DNA from: Panopea generosa
Lineage: Eukaryota > Mollusca > Bivalvia > Adapedonta > Hiatellidae
NCBI GenBank assembly: GCA_029582155.1
Contig: CM055896.1
Location: 10,099,463-10,163,462, forward strand
Reading direction: 5' to 3'
DNA: 64,000 nucleotides
Shown here: piece by piece, positions 1-64,000 of the stretch
Layout of the letters: every line of letters begins with the position of its first letter
How positions within the stretch are numbered: position 1 is the stretch's first letter
Notes under the pieces: generated by a model
What the model saw: the letters and a program-made list of their open reading frames with translations, nothing else
What the model was told of the DNA's origin: nothing
Databases searched by the model: none
Program-made: the position numbers and the translations under genes

Positions 1-159
1 AATGTAGTTTAATAAAGTGAATACAAGTAATTTTTTTTTTTCAAAATATTTAACTTAAAATCTAACATGCCAGCCATTTTAGCATATACATACATGTACA
101 TATTTAAGTTCGATTTCGATAAAGCTTAGATATTATATGAATGACTATCAGGTCTATTC

Positions 160-275
160 GTTGACTCAAACCGATACTGAGCTTTATCACACCTAGTCTC
201 GGATCGAACCTACAGCATCTGATGTGAGTAGCCTACACTATACCTTCTGGACTACCTGCCGGTCGATTTGATAGT
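160..275 (-). mobile_element. tRNA-derived SINE head fragment (antisense)
   Basis: Read on the minus strand, this stretch has a tRNA-like layout with an A-box-like segment near 240-262 and a B-box-like GGTTCGATCC at about 201-210. It is not a clean cloverleaf, so a functional tRNA is unlikely. I could not assign it to one of the four SINE families better represented in this window. Confidence 0.45.
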
Positions 276-539
276 GTTGGATGTTTATTGATTGGTTGCG
301 CCATTGTCAAAATTAGGTAGGAAGTACATGGATTAAAGAAAGAAATCTGACAGCATAACTATACATGATACATTAATAATCGTATTTACTCGGGCAATTT
401 TCGTCATTCTTCGGTATGATAGCATGCCGGAAGTGGGTATATGAAGGTGTGGACGGATTTCCGGCGAAGAACACATCAGTATACTATTACAACAGTATAC
501 ATCACTTAGTCTGTAGAACGAAGACATCTCTTCCGAATG

Positions 540-720
540 GGTCCGTTAAATAGCAGTACATTTGAACATGTTGATTGGTCAGTTGTTATAGGGAAATTTT
601 GAATGACGTCATAGTTTAGTAAGCGTTCATTTGCTATGAATTGTGGGACAGGTATAGAATGTCCTGCTTTTTCACTGGGGGTTAACAGATTCGGGAGAAA
701 TCAGATTTTATTTATAGATA
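540..720 (+). repeat. Dispersed repeat A, copy 1
   Basis: This segment is clearly similar to 59285-59470 in the same orientation. Both copies share the words GACTGGTCAGTTG/GATTGGTCAGTTG, TTTAGTAAGCGTTCA and TGCTATGAATTGTGGGA, in order and with similar spacing. No coding potential, terminal inverted repeat or target duplication was recognised. It is probably an old mobile-element fragment. Confidence 0.6.
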
Positions 721-1043
721 AATACAGACACTTAAACTATGTCATTGTTGCAAATTGACGATCATTTTACTTCTAATGAAAAATTAAAACCAATATTTAA
801 GCGAAATCCCTTAAAGTAACATAATTTATATTATACGAATACATGTTTAAATTATATACATGTATGTGCAACACACCAGGTTTGTCTCGTAAAATGTATG
901 GATGATGTGTAGTTGTTTTTGTTGTTGTTTTTCTTTAAAATATCTAATAACTTTAAAATTACTTGATTGGCGTTCTCGTTAAAATATGCACAACATATCA
1001 CAACTTTGAATAATTAATAAATATAAAAAGTTTATCTGCATAG

Positions 1044-1500
1044 TCATGTATTTGTTGTAGTTCGACATGATTAGTGATGATATAATACGGTTCGTTTACA
1101 TATTCATGTATTTGTTGTAGGTCAGCATGACTAGTGGTGATATAATACGGTTCGTTTACATATTCATGTATTTGTTGTAGGTCAACATGACTAGTGATGA
1201 TATAATACGGTTCGTTTACATATTCATGTATTTGTTGTATGTCAACATGACTAGTGATGATATAATACGGTTCGTTTACATATGCATGTATTTGTTGTAG
1301 GTCAACATGACTAGTGGTGATATAATACGGTTCGTTTACATATTCATGTATTTGTTGTAGGTCAACATGACTAGTGATGATATAATACGGTTCATTTACA
1401 TATTCATGTATTTGTTGTAGGTCAACATGACTAGTGATGATATATTACGGGTCGTTTACATATCAATGTATTTATTGTAGGTCAGCATGATCAGTGGTAA
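1044..1500 (+). repeat. 60-bp minisatellite carrying a repeated 3' splice-site junction
   Basis: Eight units of exactly 60 bp start at 1044, 1104, 1164, 1224, 1284, 1344, 1404 and 1464. Each contains a TTTGTTGTAG-like acceptor followed by GTCAACATGACTAGTG. The last unit runs straight into the receptor exon, where TTTATTGTAG is followed by GTCAGCATGATCAGTGG. The array is therefore a tandem duplication of the intron-exon junction. Seven acceptors keep the AG (ending at 1060, 1120, 1180, 1300, 1360, 1420 and 1480); the fourth, ending at 1240, reads TAT. In the exon's reading frame each upstream unit has a TAG stop at its acceptor, so using an upstream acceptor would truncate the protein. Confidence 0.95.
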
Positions 1501-2089
1501 AAAAGGCATCACGAAGTTTGCATTCCAGGAGAGTTCAGAATGGCAAGTCGTCAACACCAGCTGGAAGGTAGAGGAACGTTTCGGAGAATCGCCGATAATA
1601 TTTACTTTGGAATTGAAGCGAAACCCCCTCTTTGTTGAAATAACCATTCTGTTTCCAATTGTAATGCTTTCTATACTGAACCTATTTGTATTTGTATTGC
1701 CATGTGATGGTGGGGAAAAGGGGAGTTATGCCATAACAGTTTTCCTGTCATTTGTTGTATTTTTCACCCTATTGTCTACAACATTTCCTGCCAAATCTGA
1801 CTCCATTTCAATACTTTCCATTTACGTGATAATTCAAACGGTACAGAGTACTGCCATTACACTCATAGCACTTCTGTTGATACGCTGCAGTTCATTCAGA
1901 GCTGACGTTCCCGCCCCATCATGTTTCGCATGCCTTACGAAAGTGATAAAGTGCTCGCCGTGTAGAAAACACAAGCACCGTATTTATTCGTGGAATAGAG
2001 TTGTAAATGCACTCGACTTATTATTTTTCATTCTGTTTTCAGTAACATTCATAGCGTCATCTGTAGTGTGTTATAGATTAGTCATGTAA
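1481..2089 (+). CDS. Nicotinic acetylcholine receptor-like Cys-loop channel subunit, terminal exon (partial)
   Basis: This is the 3' exon of a pentameric ligand-gated ion channel subunit of the plasma membrane. Residues are numbered from the Met at 1487. The end of the ligand-binding domain is at 1-45, with SSEWQVVNTS matching the conserved GEW strand. M1 is about 47-72 (NPLFVEITILFP...LPCDGGE). M2 is about 78-100, preceded by GEK whose Glu is the -1' residue typical of cation-selective channels. M3 is about 107-133. A short cytoplasmic loop is rich in Cys, Lys and Arg (134-170). M4 is about 172-196, and the protein ends four residues later. The vicinal Cys pair of alpha subunits is absent from loop C (RFGESPIIF), suggesting a non-alpha or divergent subunit. 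The exon is taken to begin at 1481 after TTTATTGTAG; the Met at 1487 is internal. The 5' exons with signal peptide and Cys-loop were not found in 1-1480 and probably lie outside the window. The frame is intact to TAA, so it looks functional, but a single-exon remnant cannot be excluded. Confidence 0.88.
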   Translation, partial: VSMISGKKGITKFAFQESSEWQVVNTSWKVEERFGESPIIFTLELKRNPLFVEITILFPIVMLSILNLFVFVLPCDGGEKGSYAITVFLSFVVFFTLLSTTFPAKSDSISILSIYVIIQTVQSTAITLIALLLIRCSSFRADVPAPSCFACLTKVIKCSPCRKHKHRIYSWNRVVNALDLLFFILFSVTFIASSVVCYRLVM

Positions 2090-2240
2090 TAGTGTATTTA
2101 TTCATGCAGTAGTTTCACAGATGTGTTGATTGTTATATCTTTCGTCATATGAGGAATGCTCATTTATTATTGAATTTATTAAACAAGTTGGCAAAAAATA
2201 TTAGGCGAGGCTCTGTCGATCGTTATACAAATTATGTATA

Positions 2241-2322
2241 AATAAACAATATATTTTATGTGATATTATGTGTTGTAAATATGTTATTATGAAGATGTAT
2301 TTATGTACAAGTCTGAAATAAA
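2241..2322 (+). promoter_or_regulatory. Candidate polyadenylation signals of the receptor gene
   Basis: Two canonical AATAAA hexamers lie 152 and 228 bp after the receptor stop codon, at 2241-2246 and 2317-2322. The second is followed by a T/GT-rich stretch (TGTTCTGTTCTGTTCG), as expected for a downstream element. In AT-rich DNA such hexamers are common, so the assignment rests on position. Confidence 0.5.
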
Positions 2323-2329
2323 ATATATG

Positions 2330-2664
2330 TTCTGTTCTGTTCGTTATATCATTTTTGTCAACGAGTTTAATAAATTCAGTAATAAATGAGTACGAATGTA
2401 AGATTCTTTTTATCACATAACTCAATCAATAGTTGCCTACAATTACCATTTATTTAATCAATTATGTCTATAAGGAAAGAGAAAAGGTCCATCATATTTG
2501 TTCCCGTCGTATGACGTTACGTCTCAAAATAACGTCATTTTATCATGATAACTCGACGTCATTTAATTATTCGGGGAATTCGGATAATAGTTCGGTATTT
2601 TACGTACGAGAGCCGAGATATACGGAAAACACCGAACGATGAATCGGAAGTGACACATATAAGT

Positions 2665-2667
<3 letters not shown>
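2330..2667. other. Intergenic stretch with several ACGTCA/TGACGT words
   Basis: No gene is recognised here. Between about 2510 and 2565 there are four ACGT-core words (ATGACGTTACGTC, AACGTCATTT and CGACGTCATTT), which resemble CRE half-sites. Without a transcript they are only a compositional note. Confidence 0.35.

Positions 2668-2724
<57 letters not shown>
2668..2724. repeat. (GA)n microsatellite
   Basis: About 57 bp of GA dinucleotides with one AAA interruption. It lies directly upstream of a SINE-C fragment. Confidence 0.95.
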
Positions 2725-2725
<1 letters not shown>

Positions 2726-2759
2726 GGGGAGGGACTTGTTTTATTTTGTATATTACTGT

Positions 2760-2925
2760 TTTTGTATTACGTTTAATTTGCTCACGCCAAATGTTGCGGG
2801 TTCGATCCCCCGGATGTCTCATAAAACAACACTCAATACTGGTTCTACCCAGGAAGCAGACTCGAGAGCGGTTCTTACAAGCTCTGAGCTTTCATCGCAA
2901 TCGAACTAAATTTAATTAGTATAAA
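2760..2925 (+). mobile_element. SINE-C, degenerate copy
   Basis: It contains a tRNA B-box (GCGGGTTCGATCCCCC, about 2797-2812) followed by ACTGGTTCTACCCAGGAAGC and a 3' segment ending GCAATCGAACTAAAT. The body matches the fuller copy at 43083-43290 (ACTGGTTCTAACCAGGAA and CACAATCGAAGTAAAAT). The part carrying GTCCTTGAGCAAGACAC in the full copy is missing. Confidence 0.7.
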
Positions 2926-4794
2926 CTGATTTTATGATATATTATAATAAATATTATAATTTTTAGTTTGCTTGTATATGCCATGTCAATATCAGTATGT
3001 GTATACCGTGGGTTTATGTTGTTCGCTATGCAGTGGCTTTCCTTGATTTGTTTACATTACAAACAGAAGGGAAATATTAAACTTAGATAATGTACGCAAA
3101 CATACCATATCAACGATATATTTTAACAAAGAATACTTACTTTTTATCCCTGAAAGAATATACCAACATGTTGAAAACGCACTGACCATGATGACGTTTT
3201 ACGTGGTCATTGGTTTCACGCGCACGTGTTCACGTAATAAATGATTATCAGCGCGTGAGGGCAATGACCTGATTAAAATGTGCTAATTTGTGTTATACTA
3301 TGTATAGTAACATGTGTATTACATATATATAATGTTCCATTATATACAAAATAACAATTTATGTCAGTTAAACATTAAGACAAATCTGTCCCATGTTATT
3401 CTGGAGGAATTATCTTATATTAAAATCAAATATATAATTATAAAAGACTGAACTCTTAAGCAAGTTTGCAAAATAGAATGTAGGTTGATTTTTAATTGCA
3501 TATGTAAACATATGTCAGTTATTAATAAATAGTTTCAATAGTATTTTGAAAGAATTGTCTTTTATTCATAAACAAAGGGTTGGGTACGTTTTGGGTCATA
3601 TTTGGCCTATTTATTAAATGATATAAAAGAGCAATATTTATCAAATGTAACATTTTACAAACACAAAAACGTATGTATTATCAAGGTATGTTCATTATTT
3701 ATTATACTATCATCCTCTAAAAAAACAGGTACACTGTGATGTAGAAACGCCATTTGTAACGTCTCCTAACCTATTTCTATCCATATTAAAACTCGATCCT
3801 ATTGATAAATTACGACATCTTTCGATATTCTACTTACTAGACTGATGCAGATTTCAAATTAAATTAAGTTTGGTGTTCTATAGCTAGAGAATATTCTAAC
3901 TAATATGAATTAAATACAGAAGTAGCAACTTATACGAATGTAGAAACCCATATATCATACTGTAATCATTAAGTATCGAAACGCATAATTATGCTTGGCT
4001 ATGTCTATTTGTTAAAAAGGTAAAAGGGTAAACATATATTTTAAATAATACAAAGGAATGTAAAACCCACATAGAATACTGTAATCAACGTTTAAACCAA
4101 AGCGTATCACGACTTCTCAACATCATAAGAAATAGAAGAATGTGTTATCTAGTTGGCGACTCTCGTGACACGCAACGATTTATGAATAATAAGATATGAC
4201 TTAGAATATTCCTAATATCTGTCTATCACGAGCGCATGCATACAGCTGCTACCTGCACGCAAACACGCAGCAAAGTAGCGAAAAGCCATACGTGACATGT
4301 ATTGCCAAAAAAATGCGTTATTAAACCGTAACAATATAATCGTTGAGAGAGACAGAGAAAGATAAAGACAGATAAACACTGACGGACGTACGTTCGTACG
4401 AATGGGTATTTAAGTGGCTTCTTTGCGCCAAGCTTATTACTTGTGTGGCTAAATTTTAGCCACCCAAAAGAAAAAAAAAGCAACATAAAAGCAGTTTTTA
4501 AGAGTCTAGAAACAGCCACATAATTATTTCCAACTGCTTTTCAACCGTCCATAAAAAGTATAAACCCTGTACACTAGACTTTTAACTACTCATTCGTGTG
4601 CAAGGACGAGTGGGCAGGCAGACAGGCAGGCAGGCACGATGAAAGAATACATCCTTATGTGTACAATTCCATCCTCATGTATAAATATTTCATTTATTTT
4701 TAATTTTGAAATAAGTCTTGAAGTAAGAGAATAGTCAACAACAATTCGGTTATAAAAGGTATTTAAAATCATATAAGTATAATATATTTTCAAA
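2926..4794. other. AT-rich intergenic DNA, nothing recognised
   Basis: Open frames in this stretch (for example 4226-4519 on the minus strand) show no family resemblance and no codon pattern that I trust. A short GACAGGCAGGCAGGCA run is at about 4620-4635. I see no RNA gene. Confidence 0.5.
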
Positions 4795-4990
4795 CCAAAT
4801 GAAACATACTGGACTATTTCAGACATTTCTCAAGAGTTATCCGATAACTGCCCCTGTGCAGTTTGATGATAGCGGAGATGAATCCAATTACTTCCCTTAG
4901 ACCGCGATAAAACATACAGGTATCGTTTCGCTCTGACACTAAAACTAAGTATGCGTAACGTGTTATATATGCCCTCGGGTACAATTTGAC
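4795..4990 (+). repeat. Dispersed repeat B, copy 1
   Basis: This segment is similar, in inverted orientation, to 43535-43730. Shared pieces include GACTATTTCAGACATTTC, GATAACTGCCCCTGTGCAG, ACAGGTATCGTTTCGCTCTG and the GCCCTCGGG end. A shorter match to its first part is at 39960-40025 (GGACTATTTCAGACATTTC). It is non-coding as far as I can tell. Confidence 0.7.
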
Positions 4991-6535
4991 AAGGTCTTAT
5001 ATATGTCCTTGTTTTAATAAGGGCGTTTTGGTGATTTTGATGTGTAGTATAAAAAAGAAATTATTGAATTTGACTTAAACGCTAAAACCATTTGATACAG
5101 TTTAATGTGTAAAAATATAATATAGATTAATGATTTTAATGATTTTTTTACAAATTATGATATACTTTGATATAGTTTACTTTATTATAGATAAAGATTG
5201 ATTATGTTGTGTAACTATAAATAAAGTGTATTTAACGTCGGCATCAGTATACACTGTAAACATAAGTTAATAAAAAAAAATATGTATTAGATGAATTTAC
5301 GCCATCCATGTGCATTTCTAGATATATATCAAATTTATTTAAAAGATATTGTCAGAGTTTTATAATAGTATGCGTAATACTAGCTGGTAGTCATTTTACA
5401 AAGACACGTTCTTAGGAGTAGTACTGATAAGGCAAAGTTTAATTAAATCTAATTATACACATTTTCATTCACACATGAACAGTGGGTGAAAAATATATAT
5501 ATATTGCCATTATAATACAATGGCATCAATGTCACTTAAAACTATCATTGAAAAAAGAAATAAAGATCAATATAGATCTCATGTTCCATTATCCAACACC
5601 ACTGTTCCAAACATTCTGAATACACTCGTACACCGTGTCTCACGTTCCTATTACAATAGAAAATCGTCATTTCTGTAACAAAACAAAAATATGATTAATA
5701 ACATATACATTTATTACAATTCTCAATTATCAAAATAGGTGGGTGGGTCCTTGCTACAAAGTGATGTGTATTCTGCCTTGTCGAACTGTCGAATGACGCG
5801 AGATATTTTCAAGTCAGTTGAAAATATGAGAAAATATTTTCCCGCCTATCTGCATGACTGAGCATAACAAATTCCAACCCGAAGATAAATATATGTAAGT
5901 ATGCGTCAATGGTTTAAAGAACGACAACGCGATATACTCTTTTCCAATTAAAGCAAAATGAATTATCTCCCTTTAAAAAAACTCAAATCTAACGTAAATG
6001 AGGGATTCAGTTCGAGCGGGAGTATCAAATTTGACATAATTTTTTATAGGTAAAAATACAACAATGTGAATATAAAATATTGTTTAGAAAAATATGTTCG
6101 TTTTAGAAAGATTGGCGTTCGCCATCAAATTGTATATATTCTATTTTTCGTTGTTTCCAAATAAGTTGTAAATAAGTAATTTTATATTGGCCGAGTTATT
6201 GGTCCAATCAGTGTCATAGTGTTCCAAGACCAAAAGGACCACAAGCCAGTATGACTGCCCGAGGACTAGTAACTGTATCAGTCAACAACCAGAAACAAGG
6301 GTTGGCCCAGTTCCGTTTCATACTGACCTTTCTTTTTCGCATTTGTGGCGATGGCCCGACTCAATGAACGAGCTGGTATACGGACACATGATGGACACAT
6401 GGATGATCGCCTTTTTTACCTTGACATCGTACATTCGAGGCTCCATTGTGAGTAATCGGATTTAATGATTAAAAATAAACTTAAATCCATAAATCCTATT
6501 TCATTTGACAGAGATTAACCTTGTCTAAATAATTA
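4991..6535. other. AT-rich intergenic DNA, nothing recognised
   Basis: No coding exon, RNA gene or clear repeat was recognised. The segment 6180-6420 is noticeably less AT-rich than its surroundings but has no long open frame. Confidence 0.4.
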
Positions 6536-6539
6536 TGAT

Positions 6540-6775
6540 GTTGTTGTACGAGTACCATGCCGCAGAAACATGGTATGATTCCCCCAATCAGTCACATTAT
6601 ACTGACACCGAGCCGACAAGACCTAGAACTATCCTCTTAATGCAGAGCACTATGCGAAGAAGCTTCTAGTACCATTTTTTAAACATTAAAATATTCCGGT
6701 ATGACCAGGCCTGTGATCGAACCCACGACCTTCCGCACGTGAGGCAGCCGCTGTTCCTCTAGACCTACGCTGCGG
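6540..6775 (-). mobile_element. SINE-A, antisense copy
   Basis: On the minus strand it starts at the right end with CCGCAGCG and reads through a tRNA-like head with B-box GGTCGTGGGTTCGATCA (about 6715-6731). The body matches the full copy at 19684-19941 and the antisense copy at 37385-37585 (shared plus-strand word CAGTCACATTATACTGACACC). It is degenerate and has no obvious target duplication. Confidence 0.8.
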
Positions 6776-6779
6776 TGTC

Positions 6780-7285
6780 TATATATAAAAATACAATAAT
6801 AATATAGAACTAATAGTTTATCAAAGAGAAACAGCATTTTAAAATCGTTCATTGATAAAATAACAATGTGTCATATTGAATTTGCAGCAAACGTTTTACG
6901 TTAGGCTTCAATGTTTGTGTATGGATTTAAGGGATAGTTTTGTTAGCCAACTTGGCGAGTATCATCGTCGTATTTACGTCTGGTGTTCCTATTGTCTCAG
7001 ACTATCGATAATTGGTAGGTTTGAGAGAGTTAAAGCTGGCGATTATCGATTGTGTTTGCTAACAATCGATTGTCGCTGCACAGCGACTTTTCGGTTATTT
7101 TCTTAATGTCAGATAATTTATGTTAGATAACCGGGTATACACGTAATTTAAGCCTTGATGATTTTCAATATGAATATGTTTTTTTTTTTTGCTCTTTATC
7201 GTGTTTTTTATCATAGGTGAAGTAAATGTATCAATTACTAATTCGAATTGCACATTTCATAGAAATAAAGACAAGTCTTTCTTTT

Positions 7286-7333
<48 letters not shown>

Positions 7334-8065
7334 AAATGCAAAGCTGATAGCCCTGTATCACTTAAACCCATATTGACCGAGTATCCGACTGTCATTAAAA
7401 ACGAACGGAACCAAAGCGATTATAACTGATAATCGATTGTGGAAATATCATCCGATTCCCCTAATAATTAGTATTTACAATTTGCGCCAGTAGTATTTGC
7501 TATTGCGTGTTCTCACACGCTCCATTTCAGAAGCTATAAAACTTTCATAGGTGTATGTTGAATCAATGGGATTGTTTTATTGATTCACACAATTATGTCT
7601 CCATCTTTGATTCTAAACTATGCATTTGAGGACAATGACTGAAGAGACAAATATATCTGAGGTGCGTGTGGTATTAGAGTAAATATCCTAGTTTTGTTTG
7701 TACATGTCTTACTAAAGAATTATCTCCCTTACCTCCCTCCTTACATGACGGAAGTTTCTTGCATCCAAGAAATTAGAGCTGTGTAAAGCGGTTGGGCATT
7801 ATTTTTAGTTGAAAATGCATAAAATTGTCATATTTCATTGTGCATATGAGAATATTGGAACGTTTTCATGAGTTCTGCCAAGTCTGGATGACACTGGGTA
7901 CTGTTTGATGACAATATAGGTGTAACCTCACCATTGATTTTTGTTCTTTATTCTTAAGTAAATAATAAAAGTTTGAAGGCTTGTCATTCATAGAGAATCC
8001 CAAATAAAAGAAGTGAAACCTACATTTTACTGTTTGTCAACCTCTGCACTATCAAAATATGATGA
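6780..8065. other. Intergenic DNA with a (CT)n microsatellite
   Basis: A CT dinucleotide run lies at about 7289-7333. The small open frames at 6876-7106 and 7226-7429 show no family resemblance; the latter is largely Leu-Ser repeats translated from the microsatellite. Confidence 0.6.
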
Positions 8066-8069
8066 GAAA

Positions 8070-8400
8070 AGTAGGGGTCATATGTCATATAAGGTTTGTT
8101 TTTTTCTGCTCAGTGTGTACACTGTTGACAAAGCGAAAGTAGACTTCTGAAATCACGTATTCATACCCCAATTTCCAAGCAAGAATTTTTTTCTAAATTT
8201 ACAATTAAAATATGACAATGCTATCAAAATGTTCCAAATACAACAATAATGCGATTTAAATAAATGAAAAAGAGCATTAAAATAAGGAAAATGCATTTTT
8301 AAAGAAGAAGAAACGAGGATTATTTATAACCGCCATTATGCGACTACCCCACGGAAACACTTCCTTTTTTACATGGTGGTACTATGCCTTATAACTGTTT
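8070..8400 (+). repeat. Dispersed repeat C, copy 1
   Basis: The longest of three related copies; the others are at 20040-20270 (+) and 36310-36605 (-). Shared landmarks include CTGCTCAGTGTGTACACTG, ATACCCCAATTTCCAAGCA, AAGGAAAATGCATTTTTAAA, GATTATTTATAACCGCCATT and TGGTGGTACTATGCCT. It carries a short inverted motif (AACCGCCATT and the ATGGTGGTACT/ATGGCGGTAAT side) near its right end. It is non-coding. Confidence 0.8.
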
Positions 8401-9495
8401 AAAAATGCGTAGTGATACACTGCAACAAATGAGCAGAATTGTATAAAAAAATGAAGGGTTGCCATCAAACCATCTAAATTGTGAAAAAGGAACCTGGTCA
8501 ATCCCGTGTTTTTTTCTGCATAATTCGACCAACAGAGGACTGGCTATCTATGGAAACAAGACACTTTTAGAACCATTGGTTATGTATGTGGTTCCGGAAG
8601 TGTAATTCTCTATATGTAGAACAGTACAAAATTAACTGTTGTAAAAGACGTTCAGTGGGCCGTGGTGGGAATAAACCGCTTGTGTTTATTTAGGTATACT
8701 GCAGTTGTTTGATATTCATGTTTCGTCTTTCGATATTTTACACGAAACTAACTCTGACCTTAACTTTCCTTCTCTTCCTCCACTATTGAAAAGTCGCATC
8801 ATTGCCTTAATATCGAAAGATGAAAAAATATATTGGTGTCGAGATTAAGGCAGAGCAGCGGATATTCATTTAATTTTGTATTGAGTTGGAAAAGACGCCA
8901 GTGGAAACAAAGACAATTTTAGAAAAGACACAGAGAGATAGTGGTGTGTCTAGTATAATGCTGGCATGTGCGGTTTTCTGATGATACTTCGGTTTCGTAC
9001 AATTTTAAAAGAGCGGGACGACGGACAATTATCACTGACAATTTGACGTCGGACGTGTTTAACGCATTGAGACAAGACGCGCGTCAGTCTATGCGGGATA
9101 TTACACTACAAAACAGCACTGGGTTCGCAACAACACATACAGATTGACGTTTCTGCTTGGGCATCTTTAAAACAATTTATCACGTCCAAAAATTTAATTG
9201 ACGTAAAAAATAACTCAAATAAAGAGAGCATTATTTACATAGGTAAAACGTACAACGTTTCAATATTTTTTAAATATCATTATCGTGACAACTAAATGCA
9301 TATATTTCAGCACTATTTCTTTTCCAGTGTTCTCTTTCCCTAACCTTATAAATTGAACCGGTTTTAGATCTGTTATATTTTTTTTTCAATTGTTATTAAC
9401 TGATAGATAATTGTGCACACACCGTGGGTATTCTCTTTTCATTTTGTATTAAGATTATCGTTTTATCATATGTTATGCCATGTCACATTCTCTCA
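8401..9495. other. Intergenic DNA, nothing recognised
   Basis: No exon, RNA gene or repeat copy was recognised in this stretch. Confidence 0.4.
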
Positions 9496-9499
9496 ATTA

Positions 9500-9600
9500 T
9501 TTGTAATATTTTAGGGAAATGGCCGTTTCTAATGTTGTGAGAACTTTTGACCGACCCCATTGTGGAAATAAGATGGCAATAAAAAATGAAATAAAAAAAA
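9500..9600 (+). mobile_element. LINE 3'-end-like fragment
   Basis: It shares an ordered set of words with 22190-22310: TAGGGAA...GG..GTT.CTAATGTTGT, AGAACTT.TGACC, and then ATGGCAATAAAA. The A-rich end and AATAAA fit the 3' terminus of a non-LTR retrotransposon. That class is inferred from the tail, not from coding sequence. Confidence 0.5.
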
Positions 9601-9682
9601 ACTGTATTAAACAGTAACCAGTCTTAAGAGGTCATTTTTTCTCATTCCCTTGATTAACTGGTTAAGACAGGTTTTACTGTAT
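9600..9682 (-). mobile_element. MITE family D, short copy
   Basis: On the minus strand it begins TACAGTAAAACCTGTCTTAA and continues with degraded copies of the same word (CTCTTAAGACTGGTTACTG). The same terminal sequence bounds the longer elements at 16863-17041 and 39375-39552. Confidence 0.6.
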
Positions 9683-9689
9683 TCCAAAA

Positions 9690-10925
9690 GTCTTTATTGG
9701 TAAAAGTATATCCATTAAAACATACCAAACAGTTTGATTTCATAACGCACTCAGAGGTGATTTAAATAAATTAAATATTCCCGCTTAAATTAGCAATGCA
9801 TTTTGGGAAATATCAAATGAGTCATGTGACATCAATTTCATTTCAATTTGACCAGCCTTATTGTTTCCATATTATGGAATTTAGTTAATTTTAGAAATAT
9901 TCCGAACGAATAAGTAAATGTCGTCAAGCAGTGTGTGATATTTAGTTTTTGAACTTGGATTTCGTTTCTATTTCACGGTGATTGGAATATAGTTGTTTTT
10001 TTTACGACTTGTTGGATTTGAACGTCCAAATAATTCGTGCATTTGTGCATGGCACACATTTGTCGACGATGGCGGTTCTCTTCTTTATAAACAGCCGCTG
10101 TACTGTCAAAACCGTGCATATAGTATACCCTGATTCATCGTGTCGTGTATTACCCAGGCATTTCAAATAGCGTTTGATCTCAAACTACTTCCTAACCAAT
10201 GTTTATTTTTCTAGTGTACAGATATGACTAAACACTGAAAGATTCTTAGAGTTTTTATTGGATACGTTTGACCCTACGTCAATGATAATGTATATTGTGT
10301 CTCATTAATTGCTATTTTGCTTGTTTGAACAACCGCTAAATATGAAAGCAACAAATGACAATATGTATCATTAACTTTAGACCATTGTAATATCAGACTG
10401 AATCGATATTCGGCATCGTTAGTTGTTGACATAATTATCAACAAGTTCAACGGATAAATACATGTATAGTGTACTCAAGTAAGTAAATTTAGTTTATAGT
10501 TTGGAAAGGGGCATAATCTAACATTTCGCCGAAAAACGTCCTATCTTTGCAGATGTATGGTTACCTGTGAAAAAGTGCTATTTCAAGATGTATTTCAGAA
10601 CTAGTAGTAGACGAAGTGGTAGTAGTAGTATCATCATTATTATTTTATCTGTCTGTCATTTGAATGGAATTTAATTTCATTGTCAACTAATTTCATGTTA
10701 TATGAACCACTTATATGTATTATTCAGTTATTCATGGTATAAGGTAATTAAATGTTTTTTGTATTGTTACATTTTAACAAGTTTATATCAAATGTCTACA
10801 TTCTTAAGATTTAATGTATTTAGTATTCTTTTAAATTTCATGTTATACTGAGATGATTGGAAGTAAGGATATTTCAAAACGAGATTTCGCGAGTTTTTGC
10901 GTGAATACACGAGCGTTCATAACAT
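9690..10925. other. Intergenic DNA, nothing recognised
   Basis: Only a short AGTAGTAGT/ATCATT trinucleotide patch (about 10604-10642) stands out. The open frame at 9982-10170 has no recognisable similarity. Confidence 0.45.
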
Positions 10926-10929
10926 ATCA

Positions 10930-11150
10930 ATCAGTTGCTTTTCCTTCTCTATATAAGTCCTTGATGGCATCCAGTTTTATAGATGGAGAAAGGAAGTCCT
11001 CAGAATTAATCTGAGAAGAATCACCGTCCTACCACATGTAACTGGCAAACTTACTCGCATAATGTTTTGGACCAATTTGGACCCACGACCTCAGGCGTGA
11101 GAGGTAAGTGGTGATTTGGCGACAGCTCCCCAGACAACTCCGCCACGGAC
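10930..11150 (-). mobile_element. SINE-D (tRNA-Leu/Ser-like head), antisense copy
   Basis: On the minus strand the head reads GGTCCGTGGCGGAGTTGTCTG..., then CTGAGGTCGTGGGTCC (B-box side), then a body with AAGTTTGCCAGTTAC and an end with AAACTGGATGCCA. The same order occurs in the sense copy at 27712-27960. The head has the long variable-arm spacing of class II tRNAs. The 5' end abuts the poly-C/(CA)n tract. Confidence 0.75.
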
Positions 11151-11174
11151 CCCCCCCCCCCCCCCCCCCACCCC

Positions 11175-11222
<48 letters not shown>
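11150..11222. repeat. C20 run followed by (CA)n microsatellite
   Basis: Twenty C residues at 11150-11169, a short CACCCCAA spacer, then about 24 CA dinucleotides (11175-11222). It lies at the 5' edge of the SINE-D copy. Confidence 0.95.
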
Positions 11223-11225
<3 letters not shown>

Positions 11226-11280
11226 CAATATTGTTATAAACTCTAATAACCATCTGTTATTTTTTACACTTTGTAGTTAA

Positions 11281-11450
11281 CTACTTTATTTCATTGATAA
11301 ATACAACAACAAAAATTTAATATTCAGAATGCGTTCTTTATTTCATTGATAAATACAACTAAAAACATTTAAATATTTTAGAATGCCTACTTTATTTTAT
11401 GGATAAATACAACAAAAAAACATTTTGATATCTATAAATGCATTATATAT
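11281..11450. repeat. 53-bp tandem repeat, about three units
   Basis: The phrase TTTATTT.ATTGATAAATACAAC recurs at 11285, 11338 and 11391, each followed by AAAAA-rich spacer and GAATGC. The period is 53 bp. Confidence 0.8.
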
Positions 11451-11706
11451 AAGCTGAAATGTATTAAAAGAAAAATGCCATATAGTATTTTGATGATCAT
11501 TATATTTCATATCGTATCACATTTATAAACATAAATACGTTATTTAATATGACAAACATATATACATGTATATTCATTTATTGTTTACCATTTTTATTAT
11601 GATTTGTTTTTTATACAACTTGAAGAATTCTTAATCATAAGTAGATATACACAAACACTAAATAAAATATTGCACAGTTTTTTAAAGAAACAATATATAC
11701 AGGGCC

Positions 11707-12247
11707 TTTATATATACTGAACGGAATAGCTAACCCGCCACTGAACGGACTAGCTAACCCGCCACTTTCATATTTCCAATATGTTCGTCAAAACATTACG
11801 TAGCGTTATAACAAATTGTAGAAGACATTAACAGAATGAATGAATGAATGAATGAATGAATGAATGAATAGGGTTTTACGGCGTACCAACACATTATAGG
11901 TTATTCGACGCCAACAGGAAGGAAGATTCCAGGTTTATTCTACATGTACAAAAAGAAAAAATTAACATACAGAATAAATAAAATATCCCAACAAATGAAT
12001 ATGCAGAATGAACCTAGAACTTTGATATCTGCAGAACTGCACAGAGTTTCAGCAAATTCTATTGTATTAGTCAAATTGTCGACATTAACAGATAACTTTG
12101 TATTGATTTTACATAGTCTAATTGTGTTTTTTTTTTATTCAAGGTAATAACTCTGGTACTATTTTTTTTATATAAAAAAAACAGAATAAATTAGGTACAT
12201 AAAATTTTATGTGGCGGGTTAGCTGTTCAGTTATATATATATATATA
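11707..12247. mobile_element. TIR element with ACTGAACGG...AGCTAACCCGCC ends
   Basis: The left end reads TATATACTGAACGGAATAGC then TAACCCGCCACT. The right end (about 12210-12240), read on the minus strand, is TATATAACTGAACAGC then TAACCCGCCACA. This is an inverted repeat of roughly 28 bp. The left terminal motif is duplicated in tandem (ACTGAACGGACTAGCTAACC at 11741-11760). The interior carries a copy of dispersed repeat E. No transposase frame is present, so it is non-autonomous. The same ends bound 20568-20775. Confidence 0.75.
11836..12130 (+). repeat. Dispersed repeat E, copy 1
   Basis: It starts with an ATGAATGAATGAAT run, then GGGTTTTACGGCGTACCAAC, ATAGGTTATTCGACGCCAAC and AGGAAGGAAGATTC. 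Later it has AATATGCAGAATGAACCTAG. The same order occurs at 20795-21000, 60465-60960 and 62403-62810, and a start fragment is at 45225-45300. This copy lacks the longer 3' part seen in the last two. Confidence 0.85.
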
Positions 12248-12690
12248 CACAGTGCCACATTGAGACAAGCTATTCATGTATAAAACTTAGCATTTGCGTT
12301 TCTAAAAAGGGTTATCAAATTTTAAAAATCTTAAAGTTTGAAAATAATAAAAAATAGTCAAAACATATACAGTATTGACCTTTGTAGTAAAAATTTAGAC
12401 AAATGTTTGAAAATGTAAATTAAAGAATACAAAAATAATCTTTATTTCTGTATGTGGTCAGTGTTTTATTTTATATATCAAAGAAAATACGATATTTGAT
12501 TAGTAAAGCGGGTGCACACGGTCATCTCTTTAAAGTTCATTGAATAAAACATTTTTAACATGATGTTGAACAGTTAACAGAATCAATCCATATTACTAGT
12601 AAAGATAATAGATCTAAAAAATAAAATCAGAGCTAAACATAAATCAAAGGACTCAAGGTACTGAGAGGCGCCATTTGTTTGTTTGTTTGT
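12248..12690. other. AT-rich intergenic DNA, nothing recognised
   Basis: No feature was recognised. Confidence 0.4.
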
Positions 12691-12694
12691 TTGA

Positions 12695-12930
12695 ATATTT
12701 AGAGTCATTGCTAAAAGGCTAAAGACGATCAGTTAGCCTAACTTCTCTTTCCTGGCATCTTGGTAGGTTAACCAGTACTGGAGTACACCCATCTAAGCGA
12801 GTAACGAATACGTTCCCACTTGAATCAGCGGTGAGAGACGTGACAATGAGACGTAATGTCATATAGCAATCATCACGAAGACTGTGGTCGGATGGGGATT
12901 CAAACTCATGAACCAAGGATTGATAGTAAT
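12695..12930 (-). mobile_element. SINE-B, antisense copy with (GTTT)n tail
   Basis: The plus strand reads GAATATTTAGAGTCATT, ACGATCAGTTAGCCTAAC, TTCCCACTTGAATCAGCGG and GGGGATTCAAACTCATGAAC. Each is the reverse complement of a SINE-B landmark (compare 55655-55935 and the sense copy at 58058-58262). The tail is a TTTG repeat at about 12675-12694. Its head end abuts the 3' end of a LINE fragment. Confidence 0.85.
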
Positions 12931-12934
12931 TTAG

Positions 12935-13860
12935 TTTAAACATATTTTATTACGTATGTTACATAATATCAATATATACAAATGAACATTAAATGATAAC
13001 AAAATATATAACATATGCAAATGGATTGAACTACAAGTTATAACAACATTAGTTACTGTTCTTTCCAGTGCGGCTGTATGAATGTATATGTTTACCGGGT
13101 TGAAAAAAAATGAAAAGGGAACTTAGTACAAAAAGAAAAACCATATTGAAAGAAAGAGAAAACAAGAAGAGAGAAAACAAACAACAAAAATAATACGATG
13201 CCGCCCAGTCCCCATAGAATCCTCACTCCTCACCACATACACTGTTCACGCTACAACAGTGACAGCACTCAGTTAATTTAAGTTAGTATTCAGGTTGAAA
13301 ACGTTTTGTTTGTTTAATATATTTCTGGAAATGTTGAAAAATAAGTTGATTATTCTCTAATGTTAGATCTGCATTGCCGTATAATAATTTATTGGTACTT
13401 AATGGGTGGAATTCACGAGTATTTGTAAATAGTTGCCGTCTTTCAATTCTGAAAAGGTCACATCGAAAAATAAAATGTTTTGCATCTTCGAATTCATCAC
13501 CACAGGCACAAATGGGAGTATCTCTTTAGTGGCTTACATATAGGTCGGCGTTTAAATTACTGCAATTATTTCTTAATCGAATGTGTTAAATTGATAAGTA
13601 TCGGTCACCGAATAAAAATAACTTTGGTACTATTGGAGGTTTTAAAAGATCTTAAGTTTGCTTTTAAACGATAGGAGTGATGTAGACTCTCGGATATTTA
13701 TATCAAGTTCATTCCAAAGTTTCAGTGATGAGGGAATAACTGATCTTGAGTATATTTCTGTGCGCCTAGTCAATGTAACAAAGTCAGAATGGTTTCTTAG
13801 ATTGTACGGATTTGACTCGGACATAGTAAACTCGGTAACTTGGTTACTCGCCTAGTAATA
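12935..13860 (-). mobile_element. Non-LTR retrotransposon, 3' end of ORF2 plus 3' UTR (degenerate)
   Basis: On the minus strand the first frame (13642-13824) reads YNLRNHSDFVTLTRRTEIYS and SLKLWNELDINIR, the typical post-reverse-transcriptase tail of LINE ORF2 proteins. After a frameshift another frame reads CACGDEFEDAKHFIFRC (about 13450-13520), a C-terminal Cys/His cluster of the C-x-C...H-x4-C type, and then continues to about 13290. The rest is 3' UTR ending near AATAAAATATGTTTAAAC at about 12935. There is no RT domain, so this is a 5'-truncated, inactive copy. Confidence 0.85.
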
Positions 13861-13864
13861 TTGA

Positions 13865-15490
13865 TAGTAATATGCTCGCCACAGTGGGAAATACTGGTAC
13901 TGACCATTATGAAGCAATTCTCGTTAGAAAATCGTAGCTAATTAAAAAAAACAACATAGATACATTTCAGTATTTCTCTTAGAAACACATGTAACAAGAA
14001 ATGAGATTGGGTGGGTACGGGATGGGTAGTATGCCATCCTGTGTTGTAAAAAGTTTAAGTTTTGTGTTCATTAATGCATCGTCCGATAGCCCAGGATATC
14101 AACTGCGATACTTTCCATCCCTCATGATGTAATAAAACTGACACCAGGGGGTATCCGATGATGCATAAATAGTGCATTTCAAGTATATTTTTTTCTATTC
14201 TTTATAAAAACATGGTTGCCATAAAATATAAGAAAATCTGGCGCCTCAAAAATCAAATCAGAGCCAAACATAAAAAACCTACGGTTTTAGAGCTTAAAGT
14301 ATGGAAACTTTAGTAAACGAACTATATGCTTTGTTTGTATACCAATATGAATGTGTTTTACATAAGAAAATTGTTTTGAATCAGAGAAATGGTTAAGCAA
14401 AACATATTTTTTTAAACTCGACCACGACAACGACGTCGACGCCAGGGTCATGACAATAGCTCTTCGGGTTTTTAAAAACGATATGATCTGTTAACTGTAA
14501 AGAAGGTGTGAATTAAGAAATGTATTAAGGAATGAATTCCATGTGTTGAATGTTCATTAAATATACAACATGTGAAGTAAGTGTACTCAAGGGGGTTCAT
14601 GTAAACCATGGTTATATTTATATTATCAATTATCCAACATGTCTCGTTGATCATATATTTAGCACTGATAAATCGGCAAACACTGCATTTGGATCCTTAA
14701 GTTAGTTTTTGGTAAACGGAACAAAAATGTCATACATGTAAACTGTCAATACCTGTGACGTTTATTAACTTCACAATCAATCGCTAATCCCCGAATCTAA
14801 AAATGGCCGTTCATGGGTGAGCGTTCATGGGAAAATGAAAGACAGCATGTAATGTAGTTATAAAGAAATGACTGTCAAACAAAATATTTTCTACTATGTA
14901 CATCTCGTTGTATAAAAAGTCGTTAGCCTAACTATCAACTTAATGTTAGTTAAAATGCAGATGCTTTAAAATCATTATCAAAAATAAATGTAATTTGTAG
15001 AATTTCACATACATAATTCCAATATCACTAGACATTTCGTGACAACATAAGCTTTTCCGCAACTCCTGAATACTTTAACATTTTTGATAATGATAACTGC
15101 ATGTTATGCTTACTGTTATCTCAAGGTGTTTCATTATCAAAAATTAATGAATTATGTGATAAAAATCATTCATATATAGGTAAACATGACATACTATTAC
15201 AAATTAAAAGTGCAATGATGTACATCGCATACCGCCAAATTACCCTCACCAAAGAAATAGTGCGATAATAGAACCAAATAGTAATGTTTCTAGCTTAAAA
15301 TAGATATATTTACCTCATGATACAAGCACAAAGTTACATTGCATATACATGCATTAAATAATGAAATAAAAGACTACTTAATACTGATAATGGACTCTTA
15401 ATCTAAAAATAGATGACAGGAAAAAGTAGTCCCGGCTACTTTGGAATATCCGTCCGCTGTATTCTGTTAGTAAAGGTGAAAGTTGCAAAT
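13865..15490. other. Intergenic DNA downstream of the sulfotransferase locus
   Basis: No exon, RNA gene or repeat was recognised. No confident polyadenylation signal for the minus-strand gene was identified. Confidence 0.4.
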
Positions 15491-16745
15491 TTAAGTTTGT
15501 TTGTTGGTCGATTCGTTGTACCTTTTCCAACCATCTTCTATTAAGCTCTTCATCATTGACAACTCGTTCTGTGTCATTAGTTGACAGTCATTTGGCGTAA
15601 CCAAAAAACTGGAATCCCACTGTGTACTGGGTATTGTTAAAATGGATGACTTTACTTTACGACGAGATAACGAATCCAGACAGAAGTTCTTCACTTTTCC
15701 TTGTATGGATTTTAAAACTTTTAACTTCGTTGTTAAAATCGGGTCCCTCCGCTTTAAGTTTTGTATCAAACACCTTTCTAAAGAAATCGTACAATTTGAA
15801 ATCAGCGCTATTCCATGTTTTTAACCTCTCTATATCATCCATTGACATGTCGAAATTCGGTTTGTTGTGCATAGCATTTAGAGGTACGTACAGAATATCT
15901 TTCGTCGTCCAACAAAGCATTCTTTTCATTAAAACGAGAGATTCATGAAATTGTTCCATCAGCATTACCAACTCGTAATCACGCCCCAATTCCTCTATGT
16001 ATGTTTCCACAAAGCTGTCGTCGTGAAATTTCGCCTTTGGTATTCCAAAATCAAAAGACATGCGGTTGTACACAAAGTACGTATTAACCGAAAAATTGTT
16101 TGGATTTTTTAAAAATGAATTTGACAATATTCGTATCCAAGCTGATGTTTCGTGACTCGGCCAGCTGTCGCAAATGATTGTAAAACCCGTAATATACCGC
16201 TGCCGATGTAAAATGACTTTTAGGTTCTCGTAATATTCCGACGTAAGTTGTATCCGAGGGCATGATGGAACGGAAAGCTTGTTTGTTGTAAACCACGTGG
16301 TTACAAAGGATATTGTAGGATTCATTGGCTGGTAGAGGAACAATGCTTTTATTAGAAACCGTTTGTCCATATCCGAGGTAGTTAAAACCGAAACCGCTTG
16401 ATCGTTGCGGAAGAACTACATTAAGTTCATGTGATATAGCAAAGCGTAGGAATATATTCATTAACGTAGTACTTCCGGCTTTGTGCACCTTTAAAAAGCT
16501 AACATCAAATTTCTTTTTACATTGTTTTGATTCCATGTTTTGTGTCCGTTGAACAGTACTAGTGGTGCCACGATTATATTTAATGAATCGAGTACGGTCA
16601 TGATTTTTTGTCTTCCAAGAGCCACGGCTCATCATGGACATTCCACGTGTCATTAGACGGTATCTGACTAAATACAGCAGTATGGTTTTCGGGTACGACG
16701 TAATGAACCAACAGGAATCCCGACAGAAGAACGACCAAGCAGAAT
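15491..16745 (-). pseudogene. Galactose-3-O-sulfotransferase-like gene, main exon, three frameshifts
   Basis: Gal3ST enzymes are Golgi type II membrane proteins that transfer sulfate from PAPS to the 3-OH of galactose on glycolipids or glycans. In order along the minus strand: a hydrophobic anchor (VVLLSGFLLVHYVV) just after the splice acceptor TTGTTTTCCTCAG; a stem; the PAPS 5'-phosphosulfate loop FLKVHKAGSTTLMNIFLRF; the 3'-phosphate-binding segment YVGILREPKSHFTSAAVYYG; an FKNPNNF..NRMSFDFG block; and a C-terminal block (TQWDSSFLVTPNDCQLMTQN) ending in TAA at 15491-15493. Reading needs three frame changes: the A6 run at about 16603-16608, the T6 run at 16105-16110 and the T4 run at 15695-15698. 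In each case one extra base in the run explains the shift. No other stop interrupts the combined frame, which argues for recent decay or for assembly errors. A phase-2 acceptor at 16746 implies an upstream 5' exon not located here. Family assignment is firm; substrate is unknown. Confidence 0.85.
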
Positions 16746-16862
16746 CTGAGGAAAACAAAATGGCTTATTATAAATGTAAAACAAAAGAGTCTAAAGCAAA
16801 TACACGCGAACACAACCGTAACAATATCATTGAGAAGTACTGATAATATCCTGTTTACCTCT
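16746..16862 (-). other. Intron 5' of the sulfotransferase exon
   Basis: Read on the minus strand, TTTTGTTTTCCTCAG at 16746-16760 is a strong polypyrimidine tract and 3' splice site. The upstream exon and donor were not located. The frame staying open through this stretch up to 16912 is treated as chance. Confidence 0.6.
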
Positions 16863-17041
16863 ATAGTCAAACCCATCTTAAGCAGCCACACGGGAAAGAG
16901 CAAAAGTTGCATTTTAAGACAGGTTGATGCTTTATACAGGTTATTTTGCTCTGGAACATAGAAATGGTAAATAGCAAATGTGGCAGCTTAAGACAAGTGA
17001 ATGCTTAATAGAGGTGACCACATACACAGGTTTGATTGTAT
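16863..17041. mobile_element. MITE family D, full-length-like copy
   Basis: The left end TATAGTCAAACCCATCTTAA and the right end, read in reverse complement as TACAATCAAACCTGTGTA, form terminal inverted repeats. The interior has GCAGCCAC, TTTTAAGACAGGTTGATGCTT, ATAGCAAATGTGGCAGCTTA and ATGCTTAATAGAGGTGACCAC. The copy at 39375-39552 has the same order. There is no transposase frame. Confidence 0.8.
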
Positions 17042-17089
17042 TTAGTTGCTGTAATGCACACTAGCATATCCAGATCCAGAACGTTATGT

Positions 17090-17440
17090 ACATATAATAA
17101 TTTTAAACTTTATTTTGAATTTGAATTATATCTAGACTTGCCAAGCAAGTTTAGAATTGCTGTATCTAGACTAAGACTTAGAATTGAAACTGGTCGTTAT
17201 AAATGGAACCGAATTAACTACAAGGTTATGTAATACACAAGATTTGGAAGACGAGTATGATTTCAATCTTATCTGTCCGTTGTAAAACGATACTCGCAAA
17301 TTGTATATAAAACCTTATTATTACAATAGGCCCAGCGTTTATAAATTTATTGAACTGATGAAATCTAAGCAAATTACAGTACTTCCAAAACTGGGAAAAT
17401 ATATATACACAACATTTAATCTAGGTATGTCAAATATAAA
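17090..17440 (+). mobile_element. Non-LTR retrotransposon, ORF2 C-terminal fragment
   Basis: One frame reads FRIAVSRLRLRIETGRYKW. After a small deletion another reads CNTQDLEDEYDFNLICP, a decayed C-terminal zinc-knuckle-like block. It continues with YIKPYYYNRPSVYKFIELMK and LPKLGKYIYTTFNL. This matches the domain order of the LINE fragments at 29950-30360 and 38575-39410. It is truncated at both ends, with internal stops. Confidence 0.85.
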
Positions 17441-17679
17441 GGTTTTTAGAAATATTTTAACAAAGCAGTTGTTTTGGAGACCTTGTGCGTGTGAGTATGA
17501 TAGTGTATCCCCCAGGATTGAAAAAGGGCAGGGTACCAAAGGAAAAGGGGCATTTTTTGGCGCGTACAAAATAATAGAAAAAAGGTCATTACTTTATTGT
17601 GTGTTGTGTTGAGCACCATTTTCAGCACTAATAACAAGTATGATACATGTATGTTTTGATAAATGTATGAAATATCTTG

Positions 17680-17815
17680 AATAAGGCTATTACAATATCA
17701 TGTATTAATAAAACATGATATCAAGGAACTATAGAAGGTTATACTACAGTTCCTTGAATGATGATATTGTAGTATCCTTATTAATAATACATGATACTAT
17801 TGTAATATCCTTATT
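17680..17815. mobile_element. Palindromic MITE-like element, 136 bp
   Basis: The left arm starts AATAAGGCTATTACAATATC and the right arm, in reverse complement, starts AATAAGGATATTACAATAGT. The complementarity continues inward through CATGTATTA and CAAGGAACT/AGTTCCTTG around a centre near 17735. The whole unit can fold into one long imperfect hairpin. It has no coding capacity. Confidence 0.75.
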
Positions 17816-17819
17816 ATAA

Positions 17820-18850
17820 ATCAATTATAAAGAAATATGAATATTATATTTACACAATGCTTTAATCCTATGTTAAAAATTTGAACCGTTTTAAGTGGAG
17901 ATTTTATATGTTGAAATTAGATGCTGAGAAACCGAGAGTATCCAATTATCCATTAATGTGCAATTCAAATATGTTTCTATCCTATATTAGAATAATATTG
18001 CCATTAAAATAAAGTAAAGGAGTGTTTATAAATTGACAACTTGTCATATTTAAAAGTAAATACAATTGAGAAATTTGCATCTTTAATGTTTGATTGTGTA
18101 ATTTTCATTAGGTGTCAGTGTATTTCCAAATAAATATAAATTTTATAAAAGGAAACATTAATAGTTAAGTCTTAAACATCGATAATAAACGAGACCGCTA
18201 TAACCGATGCACCGATTTTTTAGGATACAACTTTAAGGCCGGGTTTCTCAAATTTGTTTACATGCGGTAGGCAACATCCGGGTGTTTTTTCGTATTTTTC
18301 TTCAATTTATGTACAAAATAAACCAAATTAAGTTGGGATTTTATTCTAGCTTGGTTGAAATAAGATGCTGAGAAAACCCTTTACGATTTCATTGTTTTTT
18401 TTACTTGCATAAAGCCCTTACTATACACTGCGATCTATTTCTAATTGTCTTGATCTGAGAAATGGTCATGACACGCTTTGTTAAGTGTCTCGTTCCGATT
18501 GATTGTATACATACTACATAGACTTCACATGGTTGTGAGGTTAATGAATCAATTGAAAGATAATGCCTACACCTTTTTAGATCTTGTGGAAAAACATTGT
18601 CAACACCTTCAGTTGCTTATCAAAACAATCGCACATGGTGCGCGTGTGTGTGTGTGTATCCACTCGCTATCTAGTTTGTTATAATTGGATAGCTTGAAAT
18701 GAGAACCATTCTAATGGTTCCGCGTTCTATGAAAGAATAATATGAAAATGCACTAAAAGCGGGAACCATGTGTTAATCGAGTGTATACACATAATGGAAA
18801 TTACCTAATGACGCGTGTAGTGTCCTACGTTCTGATTAGCCAATAAAGGA
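17820..18850. other. AT-rich intergenic DNA, nothing recognised
   Basis: No exon or RNA gene was recognised. The open frame at 18478-18684 ends in a short GT repeat and has no family resemblance. Confidence 0.4.
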
Positions 18851-18854
18851 ACAC

Positions 18855-19010
18855 AGCGGGGAGGTACCGTTTATTCTTCACAGCGGTGTCAATCATTATT
18901 TATTAAAAAGGGCACTGCGGGGCGGTAATTATTTAAGTGTGGCGGTATAAGAAAAGGGCAGGGCGGCATAGAAAAAGGGCGGGGCGGGCCCGCCATGCCG
19001 CTTTAGGGGA
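18855..19010 (+). other. GC-rich patch with repeated GGGCGG words
   Basis: An unusual GC-rich stretch in AT-rich DNA, with degenerate repeats of AAAAAGGGC and GGGCGG (GGGGCGGTAATT, GGGCAGGGCGGCATAG, GGGCGGGGCGGGCCCGCC). The end GGCGGGCCCGCC is a perfect palindrome. GGGCGG resembles GC boxes, but no gene starts nearby, so a mobile-element remnant is at least as likely. Confidence 0.5.
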
Positions 19011-19014
19011 AACA

Positions 19015-19670
19015 CTATATGAGTATACATATTTATTATCTATCATATCTGATTTATGGAATTTTAGATATAGTATTTAAAAGTTAATTGTTTACGAAAT
19101 TCATTTATTAATAATAAAGTCCAACCTCTTTTTGAAATATTAACTACAGATAAACAGATGCTACTTTATATGTTACAAATATTTAAAAATATTTACGAAT
19201 TGTTTCATAAAATGTGTTAAGTGATAAATAAATATATTAAATGTATATTTAATATGTAATGAGAATACATTATATGTTTAAGATGCACCTAAAGAAATCT
19301 CGATTTTTTAATCTATTATATAATTGTAAATATGATGAAACGTTAATAAACTATCAATCAATTATCAGAGCATACAATCAAATACGATAAACAACCATTC
19401 TGTATTTAAATCAACGTTAACAACAGTTTCGCGCCAGCATTAAATGGTGCGCAATATCGGAGCACTGTGTCTTTAACCCATTAAATATCGATGCAAATCA
19501 TCAAAGACGACCAGAATGTATTGCACAAGACTGTATGGTTGAACAAACGCCTTTATACATACTGGCTAGATTATACCTGCATTGAAGAACCAACGTCACA
19601 AAAGGATCAATAATTTAAATAAACTGTACTCGAGTTATAAACAGATGTTCCTATTCGAATTTTATTCGAG
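19015..19670. other. AT-rich intergenic DNA, nothing recognised
   Basis: No feature was recognised. Confidence 0.4.
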
Positions 19671-19683
19671 TACATCATATTCC

Positions 19684-19941
19684 AAGACCGCAGCGTGGTC
19701 TTGTGGTAGAGCGTCCGCCTCGCATGCGGAAGGTCGTGGGTTTAATCCCCGGCCGGGTCATACCAAAGACTTTAAAAATGATACTAGAAGCTTCCTCGCT
19801 TGACGATTAGCATTTAGAGGAGAGTTCTAGGTCTAGAATACCCCAATGTGACAGCGTTTAGAATACTGTCTCAAGTAGACACCGTCGTGATATGACTGAA
19901 AAATTGTTGAAAGCGACGCTAAACACCATACAACAACAACA
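19684..19941 (+). mobile_element. SINE-A, full-length copy with 12-bp target duplication
   Basis: The head (AAGACCGCAGCGTGGTCTTG onward) has A-box-like TGGTCTTGTGGTAGAG, an anticodon stem CCGC/GCGG with loop CTCGCAT (CGC, Ala-like) and B-box GGGTTTAATCCC. The body contains GAGAGTTCTAGGTCTAG, CCAATGTGACAGCG and GACGCTAAACACCATA. The tail is CAACAACAACAA. The element is flanked by perfect direct repeats ACATCATATTCC at 19672-19683 and 19942-19953, which marks a fairly recent target-primed insertion. The open frame across the head is incidental. Confidence 0.92.
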
Positions 19942-20039
19942 ACATCATATTCCGGTAATCGTTTATCAAACAGATCAGGATCGGTCATTATTTCTTTCCC
20001 AGTTTGAAGCAATAAAATACTTCAAACCTATGATTAGAA

Positions 20040-20270
20040 ATGTAGAAATAATGTATGCATACCCCAATTTCCAAGCATTATTTTTTTTCATTGAATTTAT
20101 AATTAAAACATGACGATGCTTTCAAAATGTTCAAAATAAACCAATAATGCCATTCAAATAAAACTTGAGCATGGATAAGGAAAATGCATTTTAAAAGAAG
20201 AAGAAACAAGGATTATTTATAACCGCCATTATGCGGAGACATTTCCTGTTCCCTATGGCGGTAATACGCC
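20040..20270 (+). repeat. Dispersed repeat C, copy 2
   Basis: It matches 8160-8390 through ATACCCCAATTTCCAAGCA, AAGGAAAATGCATTTT, AAGAAGAAGAAAC and TTTATAACCGCCATTATGCG. It lacks the left part (the CTGCTCAGTGTG region) present in copies 1 and 3. Confidence 0.8.
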
Positions 20271-20274
20271 TGAA

Positions 20275-20565
20275 GACGAAAGTAGTTATAACTTACAAAA
20301 AAAATTTGTTTCGGATGGTAAACAGAACTGCTTTCAGTGGAGAATCCATCGCCATCCTCCTACGCACACGTAATATTCCACATGGACATAAAGATACCTG
20401 AAAAAAAGGCAAATTAAAATGTTGTAATAGAGCAATAATGAATACTGTGTCGTCACGATATACGTCACATAATATAGTAGTAAATCTTATTAACTAAATA
20501 TCTACAAATAAAAAAAAAATTAATTGTGCCTCCTAACCTAACTTTTTCTTTGTATACAGTCATGC
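20275..20565. other. Intergenic DNA, nothing recognised
   Basis: No feature was recognised. Confidence 0.35.
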
Positions 20566-20567
20566 AT

Positions 20568-20775
20568 ACATATAAACTGAACGAAACAGCTTGCAAACCT
20601 GACATTAAATGCATTTTCCCAAAGCTGTTTCATTGAAATTTGATCTTGAATTAGAAAAACCACAGTTATGTAAATCCATACACAATTGTGTATGTTTTTA
20701 TAACGCGCCTCAATATTTTGACGATGATATTAAAATACAAACGTGTCAGGTTAACTGGTCCGTTCAGTATAGTTG
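20568..20775. mobile_element. TIR element, ACTGAACGG family, short copy
   Basis: The left end reads TATAAACTGAACGAAACAGC then TTGCAAACCTGACA. The right end in reverse complement reads TATACTGAACGGACCAG then TTAACCTGACA. The ends match those at 11707-12247. A copy of repeat E starts about 20 bp beyond the right end, whereas in the other element repeat E lies inside. Confidence 0.65.
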
Positions 20776-20794
20776 AACATTACTTATGACAATG

Positions 20795-21000
20795 ACTGAA
20801 TGAATTGGGTTTTACGGCGAACCAACACATTGTAGGTTATTCGATGCCAACAGGAAGGAAGATTACAGGTTCACTCTGCATGTATAAAAACAACAAAATA
20901 ACATACATATCAAAATCATATCAACAAATGAATATGCAGAATGAACCAAGAACCTTGATACCTGAAGAACTGCAGAGGAATAAAGAATACCAGTTCTCGT
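20795..21000 (+). repeat. Dispersed repeat E, copy 2
   Basis: Landmarks are GGGTTTTACGGCGAACCAAC, TAGGTTATTCGATGCCAAC, AGGAAGGAAGATT and AATATGCAGAATGAACC. It is truncated on the right and followed by a trinucleotide microsatellite. Confidence 0.8.
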
Positions 21001-21010
21001 TTAATTTATT

Positions 21011-21088
21011 AATAATGATGATGATGACGATGATGATGACGACGACAACGACGATAACGAATATAATGATGATGATATGATGATTGTA
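21011..21088. repeat. (ATG/ACG)n trinucleotide microsatellite
   Basis: A run of ATGATG and ACGACG triplets with a few interruptions. Confidence 0.85.
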
Positions 21089-21269
21089 TTGTTTAGGCAT
21101 TGTTAAGAAGTAAAGACGTTGTCAGGAATGTTTGTCGTATTGGATTTCTCAATAATCAGATGTATGTACAAAAATATTTCGCCGTTTTAATTTTGACTCA
21201 GTAAGCTTGGACAACATAAGTCATTTTCGTTTCGACCTTTTTTATCTGATGAAGTAACTATTTTAGCTG

Positions 21270-21273
<4 letters not shown>

Positions 21274-21301
<28 letters not shown>
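21274..21301. repeat. Poly-C run of 28
   Basis: 28 consecutive C residues. Such runs are prone to length error in sequencing. Confidence 0.95.
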
Positions 21302-22189
21302 AACGTAATAAGAAGCACCAATATTCCCATTTATTTCGACCTTTTATCTGATGAAATGCTTTCAACATAAATAGGTAAACCATTTAATTTACAAAAAATA
21401 AACAAATATCAAACATGGATTTTTTCATGAATGTCTTTACCAATTTGATACAACTGTACATATACGACAAATGCACAGTCGGTTTCCCTAATTGCATTGA
21501 AAACACACATCGTTTCTAACGTCGCATGTATAGTTTTAACTGGCATGAACATTAATAAATCACCAAATTCCAATGCCGCCAGCAATTCTCCTCCAATATA
21601 TACATGAAATTAACAAGTTTACATTCAATACTATCCATGTTTTTCTCCAATTTCAATTTATATTTTAATATATCTTTACACCTGATCTTTATTATAAAAT
21701 TATTATCGTTATCGTATATACTCAACTAGAAACCCTAATTTGTCATTATGTTTTGTGTAATTGTATTGTATTTAGGAGAGAATTCTAAACCAAATCTTAT
21801 TCAAGTTGACTGTTTGACGTAGTTCTCTTGCAATATTGAATAGTTTTAATTTTTTTGATATTCATATAGCATAATTATGTGTCTTTGTATACACTCTATA
21901 AAATAAGCGATAAATCTATCCCCCCCCCCCCCCCCCCCCCCCCCAATTCGTCATATTTTTTAATGTTCTACCACATGAACATTTTATGAATATAATACAC
22001 CGAATCTTCTCTTCTGTATTTCCACTATTATCTTCTCAAATTACTATTTATTCTCTGTATGATCAATGTGCTAAGCATTTCACACTTTACTTATTCTTCC
22101 AGGGTTTACATATTGTATACCATTCAGAGAATATGTTTGTTTTCGCTTAAGCATTGTATTTGTTTATAACAGTATAACTTTATAATAAC
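21302..22189. other. Intergenic DNA with a second poly-C run
   Basis: A run of 25 C residues lies at 21920-21944. No coding frame was found. The right portion may be the 3' UTR of the LINE fragment that follows. Confidence 0.5.
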
Positions 22190-22310
22190 GTTTTAGCCAT
22201 GAGTTAATTGTATGTAACATTGTATTTAGGGAAGGGTCGTTACTAATGTTGTAAGAACTTGTGACCCGACCCAATTGTATATTATGGCAATAAAACATGT
22301 TTAAACTGAA
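22190..22310 (+). mobile_element. LINE 3'-end-like fragment
   Basis: It contains TTTAGGGAAGGGTCGTTACT, AATGTTGTAAGAACTTGTGA and ATGGCAATAAAACATGTTTA. The 3' word AATAAAACATGTTTAAAC resembles the end of the LINE at 12935 (AATAAAATATGTTTAAAC). It matches 9500-9600. Confidence 0.55.
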
Positions 22311-22613
22311 TGCAACGAATTTCGATTTTTATATATAAAAGCCGTACTTAAAAATGGATTGCTTGTTCAAAACCTCATCTACAGCTTGCTATCTGTTGAT
22401 TGTCTTGCCGATTTCACCCACTCAAATTACAGCTAGCAAAACTTTTGTATAAGCTTTGTAAGGCATTGCTGTTGGTGTTTTTTTACGAATTCTTTCCATT
22501 TTTTATTTAAATAAACTGCTATTTAAAATTCAAAATGTAGCAAATTCTAAACAGCTTTCAACCTACCTGCCTACATAAAATGACTGGATCGGAGCACAGC
22601 AAACAAACAACTA

Positions 22614-22836
22614 CAGTAGAAATTCGATGGCTCGAATCCGACGGGACTTAACAAAATAGTTCGACTTAAGGGTTGTTCGAGCCAACCATTTTTAACAGCA
22701 TACCATACATGTACATAATTTTATGTACATTGTATATACATAGAAATGGGAATTCGACCGGTACAAAACCACATAATTTGTTCGAACTCTATGTACTGTT
22801 CCAGCCATTAGTGTTCGAGCAAAGGAAGTTCTACTG
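22614..22836. mobile_element. MITE family G, TA-flanked (Tc1/mariner-type ends)
   Basis: The element runs from CAGTAGAAATTCGATGGCTC to GAGCAAAGGAAGTTCTACTG and is bounded on both sides by TA, the target duplication typical of the Tc1/mariner superfamily. The inverted ends share CAGTAGAA.TTC. The interior repeats TTCGAGC/GCTCGAA words. A second copy lies at 42446-42679. There is no transposase frame. Confidence 0.85.
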
Positions 22837-22839
22837 TAT

Positions 22840-24835
22840 TTAGTATGGTCTAATTGTAAACATATTTCTTCAGGCTTTTTAGCTTTGATATCTTAAAAAT
22901 ACAATAGCTATGTCTCCCATTTAGTTGCTAAATAAGGTTTATAGATTTTGTCCCGCCTTTTGGAAGAAACGAACGAGACATATGTGTTACTTTTCCAGCA
23001 GCGGCGACATTAACAACCCAACGTCAGGACTTAGCTTTGTTCCTCAGAAACTGTTTGGTCCAAAGTGACTAAATTAAGTCTATAAATTATTGTTGTGTAA
23101 AAGGTAGAAACATTCAACTTTTTGTTCGGTGGCCTTCCCTTCGGCCTCTGCGAATGAATACGGTACACAACGGTACGTTTTGTTGTGTGTGTGTGTGTGT
23201 TTTTCCCCCATTTTATTCCGTTTCTCAGAATCTGTTTGGCCTAGAGTCACCAAGAATGGTCCACGGTTGTGTTATGAATAATACTATTACAATGTGTACA
23301 TTCATTACATAGTTTTGAGTAACTATACAGTACATTACATAATGCTGCTTAATATCAAAATTATCAAAAACATACTAATTTTAGACCTATAAAGAATTGT
23401 TTCATTATTTATATTGTAAACTAATACAAAATGGGTATCAATCGAGCGGCGATAAAGTCTAGATTTAATTTAAACATTTAGCAGCATTATGTTATAAACT
23501 GTATTGTTACTCTAAAACTATTTAATGAATATACACATTGTAATAGTACTACCAAACACTATGCAGCAGTTTCTATTCGGATGACCTTTGCTTCTATAGA
23601 TAAATAACTCCATTTAACAATCTTCAGTTTTTAACGGTTTGCTCCGTTTATAAGAAACTGTTCCCATTTTTTTCCAACATGGCTGTGGTTTTGGTAGTAC
23701 TACGCAAATACTATGTGACATTTTATCAGACAACCATTACCGCATTGAGTACTTAACTTAGACTACAAAATAGTAAGTGTTTTGCGTTTAGTTAGACCCC
23801 GAGTTCACACACTTGGCCCATAGCTGTGTTATTCATAGTTGTAGCCCCAAAACAATTTTTTTTTTATTTTTAAGACATTGAGCGCTACAAACAGTAATTA
23901 ACCGTTAATTCCATATTTTCCAACTTTGACCCAGAGCCACTAGTATGCAATGGTGTAGAACTAACCAACGTCATACAGCACTTTATGAAGACCTCTACAA
24001 ATAAGTAACTTTAAAATGTTAAGTGACGAAGAGTGACCCAAGTGTGTTCATATTAGATCTTTGTATTCGTAATGTTGGGAAGAACGACTTTAAATACAGT
24101 GTTGCATGCATGCGTGCGTGCGTGCGTGCGTGCACCCGTCAGTGTTTATGTGTGTCTTTCTTTGTGTGTGGACCGTCGGCCGGTCCGCCTGTCTGTTCGT
24201 CCACGCAGTGTTTGTGTGTGTTTTTGTGTGTTTATAAATTTACAAACAAATACGCATAAATAGGCATACAAATACAAATGAAAGTATAAGGAATGTTTCA
24301 TTAAAACATTTAATGCGACAGGACCGAGCTTTTCCAATACTTAATACTAATACATTGAAACATTTCTTACACCATTTGTGAATTATGAAGATGAGAAGTA
24401 TATATAATTAATTATTTAAACAATGGCCACCCGTGTGATAAATAAGTACCAATCGCATAAGCAGTAGTAATTACATCATTATAATACTGTTTAACTTAAA
24501 TACTCAATATTCAGCATGTGTATCACGATCGATCCCTCGACTAGATGTATTTTAATGCAATTTAACGACATTGCATATCACTTATGGTAATTTCTGTTCG
24601 ATTTGAGTAAAATTCGTTTCATATGTTAATTGATATGTACACATACAGCTTACTGTAACATGGGCATTGACACAGGCCAAACTGGTATGTACACACACGG
24701 CTTGACGTGACTTTTGTCATTGTAATATGTGCATTGACACAGGCCAAATCTGAGATAACGCTTCTCACTTTGTTTTTAACGACCAAATATTGGTACGAGA
24801 ATATGATGTACATGTATATACAATACAACTAGCAC
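22840..24835. other. Intergenic DNA with short GT and TGCG microsatellites
   Basis: A (GT)n run is at about 23184-23200 and a TGCG run at about 24109-24132. A short direct duplication (ATTGACACAGGCCAAA) occurs near 24666 and 24733. The frames at 24023-24337 are translations of the microsatellite area. Confidence 0.55.
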
Positions 24836-24839
24836 AGTG

Positions 24840-25289
24840 TGTGTGCGTGCGTGCGTTCGTGCGTGCGTGCGCGGAATTCAATAACGTTAACACAGTGTGT
24901 GTGCATGTTATATAATACAGCTAACACAGTGTGTGTGTATGTTATATAATACAGCTAACACACTGTGTGTATGTATGGTATATAATACAGCTAACACACT
25001 GCGTGTATGGTATACAATACAGCTAACACACTGTGTGTATGGTATACAATACAGCTAACACACTGTGTGTATGGTATATAATACAGCTAACACACTGTGT
25101 GTATGGTATACAATACAGCTAACACAGTGTGTGTATGGTATACAATACAGCTAACACAGTGTGTGTATGGTATACAATACAGCTAACACAGTGTGTGTAT
25201 GGTATATAATATAGCTAACACACTGTGTGTATGGTATATAATACATCTAACACACTGTGTGTATGTATGGTATATAATACAGCTAACAC

Positions 25290-25342
<53 letters not shown>

Positions 25343-26085
25343 TATATAATACAGCTAGCACAGTGTGTGTGTGTGTGGTATACAATACAGCTAACACAGT
25401 TTGCGTGCGTGCGTGCGTGCGTGCGCGTGTGCGTGTGTATACAGCTAACACAGTGTGTGTGTATGGTATACAATACAGCAAACCGTGTGTGTATGGTATA
25501 TGATATAGCTAACATAGTGTGTGTGGTATACAATATACAATACAGTGTGTGTGTGGGGAGGGGGGTTGGGGGTTGGGTGTGGGTTGGTGGGTGGGTGGGT
25601 GGATAGGTGGGGGGTGGATAGGTGGGTGTGTGGGTGGGTGTGTGGGTGTGTGGGTGTGTGGTATACACTACATCTAGTTAACATTGCGTGTGTGTATGGT
25701 ATACACAACAGCTAGTTAACACAGTGAATGTATGGTATACAATACAGCTAGTTAACACAATGTGTATATGGTATACAAGACAGCTAGTTAACACAAAGTA
25801 TGTATGGTATACAATACAGCTAGTTAACACAATGTGTATATGGTATACAAGACAGCTAGTTAACACAAAGTATGTATGGTATACAATACTGCTAGTTAAC
25901 AGTTACACGGTGTGCATGGTATACAATACAGCCAGTTAACACAATGTGTATATGGTATACAATACAGCTAGTTAACACAGTGTGTGTATGGTATACAATA
26001 CAGCTTGTAAACACAGTGTGTGTATGGTATACACTACAGCTAGTTAACACAGTGTATGCATGGTGTACACTAAAGCTAAAAGAGC
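24840..26085. repeat. 32/36-bp VNTR (ACACAGTGTGTGTATGGTAT family) with embedded microsatellites
   Basis: The left half (to about 25540) uses a 32-bp unit built on GTATGGTATACAATACAGCT followed by AACACACTGTGT. The right half (from about 25670) uses a 36-bp unit with GCTAGTTAACACA, alternating two variants (AATACAGC/AAGACAGC and AATGTGTATA/AAAGTATGTA) into a 72-bp higher-order unit at 25740-25885. Between them are (GT)n at 25294-25340, TGCG/GCGT repeats near 25404 and a G-rich patch at 25551-25660. All open frames here are repeat by-products. Confidence 0.95.
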
Positions 26086-26094
26086 GTGCGTTTG

Positions 26095-26945
26095 TTACAT
26101 TTTACAGGTAACACATTTTTTTTCTGAATTTTATTCTTCTCTCCATTCCTCTTCTGAATCCATGTTGACAGAACCTCGGGTCCAACATATTTGCGGTATG
26201 CGTGCATGCTTAAGTTGGCACTTAAATATATTTAAACAGAAAACAAAGTTCTCTGAACTGTCTCTCTTTCCCTCTCTCTTTCTCTCTCCTTCTCTCAAAA
26301 AGTGCATATATTAAATCACCGGGTATAAAAAGGAAAGAAGAAACCATAAAAGGAAATCGCCTTAACCCAAATAACTAATTACACATACAACAATTTAAGC
26401 CTGTTTACGATACATGTAAAACATACCTTATTTTGATCTCAAATCCAAATTTATAGTGACATAAAACAGAATTGCGTTACACATTTTTTAAAGAACTTCT
26501 TTAAAATAATCCGCTGTTAACATAGTTGTGTGTATAAATCGAACATATAATAATGACAACAAAAGAAGCTTAAAATGGTAGTTGACATCCGTAAACAGAT
26601 AAATCTACACTTAGGAACGCAACACTTTTCTGAAAACGTAATACAGAGGCGGTTAATACACGATATTTGTCCGCTGTTACCCATCCGAAGCGGTCCCATA
26701 CACTAGGACACTATGGGCTGCGTACAATATCAGTAAATAGACACTATATATTTTGCTATTATATTGTGTAACGCGCGCTAATTTAAGATTAAGCCAGTGT
26801 ATAGAAAAAATAAATTAAAAATTGTTCAGTCGAACTGATCAAAATCTAGGAATTTCTTTTTTTATTTTTTTTTTGTTTTGTTTCGTGGTAATGGTATTTC
26901 TCCTTACTTTCATAATGAATGGTCTGTACGCTCAGCAATTGAAAA
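26095..26945. other. Intergenic DNA, nothing recognised
   Basis: A CT-rich stretch is at about 26261-26297. No gene was recognised. Confidence 0.4.
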
Positions 26946-26949
26946 AAAC

Positions 26950-27023
26950 AACTACCCGTATACCTGTCTCTTAATGTATGACCCTTTGCAGTTACACATT
27001 AAGAGACAGGTAAACAGGTAGTT
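26950..27023. repeat. Inverted repeat, 28-bp arms and 18-nt loop
   Basis: The arms at 26950-26977 and 26996-27023 pair through ACCTGTCTCTTAATGT and ACATTAAGAGACAGGT and then, with a few mismatches, through the outer ACTACC/GGTAGT. The outer arm word ACTACCTGTTTACCTG is the core of the tandem array that follows. Confidence 0.9.
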
Positions 27024-27039
27024 TTTCTTCAGCGACTGT

Positions 27040-27525
27040 TGTCCTGCCTTCTTGATCTCCTGGACATTCGGCATATAAATAACTATCTGTTTACCTGGAT
27101 GGACCTTCGGCAAATAAAAGATAAACTACCTGTTTACATGCCCTTTAATGGATGGGTCTTCAGCAAATAAAAGATAAACTACCTGTTTACAATCTCTTTT
27201 AATGGATGGGTCTTCAGCAAATAAAAGATAAACTACCTGTTTACATGTCCTTTAATGGATGGACCTTCGGCAAATAAAAGATAAACTACCTATTTACATG
27301 TCCTTTAACGGGCCTTCGGCAATAAAAGATAAACTACATGTTTACTTGCCCTTTAATGGATGGGCCTTCGGCAAATAAAAGAAAAACTCTCTGTTTACCT
27401 GCCCTGTAAATAAAAGATAAACTACCTGTTTACCTGCCCTATAAATAAAAGATAAACTACCTGTTTATCTGCCCTTTAATGGATGGGCCTTCGGCAAATA
27501 AAAGATAAACTACCTGTCTTCGTGC
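27040..27525 (+). repeat. About 53-bp tandem array (AAACTACCTGTTTAC core)
   Basis: Units read GGCAAATAAAAGATAAACTA, then CCTGTTTACATGCCCTTTAA, then TGGATGGGCCTTC. There are about nine units, with deletion variants of roughly 36 bp near 27400-27470 that lack the GGATGGGCCTTCGG part. Confidence 0.92.
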
Positions 27526-27711
27526 CATCTGCAATCATGGGCAGGACAAATCAGACAATTAATTTTGTGTAATATTATTGCTCGGAAACCTGGATGATAT
27601 TCTGTTTAGGAAAGAATAAAAGCACTAGAAAAACGTGTCACATGCTGGGTCTGCATTGATTCTGATTCTGTATTGTAAAATCTAAGATTTATTTGCATCG
27701 TAGTAAAGGGT

Positions 27712-27960
27712 TCTCCGTGGCCGAGTGGTCTAAGACGCCGTCTCAATATATCTTACCTGTCACCGCTAAGGTCGTAGGTTCGAGTCCAAATCGGTCCAGA
27801 ATATTTATTTGAGAAAGTTTGCCAGTTACTTGCGGAAGGACAGTGGTTCTACTTAGATTTATTATGATGTCTTCCTCCACCAATGAAACTGGATATGCCA
27901 TATATAACCTGAAATGTGTTGAAAATGGCGTTAAACCCATTAAAAACACCGTAATAAACA
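27712..27960 (+). mobile_element. SINE-D (class II tRNA-like head), sense copy
   Basis: The head TTCTCCGTGGCCGAGTGGTC contains the A-box of a Leu/Ser-type tRNA. It is followed by a long spacing and B-box AGGTCGTAGGTTCGAGTCC (27770-27788). The body has GAAAGTTTGCCAGTTACTTG and GAAACTGGATATGCCATATA, and the end has AAAATGGCGTTAAACCCATT. It is too long and mispaired for a functional tRNA. Confidence 0.85.
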
Positions 27961-27964
27961 TGTT

Positions 27965-28535
27965 CCAGTTTAAGACACCTTAACCTCTCGTTACAGGGTT
28001 ATGACGCTTTTCGGTAACGATAGCCCGGAAATTACTTTGTACAAAAAAAAATCCTAAAAATGTCATTTGGTTTGAAATATTTTGAAATGTTTCACAGATT
28101 CAGCAAGTGCCACTCAAAAAAGAATAATCAGTACTGATTCTTCTTAGGAAACGATCTCGAAGGTGATTCTTGAACGGAACGGTGGGATGGAGCAAAACAG
28201 AAATATAACACGTTTTCAAACAACACATACATATGATATTTAACGTATACTATTTTACTAGTATTCTATATTTAGCATCAGGAACCAGTACCAAGCCTAC
28301 AGTTTAAAAATACATTTACAACCGACAGCATTGAAATAAGCATGCAGCCCATGCTTCAGATACTCATTGACGGTCAATGAATGGGAATAACAGCTTCACG
28401 AGACATTAAACCAACTCGATATTGCGACTACATAATATAAATTGCATGGAACGCAATACAAAGGAAGGCTATCCGAATATCAGCCATCGTTATATAGAAT
28501 AAAGCGAATATACAGTTGAAGATGCACTTCCTCTA
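27965..28535. other. Intergenic DNA, nothing recognised
   Basis: No feature was recognised. Confidence 0.35.
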
Positions 28536-28539
28536 ACTG

Positions 28540-28790
28540 TCTGTTCCGCAAATGTTTGGAAGTGTATTGAATCACAAAGAGGAAGGTCCAATTCGAAGAA
28601 ATTCGAAGAAAAAGGTTGACACCGTCCTTGTAGTGTACCTTATTTCAGTATGAAAAATTAGTTAAATACACAGTTCAGCATTTTCCGTTTTATTCGTCAA
28701 AGTTTTAGCACAACCCGATACTGGCCAATGAGTATTTCTAGTGCGAACTGCGCTTTAGTATTTTGGTCAATAAATTAAAGAATTATACTC
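28540..28790 (-). repeat. Dispersed repeat H, copy 1, with protein-like segment
   Basis: On the minus strand part of this copy reads LDLPLCDSIHF..FAEQ, alignable with the segments at 35480-35715 (EWVLPLNDSINFPSFTEH) and 58680-58880 (EWDLFCDSIIFPSFTEQ). A small duplication (TTCGAAGAAA twice) disrupts the frame. A plus-strand word CGTTTTATTCGTCAAAGTTT also matches the second copy. The protein family is not recognised. Confidence 0.65.
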
Positions 28791-28794
28791 CACA

Positions 28795-29284
28795 GAGACA
28801 AATATAATATAGATTATTAATAGGAACGACATCAATCAATAAACGTGAATGAATTGGAGGATGGGTACGGCTTGCGTAATTATGTTTTGAATGGAAATTC
28901 TCTGAATAATGTAATAATTCAGTTCTTAGATTATTACGCAATCGAGTTAAAATAAATTAATAAAAAGGACAACATTTCGCATATGCTTACATAATTCTTG
29001 CTTAAAACCACATTCAAACGAAAATGAAACTATCTTCGACCTATTCACGATTTCAGCATTTGTAAATTTCCCAGGATATAGTAGGCTTAAAATAGTTTAC
29101 TCCGATATTTATCTCATGTTTATTAGGAATTGCAACCAGCCTTACATAATTCTTTCAAAATATTGAACAAAATGGAATGATGAAAGATTTTTTATATAGG
29201 TCTAATTATGCATTATATTTGGTTGAACTCGACGGCTTAACACCGAGTTGTACACCAACCAGAATATGGAGGGTGTATTATGAT
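28795..29284. other. Intergenic DNA, nothing recognised
   Basis: No feature was recognised. Confidence 0.35.
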
Positions 29285-29480
29285 TTTTGCCACACAAAAC
29301 ATGTAATAAATTTACATATTATACACAAAAACATCTAATGAATTTACATATACGCAAAAATATCTAATAAATATACACATACATACATCTACATATACAC
29401 AAACACTTCCTATAAATCTACATATACACAATAACATGTAAAAAATCTACATATACACAGAAACTTTATCTAAAAAATGA
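29285..29480. repeat. Degenerate tandem repeat of about 30-37 bp
   Basis: Irregular units built from CTACATATACACAAAAACAT and CTAATAAATTTACATAT. Period and sequence vary from unit to unit. Confidence 0.65.
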
Positions 29481-29751
29481 CATCAGAATCCGATTACAGT
29501 ATTTTTCAAAGAAGATATTCGTCCAGACGTTTGTCTTTTAGAATAGCAAGCGTCTAAGATGATCAAGACAAAAAGTAATACAGACCGAAAATAAAAGTGT
29601 GAAGAACAGTGAAAGGAATGATATTGTGCAGGTATTTTGTTCACCAGAATACCTACATTATATCCCGATTTTTATGGCCAGCATTGCCTCGGGGAACAGT
29701 ATAACTGACGTTGGTCAGTTGACAGGTTATGACTGGCGATCTTGACCAATA

Positions 29752-29830
29752 TATGCACGCACGCACCACACCACACCACAACACACGCACGCATGCACGC
29801 ACGCACGCATGCACGCACACACACCACACC
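29752..29830. repeat. GCAC/ACACC microsatellite
   Basis: Mixed ACGC, ACACC and ATGC short repeats. The frames overlapping it (29653-29911) are low-complexity translations. Confidence 0.9.
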
Positions 29831-29949
29831 AACCACAGACATATATATATACATTCATACAGCAGTGTTCGAGTGCTGAAATTAAATGAGGATGACAACG
29901 TTCAACTCTAATAGATTAAGCACATTTTATATTATTTGCTAGGTTAAAA

Positions 29950-30360
29950 AGAGTATTTCTATTATCTGACTGTAATAATTTTATGAATCGAAACATTTCT
30001 AGGAGTTCTATTTCTCGCATAACGTCCTGTTTGTATTCTTAATGAATGTGACGATAATCGAATTTTACAAATATATGTTCTCAAATCACATGGTAACATA
30101 TCTAAATATTGTTCGTAGGCAAAAGAAGTTTTAACATTATTATATAATTCTAGCACACCACTATTTGTTTTATTTGAATACCAATTTTGTAGGAAACTGT
30201 CAATAACTCTTTGTTTAAATACATGAATAGAATTATTAATGACAACCATTGAGAGATCTTCCCAAATATATCCAAAGTCATAGTCAGAAAAAAAAAGTTT
30301 AACATTAGACAAACGCATCAAATAACAAATCGACGTCCGATATTTTGTAGTATTCACTAT
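29950..30360 (-). mobile_element. Non-LTR retrotransposon, ORF2 C-terminal fragment
   Basis: The 131-residue frame reads ..HVFKQRVIDSFLQNWYSNK.., then YEQYLDMLPCDLRTYICKI and RLSSHSLRIQTGRYARN. These blocks match the region between the reverse transcriptase and the C-terminal Cys cluster of the LINE ORF2 seen at 17090 and 38575. It stays open for 131 codons but has no RT motif or start, so it is a fragment. The Cys cluster that should follow GRYARN is missing. Confidence 0.85.
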
Positions 30361-30364
30361 TTAG

Positions 30365-30605
30365 CATGCATTAAATTTCAATGTCCTTTATAATTTGCAA
30401 TTCAACCATACAGTTTGACGAACTTTGCACCCAGTTGTAGTTGTATATGCAACCTGAATAAACATAATTTGAAATAGAAAATAAAATATGCGATTGCCAG
30501 ACACTTCCGGCGTTTTATTTGTTTTGTGTCTTTTATCGTGACTATGAATGAGAAAGTGTCGCCAGCTAATCCACGTTGGTATGTATATGAATTGATAAAA
30601 CATTA
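30365..30605. other. Intergenic DNA, nothing recognised
   Basis: No feature was recognised; the short minus-strand frame at 30388-30603 has no family resemblance. Confidence 0.35.
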
Positions 30606-30611
30606 AAGTGA

Positions 30612-32645
30612 ACCTAGCTATCGTGTAGCTAGCTGTAGTGTAGCTAACTGTAGTGTAGCTAGCTGTAGTGTAGCTAGCTATAGTGTAGCTAGCTGTAGTG
30701 TAGCTAGCTGTAGTGTAGCTAGCTATAGTGTACCTAGCTGTAATGTACCTGGCTGTAGTGTACCTAGCTGTACTGTACTTAGCTGAAGTATACCTAATTG
30801 TAGTATACCTGGCTGTAGTGAAGCTAGCTGTAGTGTACTTAGCTGTAATATACCTAGCTGAAGTGAAGCTAGCTTTAGTGAAGCTAGCTATAGGGTATTT
30901 AACTGTCGTATACCGAGCTGTAGTGAAGCTAGCTGTAGTGTACCTAGCTGTAAGGTACCTAACTGTAGTACACCTAGCTGTAGTGAACCTAACTGTACTG
31001 TACCTAGCTGTACTGTACCTAGCTGTAGTGTACCTAACTGTAGTATACCTAGCTGTAGTGTACCTAGCTGTAGTGTACCTAGCTGTTGGGTACCTAACTG
31101 TAGTACACCTAGCTGTAGTGAACCTAGCTGTACTATACCTAGATGTAGTGTATTCAGCTGTAGTATACCTAGCTGTAGTGTATCCAGCTGTAGTATACCT
31201 AGCTGTAGTGTATCAAGCTGTAGTGTACATAGCTATATTGTACCAAACAGTAGTGTAACTAGTTGTAATATACCTAGATGAAGTGAAGCTAACTGTAGCT
31301 GTAGTACACATAGCTGCAGTATACCTAGATGTAGTGTATCCAGTTGTAGTGTACCTAGCTGTAGTGAAGCCAACTGTAGTGCACGTATCTATAGTGAACC
31401 TTACTGTAGTGTATCTAGATGTAGTGTACCTAGCTGTAGTGACCCTAACTGTAGTGTATCCAGCTGTAGTGTACCTAACTGTAGTGTACATAGCTGTAGT
31501 GTACATAACTGTATTGAAGCTAGCTATAGTTTATCCAGCTGTAGTGTACCTAGCTGGCTGTAGTGTACTTAGCGGTAGTAACCATAACTGTGCTGTACTG
31601 AAGCAAGCTATAGTGTACCCAGCTGTAGTGTACCAAGATGTAGTATGTATAGCTGCAGTGTATCTAGGAGTAGTGAAGGTAGCTGTAGTATACCTAGCTA
31701 TAATTGAGCTAGCTGTAGTGTACTCAGCTGTAGTGTACCTAGCTGCAGTGTACCTACATGTAATGTACCTAGTTGTAGTGTATTTAGCTGTAGTGATTCT
31801 AACTGTAGTGAACCTAGCTGCAGTGTACCTAGCTGTAGTGAAGCTAGCTGTACTGTACCCAGCTGTACTAAACCTAGCAATAGTATACCCAGCTGTAGTG
31901 AAGCTAACGATAGTATACCCAGTTGTAGTGTACCTAGCTGTTGTGCACATAGCTTTAATATAGCTAGCTGTAGTGTACCTATCTGCAGTGCACCTAGCTG
32001 ACGTGTACCAAACTGTAATGGAGCTAGCAATTGCCTAACTGTATAGTAGTGTACCTATCTGTAGTGTTCCTAGCTATAGTGTTCTTAGCTGTAATATGCC
32101 TAGCTATAGTGTTCCTAGCTGTATTATGCCTAGCTATAGTGTTCTTAGCTGTAATATGCCTAGCTATAGTGTTCCTAGATGTAATATGTCTAGCTATAGT
32201 GTTCTGAGCTGTAATATGTCTAGCTATAGTGTTCCTAGCTGTAGTTTTCCTTGCTGTAGTGTACCGATATGTTATATGCCTAACTGTATAGTAGTGTACC
32301 TATCTGTAGTGTTGTGTTCCTAGCTATAGTGTCCCTAGATGTAATATGCCTAGCTATAGTGTTCTTAGCTGTAATATGTCTAGCTATAGTGTTCTTAGCT
32401 GTAATATGCCTAGCTATAGTGTTCCTAGCTGTAATATACCTAGCTATAGTGTTCTTAGCTGTAATATGTCTAGCTATAGTGTTCCTAGCTGTAATATGTC
32501 TAGCTATAGTGTTCCTTGCTGTAGTGTACCTAGCAATAGTGTACCTAGCTGTATTGTACATTGCTGTAGTGTACCTAACTGAAGTATGCCTAGCTGTAGT
32601 GTACTTAGCGGTGGCGTACCCAGCTGTACTGTACATAGCTGTTAT
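30612..32645. repeat. 15-bp minisatellite (TAGCTGTAGTGTACC), about 2 kb
   Basis: Roughly 135 diverged units of 15 bp. The first eight or so read TAGCTGTAGTGTAGC. From about 32080 to 32530 a 30-bp two-unit period dominates (TAGCTATAGTGTTCC plus TAGCTGTAATATGCC), interrupted near 32240-32330 by a more mixed stretch. Because 15 is divisible by three and some phases lack stops, long open frames with pentapeptide repeats (VYLAV, YTTAR) appear on both strands; these are not taken as genes. Confidence 0.97.
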
Positions 32646-32649
32646 GATA

Positions 32650-34625
32650 ATACTAAGGTGGAGTATTTGGTTACTTGAAATATCGCGGTATCACGTGTTT
32701 TTGATAATCTAAAGCGCAGTTTATCTCTTGTAATTGTGGATCCGTTTTAAACGTTGTGGCTATTAGGATTAATTAGTATAAGTGAGTAAGGGTGGTTGAT
32801 CAAAAGTAATATATCAAAATGGAGTGATAGGACAGAGAGAGAACTGAAATATCAGAACATATTTGCTAGGTAAGCTTTGTCCGTATAAACCCAGGCCACC
32901 CCGGCGGGAAATGTACCTCTGCAGGCACAGATCACAGTGAAGCGTAGACTCTGAGAAAATTGTATCACTTAAATAGTGATTTACTGTCTTCTAGAGTTAT
33001 TATTATGTCATATAAGGCCATATTGGACGTATAGATGTTAATTTATTTAAATATTATGCTTAAACAACTACTTAGTGTGCCATTCTCTGAAAATAAAATG
33101 AACGGGGGTCTGTAGATATTTGTTATCTTGTTAAAGTGTAATCTATTTAAAAAAATCTTTCTAACTGTGACTCTTATATTACTATTTAAATAAAATACAA
33201 CGAAATAAACTTCTTGTACTCAAAACATAACACAAAATAAAAATTTAAAAAATAATGGTAATAACGAAAGTAATAATACTAATTATATTAATAGTAGTAA
33301 CAATGAAAACACAAAGAAACCCTTTCAACTCACCTTACCCATGGTGTGTCATTTTCCGATGGCAGTCAGCCACGGCAACAAATGCGACAGATGAAATAAT
33401 AAAACTATGGAAGCAACGTTTGGGCGCTCATACAACAAATGTCATTGAACCACCGATACCATTTTAATGACAAGTTTTCAAAAACACTTCATTTGAGAAT
33501 TACGCATGCGTCACTTATCATACACAGTCAACTTAAACCCTGTTTAAGAATATTCTCGGTTCAGATTCGAAATAGTAATACTTTCAATGAGGACATACTG
33601 AATGTATACGATTATCTCTTAAATGCCGTCCGTCTTTTCAAAAATAATTATAACTGTCGAATCTTTCGTATACCTATACACCAGTCATTAGTCCATTATA
33701 CTAATATATATAAAAACACTTAAATAATAACTATCCGAGGTGTAAGCAATACTACACATTAACACAACTCTAACGAAACGAAGACTCTTTGTTATTGTCG
33801 GCACTGTCGACAAACAGCGTTAAAGCTAGTGTTATTAACATATATATCCGACACACTGTTAAACATGTTATTTCGCTCTACAACGGCGTTGCCCGAGGCT
33901 GTGTCAGCAGACACAATATACCGCTGCCTAATTCGAAATATCGATTTTATGTTTTTAGAAGAATGAGAGTTTCTGCAGAACCGTAAAAGGCCGCCAACGT
34001 TTCTATTACCAATATCGATTGACGCTCTCCTTCCGCTGAAAGCCGCTTATTAAGAAGTATTTAAATTAGAATCCATGTGGTAGTCATAGGAACATATATA
34101 CTGATCTATATAAGTCCTTGGGTAGTTATGAGCGATTTAGTTTAACTTTTTTTGGTAGTTTAAGAATAAAATTAGCACATCAATTTACTAACATAAAACG
34201 AAATGACAAAGGTTTGAGCATTAAAAGCAATGTATACACCAATCTATAAACATCCGCAAGACAATTAGAAAATAACACAAGCTCTAGATTTACACGTCGA
34301 ACTCAAGTTGCTTTTCGAATCGACACTCATATTAGTAAAATATCTTAAACCCAGTGCTCTCTGTGTTATACCTTATACCGATAAAAACTGACGAAACTCA
34401 GTATTCTTTACACTCTTAGTCTGATGCAAGACACCGGATATGCACTCGTCTTTTTCAAAATTTTCTTCTATTGTTGCCCACGGTTTAGATATTTTATATT
34501 TAATTTTACATACTTAAGCTAAAGAGCATGAAATATCAGTACAATACGCACCTAACAACAGGATGCTGCAGTTGCAGCTAGTTTAAACATATGTATGAAT
34601 AAATGTATACAATAAAACAATTGTT
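32650..34625. other. Intergenic DNA with three small unrecognised open frames
   Basis: Frames at 33255-33467, 33439-33723 and 33789-33986 follow one another on the plus strand. They are not low-complexity, but I recognise no domain and see no splice signals tying them together. Treat as unproven. Confidence 0.35.
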
Positions 34626-34629
34626 AACA

Positions 34630-35170
34630 GATGCGTTTTGTACATAAACAACATAATGTTACAGATATATATTTAGCACAGAAACAACATTATGTTATAG
34701 TTACATTAACATTTAGCACATAAATAACATAACGTTACAGGTACATTAACATTTAGCACATAAGTAACATAATGTTACAGTTACATTAACATTTAGCACA
34801 TAAACAACATAATGTTACAGTTACATTAACATTAAGCACATACACAACATACTGTTACAGCAACATAAACATTAAGCACATATACAACATAATGTAAAAG
34901 ATACTTTTAGCCCATAAACAACATAATGTTACAGTTACATTAACATTTAGCACCTAAACAACATAATGTAACAGATACATTTAGCACATAACAACATAAT
35001 GTCACAGTAACATTTAGCTCATAAACAACATAATGTTACAATTACATTAACATTTAGCACATAAATAACATAATGTAACAGATACATTAAGCAAATAAAC
35101 AACATAATGTTACAGCTACATTTAGCACATTAACAACATAATGCTACAGCTACATTTAGCACATAAACAA
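34630..35170. repeat. 40-bp tandem array (CATAAACAACATAATGTTAC)
   Basis: The full unit is CATAAACAACATAATGTTAC plus AGTTACATTAACATTTAGCA. About a dozen units occur, several shortened to about 30 bp by loss of the TTACATTAAC portion. Confidence 0.95.
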
Positions 35171-35174
35171 AGTC

Positions 35175-35475
35175 TAAAAGTGTATGTAAGTTTTAGTCGT
35201 AGTTTAAATGAGCATTGATCAAACTTGCCACCTGTCCCTTAAGGGCACTAGTACTCATCATCAGACGTGTATACATGATTACAGACTGACATGGACACAG
35301 TCATGTTATTGTATCTAGGCTGAAACCTTGTTCCTGGTTTCACTTGGGATACCGAGATCTTGTGAAATTGATCCAAGGTTTCACCCACTTTAATTGTTGC
35401 GCTGATCATTTCGTAATCGTTGTGAGGTTTTGTCCTAAGTGTCGTATTATTTTTATTTTCCTAAAGCTGCATCAC
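35175..35475. other. Intergenic DNA, nothing recognised
   Basis: No feature was recognised. Confidence 0.35.
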
Positions 35476-35479
35476 CTAT

Positions 35480-35715
35480 AACTTTATGTTCAGTAAATGA
35501 CGGAAAGTTTATTGAATCATTAAGAGGAAGGACCCATTCGAAGAAATTGGTTTATTCTGTCCTTGTAGTTTATCTTATTTATGAGAAATTCGTTCATACA
35601 AAGGTCGGCAATAACCGTTTTATTCGTCGATGTTTTAGCGTAACCCTATACTGACCAATGAGTGACTTTACCGCGGGACGCGATTTAATAGGTATTTGGT
35701 CAATAAAATTAAATC
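35480..35715 (-). repeat. Dispersed repeat H, copy 2, with protein-like segment
   Basis: The minus strand encodes, apart from one in-frame stop, FFEWVLPLNDSINFPSFTEH and then KVIGDAAL. This is the least disturbed copy of the shared peptide. The copy extends on the plus strand through CCGTTTTATTCGTCGATGTT, ACTGACCAATGAGT and TTTGGTCAATAAAATTAA, also found at 28680-28790. Confidence 0.65.
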
Positions 35716-35719
35716 ATTT

Positions 35720-36305
35720 TACACTACAGAAACAAAATACAAAATAAGTTATGAACAGAGTATTCATAATATATTATGTTTTATATAAATATAAAGCTTA
35801 CTGCGAATAAAAAATATCCGCTTATATAGGTGAGGTCTCGTTAATTCTCGTGTTTTCTATGCGAAAATGCGAGTTTGTTTTGGCAAAACATGCGTTGTCC
35901 CCTTGAATGTTAATGATTTGACAGAACTATTTTTCCCATTTCAAATTACCTGCACATTCAGTTCAAAATGGCTGAAATCAGAAAATACGCATACATGTGG
36001 CTTCCATTACTATTCTCTACAATTGTTACCAAAATTTTACTCAGTATAAAGTGAAATATGAAAATAACTTGAGTGACTTAGCAATCAAATAAAGGACTGT
36101 ATTTATTATTTTACATTCAATATCCAATATTTCGGCCCAATTGGTCTTTATTCAATGTTGGACCACAGGTTAGATTGTCGATTAAAATAGTCCTGACATA
36201 AATGAAAATGATGAAAAATATTTATATGCCGGAATGTGACGTAAACACTGTTTTTTGAGTGTCGTATTGAGAAGATGTGTTCCACTGCGGGGATATGTCA
36301 ATTAG
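35720..36305. other. Intergenic DNA, nothing recognised
   Basis: No feature was recognised. Confidence 0.35.
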
Positions 36306-36309
36306 CTGG

Positions 36310-36605
36310 TATAGGCATAGTACCACCATTGGAAAAAGGAAGTGGTTCAATGGCGGTTATAAATAACCCTTGTTACTTCTTCTTTAGAAATGCATTTTCC
36401 TTACTTTAATGCTCTTTTTTTAATGGCATTATTGATGTATTTGAACATTTTATAAGCACTTGACATGTTTGAATTGTAAATTTAGAAGAAAAAAAAATAT
36501 GATGCTTGGAAATTAGGGTATGACTACATGATTTCTGAAGTCTACTTTCACTTTGTCGACAGGGTGCACACTGAGCAGAAAAAAAATCTAATATGACACA
36601 TGGCC
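36310..36605 (-). repeat. Dispersed repeat C, copy 3 (inverted)
   Basis: The plus strand shows the reverse complements of copy 1 landmarks in inverted order: TAGTACCACCATTGG, AATGGCGGTTATAAATAA, TGCATTTTCCTTA, TGCTTGGAAATTAGGGTATG, TTCTGAAGTCTACTTTC and TGCACACTGAGCAGAAAAAA. It is as long as copy 1, so the repeat unit is at least 290 bp. Confidence 0.8.
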
Positions 36606-36609
36606 ACTT

Positions 36610-37380
36610 CTTTAATAATCTAATGTACTTTTACTTTAAAGGGAGAAAAACGCTAAAATGTATTAGAAAATAAAATTATATTTAAAATGTATAAACAACA
36701 TCGCATAAGAATTAATAAATAAAATCTGAATGGTTTGGTATGTCAAATTCACACAAACGTGCCAAAATCGATATCTAAATTGGAGCGGTATCATAAATAG
36801 ACAGCTCTTAGAAACTTCTTGACTACCTTCACATTGTCATTCGGACTATTTCTAAGATGAAACAGTTTTTACTACATGTAAGTTGTATATCGGATCGATC
36901 TGATATCAAAATGAAATCACGTGACTCATATTATAAATCCCAAATTATAATACTATTTTGGCATGTTTAAACAAAACGGCGTCAGTGGGTATATATAGGC
37001 ATGATATATTGAGAAAAAAAATGTTTCAGCCTATTTTAAAATTTTGAAAAATATTTATATATACTTCCTTTAACACCGATTGAACGAAACATCTACGATA
37101 ATTTCCGGGGCAATCCCAATTACCTTCCCGCTAACAGGGTAATTGCACCAAAACAACAACCAGAGAAAACCAAACGACAATCAAGACGATAAACATTACC
37201 AGGATTGCTAGATCCCGCTAGTATAATATTATGTAAATGATCTCTATGCGACAAATACAACGACCCAAACAGGTTTCCATACATATATGTTGTTCGTCGC
37301 TGTATGGTCTTAAGCGTCTCTTTCAATCATTTTTTCAGTCATATCGCGACTTTGTCTACATGAGGCAGTTTTCTGAGCGC
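36610..37380. other. Intergenic DNA, nothing recognised
   Basis: No feature was recognised. Confidence 0.35.
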
Positions 37381-37384
37381 TATT

Positions 37385-37585
37385 ACACTGGAGTATCATG
37401 CCGCATACATACGGTATGACACCCCACCCAGTCACATTATACTGACACCAGGCCGACCAAACCTAGAACTGTCCTCTTAATGCTAGTAGCAGTTTAAAGT
37501 ATTTGGTAGGACCTGGTTGTGGATCGAACCGACAACCTTCCCTATGCGAAGCGGACTCTTTGCCACTAGACCACGCCGCTTTAAT
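37385..37585 (-). mobile_element. SINE-A, antisense copy
   Basis: On the minus strand the head begins GCGGCGTGGTCTAGTGGCAA and has B-box GTTCGATCC (about 37522-37530). The body matches 6540-6775 (plus-strand AGTCACATTATACTGACACC and CCTAGAACTGTCCTCTTAAT). Confidence 0.85.
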
Positions 37586-37589
37586 TGTA

Positions 37590-38078
37590 CTCTTGAATAT
37601 TAAAAGTTGGTTTGGTTTAAACTTATTCGATTCATTTCATTACTGGTTGTGAATGTACAATACAATACTAAGACTAGAACGAAGGACACATATTATCGTG
37701 TTCTTTGTCTTATCATGAGTAACGTTTTATACCATGGCAGACGTTGTATGGGTAATGTTTAACGACAAAAAAGATTCAAAATAATTCTAATCGAAACGAC
37801 TAATAAATCATTGCATACAAACATAGACCGGTTACATCGTCATTATATAAATCATTCGGAACTCCTCGGGCACTGCTCGCAATTTTTTGATTCGGAGATT
37901 GAGCGATCTGTTCCGAATGTCTATACATAGACCCGACGGAACAATTACTGCGGTAAAGATTTGATTTGGTAATGAACTGAATTTATCATATTGTCTAGTC
38001 GTGGAGTATTGTGATTGTCATCTGCAGCAGTCTATGTTTAAGTATGAATTGTATTTGCTAAACGTCTGTGCAGCTTGA
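37590..38078. other. Intergenic DNA, nothing recognised
   Basis: No feature was recognised. Confidence 0.35.
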
Positions 38079-38081
38079 CTG

Positions 38082-38270
38082 TTTTTTCCGCTTGGCACTT
38101 TTTATCCGACGAAAAATTAGAAATACATCGACTTTTGTTGGCACGACGCCTTTTGTCCGCAGACAATTCAGAACAACGAAGACTTATATCCGCATGCGGG
38201 CAAAGGCCGACGTAATTATGATTTTTGTGAACAAAATGCGTTGCGGACAAAAAGTTCCAAACGGACGAAA
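38082..38270. mobile_element. MITE-like element with about 30-bp inverted ends
   Basis: Left end 38082-38111 contains TTCCGCTTGGCACTTTTTAT. Right end 38239-38270 in reverse complement contains GTCCGTTTGGAACTTTTTGT. The ends match at roughly four of five positions. The interior repeats GTCCG/CGGAC-like words. The open frame across it (38068-38316) is likely incidental. Confidence 0.6.
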
Positions 38271-38514
38271 AGTACCGTCATGTAATTTCATATCTCATAA
38301 ATGTTCGACAAAATAAAATGAGTTGCATTAATGAATGTACTTGATAAACAACGTGTTTCACTTGATAACATCGATGCACCGGTAAACATGATAATTATAT
38401 TCTTTTATTCAGAAATGTCAATAGAACATTACACCTAATGGAATACGTACTTCGGTACAACAGATGGCTTAGTAAGTACATGTCAAGTGTGTATAAGCAA
38501 ACTACAACGCACTT

Positions 38515-38545
38515 GCGCACACGCGCGCACGCACGCGCACATTAT
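38515..38545. repeat. (CGCA)n microsatellite
   Basis: Alternating CGCAC/GCGCA units at the 3' edge of a LINE copy. Confidence 0.85.
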
Positions 38546-38574
38546 TATTGCACATTTCATACTATATCATGTTT

Positions 38575-39410
38575 CAAGTTTTATTAGCAAACCGGAAACA
38601 AAATGCCTTTGGCCATTTACAAATTAGTATTACGTGAGATAAGGCAAAGACATCAATAAATACAAAACTACAAATTGATACTCATTAAGTATATGAACAA
38701 TATAAACAACAAACATATCATTCCTTTTATAATAAAGTAATTAAATCATTCAAAATAGCTTTATGAATATCGAAGTCTTCTTTTATAAATTTGGAGACTT
38801 TATACAACAAATGTTTATTCTTGGAGGCCGTCATAGAATTAAATTTATTTAATTAGGGTCACGCTTGATGGCCTAAATATTTATTTCGCATATCAGCATA
38901 CTTAGGACAATATAATAGGAAGTGATATTCCGTTTCGACTACATTTTTAGTACAAAATTTACAAAATCTACTTGAACTGTCAATAATATTATATGTATCC
39001 GTTTCCGTTTCAAGCGTGTGTGAACTTAATCTTAAACTAGAAAATAACTTTTTTAAACTTTGTTCATTTTATCTAAATACAATGTTGTTGTTTTTTAAAT
39101 AAAGATCAATAATTCGTATTACCGTTAAAATCGTTAATCACGTTTGAAAACCCTAGACTATCAATACTATAACTTATACGGTTAGCCTAACAAATACCGT
39201 TTACACTGTTAAGAATGTCAATATACATTTTATATATAAGTAAGTTAACATCATTCTTTACTTTCAACCAGAATTTTAATGACTTATCTTTAGCAATTAC
39301 AAATAATGGAAACCTTCCTAACTCAACGTAAAAAGAAAAAATGAGAGTTTGTTTACGTACGCCAAGAATAATATTATACAGGCAAACCTGATTTAAGCAG
39401 CCAGTCATGG
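38575..39410 (-). mobile_element. Non-LTR retrotransposon, ORF2 C-terminus and 3' UTR
   Basis: On the minus strand, 39187-39408 reads LGVRKQT.. and VELGRFPLFVIAKDKSLKFW, the conserved block just after the reverse transcriptase. After a gap and frameshifts, about 38900-39050 reads CKFCTKNVVETEYHFLLYC PKY (C-x2-C...H-x4-C), the C-terminal zinc-knuckle-like cluster. The 3' UTR ends near GCTAATAAAACTTGAAAC at about 38575. It is 5' truncated and inactive. Confidence 0.87.
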
Positions 39411-39552
39411 GAAGGAGTAAAAGTGGCCTTTAAGACAGGTTATTGCTTAAGACAGATTGTTGGTGAATTTGATATGAAAGGATAGCAAATGTGGCTGCTT
39501 AAGACAAATGGCTGCTTAATAGAGGTGGCCGCTTGCACAGGTTTTACTGTAC
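39375..39552. mobile_element. MITE family D, full-length-like copy
   Basis: The left end is TATACAGGCAAACCTGATTT and the right end in reverse complement is TACAGTAAAACCTGTGCAAG, giving inverted ends with CA.GYAAACCTG. Interior words GCAGCCAGTCA, TTTAAGACAGGTTATTGCTT, ATAGCAAATGTGGCTGC and CTTAATAGAGGTGGCC match 16863-17041. It lies at the 5' edge of the LINE fragment. Confidence 0.82.
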
Positions 39553-39559
39553 TTGCAGA

Positions 39560-42440
39560 ATTTAATATGAAGTTTGTTTAATTCTTTACAGTGATAGACA
39601 CCCCAGGGTCCGAGGTTATATAACTTTGTTCTAGGTTCAACTGAAGATTGCATGCTCAACTCAAAAACTATTGGACGCATTATAAAAAAATAAATGTAAA
39701 TTTCTGTAACTTTTTACAGTAACTACATATTTGCATTTACACTTCAATTTGAGGCCGAATTAAGTGTGTGGGCTTTAATTTGGGGTTTTATAAAAAAAAT
39801 CCTGGAAGTTGGGGTTGAGTGCGAATTTTAGTTGGGCATGAAAAACATTTTATTACCTTGGGGGACAGATCTCCGATTCATACTGTAAATTTGGTACGAC
39901 CATAGAGTAAATAAGTGACAATATTGTTTTAATATCGAGTGGTACTCTGTCAATACAGATGATAAACTATGATACATGTGGGACTATTTCAGACATTTCA
40001 CTGGAGTATCGAGAGAAGTTACCCCCCTTGATATCGACCGTTTTTATCCTCTTACCTGGCTAAACCGTGATATTTGGTTTACATAGAAACATATAGGAGA
40101 AATTTAATTTTATCGTTATAACTGTTTCAATATTAAATTGCCAACCTATTACAACGTCATTTAGTTAAAAATATAACCTTTATTATGATAAAATAAAAAT
40201 TAAAATATGTTTACGTTTTCTTGCTTCCTTTTTTAGCTTTATAACAGCATATATGGTCCTTATATGTTCTATATAAAAATTACTCAAAACACGTTTTCGG
40301 TAATTTTTAAGGTCTTATAAACCTTAGTTGTGATTATTTGCCAACCTATTACAACGTATACGTTTATTGCAAATAAAATTCTCTTTACGATGATATATAG
40401 ATATAAAAAATATGATAATTGCATATTGCTTCCATTTTGATTTAAAAATGAAATAAAATGTAATTCGGATTTATTTTCTGTGTGCCTAATGAACAGCGTA
40501 TTATTGTACCCAATTAAATACAGTATGTATGTCGCTATATCAGCCGGCTATATGCAATGCAGATGTTTTTCAGCCCGAAATGTTTATAAACACATGGTGA
40601 TATTGCAAGTTATGTGTAGTTTAACGTGTGTGTGTTTATTATGTATTTTATTTATAGTCTAAAGCATAGATTTTTTTTTTTAATTCCATATTTTAACTAA
40701 AGAACCTTTAAAAAGCTTCAAATTCAAGTACATTTCTTTTGTTATCTAAAACATTATTTAATGGTTTGTTTTTTTTTTCGCACAAATTTATGTTTTAATG
40801 TCTTTGTTATGAAATAATTCAGTGGACATAGAAAGAAAATTGATTAAAGAGTATGTATAATTGGAATACTCAATTTATTTATATCACTTGATTCTTAAAT
40901 ATCAAAACCAGTGATTAGATAACAATAATACATTACGCGAGGCATGTTAATTGAATAAAGAGATTTAATCATGTAATTGGTTGATAATAATGTTAGTACA
41001 GCATAATTAGCATATCGTCCTTTTGAATTACTCAATTAAAAAACCACAAAATCTCCACATATATGAACATATTGCTATTCAGTTCTCAAATGATCTGATC
41101 AAAAACGATAATCGTTATTTTAAAGATATTTTTAAATATGTGCAAAAGTGCTCTTTTTCTTCTTCATCTTTTTAATTAAAAACTTAGTTTATTGCAGATT
41201 TTAGTATAAAGATTAGCAGTATTTCACATGGAGCTTTATCATGTCAAAAAATGTGCTTTGTATTGATATTCATAATTTATGTTTTAGAATGTCTCTTACA
41301 ATTCTTTTAGAATGGCTATGTACAAGTTTAAACATTCATGTATAATTTATGTTTTGTTATATGTGTAGATGAGACGAAGAGAAAGATAATACCTACGAAA
41401 TGAATGGTGTTTTGTGGCACGAAAATAAAATTATTCAATTATTTAAAGAAATATAATGGTACTGAGATTACTTCCTAAAGTTTGATAATCCGAAACAGAG
41501 ACGTCATCGCATAGATATCGTGTAATTAACTTTTAAAACAAGTTAGTTAAGATTATCCAATATCAAATGTTTATAAATATTACAGATTTTTTAATTTTAA
41601 AGTTTTCCTAAGATCAGTGAAATAATATTCAAATCTAATAATCCTTGTACAAAATAACAGAGCACCCCCTCAATGTAATTGAGTAATTTTATTTCAACAC
41701 AAGTTTGTTGTTCAGCTTTTTAAAATTAGCTATTCGATTTAACATCGATATTCAGATAAATTGATAATAAATTCAAATTTTATAAACAGGTAATAATTCT
41801 TTAAACAACTTATTTTTTATTTAACTTCGTACATGTATAATCACCTTTCGTAAGTTACTTATTCAAATGATTATGACAACATCCATAAATGACTAACTGG
41901 CTCAAAATGCAAATCTCTACAATAACATAATTGACTTGTTTACAGGTAGAGACAACCATTATCACCAACATTAACCTTGTACTTTACTGCAGTTAGGGAA
42001 GCCTTGATATTGATATGAGTGATTTTGCATATTGTATTGTTAAATATCTATTTTAAATCATATCGCGTGTTTCAATAAGTACTAACATGACATGACCTAT
42101 AAGATATATTTTGTGAATGTTTTAGTGTTTATTTTGTTAAACATGAAACGCTAGAAGGAATATAAAGCTTTATATAATCGCGGTATTACTAATCAAAGTA
42201 AAGAGGTTTGTAAAACTGCTGCGTAATACATCAGCTAGTCACATTTATTAGCTTACTAAAATACGCTGCAATTTTCACTTAAAACTATTTCTGAAAAATA
42301 TATATACTTATTATGTAAAATTACATTACCATAGCATATGTTACGACTGTTTTTGTTCCTGTGTTGAAAAAAAGTGCATAACTCTTGTAAATGGTTGAAT
42401 GAAATCGGAATGATAGAACTTATTCCAAGTATATAAAGGT
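39560..42440. other. AT-rich intergenic DNA with a repeat B fragment
   Basis: A partial copy of repeat B is at 39960-40025. A 23-bp direct repeat around GCCAACCTATTACAACGT occurs at about 40139 and 40340. No gene was recognised; the open frame at 40480-40662 shows no family resemblance. Confidence 0.5.
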
Positions 42441-42445
42441 GAATA

Positions 42446-42679
42446 CAGTAGAACTTCGATGGATCGAACCCGACGGAACTGAACAAAATAGTTCGAACGA
42501 AGAGTGTCAAAATACAAGTAAATATGTTGGCTGTACCTAATTTCTAGTTCGACTCGGTGTTCCAGCTATCGGAGATAAAATAATATAATTTAAATAGTAT
42601 TTCGGCTGGGACCAGATAAGTGGTTCGAGGCATGTGTGGTGTTCCAGCCATCCGTGTTCGAGCCAACGAAGTTCTACTG
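42446..42679. mobile_element. MITE family G, TA-flanked, copy 2
   Basis: It runs from CAGTAGAACTTCGATGGATC to GAGCCAACGAAGTTCTACTG with TA on each side. The inverted ends share CAGTAGAACTTCG. It is 234 bp long, against 223 bp for the copy at 22614. Confidence 0.9.
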
Positions 42680-42911
42680 TATATCAAAGTGGTATGCGAA
42701 AAATATAAATATGTTGTTACAATATCATTGTATGATATTATAACACGAGGTACTTTAAAGAAGTTGTTAAAAATGGATTTTGGTCAAATGCCGTTTTAGG
42801 CTTTATTCAAAACGCATGCGCTAATATAAAGATGTCTTTTTCAAACAACCATAATAATTATATTTTAAAAAACAACAACATCAAGTTTAAAATATCATTT
42901 GAATATCATTG

Positions 42912-43015
42912 CACTTGTCCCGTTAACTCAGACAGTAATGCGTCCGACTATCGACCCTCGGGTCGTGAATTCGAATCCCCGACGGCACCAGGTTATGATT
43001 GATGATTGATTTACG
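42912..43015 (+). mobile_element. tRNA-derived SINE head (SINE-B related)
   Basis: GTCCCGTTAACTCAGACAGT followed by GGTCGTGAATTCGAATCCCC (B-box) forms a tRNA-like block. It resembles the SINE-B head at 58060-58135. The SINE-B body is missing; the block runs into ATTGATGATTGATT. Confidence 0.65.
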
Positions 43016-43082
43016 ACTTTATGTTTTACTGTCTTTCTGTCTCTTCAAATATAAGTTTATATAATCTAATAACCGTAATAAA

Positions 43083-43290
43083 TTCGTGTGGAGCGCGAGG
43101 TCCAGTGGTAGAGCACCGAACACATGATCGGAGGGTCGTGGGTTGGATCCTCCGCCAAGGCTATGTGTGGTGTCCTTGAGCAAGACACTTTTCCGCATAT
43201 GCTTATTACTGGTTCTAACCAGGAATACTTCGAGCGTGATTTACTTCAGTTGTATTAACTTGTTTCACAATCGAAGTAAAATAAATAAAT
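43083..43290 (+). mobile_element. SINE-C, best copy
   Basis: Head GCGCGAGGTCCAGTGGTAGA (A-box) and GGGTCGTGGGTTGGATCC (B-box). The central part is GTGTCCTTGAGCAAGACACT, a word typical of conserved central domains in metazoan SINEs. It is followed by ACTGGTTCTAACCAGGAA, and the 3' end is CACAATCGAAGTAAAATAAA with a (TAAA)n tail. Confidence 0.88.
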
Positions 43291-43534
43291 AAATAAATTT
43301 AAACTGAATTTATTAATAACAGTAACACAAAATAATCAATCTTTATCTGTTGACTGATAATAAGATAAACTTTATCAAAGTATATTGAAATTTGTAATTA
43401 AAATCATTAATCTATGTTATAATTTTGCACATTAAATTTAATCAAATGATTTTAGCGTTTATTAATAAGTAAAATTCATTAATTTCTTTTTTATACTACA
43501 CATCAAAAGCACCAAAACTTGCTTATCAAAACGA

Positions 43535-43730
43535 ATAGATATATCCCGAGGGCATATAACACTTCACGCCTACTTGATCTTAGTGTCAGAGCGGAACGAT
43601 ACCTGTATGTTTTATCACGGTCTAAGGTAAGTAATCGGAGTCATCTGCAATATCATCAAACTGCACAGGGGCAATTATCGGATAACTCTTGGGAAATGTC
43701 TAAAATAGTCCAGTATGATTTTAACGTTTA
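43535..43730 (-). repeat. Dispersed repeat B, copy 2 (inverted)
   Basis: Reverse complement of the 4795-4990 landmarks: CCCGAGGGCATATAACA, CAGAGCGGAACGATACCTGT, CTGCACAGGGGCAATTATCG and AAATGTCTAAAATAGTCCAG. The open frame across it is incidental. Confidence 0.75.
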
Positions 43731-43812
43731 AACAGAAAATGCTTAATTACCAGTGTAGATAAATTTAATACTTAACTACGTAAAATGGTCAACAATTTCA
43801 ATTTTCACTTCT

Positions 43813-44157
43813 TTGATTATCAAGAGTTGTCAGAAGACAACAAAGCTCGCCTGTGGGATGAAACTCACCACCCATGCAATGATTGAGATTGGAGACAAAC
43901 ACCAAAACTTAAACGCAACTAAACGCAAAAGTTTAACCCGGCGAGCTAAAATTCAAAATTATGGTTTTGCTTTCAGACACAAGTCTGGAAATTACTATAA
44001 ATTATATAGAGTTGATCATGGTGACCATTTGCAGCTGACACCAGACTGTATTGATTTGAACAATTGCACATCGCTTAGATCGGTATCAAATGCCTTTTCG
44101 TATTCGACAGAGTATAGAATAAAAACTGCATCAGTGGTGTATCTGACATCAAACTGA
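43813..44157 (+). CDS. Unrecognised 114-residue open frame
   Basis: The longest frame in this region that is not low-complexity or repeat-derived. It is rich in Lys, Arg, Asn and Ser, contains four Cys, has no signal peptide or membrane segment, and I recognise no domain. There is no clear splice or promoter context. It may be chance; it is listed because composition and length are better than most frames here. Confidence 0.2.
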   Translation: MIIKSCQKTTKLACGMKLTTHAMIEIGDKHQNLNATKRKSLTRRAKIQNYGFAFRHKSGNYYKLYRVDHGDHLQLTPDCIDLNNCTSLRSVSNAFSYSTEYRIKTASVVYLTSN

Positions 44158-44159
44158 CT

Positions 44160-44790
44160 ATCATTAAAACATAATCAGTTTCGCACCACTTATTAAGTAT
44201 ATTTGTTAAAGTTAGAACATACTTTAGCTGTCATGTTAACTAGTGTAATACCTGTATACTTAGAAGGTTTTACATACTACCCTTTTATGAATAGGAACAA
44301 TAAGTCCGTTTTATAATTATATAATCATGTTTCCTCCATTATCGGAGAGCAGCATACATAAAATTCTATAAAGAAATCCGCTACATTATTACAATAATGC
44401 GGACTTGAGTTCCTTTTTCGTAGAAGAAATAGTTTTATTTGTTTATTCTTAAATAACCTGCCTATCTAAATAGTGCTTATATTAATAAATCATAGAAATT
44501 AAAAAAAAAGTTCCAGATATATATAATGTAAAACGACAGGCATTACAAAGTCCGGTCTTTCATCTGTACAATACAATTTCACAAGCAAAAGCTTTAAATC
44601 GCCCAAATTTGATTTCTGGTGTTATGAATTGCAATTATTACGAATATGTAATTATTATGCTGCATACAATCATGACCGAAAATATCAATATCTGTAAATA
44701 TGAATGGTTTTCAAGAATGAATTCAATACATTTATACCAAATGTAATGATAAGTAATCGTGATCATATTAAAATATTGAAACTACATACA
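44160..44790. other. AT-rich intergenic DNA, nothing recognised
   Basis: No feature was recognised. Confidence 0.35.
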
Positions 44791-44794
44791 GTTA

Positions 44795-44801
44795 CTCATT
44801 G

Positions 44802-44868
<67 letters not shown>

Positions 44869-44882
44869 GATTGATTGATTGA
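44795..44882. repeat. (TTGA)n microsatellite, tail of a SINE-B copy
   Basis: About 20 TGAT units, directly adjoining the 3' end of the antisense SINE-B copy, so it represents that element's expanded tail. Confidence 0.92.
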
Positions 44883-45115
44883 ATAATAAGCGTCAATTTT
44901 ATGCCACCAAGGACTAAAATACGATCAGTTAACCATTTTTTCCTGGGACCCCGGAAGGATAACAATAACCTTAGGGCACCCCATCTCTGCAAGTAACTGA
45001 AAACTTTCCCACTTGAATCAGTGGTGAGAGACGAATGATTACGATGTGCAATGTCGTAAATCAATTATGACGAAGACTGGCTGAGCTGAGCTGGGCTAAT
45101 CGGGCCCAGCATAAA
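44883..45115 (-). mobile_element. SINE-B, antisense copy
   Basis: Plus-strand landmarks: AAGCGTCAATTTTATGCCAC, ACGATCAGTTAACC, TCTCTGCAAGTAACTGA, TTTCCCACTTGAATCAG and TGGTGAGAGACGAATG. The tRNA-like head at the right end is poorly preserved. Confidence 0.85.
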
Positions 45116-45118
45116 TAA

Positions 45119-45220
45119 ATGAACGAATGAACGAATGAACGAATGAATGAATGAATGAATGAATGAATGAATGAATGAATGAATGAATGAATGAATGAAT
45201 GAATGAATGAATGAATGTTC
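45119..45220. repeat. (GAAT)n microsatellite
   Basis: About 24 GAAT units, adjoining the start of a repeat E fragment that in other copies also begins with GAATGAAT. Confidence 0.95.
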
Positions 45221-45224
45221 ATTC

Positions 45225-45300
45225 GTTCATTAATTAATGAAAAGTGTTTTACGGCACATCAACACACTAATAGGTAATTTTGTGCGCGCAAAGATTTATG
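45225..45300 (+). repeat. Dispersed repeat E, start fragment
   Basis: AAAAGTGTTTTACGGCACAT, CAACACACTAATAGGTAATT; a diverged copy of the first 60 bp of repeat E. Confidence 0.55.
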
Positions 45301-45859
45301 ATTTTGATTCAGGACCTTGATTTGTAAAGAATAAGACACATGTGATCTTTTTGGCACTGGTGGCTCATTGACCTACCAAACCGATTTTTTAAAGAGGGTC
45401 GGGTTTTGATAAACAATGTGTTATTATTTATTATTCTGGTCGAGTCGTGTTGTAAAGTAATCAAGTTCGATGCCGTAGTCACTTTTTCGGCAAAAGATTG
45501 AATTATTCTCTGATTGAACAAGTTATTTGTAATAGTAAGGGTGGCTTTCTGAGAAAAATAAAGGTTTAAAATTGGTACACAATATCGACGAGTTTGTTGT
45601 AAACTTTGGGATGAATTCAGACTTCACAACCCTCTTCGGTAAAACGTATGGGTCACTATAAAATGTATATTTTACATTAAAACCATATCTACCTACCATA
45701 AATATCCAAAGATAGTTGTTTACACGATTTTAATCTTCTCTTTCTCTTTATATTATTTTCTTTTATGGAAAATGAATACATGTTCATGTAAATAGACAAT
45801 ATTAATAAGTTAAGTCTTTTTATTGACAGAAGTCGTCTTAAAATGGCAAATATAGACTT

Positions 45860-46015
45860 ATTTATTTTACTTTGATTGAGAAACAACTGCTTACAACAGA
45901 TCATGCTCGAAAAATTCTTGCATAGATCCAGTACTAAGCTTATACGGATAAAGTGTCTTGCTTAAGGACACAACAGACCCAACTCTGTATTGTACGGAAG
46001 TCCCCATAATGGCCA
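45860..46015 (-). mobile_element. SINE-C, antisense copy
   Basis: On the minus strand: TGTGTCCTTAAGCAAGACAC, TATGCTT-like TATAAGCTTAGTACTGG, then TTTTTCGAGCATGATCTG and CTCAATCAAAGTAAAATAAA. The order matches the best copy at 43083-43290. Confidence 0.8.
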
Positions 46016-46181
46016 GATTCATAACTCGCATAACAACAAACAGGACAGTACAAGAATAAACAACATGTACATGTCGTTTCAAAGACAATTTCGATCCATC
46101 ATTAAAATTGTGTTTTCAACAAGCTTGCAACTAGGTTGCACGTTTGTGTGTAGTTTTCGTGCTCGGCCATTCGCTTTTGTT

Positions 46182-46422
46182 TTAACCCTTTACTCCATAA
46201 ATACGCGTTTTCCAGCAACAGTCACAGAAGGCCTTTGAAAACAGTGCAAGAAGAGTTCAGATTGCTGGTAATGAGCAATCTGAACACTTTCTGCACTGTT
46301 TTCCACTCTGTCAGTTAATACAAACATAATTCACCAAATAATTAAGCCTTCTATATTACAGGTGTCCAAAGGCGTCTATATAAAAGGTGTCCAAAAGGCG
46401 TCTATATGAAGTAAAGGGTTAA
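46182..46422. mobile_element. piggyBac-like MITE with TTAA target duplication
   Basis: TTAA at 46182-46185 and 46419-46422 flank an element that starts CCCTTTACTCCATA and ends, in reverse complement, CCCTTTACTTCATA. TTAA target sites and CCC-starting inverted ends are features of the piggyBac superfamily. The interior holds a strong hairpin (46237-46303) and two near-identical tandem copies of GGTGTCCAAAGGCGTCTATA at about 46361-46407. It has no transposase. Confidence 0.9.
46237..46303. repeat. Perfect two-stem hairpin inside the MITE
   Basis: GAAAACAGTGCA (46237-46248) pairs perfectly with TGCACTGTTTTC (46292-46303), and GTTCAGATTGCT (46255-46266) with AGCAATCTGAAC (46274-46285). A 6x6 internal loop separates the stems and the terminal loop is 7 nt. 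Confidence 0.95.
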
Positions 46423-46424
46423 AG

Positions 46425-48240
46425 AACCTTTTGTTTTATGTGAGATGCCTGTTTAACACCTTCATGACAAGTGGAATTCAGTTACAAGTGATTTCAACTA
46501 TACACACAGTGTGTGATCTTGTCGACCTATTTACTGGCTCATATTACGCGACCTTTACGATGCCGCGAAGCATGGTATACAAAACCGAACTTTTTTTTTG
46601 CTATTTTAAAATATTTGTTCGCTTTTTCCAGACCCAGTATTTTTGCATTATGTATGTAGGTAGCTTTTTGTAAGTTGTTTTTGTTGTAAATGGACACAAT
46701 TCTTGAAAAAAAAAACACAAAAAAAAAACAATAATTCTTTCAAGTTTAAAACATTACCCAACACAAAAAGAGTAATACATGTATCATAGACGGGTCATTG
46801 CGTGTATCCGTATTTAAGCAATAACCCTTTTTCTAAATTTACAGTCAATAAAACTAGGAATAAGTAAAGTTCTTTGGAGTATATGTAATCAAAATTATGT
46901 TTCATATAGAAATTATAATTATAAAATAATATTAAAAGTGTAAAAGCACCCACTCTTCAAATTATTATTTCAAAAGATGTAATACATTCTCATTACGCGT
47001 TTATTCGTATTTTAGCTATATTTCATGCCTATGAAAATAAGAGGAAGTTGTATGGGGTAATTATATATTAGGTCTGTGTTGTTTTTTCTATTTAAAAAGG
47101 TCAAATGTTAAAACATTTTTTTAGACTGGTCATCTTAACCCTAACCCATTATCATGTATGTCAAATACCAAATTCCCAAGGACTTATATCAGTGACATAA
47201 GTATTATTAAATCACTGCTTAGGCTATATAGATTACAAATTCCTTATAAAAATACATGGTAACTTATTTTATTTTCTTTATTCATAACCATTTCATAATA
47301 TTTAAATCGTAAAAACAAAGAATGATTGATTACTATGCACCAACTTTCAAGAAAATATAAACGTCTGTGTGTATTTCGCTTCAACCGTGTGTACATCAAA
47401 TCTTCTCCGTTATATGTTGTTCACGGTGGACAATTATTCATTTCCGTAACAGGTGCGCGTGACGTCAAAATTTCGTTCGCAATTAAGATTTTGATGGTAC
47501 ACCCAATAAATTGTTAATAATTTCATTGCAACTCAACAAAATGATGTATTTCATCAACACCGTTTGATAAATTAATGTTTCATTGATTTATTTCAACAGT
47601 TTGTTTATGTTGTCAAGCCGTATAATAGCGTTAAATGACATACAAAGCGAAGCGGTGTCGGTGGATTTTTTTCCACTACATAAATTGGTCTAGCGCAATA
47701 AGACGTTATGGACAGCAGATCAGATATAAAAATAATAAAACAGCTGTCCATTCACGCCTTATTAATCAGGCTAATGCGGTATCCATCTGGCACAGCTTTT
47801 ACACAGCTCCAAGAATTGTATGGGTAACTCATGTTGATGTGCCAACATAATTAGTTGTTTATCTAGTTGTGTATCGTGCATCATTAATTACTACTTCCAT
47901 GACTTGTGTGACCATTTAAGAGTTTTACGGCCAACGAGAACTGGGGGGGGGGGGGGGGGTGGGGGGGGGGGTTGTTGTGTTTGTACTGTAATAATACTAT
48001 TGAAGTAATGGAACTAAAATGAACGACACAAGGCGTGTGCTCTAACTAAGATGTTTAATGCTCAGTATCAAAGTAGCAAGTGATTCATGGTATGGAAACG
48101 CATGTAATTATAGAGGCAAATTATAAGAGTAGTTCTTATTCTAAGTAAAGGGAAGTAACTACAACATAGAATATGCTAAAGAGTAATCATGAGTTATGAA
48201 CACATGCATAGATAATACAACAGGTATATTGCACTGTTAT
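46425..48240. other. Intergenic DNA with a poly-G tract
   Basis: A G-rich run of about 29 bases with one T is at 47943-47971. Small frames at 46431-46673, 47326-47517 and 47635-47850 show no family resemblance. Confidence 0.5.
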
Positions 48241-48242
48241 CT

Positions 48243-48423
<181 letters not shown>

Positions 48424-48884
48424 GGTTTACGAATGGGCACATGTTGGGTAGTTGGTGTGTAAACTGGGCATTTGTTGGATACTTTTTCGCTTGTTGGGTA
48501 TTTTTTCTACTCTTGGGTATACCCAATATTCATTTTGTGTGCAAATGGTTTTATTGGGTATTTATTTCGTTTCCATAACTGTACCCAACAGCGCCTTTGG
48601 ATTCATTTGTCCAAGTAATAAGTCCATTGTGTCCAAAGACCATAAATTAATTTATGTCAATGAGACGATTGAAACAAAGCATTCAAGCTTCTCGCGATAT
48701 TGATACTGTAAAATGATGGAACTATTTTCATTGAACATAAATTACAAAATTAATACAAATTAAGTTACGCACCTAGATTTTGACATTGAAGTTTCCTCCT
48801 GCTGGTCATGTTAGAATGTTTATTAAAATTAATTTTTATTCTCACATTATAAGCTGATAATTAAAATAAAGCAAGTAAGCGGAG
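48424..48884. other. Left end region of the satellite block
   Basis: It is rich in TTGGGTA and its inverse TACCCAA (for example TGTTGGGTAGTTGG, CTTGGGTATACCCAA, CTGTACCCAACAGC). The outermost 25 bp (GGGTTTACGAATGGGCACAT) resemble, inverted, the outermost right end at about 55062-55082. It is not coding. Confidence 0.6.
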
Positions 48885-49320
48885 TTGTACAAAAAGTAAC
48901 AAATATTTCTTGGATACATCTCCAAATTGATGTTGGATTTGATGTCCATAATTGTTAAGAACTTTTCTTCTAATATGAAAATCAGCTGATAAAATGAAAG
49001 GACAATAAGTGAGATGATGTTGTCCAAATATTTCTTGGATACATGTCCAAATTTATGTTGGGTTTGATGTCCATAATTGTTAAGAACTTTTCTTCTAATA
49101 TGAAAATCAGCTGATAAAATGGAAGGACAATAAGTGAGATGATGTTGTCCAAATATTTCTTGGATACATGTCCAAATTTATGTTGGGTTTGATGTCCATA
49201 ATTGTTTGGTACTTTCCTCCTAACATGAACATCAGCTGATATTACGAAATGACAATAAGTGAGATGATGATGTCCAAATATTTCTTGGATACATGTCCAA
49301 ATTTATGTTGGGTATATAAC
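48885..49320. repeat. 125-bp tandem repeat, about 3.4 units
   Basis: AAATATTTCTTGGATACAT recurs at 48901, 49026, 49151 and 49276, an exact 125-bp period. Each unit has AAATTTATGTTGGGTTTGAT, GTCCATAATTGTT and GACAATAAGTGAGATGATG. Units two and three are nearly identical. Confidence 0.95.
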
Positions 49321-50400
49321 TGATGTATTGATTGTACTTGGTAATGTAATTGAATTGATATCTATATATTCTGTTTGTAATAGTTTTTCACATACATCTT
49401 AAAGGAATAAACGTGTAAGAAAAACAGCGTTGATGTCAGAGGTGTTTCATACCTGGGTCTAAACAGTTAAGGCTTTTATTGCAAGTATAGCAATCAAGTA
49501 TTTTATCAGATTCAAACATTTCTTTACTTTCATTTTCAGGTCCTCCAAGTTTGATTCACGATTTTAGGTTTTGAATGTAAAATTTTTCTTACTGATCACC
49601 CAAAAAGTATGGACAGCAACAGCCAATCATAGTTTGTTTTATATTGTCCAATGAAAACAGGTCTTCCATTTAAAGAAAATGGAGCCACATGTGTTTCAGC
49701 TTTTGGTCATCATATTCTTAATTTTGATTTTTGTTGTTTTGATTCTTGCATAAGTGATAATATCATGTGTTTCTGCGAGATGGAACATACTTTTTACTTC
49801 ATGGAACAGTGATTTACAATAGAATGAAGAGAATTGGGTATAGTTTTTACAATTGAATAACAAGAAATTGGTGAACTCTCCCTCTTAGGGAAAAAAGGGA
49901 AAGTATTAAGGAACAGGGAGAAGTGAGACACGTCTGCATTGATTTTACAAATTAATTTTCATAATGGATAGTTGTAAATGAGGCCACTAGATTGTTCACA
50001 AATGATATAGCTGAAGCCTTTTAACCCCATTTTGACCATGATTTTTCTGAACTTTGCCAACTATTTTTTGTTTATTTTTTTATCATTTATTTATTCTTAA
50101 TTTTATATAAACCTTCTTCATATTAACATGTCTGAAATTTCATCTATCAGTAAATTGTAACAGTTGCGAGATTTTGTGGTTGTAATTTTGTAAAGTAATG
50201 AAGTCATGGTTTTTATATTTCATATCTAATAACATCTGTTAATCATTATATCCACATCATGATTTTTTGCTGTCACAAAGTTTGTCAAGAAGTATGTATC
50301 AACCTGTTGCCATGTTTCCTGAGTTTCACAAATATTTTTATTTTGTGTGAAATGTATATGTATGTATATGTTAGTTACATTGGAGGGATTGTTATCTATT
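49321..50400. other. Single-copy-like spacer inside the satellite block
   Basis: AT-rich DNA between the 125-bp repeat and the main array. No tandem structure, exon or RNA gene was recognised. Confidence 0.4.
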
Positions 50401-50404
50401 TCAG

Positions 50405-53400
50405 TTTGATTCATATTTCATGTAGCAATCTGAGCATTTCTTAGTTGGGTAGTCTGTCCAAAGATTAGTTGGTTATTCGTCAAAGTAATTGTTGGGTTGT
50501 CCGTCCATCCATCTTTGGTATATATTCCTTGTAGCAATCTGAGCATTTCTCAGTTGGGTAGTCTGTCCAAAGATTAGTTGGGTATAGATCAAAATAATTT
50601 TTTCGTTGTTCATCCATCCATGTTTGGTATATAAGAAACTGATTCGTATTTCATGTAGCAATCTGAGCATTTCTCAGTTGGGTAGTCTGTCCAAAGATTA
50701 GTTGGGTATAGATCAAAATAATTGTTTGGTTGTTCGTCCATCCATGTTTGGTATATAAGAAACTTATTCATATTTCATGTAGCAATCTGAGCATTTCTTA
50801 GTTGGGTAGTCTGTCCAAAGATTAGTTGTTTATTCGTCAAAGTAATTGTTGGGTTGTCCATCCATCCATGTTTGGTATATTTCTTGTAGCAGTCTGAGAG
50901 TTGGGTAGTCTGTCCAAAGATTAGTTGGTTAAAGGTCAATGTGATTGTTGGGTTGTATGTCCATCCATATTTGGTATATTTCTTGTAGCAGTCTGAGAGT
51001 TTTGTAGTTGGGTAGACTGTCCAAAGATTAGTTGGTTATAGGTCAAAATAATTGTTGGGTTGTCCGTCCATCCATGTTTGGTATATAACTTGTAGCAGTC
51101 TGAGCATTTCTCACTTGGGTAGTCTGTCCAAAGATTAGTTGGGTAAGGTCAAAATAATTGTTTGGTTGTTGGTCCATCCATGTTTGGTATATAACTTGTA
51201 GCAGTCTGAGCATTTCTCATTTGGGTAGTCTGTCCAAAGATTAGTTGGGTAAGGTCAAAATAATTATTTGGTTCATCCATCCATGTTTGGTATATAAAAC
51301 TGATTCGTATTTCATGTAGCAATCTGAGCATTTCTCAGTTGGGTAGTCCATCCAAAGATTAGTTGGTTATAGGTCAAAGTAATTGTTGGGTTGTCCGTCC
51401 ATCCATCTTTGGTATATTACTTGTAGCAGTCTGAGCATTTCTCACTTGGGTAGTCTGTCCAAAGATTAGTTGGGTAAGGTCAAAATAATTGTTGGGTTGT
51501 CCGTCCATCCATACTTGGTATATAACTTGTAGCAGTCTGAGCATTTCTCACTTGGGTAGTCTGTCCAAAGATTAGTTGGGTAAGGTCAAAATAATTGTTT
51601 GGTTGTTGGTCCATCCATGTTTGGTATATAACTTGTAGCAGTCTGAGCATTTCTCACTTGGGTAGTCTGTCCAAAGATTAGTTGGGTAAGGTCAAAATAA
51701 TTATTTGGTTCATCCATCCATGTTTGGTATATAAAACTGATTCGTATTTCATGTAGCAATCTGAGCATTTCTCAGTTGGGTAGTCCATCCAAAGATTAGT
51801 TGGTTATAGGTCAAAGTAATTGTTGGGTTGTCCGTCCATCCATCTTTGGTATATTAATTGTAGCAGTCTGAGCATTTCTCAGTTGGGTAGTCTGTCCAAA
51901 AATAAGTTGGTTATAGGTCAAAGTTATTGTTGGGTTGTCCGGCCATCCATCTTTGGTACATTACTTGTAACAGTCTGAGCATTTCTCACTTGGGTAGTCT
52001 GTCCAAAGCTTTTGGTTATAGATCAAAGTTGTTGTTGGGTTGTCCGTCCATCCATCTTTGGTACATTACTTGTAGCAGTCTGAGCATTTCTCACTTGGGT
52101 AGTCTGTCCAAAGATTAGTTGGGTTAGGTCAAAATAATTATTTGGTTGTTCATCCATCCATATTTGGTATATAAGAAACTGATTCGTATTTCATGTAGCA
52201 ATCTGAGCATTTCTCAGTTGGGTAGTCCATCCAAAGATTAGTTGGTTATAGGTCAATGTAATTGTTGGGTTGTCCGTCCATCCATGTTTGGTACATTACT
52301 TGTAACAGTCTGAGCATTTCTCACTTGGGTAGTCTGTCCAAAGCTTTTGGTTATAGATCAAAGTTGTTGTTGGGTTGTCCGTCCATCCATCTTTGGTACA
52401 TTACTTGTAGCAGTCTGAGCATTTCTCACTTGGGTAGTCTGTCCAAAGATTAGTTGGGTTAGGTCAAAATAATTATTTGGTTGTTCATCCATCCATATTT
52501 GGTATATAAGAAACTGATTCGTATTTCATGTAGCAATCTGAGCATTTCTCAGTTGGGTAGTCCATCCAAAGATTAGTTGGTTATAGGTCAAAGTAATTGT
52601 TGGGTTGTCCGTCCATCCATGTTTGGTACATTACTTGTAACAGTCTGAGCATTTCTCACTTGGGTAGTCTGTCCAAAGCTTTTGGTTATAGATCAAAGTT
52701 GTTGTTGGGTTGTCCGTCCATCCATCTTTGGTACATTACTTGTAGCAGTCTGAGCATTTCTCACTTGGGTAGTCTGTCCAAAGATTAGTTGGGTTAGGTC
52801 AAAATAATTATTTGGTTGTTCATCCATCCATATTTGGTATATAAGAAACTGATTCGTATTTCATGTAGCAATCTGAGCATTTCTCAGTTAGGTAGTCCAT
52901 CCTAAGATTAGTTGGTTATAGGTCAAAGTAATTGTTGGGTTGTCCGTCCATCCATGTTTGGTATATTTTCTTGTAGCAGTCTGAGCATTTCTCAGTTGGG
53001 TAGTCTTTCCAAAGATTAGTTGGGTATAGATCAAAATAATTGTTTGGTTGTTCGTCCATCCATGTTTGGTATATAAGAAACTGATTCATATTTCATGTAG
53101 CAATCTTGAGCATTTCTTAGTTGGGTAGTCTGTCCAAAGATTAGTTGGTTATTCGTCAAAGTAATTGTTGGGTTTTCCGTCCATCCATGTTTGGTATATT
53201 TCTTGTAGCAGTCTGAGAGTTTTGTAGTTGGGTAGTCTGTCCAAAGCTTAGTTTGTTGTAGGTCAATGTGATTGTTGGGTTGTCCGTCCATCCATGTGTG
53301 GTATATAAGTAACTTCTATTTCATGTATCAGTCTGAGCATTTCTCAGTTGGGTAGTCTTTCCAAAGATTAGTTGGGTATAGATCAAAATAATTGTTCGGT

Positions 53401-54840
53401 TGTTCGTCCATCCATGTTTGGTATATAAGAAACTGATTCATATTTCATGTAGCAATCTGAGCATTTCTTAGTTGGGTAGTCTGTCCAAAGATTAGTTGGT
53501 TATAAGTCAATGTGATTGTTGGGTTGTATGTCCATCCATGTTTGGTATATTTTTTAGCAGTCTTGAGAGTTTTGTAGTTAGGTAGTCCATCCAAAGATTA
53601 GTTGGTTATAGGTCAAAGTAATTGTTGGGTTGTCCGTCCATCCATGTTTGGTATATAAGTAACTTCTATTTCATGTATCAGTCTGAGCATTTCTTAGTTG
53701 GATAGTCTGTCCAAAGATTAGTTGGTTATTCGTCAAAGTAATTGTTGAGTTTTCCGTCCATCCATGATTGGTATATTTCTTGTAGCAGTCTGAGAGTTTT
53801 GTAGTTGGGTAGTCTGTCCAAAGCTTAGTTTGTTATAGGTCAATGTGATTGTTGGGTTGTATGTCCATCCATGTTTGGTATATTTCTTGTAGCAGTCTGA
53901 GCATTTCTCAGTTGGGTAGTCTTTCCAAAGATTAGTTGGGTATAGATCAAAATAATTGTTTGGTTGTTGGTCCATCCATGTTTGGTATAGCAGAAACTGA
54001 TTTATATTTCATGTAGCAATCAGTTGGGTAGTCTGTCCAAAGATTAGTTGGTTATAGGTCAAAATAATTGTTGGGTTGTCCGTCCATATCCTGTTTGGTA
54101 TATAATTAACTGATTTATATTTCATGTAGCAGTCTGAGCATTTCTCAGGTGGGTAGTCTGTCAAAAGCTTAGTTGGTTATAGGTCAAAGTAATTGTTGGG
54201 TTGTCCATCCATCCATGTTTGGTATATTACTTGTACCAATCTGAGCTTTTCTCAGTTGGGTAGTCTGTCCAAAGATTAGTAGGTTATAGGTCAAAGTAAT
54301 TGTTGGGTTGTCCGTCCATCCATGTTTGGTATATTACTGGTAGCAATCTGAGCATTTCTCAGTTGGGTAGTCTGTCCAAAGATTAGTAGGTTATAGGTCA
54401 AAATAATTGTTTGGTTGTTCGTCCATCCACGTTTTGTATATAAGAAACTTATTCCTATTTCATGTAGCAATCTGAGCATTTCTTAGTTGGGTAGTATGTC
54501 CAAAGCTTAGTTGGTTATAGGTCAAAGTACCTGTTGGTTTGTCTGTCCATCCATGTTTGGTATATTTCTTGTAGTAGTCTGAGCATTTCAGTATTGGGTA
54601 AACTGTCCGAAATTAAGTTGGTTATGAGTCAAATGTAACTGGTTGTCCGTCCAGACCCTGTTTGGTACATTTCTCGTAGCAATCTGAGCATTTCTATATT
54701 AGGTAGTCAGTGTAAAGCTTTGTTGGTTATAGGTCAAAGTAATTTTTAGGTTGTCCATCCATCCATATTTGGTATATTTTATGTAGCAGTCTGAGCATTT
54801 CTTTATAGGGTAGTCTGTCCAAACTCTATCTAGTATTTAA
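50405..54840. repeat. Main satellite, about 108-118-bp monomers with higher-order repeats
   Basis: About 40 monomers. The core is AGCATTTCTCAGTTGGGTAG, TCTGTCCAAAGATTAGTTGG, GGTCAAAATAATTGTTGGGT, TGTCCGTCCATCCATGTTTG and GTATAT. Longer monomers add AAGAAACTGATTCGTATTTC. From 51927 to about 52930 three copies of a 335-bp three-monomer unit repeat almost without change. At 51149 and 51586 a 437-bp four-monomer unit repeats. Divergence rises towards the right edge (54500-54840). The frames in it recur with the same periods and are not genes. Confidence 0.97.
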
Positions 54841-55081
54841 ATAATATCTGTTGAAGTGCTGTTATGTGTGAAATGTTTATTAATGTGTTGGATAATCTAG
54901 TAAAATGATAATACTGTTATATTTGTTGGGTTTTCTCTTCATATTCATTTGGTATGGACTGATAACCAAGATATGCCCAAATGTGAGAAGCCTTTTTTTC
55001 TATCCAATAATGTTTGAATTGTACCCAACAGTAGAATCCAAGTAAGGTTTGGACAAATGACTCAATATATGCCCATATGTA
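54841..55081. other. Right end region of the satellite block
   Basis: It contains TTGTACCCAACAGTAGAATC and TGGACAAATGACTC, which echo the left end region (ACTGTACCCAACAGCG direct; GATTCATTTGTCCAAG inverted). It ends ATATGCCCATATGTAGG next to the CCGT microsatellite. Confidence 0.6.
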
Positions 55082-55156
55082 GGCCCGTCCGTCCGTCCGT
55101 CCGTCCGTCCGTCCGCCCGCCCGCCCGTCCGTCCGTCCGTCCATCCATCCATCTAT
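55082..55156. repeat. (CCGT)n/(CCGC)n/(CCAT)n microsatellite
   Basis: CCGT units, three CCGC units, CCGT again, then CCAT and CTAT. Same strand orientation as the left-hand CCGT run. Confidence 0.95.
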
Positions 55157-55159
55157 CGA

Positions 55160-55650
55160 TACTGCAGCAATCCCTCGCGGGGATTATGTGCAGTCACAAA
55201 TTGTACGCCAAGTGGATGTCGGTGACAAAGGATGATTAAACTAGGAATCAATTATGAGTGAAAGTGAAAATGATGATGATAGTGTTACATAGTTAAAAGT
55301 TCGATAAGAACACAATTAGAACACGTGAAGTGAGTTAAAAGGTAAAATTATATAAAAGGTATTATTATTTCACTTTTAAATTTCTAAAACCAGCGTGTAA
55401 TTGAGGCATTTCATTATGTCCATAGACAGAAGAACATATTTCATTAAGCATGTCCCTAGCCCCGGCTCCATACAACGATTTTTTTATATATATATATTAC
55501 CATATTTCGGATGTACAAGTATGTTGTGATCGTCTTCCAAACATTATTTCATTAGTATAAACGAGTAGGCAGTGTGAATACTGTCGGCATCGGTACAAAC
55601 GTGTAATACATGTAGATATACATGCGTGAATGTGTATCTGTATGTTTGAA
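55160..55650. other. Intergenic DNA, nothing recognised
   Basis: No feature was recognised. Confidence 0.35.
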
Positions 55651-55654
55651 TATT

Positions 55655-55935
55655 TAGCGTCATTTTTATGCCATCGAGGACTAACCGAAACGATCAGTTA
55701 ACCTAACCGCTATTTCTTTGGATCCTGATAGATTAACCAGTTCTCAATCACACCCGATCTCCGCAAGTAACTGATAACTTTCCCACTTGAATCAGCAGTG
55801 AGAGATGAATGGTAATGCAGAGACATAATACTGGGTAATGTCGTATATCGATAATCACGGAGATCTTGGCCTGGCGGGGATTCATACTCACGACCCTTGG
55901 ATTGATCGTCAGACGAACTACTCGGGTTCGTCTAC
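55655..55935 (-). mobile_element. SINE-B, antisense, near full length
   Basis: Plus-strand landmarks: GAATATTTAGCGTCATTTTT, ATGCCATCGAGGACTAAC, ACGATCAGTTAACCTAAC, CTTTCCCACTTGAATCAG and GGGGATTCATACTCACGACC (B-box complement), then CGTCAGACGAACTACTCG (A-box side). It is the best antisense copy for defining the family. Confidence 0.88.
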
Positions 55936-55939
55936 ACAC

Positions 55940-56400
55940 ATTTCACATTTCACCTGTCCAACGACCGTGAATATTAAGACATAGTTACGTTTGATTGCAT
56001 TCATATTTTAACGCACCTCGTATCTTACACACATAAAGCAACTTCACATGACTTATCTATACATTTTATCAAACTTAATTGACTGTACACCCGGAATAAT
56101 CAAAGTGTCATCGCCATACGTTCTATATTTTCGCACTGCGTTTGTGTTCAATATACAGTGCTGTTCTACTCTGTGATATTCGAAGCAATAATCATATTTT
56201 ATTGCGTTCCAGTCTGTTGCAAGGTGAACAAATAACCAGAGTGGTTTGGTAACTTTAGTCAGTTAAAACATATTTTATATCATAAACTTCACAACAATAT
56301 TCGTACAAAATACAAAAATCGGATCGGAAGCATAGTGTATTAAATTCGTATTGGCATTTTTACTGTAAATGGCAACACTTCTTAACATTTTCAAGTAATA
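55940..56400. other. Intergenic DNA, nothing recognised
   Basis: No feature was recognised. Confidence 0.35.
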
Positions 56401-56402
56401 AA

Positions 56403-56602
56403 AATGAGTGATTGATTGATTGATTGATTGAGTGAGTGGGTGGGTGGGTGGGTGGGTGAGTGAGTGAGTGAGTGAGTGAGTGAGTGAGTGAGTGAGTGAG
56501 TGAGTGAGTGAGTGAGTGAGTGAGTGAGTGAGTGAGTGAGTGAGTGAGTGAGTGAGTGAGTGAGTGAGTGAGTGAGTGAGTGAGTGAGTGAGTGAGTGAG
56601 TG
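56403..56602. repeat. (TGAT)n-(GGTG)n-(TGAG)n compound microsatellite
   Basis: Six or so GATT units, four TGGG units, then about 36 TGAG units. The His-Ser-Leu-Thr frames on the minus strand are its translation. Confidence 0.97.
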
Positions 56603-57205
56603 ATTCATCTATACACAGATACATCGGCGGTTCATCTCTTCACAGATACAGCGGTTGTTCATCTCTTCACAGATACACGGTGGTTCATCTCTTCATAGAT
56701 ACACCAGTGGTTCATCTCTTCATAGATACACGGTGGTTCATCTCTTCATAGATACACCGGTGGTTCATCTCTTTACAGATACACGGTGGTTCATCTCTTC
56801 ATAGATACATGGTGGTTCATCTCTTCATAGATACACCGGTGATTCATCTCTTCACAGATACACGGTGGTTCATCTCTTCATAGATACACATTGGTTCATC
56901 TCTTCATAGATACACCGTTGGTTCATCTCTTCACAGATACACGGTGGTTCATCTCTACATAGATACACGGTGGTTCATCTCTTCACAGAAACACGGTGGC
57001 TCACCCCTTCACAGATACACCGGTGGTTCATCTCTACACAGATACACGGTTGTTCATACAGATACTCCGGTCGTTCATCTTCATACATATACTCCGGTCA
57101 TTTATCTCCATACAGATATACCGGTCGTTCATCTCCATACAGATACACCGGTCGTTCATCTCCATACAGATACACCGGTCATTTATCTCCATACAGATAT
57201 ATTCT
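56603..57205. repeat. About 26-bp tandem array (GGTTCATCTCTTCACAGATA)
   Basis: The unit is GGTTCATCTCTTCATAGATA plus CACGGT or CACCGGT; about 23 units alternate 26 and 27 bp. From 57060 the unit changes to CGTTCATCTCCATACAGATA plus CACCGGT. It directly continues the TGAG microsatellite. Confidence 0.95.
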
Positions 57206-57209
57206 GTTT

Positions 57210-57395
57210 TTACATCACTTCATACAATTAAGTTACGTGGGTTCGTCACAGTGTAATGTTTATGGTCGGATTGATAAAGGGGTCAATACTCGATCCTCAG
57301 CTGTGGGAAAAATATTGTGTTAATGTGAACATTAATTCACCATTACCACAGGGATAATCTGTAATTCGCATGCTGTCACCATTTAATGGTCTCTC
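57210..57395. other. Spacer between two tandem arrays
   Basis: No feature was recognised. Confidence 0.35.
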
Positions 57396-57399
57396 AAAA

Positions 57400-58018
57400 A
57401 ACACGCCTGGTTTTGTACCATAGTTTGTTTCTCATTTTAGTTTTATGAAAAACACACTGTATGCCTGGTTTTATAAATACTGTACGCCTAGTTTTATAAA
57501 AACACACTGTGCGCCTAGTTTTATAAAAACACACTGTGCGCCTAGTTTTATAAAAACACACTGTATGCCTAGTTTTATAAAAACACACTGTGCGCCTAGT
57601 TTTATAAAAACACACTGTGCGCCTAGTTTTATAAATACACACTGTATGCCTGGTTTTATAAATACACACTACACCTAGTTTTATAAACACATACTGTACG
57701 CCTGGTTTTATAAATACAGTGTATGCCTAGTTTTATAAATACACACTGTACACCTAGTTTTATAAACACATACTGAACGCCTATTTTATAAAAACACACT
57801 GTACGCCTAGTTTTATAAATACACACTACACCTAGTTTTATAAACACATACTGTACGCCTAGTTTTATTAAAACACACTGTACGCCTAGTTTTATAAATA
57901 CACACTGTACGCCTAATTTTATAAATACACACTGTACACCAAGTTTTATAAACACATACTTTACGCCTAGTTTTATAAAAACACAATGTACGCCTAGTTT
58001 CATAAAAACACACTGGTT
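57400..58018. repeat. 27-bp tandem array (CCTAGTTTTATAAAAACACA)
   Basis: The unit is CCTAGTTTTATAAAAACACA plus CTGTGCG or CTGTACG, with about 22 units. The period of 27 leaves frames open on both strands (nine-residue SFIKTHCAP-like repeats), which are not taken as genes. Confidence 0.95.
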
Positions 58019-58057
58019 ATCCTACTATCTGAATTGTTCAATTCGCTACCTTTTCAA

Positions 58058-58262
58058 CGAGAGCCTGGCCCGATTGCTAAATCGTTAGTACGTCTGACTA
58101 TTAATCAAGGGGTCGTAAGTTCGAATCCCCGCCTAGCCACAATCTTCGTGATAGTTGATAGTATACGAAAACAATGGTTAGATTAACTGATCGTCTGTTA
58201 GCCCTCGCTGGCATAAAAATGACGCTAAGTATTCAATTAATCAATTAATCAACCATTTCAAC
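58058..58262 (+). mobile_element. SINE-B, sense copy
   Basis: Head GGCCCGATTGCTAAATCGTT, GGGGTCGTAAGTTCGAATCC (B-box), CCCGCCTAGCCAC. The body is shorter than in the antisense copies and joins GATTAACTGATCGTCTGTTA, CTGGCATAAAAATGACGCTA and a tail ATTCAATTAATCAATTAATC. Confidence 0.88.
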
Positions 58263-58264
58263 GG

Positions 58265-58675
58265 TGATTTAAACATACTAAGCGGTAACCGTCCGCTTAC
58301 TGAGGAGCGTTGTTTTATCCGGGTTTTTGTCTCATGGGACATATACATATCTTGCGTTTCTCTCATATATCTGTTTTAATGATCGTATTTCTGTGTGTGC
58401 GCTGAAGCTTTAAGGTTGGATTAAATGTTAATAGTAACTCAATACAATCTAACTGCAAATTAAATTCAACCGATTTAAGACGTTTACAAAATTAATGTAA
58501 TTAACCGAAATCTAATACATATTTTATTACCAAACATTAACATATAATTTTCAGCATATGTTAATTAGACTTACATATTCAGTATGTCGTGACCTACATA
58601 TATATTAGAGGCTGCCGTTATGATACAGTAACCTTGTTTTCATGATTTTGTAAATTAGAATGATTTTTACTAATT
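58265..58675. other. Intergenic DNA, nothing recognised
   Basis: No feature was recognised. Confidence 0.35.
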
Positions 58676-58679
58676 ACTG

Positions 58680-58965
58680 TTTAAGCACAATCATGGCGAA
58701 TCATTTTTTTTATATTTGTTATGTTTAACGGTGCATCAATTGTACTATCCTGTTCTGTAAATGATGGAAAAATTATTGAATCACAAAAAAGGTCCCACTC
58801 GAAGACAATGGTTGATTCCGTCCTTGTTGTATAATAATTGAAAATATTATTTTGAATACGAGAACAATCTGAAAAAAAATAATCAAATAACTTTTGGGGA
58901 AATACTTTTGGGGAACTAAGGCAGATGTGTTTTTTGTGTGTTTTTTTGAATCTGGGAAACAATGG
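58680..58965 (-). repeat. Dispersed repeat H, copy 3, with 93-residue open frame
   Basis: The open frame on the minus strand contains RTESTIVFEWDLFCDSIIFP and SFTEQ, alignable with both other copies of repeat H. The N-terminal part (FPRFKKTHKKH...) is unmatched. No domain recognised. It may be a surviving exon of a mobile-element protein or of a duplicated gene. Confidence 0.45.
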
Positions 58966-58969
58966 CCAT

Positions 58970-59280
58970 TACTTTAAGAGATCCAGGGAATAGGGACCCC
59001 ACTGGGAAGATCTCATAAGTACAGGCATACGTCGGATCATGGAGATTTATAAGAGACGATGTTTAATTGAAGTAGAAATCAATGTTACATTTCATCTGTT
59101 ATCTCTGAATAATGATCCACAATTACACTAAGTCTACATTCGAATGTCGATATCAGGCATAGAGCCAACTTCGCTCAATTTAAAGAGACTGCAGAAACGG
59201 TTCTAACTGTTACAGACGGGAATTGGTCTTCACTTTTGAATGACGTCACAGTCAGGTAATCACATTAGTTTGTATTAAGA
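58970..59280. other. Intergenic DNA, nothing recognised
   Basis: No feature was recognised. Confidence 0.35.
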
Positions 59281-59284
59281 TTTA

Positions 59285-59470
59285 GTTCGTTCAACAGCAA
59301 TTGTTACGAGCACGCTGACTGGTCAGTTGCTTCTGGGAAAGTTTAAATGCGTCATAATTTAGTAAGCGTTCAATTGCTATGAATTGTGGGAAAGGCATAT
59401 ATATCATGCTTTTTCCATTGGTGGTTAAAAGACCCGATTCGGAAGATATCAGGTTCTGGGATAGAAACAT
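59285..59470 (+). repeat. Dispersed repeat A, copy 2
   Basis: Direct copy of 540-720, sharing GACTGGTCAGTTG, TTTAGTAAGCGTTCAATTGC and ATGAATTGTGGGAAAGG. A second TATGAATTGTGGGAAGA lies at about 59480. Confidence 0.6.
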
Positions 59471-59802
59471 TACGATAACTATGAATTGTGGGAAGACAGG
59501 AAATTCCATGCTTTGACAGATTACAATTGAAACGTTAATGTTTATTTTTCTTCCAATGACTGGACTATGCTGAATAATATATTGTTATGTATTTATGTCC
59601 ATTAACCATTTCACAAAGACCAATATAGTCCAATTTTTACAATTCAAGGACAATAACTCCGTCAGTAATAACCTGATCTGTCAGTGAAAAACCTTGTCCA
59701 TGACCGCATGATTATACAACAAAGGAAGATTTCAAAATATGAACTATATCTGGTTTTGACTGGTTCAAGAACATTTTCAAGAGTTACATTTGTTTTATAA
59801 AT

Positions 59803-59880
59803 ACAGTAGAATGTTGGGCACGGTCTAGTGATAAATGCGGGTTCACGAGCATGTACAAGGTCAAAGGTAAAACTATTTGG
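59803..59880 (+). repeat. Dispersed repeat I, copy 1
   Basis: ACAGTAGAATGTTGGGCACG, GTCTAGTGATAAATGCGGGT and TCACGAGCATGTACAAGGTC are shared almost base for base with 61487-61565. It starts with ACAGTAGAA, like MITE family G. Confidence 0.75.
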
Positions 59881-59884
59881 ATAA

Positions 59885-60460
59885 ATTATATTATTATTTC
59901 GAGTATGTCAGAAAGCAAAATATCAGAGATATTCTATTTTTATAGAATAACACCGACTGATTTTCGAGAATATTTCGAAATTGTTATATGCTGTCCTGCA
60001 TAAAAACATAAAGTTAAAAAATAATATACATAATACAAAGAATAGAATATATTTAATACAAATACACCGACCTTTTCTGAAAACTAAGTATTTAAAAGAA
60101 CTACATTTTACAAGGCTTATGTTGGGTTTCAGGATCCTGGCCCTTCAGTTATGATCAAAGCAGCAATACTGAAGTACAATTGCGTACTTGACATATCCGC
60201 GTCCTTTTGTTCGAACGCAGCTGAACTAAATGTAAGCAATTCTACTGTTGTAAGTTACTGAAATATCAATATTTGTATTTACTTAAAAAATAAATTCAAT
60301 ACGTTCAGTAAATATTCTTTCTATACTGCCTTTATAGCTTTTTGTTGTACGTTTGTTTGAACTCCGGTCGATTTTTAAATTGTACTGGCAACATATGTTC
60401 TCGTATGATGTTTAACTATGAGGTATACGCCGGTAATTTTATTTATATAACTGAATCTAA
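59885..60460. other. Intergenic DNA, nothing recognised
   Basis: No feature was recognised. Confidence 0.35.
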
Positions 60461-60464
60461 GTAT

Positions 60465-60960
60465 GAATGAATAGGGTTTTACGGCGTACCAGTACATTAT
60501 AGGTTATTCGATGCCGACAGGAAGGAAGATTCTAGGTTCACTCTACATGTACAAAAACAACAAATAAACATACAGATTAAAAAAAAAATACACCAACAAA
60601 TGAATATGCAGAATGAACCTAGAACCCTGATACCTGCAGAACTGCAGAGTTTCAGCAAATTCTATCATATTACTCAAATTGTCACTTCTTACGACATGCA
60701 TGAGCCACAATAGTCCTATTATTGCCATCACTCATATGGCTCCCTGAAACCACACAGACGTTGATAATTTAACCACAATACTGAACATGACAAAAAATGA
60801 TAAAATGAACACGACACCCATTTGGAGGATTCCTACCCCTCTGCAGAGATCGGCAGTGATTCTATTCTTAGCCAAAACCATACGGACTTTGAATGTAAGT
60901 CGGTTAAAGTCTTGATCATTTACGATGCTTGTTTTTTCTAAGACCAGTTTCTGACACATA
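60465..60960 (+). repeat. Dispersed repeat E, long copy
   Basis: It starts ATGAATGAATAGGGTTTTAC and continues beyond the shared part into a segment whose minus strand reads ADLCRGVGILQMGVVFILSF and VVKLSTSVWFQGAI, stop, then MMAIIGLLWLMHVV. The copy at 62403-62810 reads the same segment without that stop. The frame here extends to 60959 in this copy. No protein family recognised. Confidence 0.75.
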
Positions 60961-60964
60961 ATAA

Positions 60965-61485
60965 ATAGATATCTTAATTAACTTATTTGTTTATCAAAAT
61001 TAACAATGTTTTACATTTGACGTATGTGTCATCTTACATATTAAACAATACACACACGAGCACGGCAACATACTTGTTGGTGAAGATTTTCATTTAGTAT
61101 CACAATAAATATGACGTAACTAAATTTAATACATATCTAATTGCGTTAATCCGACGAGCCAACGCCTTTAAGCATTTTAATCCAAATAAAAGAAAGTCGA
61201 AAAAAAGCCTAAAGACAAATTCACCTTATTTACACCGTGTACAATATTTATGTGGTAAACATATTTTATATAAGTTAGGTTCGTATTAGTGGACAGCATT
61301 GTATCTTTGATGATACAAGCAAGTTTTGGTAAATATTTGATTTAAATGTGTTGCTTTCCTGAAGAATAAACTTCAAGCAAAAGGAAATATTTGGTTAATT
61401 TTACGCATATCAAGTTCTTCTACCACCGTTGTAACGAGAGCTTAAGATCAGATGTGCCAGTAAACGCCGCTATATATATACAAAT
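60965..61485. other. Intergenic DNA, nothing recognised
   Basis: No feature was recognised. Confidence 0.35.
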
Positions 61486-61486
61486 A

Positions 61487-61565
61487 CAGTGGAATGTTGG
61501 TCACGGTCCAGTGATAAATGCAGGTTCACGAGCATGCACAAGGTCAAAGGTCAAACTATTTCTAA
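61487..61565 (+). repeat. Dispersed repeat I, copy 2
   Basis: ACAGTGGAATGTTGGTCACG, GTCCAGTGATAAATGCAGGT and TCACGAGCATGCACAAGGTC. Same orientation as the copy 1.7 kb upstream. Confidence 0.75.
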
Positions 61566-61569
61566 ACGT

Positions 61570-62400
61570 CGTTATTTTAGTTACACTATACCGGGAGTAA
61601 GCTATTGCACATGACAACAGTTAACAATGGAGTTTCCTTTTGAAAAGAACGAAAGCTTTTTTAGTAATTTAGTTAGTAAAACCGGAAACAGGGTGTCAAA
61701 CCTATGTAAAATATGGACCCATCTCTTACTAATATTTATTTTACAAATCGGCAGTTTTTTTAGCGATATAGTTAGTAGAATCAATATTGAAGGGAGTTCA
61801 TTTGCAACGACAGCAATGGTATAAGCTGTGTGATGAAACATACAACATAAGTACCATCCGTACATATAAATCAAACACAAAGAAAACAACAAGCTATACT
61901 GACTTATCTCGTTACTATTTACATTGCAAATACCGCCAAAAAACGTCCACTGTCTTAACTTGTATAGTTAACGTTTCCCTACACAGATGCGCCCTTTTTG
62001 TGTCACCGAACGCAATTATTGCGCTCATATGGTACCCTGCGCTAAAATACGTTATACTGATTTGTTTCATTGCATACAGGGCACCTAATAGGAAATGAAA
62101 ACTATTTTATAGGCTGGCCTCCGTACAAGTAAGCCTAAAAATGGGACAAAGTTCAATTTATACCTTACACCAATTAATCCTATATAGACATGACCAAAAA
62201 CGGCTAACAAAGAATCACTGACGCCATTATATATTCACAACACACTATTTACACAAATACCTGTTGCAAATAAAAGTTATTTGATTATGATATTCTAATA
62301 TTTAATTAGTTGTTCATGACTCAATGTAAGGAAGATATCTTTTGAACAAGTCGATCTTTCACGAGACCCTCAAACATATACTAGTAGTACAATTCTCACA
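61570..62400. other. Intergenic DNA, overlapping unrecognised open frames
   Basis: Frames at 61602-61892 (-), 61627-61824 (+) and 61787-62098 (+) overlap each other. None resembles a known family. Confidence 0.35.
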
Positions 62401-62402
62401 TT

Positions 62403-62810
62403 AAATGAATGAATAGGGTTTTACGGCGTACCAAGACATTGTAGGTTATTCGACGCGTACAATAATGAAGATTCAAGGTTCACTCTATATGTTCAAAAAC
62501 AACAAATTAACATACATATTAAAAAAAATCATCAACAAAATATGCAGAATGAACCTAGAACCTTGATACCTGCAGAACTGCAGAGTTTAAGCAAATTCTA
62601 TCGTATTACTCAAATTGTCGTTTCCTACGACATGCATGAGCCACAGTGATCCTATTCTTGCCATCACGTATATGACTCCCTGAAACCACACAGGGGTTGA
62701 TAATTTAACCACAATAGTGGACGTAACAAAAAATGATAACATGAACATGACACCCATTCGGAGGATGCCTACCCCTCTGCAGAGATCGGCAGCGATTCTC
62801 ATTACTTTTA
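62403..62810 (+). repeat. Dispersed repeat E, long copy 2
   Basis: Starts ATGAATGAATAGGGTTTTAC. The minus-strand frame 62587-62802 reads ADLCRGVGILRMGVMFMLSF, then VVKLSTPVWFQGVI and YVMARIGSLWLMHVV. It differs from the copy at 60465 by many amino-acid changes as well as silent ones. Confidence 0.78.
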
Positions 62811-62849
62811 AACAATAGCACTAAAATAATGTGACCAATAGTGTGCGGC

Positions 62850-62952
62850 ACGATACTCCAGTTTGGCAGTGCTTAGAACACTGTCTCGCGTAGACACCGT
62901 TGCGATGATAAAACTGAAGAAAAAAAATGTTGAAAATGAATCTAAACACCAT

Positions 62953-63027
<75 letters not shown>
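62850..63027 (+). mobile_element. SINE-A, 3' portion with long (ACA)n tail
   Basis: CTGTCTCGCGTAGACACCGT, then TCTAAACACCATACAACAAC, matches the 3' half of 19684-19941. The tail has expanded to about 25 ACA units (62952-63027). The tRNA-like head is missing. Poly-Thr/poly-Gln frames over it are not genes. Confidence 0.88.
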
Positions 63028-63254
63028 GCATGTTCTTTATTATTTATCAGCTACTCGTATATTGTATAGGCAATGTCACCTAGAAAATAATCAGGTGATA
63101 ACCGACGCAAATTAACTGAGCAAAGATAAAAATCACTAATTAATAACATTGAAACGATTCATGTGTTGCTTCAAAATATCAATTATTGATAATTTTCGCT
63201 ACTCGTCTGTCTATTTGCTTTATTTGTATAAAAAGATAAAATCGATGTTACATC

Positions 63255-63983
63255 ATATGTTGAGGGCCTCGTGGAAGATTTAATGTATCCCAATGAATGG
63301 TTTCATTACTGGTTAAATCTTGCTAATTATTCACGATATGTACGGTTAAGGCACGTGTTAAGAGTTGCTATTGGTCTGAAGCAAGGGAAAGTCATCTCAC
63401 TTATTTTATTTTCCTTGTGTTTCGAGGACTTGGAGTTATCTTTACTCGATGACACAAGCAGTGGTTTTTACCCATAGATGACGTCATTTTTATCTTAATG
63501 ATATTTGCTGATGATGTGATTATATTAGGTAAAAATCTTCAAGAGCTACAAAATATCCTTGATCTATTAAAGACATTGTTATAAATGGGGTTTACGAGCT
63601 ATTTTTGATAAAACAAAAGTAATTTTGTTTAGGAAACGGGGATTTATTAAAGAAGATGAAAAGTGGACATACATTATAGCCCTTTAATGACTTTAACTTC
63701 ATGGTGGTTTTGCCCTTAGTCTGGAAACGATTGAAGGCAAGGGATCTAAGGATTTAAATACAGTATTTACTAATACGCTGCAAATATATTCTTAAACCAA
63801 AGACTATCTGTCAGCTATGTGAAGCCTTTGTAGGCTCAACTCTAAATTTATGCATGTGAAATTTGGGGGGACTCTAAATCTTGAGAGATTAAAAGGATTC
63901 ATCTGGAATTTTGGAAATAAATGATACACGTTAAAAATATCAACGTGTGATATGCGAACCTACGACGCCCTTGGTAGATATCC
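63255..63983 (+). mobile_element. Non-LTR retrotransposon, decayed reverse transcriptase region
   Basis: The first frame (63271-63477) reads VAIGLKQGKVISLILFSLCF and EDLELSLLDD, the RT block before the catalytic motif. After a frameshift the next frame reads IDDVIFILMIFADDVIILGK, with FADD being the RT catalytic box, then LQELQNILDLL, a stop, and WGLRAIFDKTKVILFRKRG. Further downstream, traces of the post-RT block survive, ending in STCDMRTYDALGRYP at about 63940-63983, equivalent to the ELGRFPL block at 38575-39410. Multiple stops and frameshifts make it inactive. Confidence 0.9.
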
Positions 63984-64000
63984 GGACCGCGGCGTGGTTT
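63984..64000 (+). mobile_element. SINE-A 5' end at window edge, inserted in the LINE
   Basis: GACCGCGGCGTGGTTT matches the start of the full SINE-A copy (GACCGCAGCGTGGTCT at 19686). It interrupts the LINE right after GRYP, so a nested insertion is likely. Only 17 bp are visible. Confidence 0.6.

What the first reader, a model, noticed from the sequence alone, without database searches (positions are those of the whole stretch)
1044..1500. Minisatellite that multiplies a 3' splice site in front of a channel exon
The 60-bp unit includes the acceptor (TTTGTTGTAG) and the first 20 bp of the receptor exon, so the real acceptor at 1480 is preceded by seven near-copies, six of which keep the AG. Units are exactly 60 bp, so frame is preserved, yet each upstream unit ends in an in-frame TAG. 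Use of an upstream acceptor would give transcripts that stop before M1. The array could act as a splicing decoy that sets dosage, or be neutral. The single unit with TAT instead of TAG at 1240 may be drift.
Basis: partly seen in the sequence, partly recalled or inferred. Interest (0 to 1): 0.7.

Follow-up and report, generated by a model that had tools for sequence, protein, structure and literature searches.

The report
Splice-site minisatellite in receptor gene cluster
A 60-base repeat has copied the start of a channel exon, splice signal included, several times into the intron in front of it; the same repeat sits before sister genes in very different copy numbers, so it looks like an unstable passenger of a kind known from lancelets rather than a tuned switch.

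Summary
At 1039-1490 a 60-bp unit (7.5 copies) carries about 38 bp of intron end plus about 22 bp of exon start. The authentic acceptor is 1480/1481; six of seven upstream copies keep AG. The exon (1481-2089) is the transmembrane exon of a nicotinic-type Cys-loop receptor. Two genes received five units and the first 21-37 nt of the exon from a neighbour, most simply by conversion, leaving their old, intact acceptor inside the intron. Acceptor AGs are not kept better than other bases (82% against a mean of 90%), which argues against a conserved decoy. This matches amphioxus "mirages", minisatellites of intron-exon boundaries reported not to disturb splicing. Verdict: a real passenger minisatellite, ordinary in mechanism; a new member of a known kind, with unusual size and spread.

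The parts
1039..1490 (+). minisatellite, 60-bp unit x 7.5, spanning the 3' end of an intron and the first bases of the exon
   Evidence: TRF; decomposition
1061..1420 (+). six complete intronic units; five of the six end in AG, all six keep the branch-point-like TTTAC
1181..1240 (+). unit ending TAT instead of TAG; identical to three units of the paralogous array g5
1421..1480 (+). last unit with the authentic acceptor (TATTTATTGTAG); an edge unit, 1 difference from the last unit of g5 and 5 to 8 from the other complete units of g5
1481..2089 (+). exon of a nicotinic-type Cys-loop receptor, probably the last one: end of the extracellular domain, M1-M4, stop at 2087-2089
   Evidence: translation; PF02932 E=4.1e-09; nicotinic receptor chains of the PDB, best E=8.5e-17
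2317..2322 (+). AATAAA, possible poly(A) signal (inferred)
   Evidence: sequence

Best explanation
It is a boundary-spanning minisatellite (a 'mirage' in the amphioxus literature). A 60-bp stretch across the intron 3' end and exon start was duplicated in an ancestor of this receptor cluster (inferred), then grew and shrank by unequal exchange or slippage: edge units stayed put while the number of inner units changed (shown: g5 and g11 share edge units but hold 12 and 7 upstream copies). Because each unit shares its first bases with the real exon, units also moved between neighbouring genes, most simply by gene conversion (the mosaic is shown in g4 and g8; the process is inferred). In splicing (inferred, untested) the last acceptor, next to the real exon, makes the receptor; upstream copies are cryptic acceptors that are mostly ignored or occasionally used, giving a transcript that usually meets a stop within one unit and lacks M1-M4. 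The array is then a neutral to mildly harmful passenger, not a tuned dosage device.
For: Array real. Same unit in front of the same exon in paralogs on C3 9.82-10.10 Mb; the 113 listed DNA matches all lie there (a lower bound). Upstream acceptor-like copies per gene: g1 0, g2 0 (one more, degenerate, by eye), g3 122, g4 6, g5 12, g6 1, g7 30, g8 6, g9 29, g10 1, g11 (window) 7; 171 of 214 keep AG (recounted). In the 182 intronic units of exact 60-bp spacing the acceptor AG is intact in 82.4% against a mean of 90.2% over 59 dinucleotides, 8 of which are lower; in 120 distinct units 79.2% against 89.0%, again 8 lower. Edges of g5 and g11: 0 differences in the three left-most 60-bp stretches, 1 in the last unit. 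Nearest-neighbour units lie in the same array 61.6% of the time against 38.1% in 500 label shuffles, maximum 46.6% (g4 and g8 pooled). Four A-type exons (g3, g5, g9, g11) have pairwise dN/dS 0.26-0.42, so coding constraint coexists with arrays. Minisatellites are dense here: 14 merged arrays, 9,339 of 64,000 bases. Published amphioxus cases are reported not to disturb regular splicing (passages of PMC3087553, and PMC3902484).
Against: No RNA evidence. The upstream acceptors look as good as the real one by eye, so a simple first-AG rule would predict frequent misuse. Damaged exons: g3 (122 copies) has a stop codon and g7 (30) a frameshift, but so are g1 (0, deletion) and g4 (6, frameshift) damaged, while g9 (29) is open; too few for a test. 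The lower AG conservation could reflect mild selection against decoys instead of neutrality. Units are not more alike within than between arrays in g3 (6.07 against 5.59 differences) and about equal in g7 and g4/g8. In potato a single tandem duplication across such a boundary did change splicing, by creating a new intron (abstract and passages of PMC4974935).
Confidence: 0.75

Rival explanations
1. Splicing decoy that sets dosage: upstream acceptors compete with the real one, and more units mean less receptor and more truncated transcript.
For: The consensus unit holds a branch-point-like TTTAC 22 nt before the AG, a T-rich tract and TAG; TTTAC is intact in 151 of 182 intronic units and in all 6 of the window. 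Of 182 intronic units 150 have an in-frame stop within the unit, 127 of them first at codon 20, the unit's end.
Against: AGs are not better kept than other positions. Copy number is 0 to 122 across paralogs, with open exons at 0, 1, 1, 6, 7, 12 and 29. Because the exon is probably the last one, a stop there would not be marked for decay by a downstream exon junction (inference from established NMD models).
Confidence: 0.12
2. Mildly deleterious array on the way to gene death: long arrays cause mis-splicing, lower selection on the exon, and damaged copies follow.
For: The two broken A-type genes hold the two longest arrays (122 and 30 upstream copies); the three open ones hold 29, 12 and 7.
Against: Five genes only; 30 and 29 are practically the same; the other broken copies, g1 and g4, have 0 and 6.
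Confidence: 0.08
3. Ladder of recursive splice sites, or a new mini-exon and intron: each AG|GT joint could serve as acceptor and then as donor, or a unit could be used as a small extra exon.
For: Each AG-bearing joint reads TAG|GT in the consensus, and removing whole units from such a joint gives the same mRNA (sequence). Boundary duplications have created introns elsewhere (PMC4974935 passages; model in PMC3087553 passages).
Against: The regenerated donor GAG|GTCAAC looks weak by the recalled consensus (no G at +5), compared with the real donor GAG|gtgag of the same intron in paralogs. The GT is the valine codon also found at the C1 and C5 exons, where the unit search gave no match. The best other donor-like spot by eye (CTA|GTGATG) would add 13 nt and break the frame.
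Confidence: 0.04

Closest known systems
Amphioxus 'mirages' (Adh3, globins BflGb6 and BflGb9; TnC and PGBD5 are named beside them)
   Same: Minisatellite-like tandem duplications of an intron-exon boundary; many but not all repeats keep AG/GT; copy number unstable; cluster edges escape homogenisation (PMC3087553 passages; PMC3902484 passage). BflGb6 has the same arrangement, 3' intron end plus 5' exon part, with 6 and 3 units in two haplotypes.
   Different: No RT-PCR here.
Potato RdRp intron gain by tandem duplication across an intron-exon boundary
   Different: One duplication that made a new intron; here arrays that, as far as sequence tells, only lengthen an existing intron.
Internal tandem repeats of human segmentally duplicated genes
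   Same: Minisatellite expansion in recent paralogs; at exon-intron boundaries it may form new introns or activate cryptic splice sites (PMC2812944 passages).
   Different: On average 30-bp units repeated 4 times; here an acceptor is multiplied in an existing intron.
Human interferon-induced gene 6-16 minisatellite with multiple splice donors (recalled, nothing read)
   Same: A minisatellite that multiplies a splice site.
   Different: Donor sites, not acceptors; from memory only.
Massive nAChR expansion of molluscs
   Same: Large nicotinic-type family with tandem arrays and many intronless genes (PMC6896357 passages); here 150 matches scored out of 271 candidates.
   Different: The passages shown do not speak of boundary minisatellites.

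Membership tests
mirage (boundary-spanning minisatellite) | tandem unit spans an intron-exon boundary | tested here: met
mirage (boundary-spanning minisatellite) | many but not all repeats keep the splice signal | tested here: met
   171 of 214 upstream copies keep AG
mirage (boundary-spanning minisatellite) | length instability | tested here: met
   0 to 122 copies among 11 paralogs; alleles of one gene were not available
mirage (boundary-spanning minisatellite) | concerted evolution with edge units excluded | tested here: met
   g5 and g11 share edges while inner number differs; nearest neighbours in the same array 0.616 against 0.381. Against it: within-array means are not lower in g3 and about equal in g7 and g4/g8
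mirage (boundary-spanning minisatellite) | regular splicing not disturbed | not testable with these tools
   no RNA reads
mirage (boundary-spanning minisatellite) | reported from cephalochordates | tested here: inconclusive
   host unnamed; 1.47 Gb in 39 contigs and 150 scored nAChR-like matches suggest a mollusc, not shown
nicotinic-type Cys-loop receptor | transmembrane domain PF02932 | tested here: met
   37.5 bits against cut-off 28.1; PDB nicotinic chains
nicotinic-type Cys-loop receptor | ligand-binding domain with Cys-loop in the same gene | tested here: inconclusive
   one ligand-domain exon upstream of the window, and the Cys-loop exon in paralogs; the corresponding stretch of this gene reads N
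conserved splicing decoy | decoy AG kept above background | tested here: not met
   82.4% against mean 90.2%
recursive splice site | strong donor directly after the AG | tested here: not met
   GTCAAC, judged by eye against a recalled consensus; no scoring model was run

The most novel reading that the evidence does not exclude
The boundary minisatellite is an engine that relocates splice acceptors and rewrites exon starts in a gene cluster: by sharing 22 bp with the real exon it converts neighbours, pushes their working acceptor into the intron and installs a new one (g4, g8), and its copy number then grades receptor output by acceptor competition.
Probability: 0.12. Interest if true: 0.65.

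Novelty: new member of a known kind. Interest (0 to 1): 0.42.

Why it matters
In the passages I read, mirages are described from cephalochordates and proposed as a route to new introns. This cluster offers a graded natural series (0 to 122 acceptor copies in front of closely related exons) and two genes in which an intact old acceptor was left 299 bp upstream of a new one. That makes the question of how the splicing machinery picks one of many similar 3' sites directly testable with ordinary RNA-seq.

Tried and rejected
Hairpin masking: consensus decoys could place the AG in the loop of GUUG-UAGGU-CAAC, and 10 of 11 real acceptors have A at -7 where 137 of 171 AG-bearing decoys have G. Rejected as a mechanism: stem columns 54 and 55 are among the more variable ones, real acceptors fold from 0 to -8.1 kcal/mol against a decoy mean of -3.4, and a C1 homologue has the same GTTG before its acceptor. 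The difference at -7 stays, most simply because edge units are not homogenised.

Pseudogene reading of the window gene: upstream exons seemed missing, but that stretch reads N, so nothing can be concluded. Damaged terminal exons are g1, g3, g4 and g7; the window copy is open.

A claim that the boundary array is uniquely unstable was dropped. In the same blocks the 47-bp arrays (41.8, 41.8, 31.8 copies upstream of g3, g5, g7) and 35-bp arrays (3.6, 3.6, 4.6) changed little, but a 79-bp array upstream of g2, g4 and g6 has 7.0, 29.5 and 7.0 copies.

Literature: searches found boundary duplications in amphioxus, human and potato papers. I opened passages of seven listed papers. The one mollusc paper opened for this (abalone TSSK1-like) has a 27-bp intron minisatellite and, in the passages shown, no boundary unit. 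Searches returned no paper. The library holds open-licence papers only, so 'not reported in molluscs' is not shown. The original amphioxus Adh paper is not held.

Full report
WHAT IS THERE. The 60-bp array is real: TRF reports 1039-1490, 7.5 copies, 94% matches, no indels. The unit is GTCAACATGACTAGTGATGATATAATACGGTTCGTTTACATATTCATGTATTTGTTGTAG (consensus of 182 intronic units of exact 60-bp spacing from seven arrays; units of other spacing, mostly 31 or 59 bp, and the seven last units were left out). Its first ~22 bases resemble the start of the exon and its last ~38 the end of the intron, with a branch-point-like TTTAC (motif recalled) 22 nt before the end, intact in 151 of 182 units. Seven copies precede the authentic acceptor at 1480, six with AG.

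THE EXON. 1481-2089 encodes 202 residues: the end of the extracellular domain and M1-M4 of a Cys-loop receptor (PF02932, E=4.1e-09; best PDB chains are nicotinic alpha-7). Its start is confirmed by three homologous exons on C1 and C5, which begin at the same codon, and by the phase-0 donor GAG|gtgag after the Cys-loop exon in seven of the eight paralogs read there (the damaged g1 lacks it). The preceding exon of the window gene itself cannot be read, since that stretch is N.

THE CLUSTER. In the host genome (1.47 Gb, 39 contigs) the unit search matched only a 0.28-Mb cluster on C3 (113 matches, a lower bound). A protein search with the exon scored 150 of 271 candidates. I read the stretch before 11 cluster exons. 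Upstream acceptor-like copies number 0, 0, 122, 6, 12, 1, 30, 6, 29, 1 and 7 for g1 to g11, the window being g11; 171 of 214 keep AG. In g2 one more, degenerate copy is visible by eye. The g9 array is split by about 920 bp of other sequence. Genes fall into an A type (g3, g5, g7, g9, g11), a B type (g2, g6, g10) and hybrids g4 and g8; g1 is a more distant, damaged copy.

HISTORY. g1 has no upstream copy. B genes have one degenerate upstream copy without AG (TAT in g6 and g10; the same letters in g2). A genes have the arrays. In g4 and g8 the intron and the old exon start are B-like up to GTCAACATGTCGAGTG; then A-type units follow, then an A-like exon start. Diagnostic exon sites are A-like at positions 11, 12, 19 and 21 and B-like from 38 on, except position 50 in g8. 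The intron is 299 bp longer than in g2, g6 and g10 (636 against 337 in the measure), five units less one base. A conversion event seeded by the shared exon start is the simplest reading; g4 and g8 may stem from one event followed by block duplication. g5 and g11 share edges with 0-1 differences but hold 12 and 7 upstream copies, so growth or loss was internal. The TAT unit of the window is identical to three units of g5.

BACKGROUND. Minisatellites are common here: 14 merged arrays in 9,339 of 64,000 window bases, and 19 in 24,397 of 200,000 cluster bases. Other arrays of the same duplicated blocks are partly stable (47-bp: 41.8, 41.8, 31.8; 35-bp: 3.6, 3.6, 4.6) and partly not (79-bp: 7.0, 29.5, 7.0), so the swing of the 60-bp array (about 117, 12.5, 29.5 upstream of g3, g5, g7) is large but not alone.

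FUNCTION. If decoys were useful their AGs should be kept. They are not: 82.4% intact against a mean of 90.2% over dinucleotides, with 8 of 59 lower. The AG at unit positions 13-14, no acceptor here, is 99.5% intact. The difference is not extreme enough to claim selection against them. An in-frame stop falls within the unit in 150 of 182 units (127 first at codon 20, 23 earlier; 32 have none). The product would lack M1-M4. The exon seems terminal (stop at 2087-2089, AATAAA at 2317-2322), so exon-junction-dependent decay would not be expected; this is inference. Pairwise dN/dS among g3, g5, g9 and g11 is 0.26-0.42 (NG86; g7 not included, one codon left out of all). Among g2, g6, g8 and g10 it is 0.68-3.37 on few changes, so recent constraint there is unproven. 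Damaged exons: g1, g3, g4, g7.

WHAT IS KNOWN. Amphioxus 'mirages' are the same kind of object. In passages of PMC3087553 the authors report minisatellite-like duplications of 3' intron end plus 5' exon part in BflGb6, 6 and 3 units in two haplotypes, AG/GT in many but not all repeats, and data suggesting no interference with regular splicing. PMC3902484 (passage) adds 60- and 108-bp repeats over splice sites in lancelet PGBD5. A potato gene gained an intron by one such duplication (PMC4974935 abstract and passages), so splicing effects are possible. The present case extends the kind to another animal, probably a mollusc (inference from the receptor expansion, compare PMC6896357 passages), to longer arrays, and to spread among paralogs.

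VERDICT. Observation confirmed, decoy function unsupported, passenger minisatellite most likely (0.75). The cluster is a good natural test of 3' splice-site choice. On checking, the odds of the gene-death rival were lowered from 0.10 to 0.08 and those of the recursive or mini-exon rival raised from 0.03 to 0.04, the latter because of the potato case.

Noticed in passing
window 1-64000: Fourteen merged minisatellite arrays (period 10-150, 3 or more copies, score 100 or more) cover 9,339 of 64,000 bases, including a 15-bp unit repeated about 134 times at 30607-32642.
   Followed up: partly
window 998-1444, minus strand: The array lies in one open frame of 148 codons on the minus strand with a 20-residue repeat; probably a by-product of the 60-bp period.
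   Followed up: no
L030, within the g9 array: About 920 bp of other sequence split the g9 array; its last part (714-889) has 77-79% identical copies elsewhere in the cluster, perhaps a mobile element.
   Followed up: partly
L009-L028 (C3 9.80-10.00 Mb): Other minisatellites recur with the duplicated blocks: a 47-bp array (41.8, 41.8, 31.8 copies upstream of g3, g5, g7) and a 79-bp array (7.0, 29.5, 7.0 upstream of g2, g4, g6).
   Followed up: partly
host genome G000: 150 scored matches to the receptor exon out of 271 candidates, many in open frames of 400 residues or more, i.e. possibly intronless genes.
   Followed up: no
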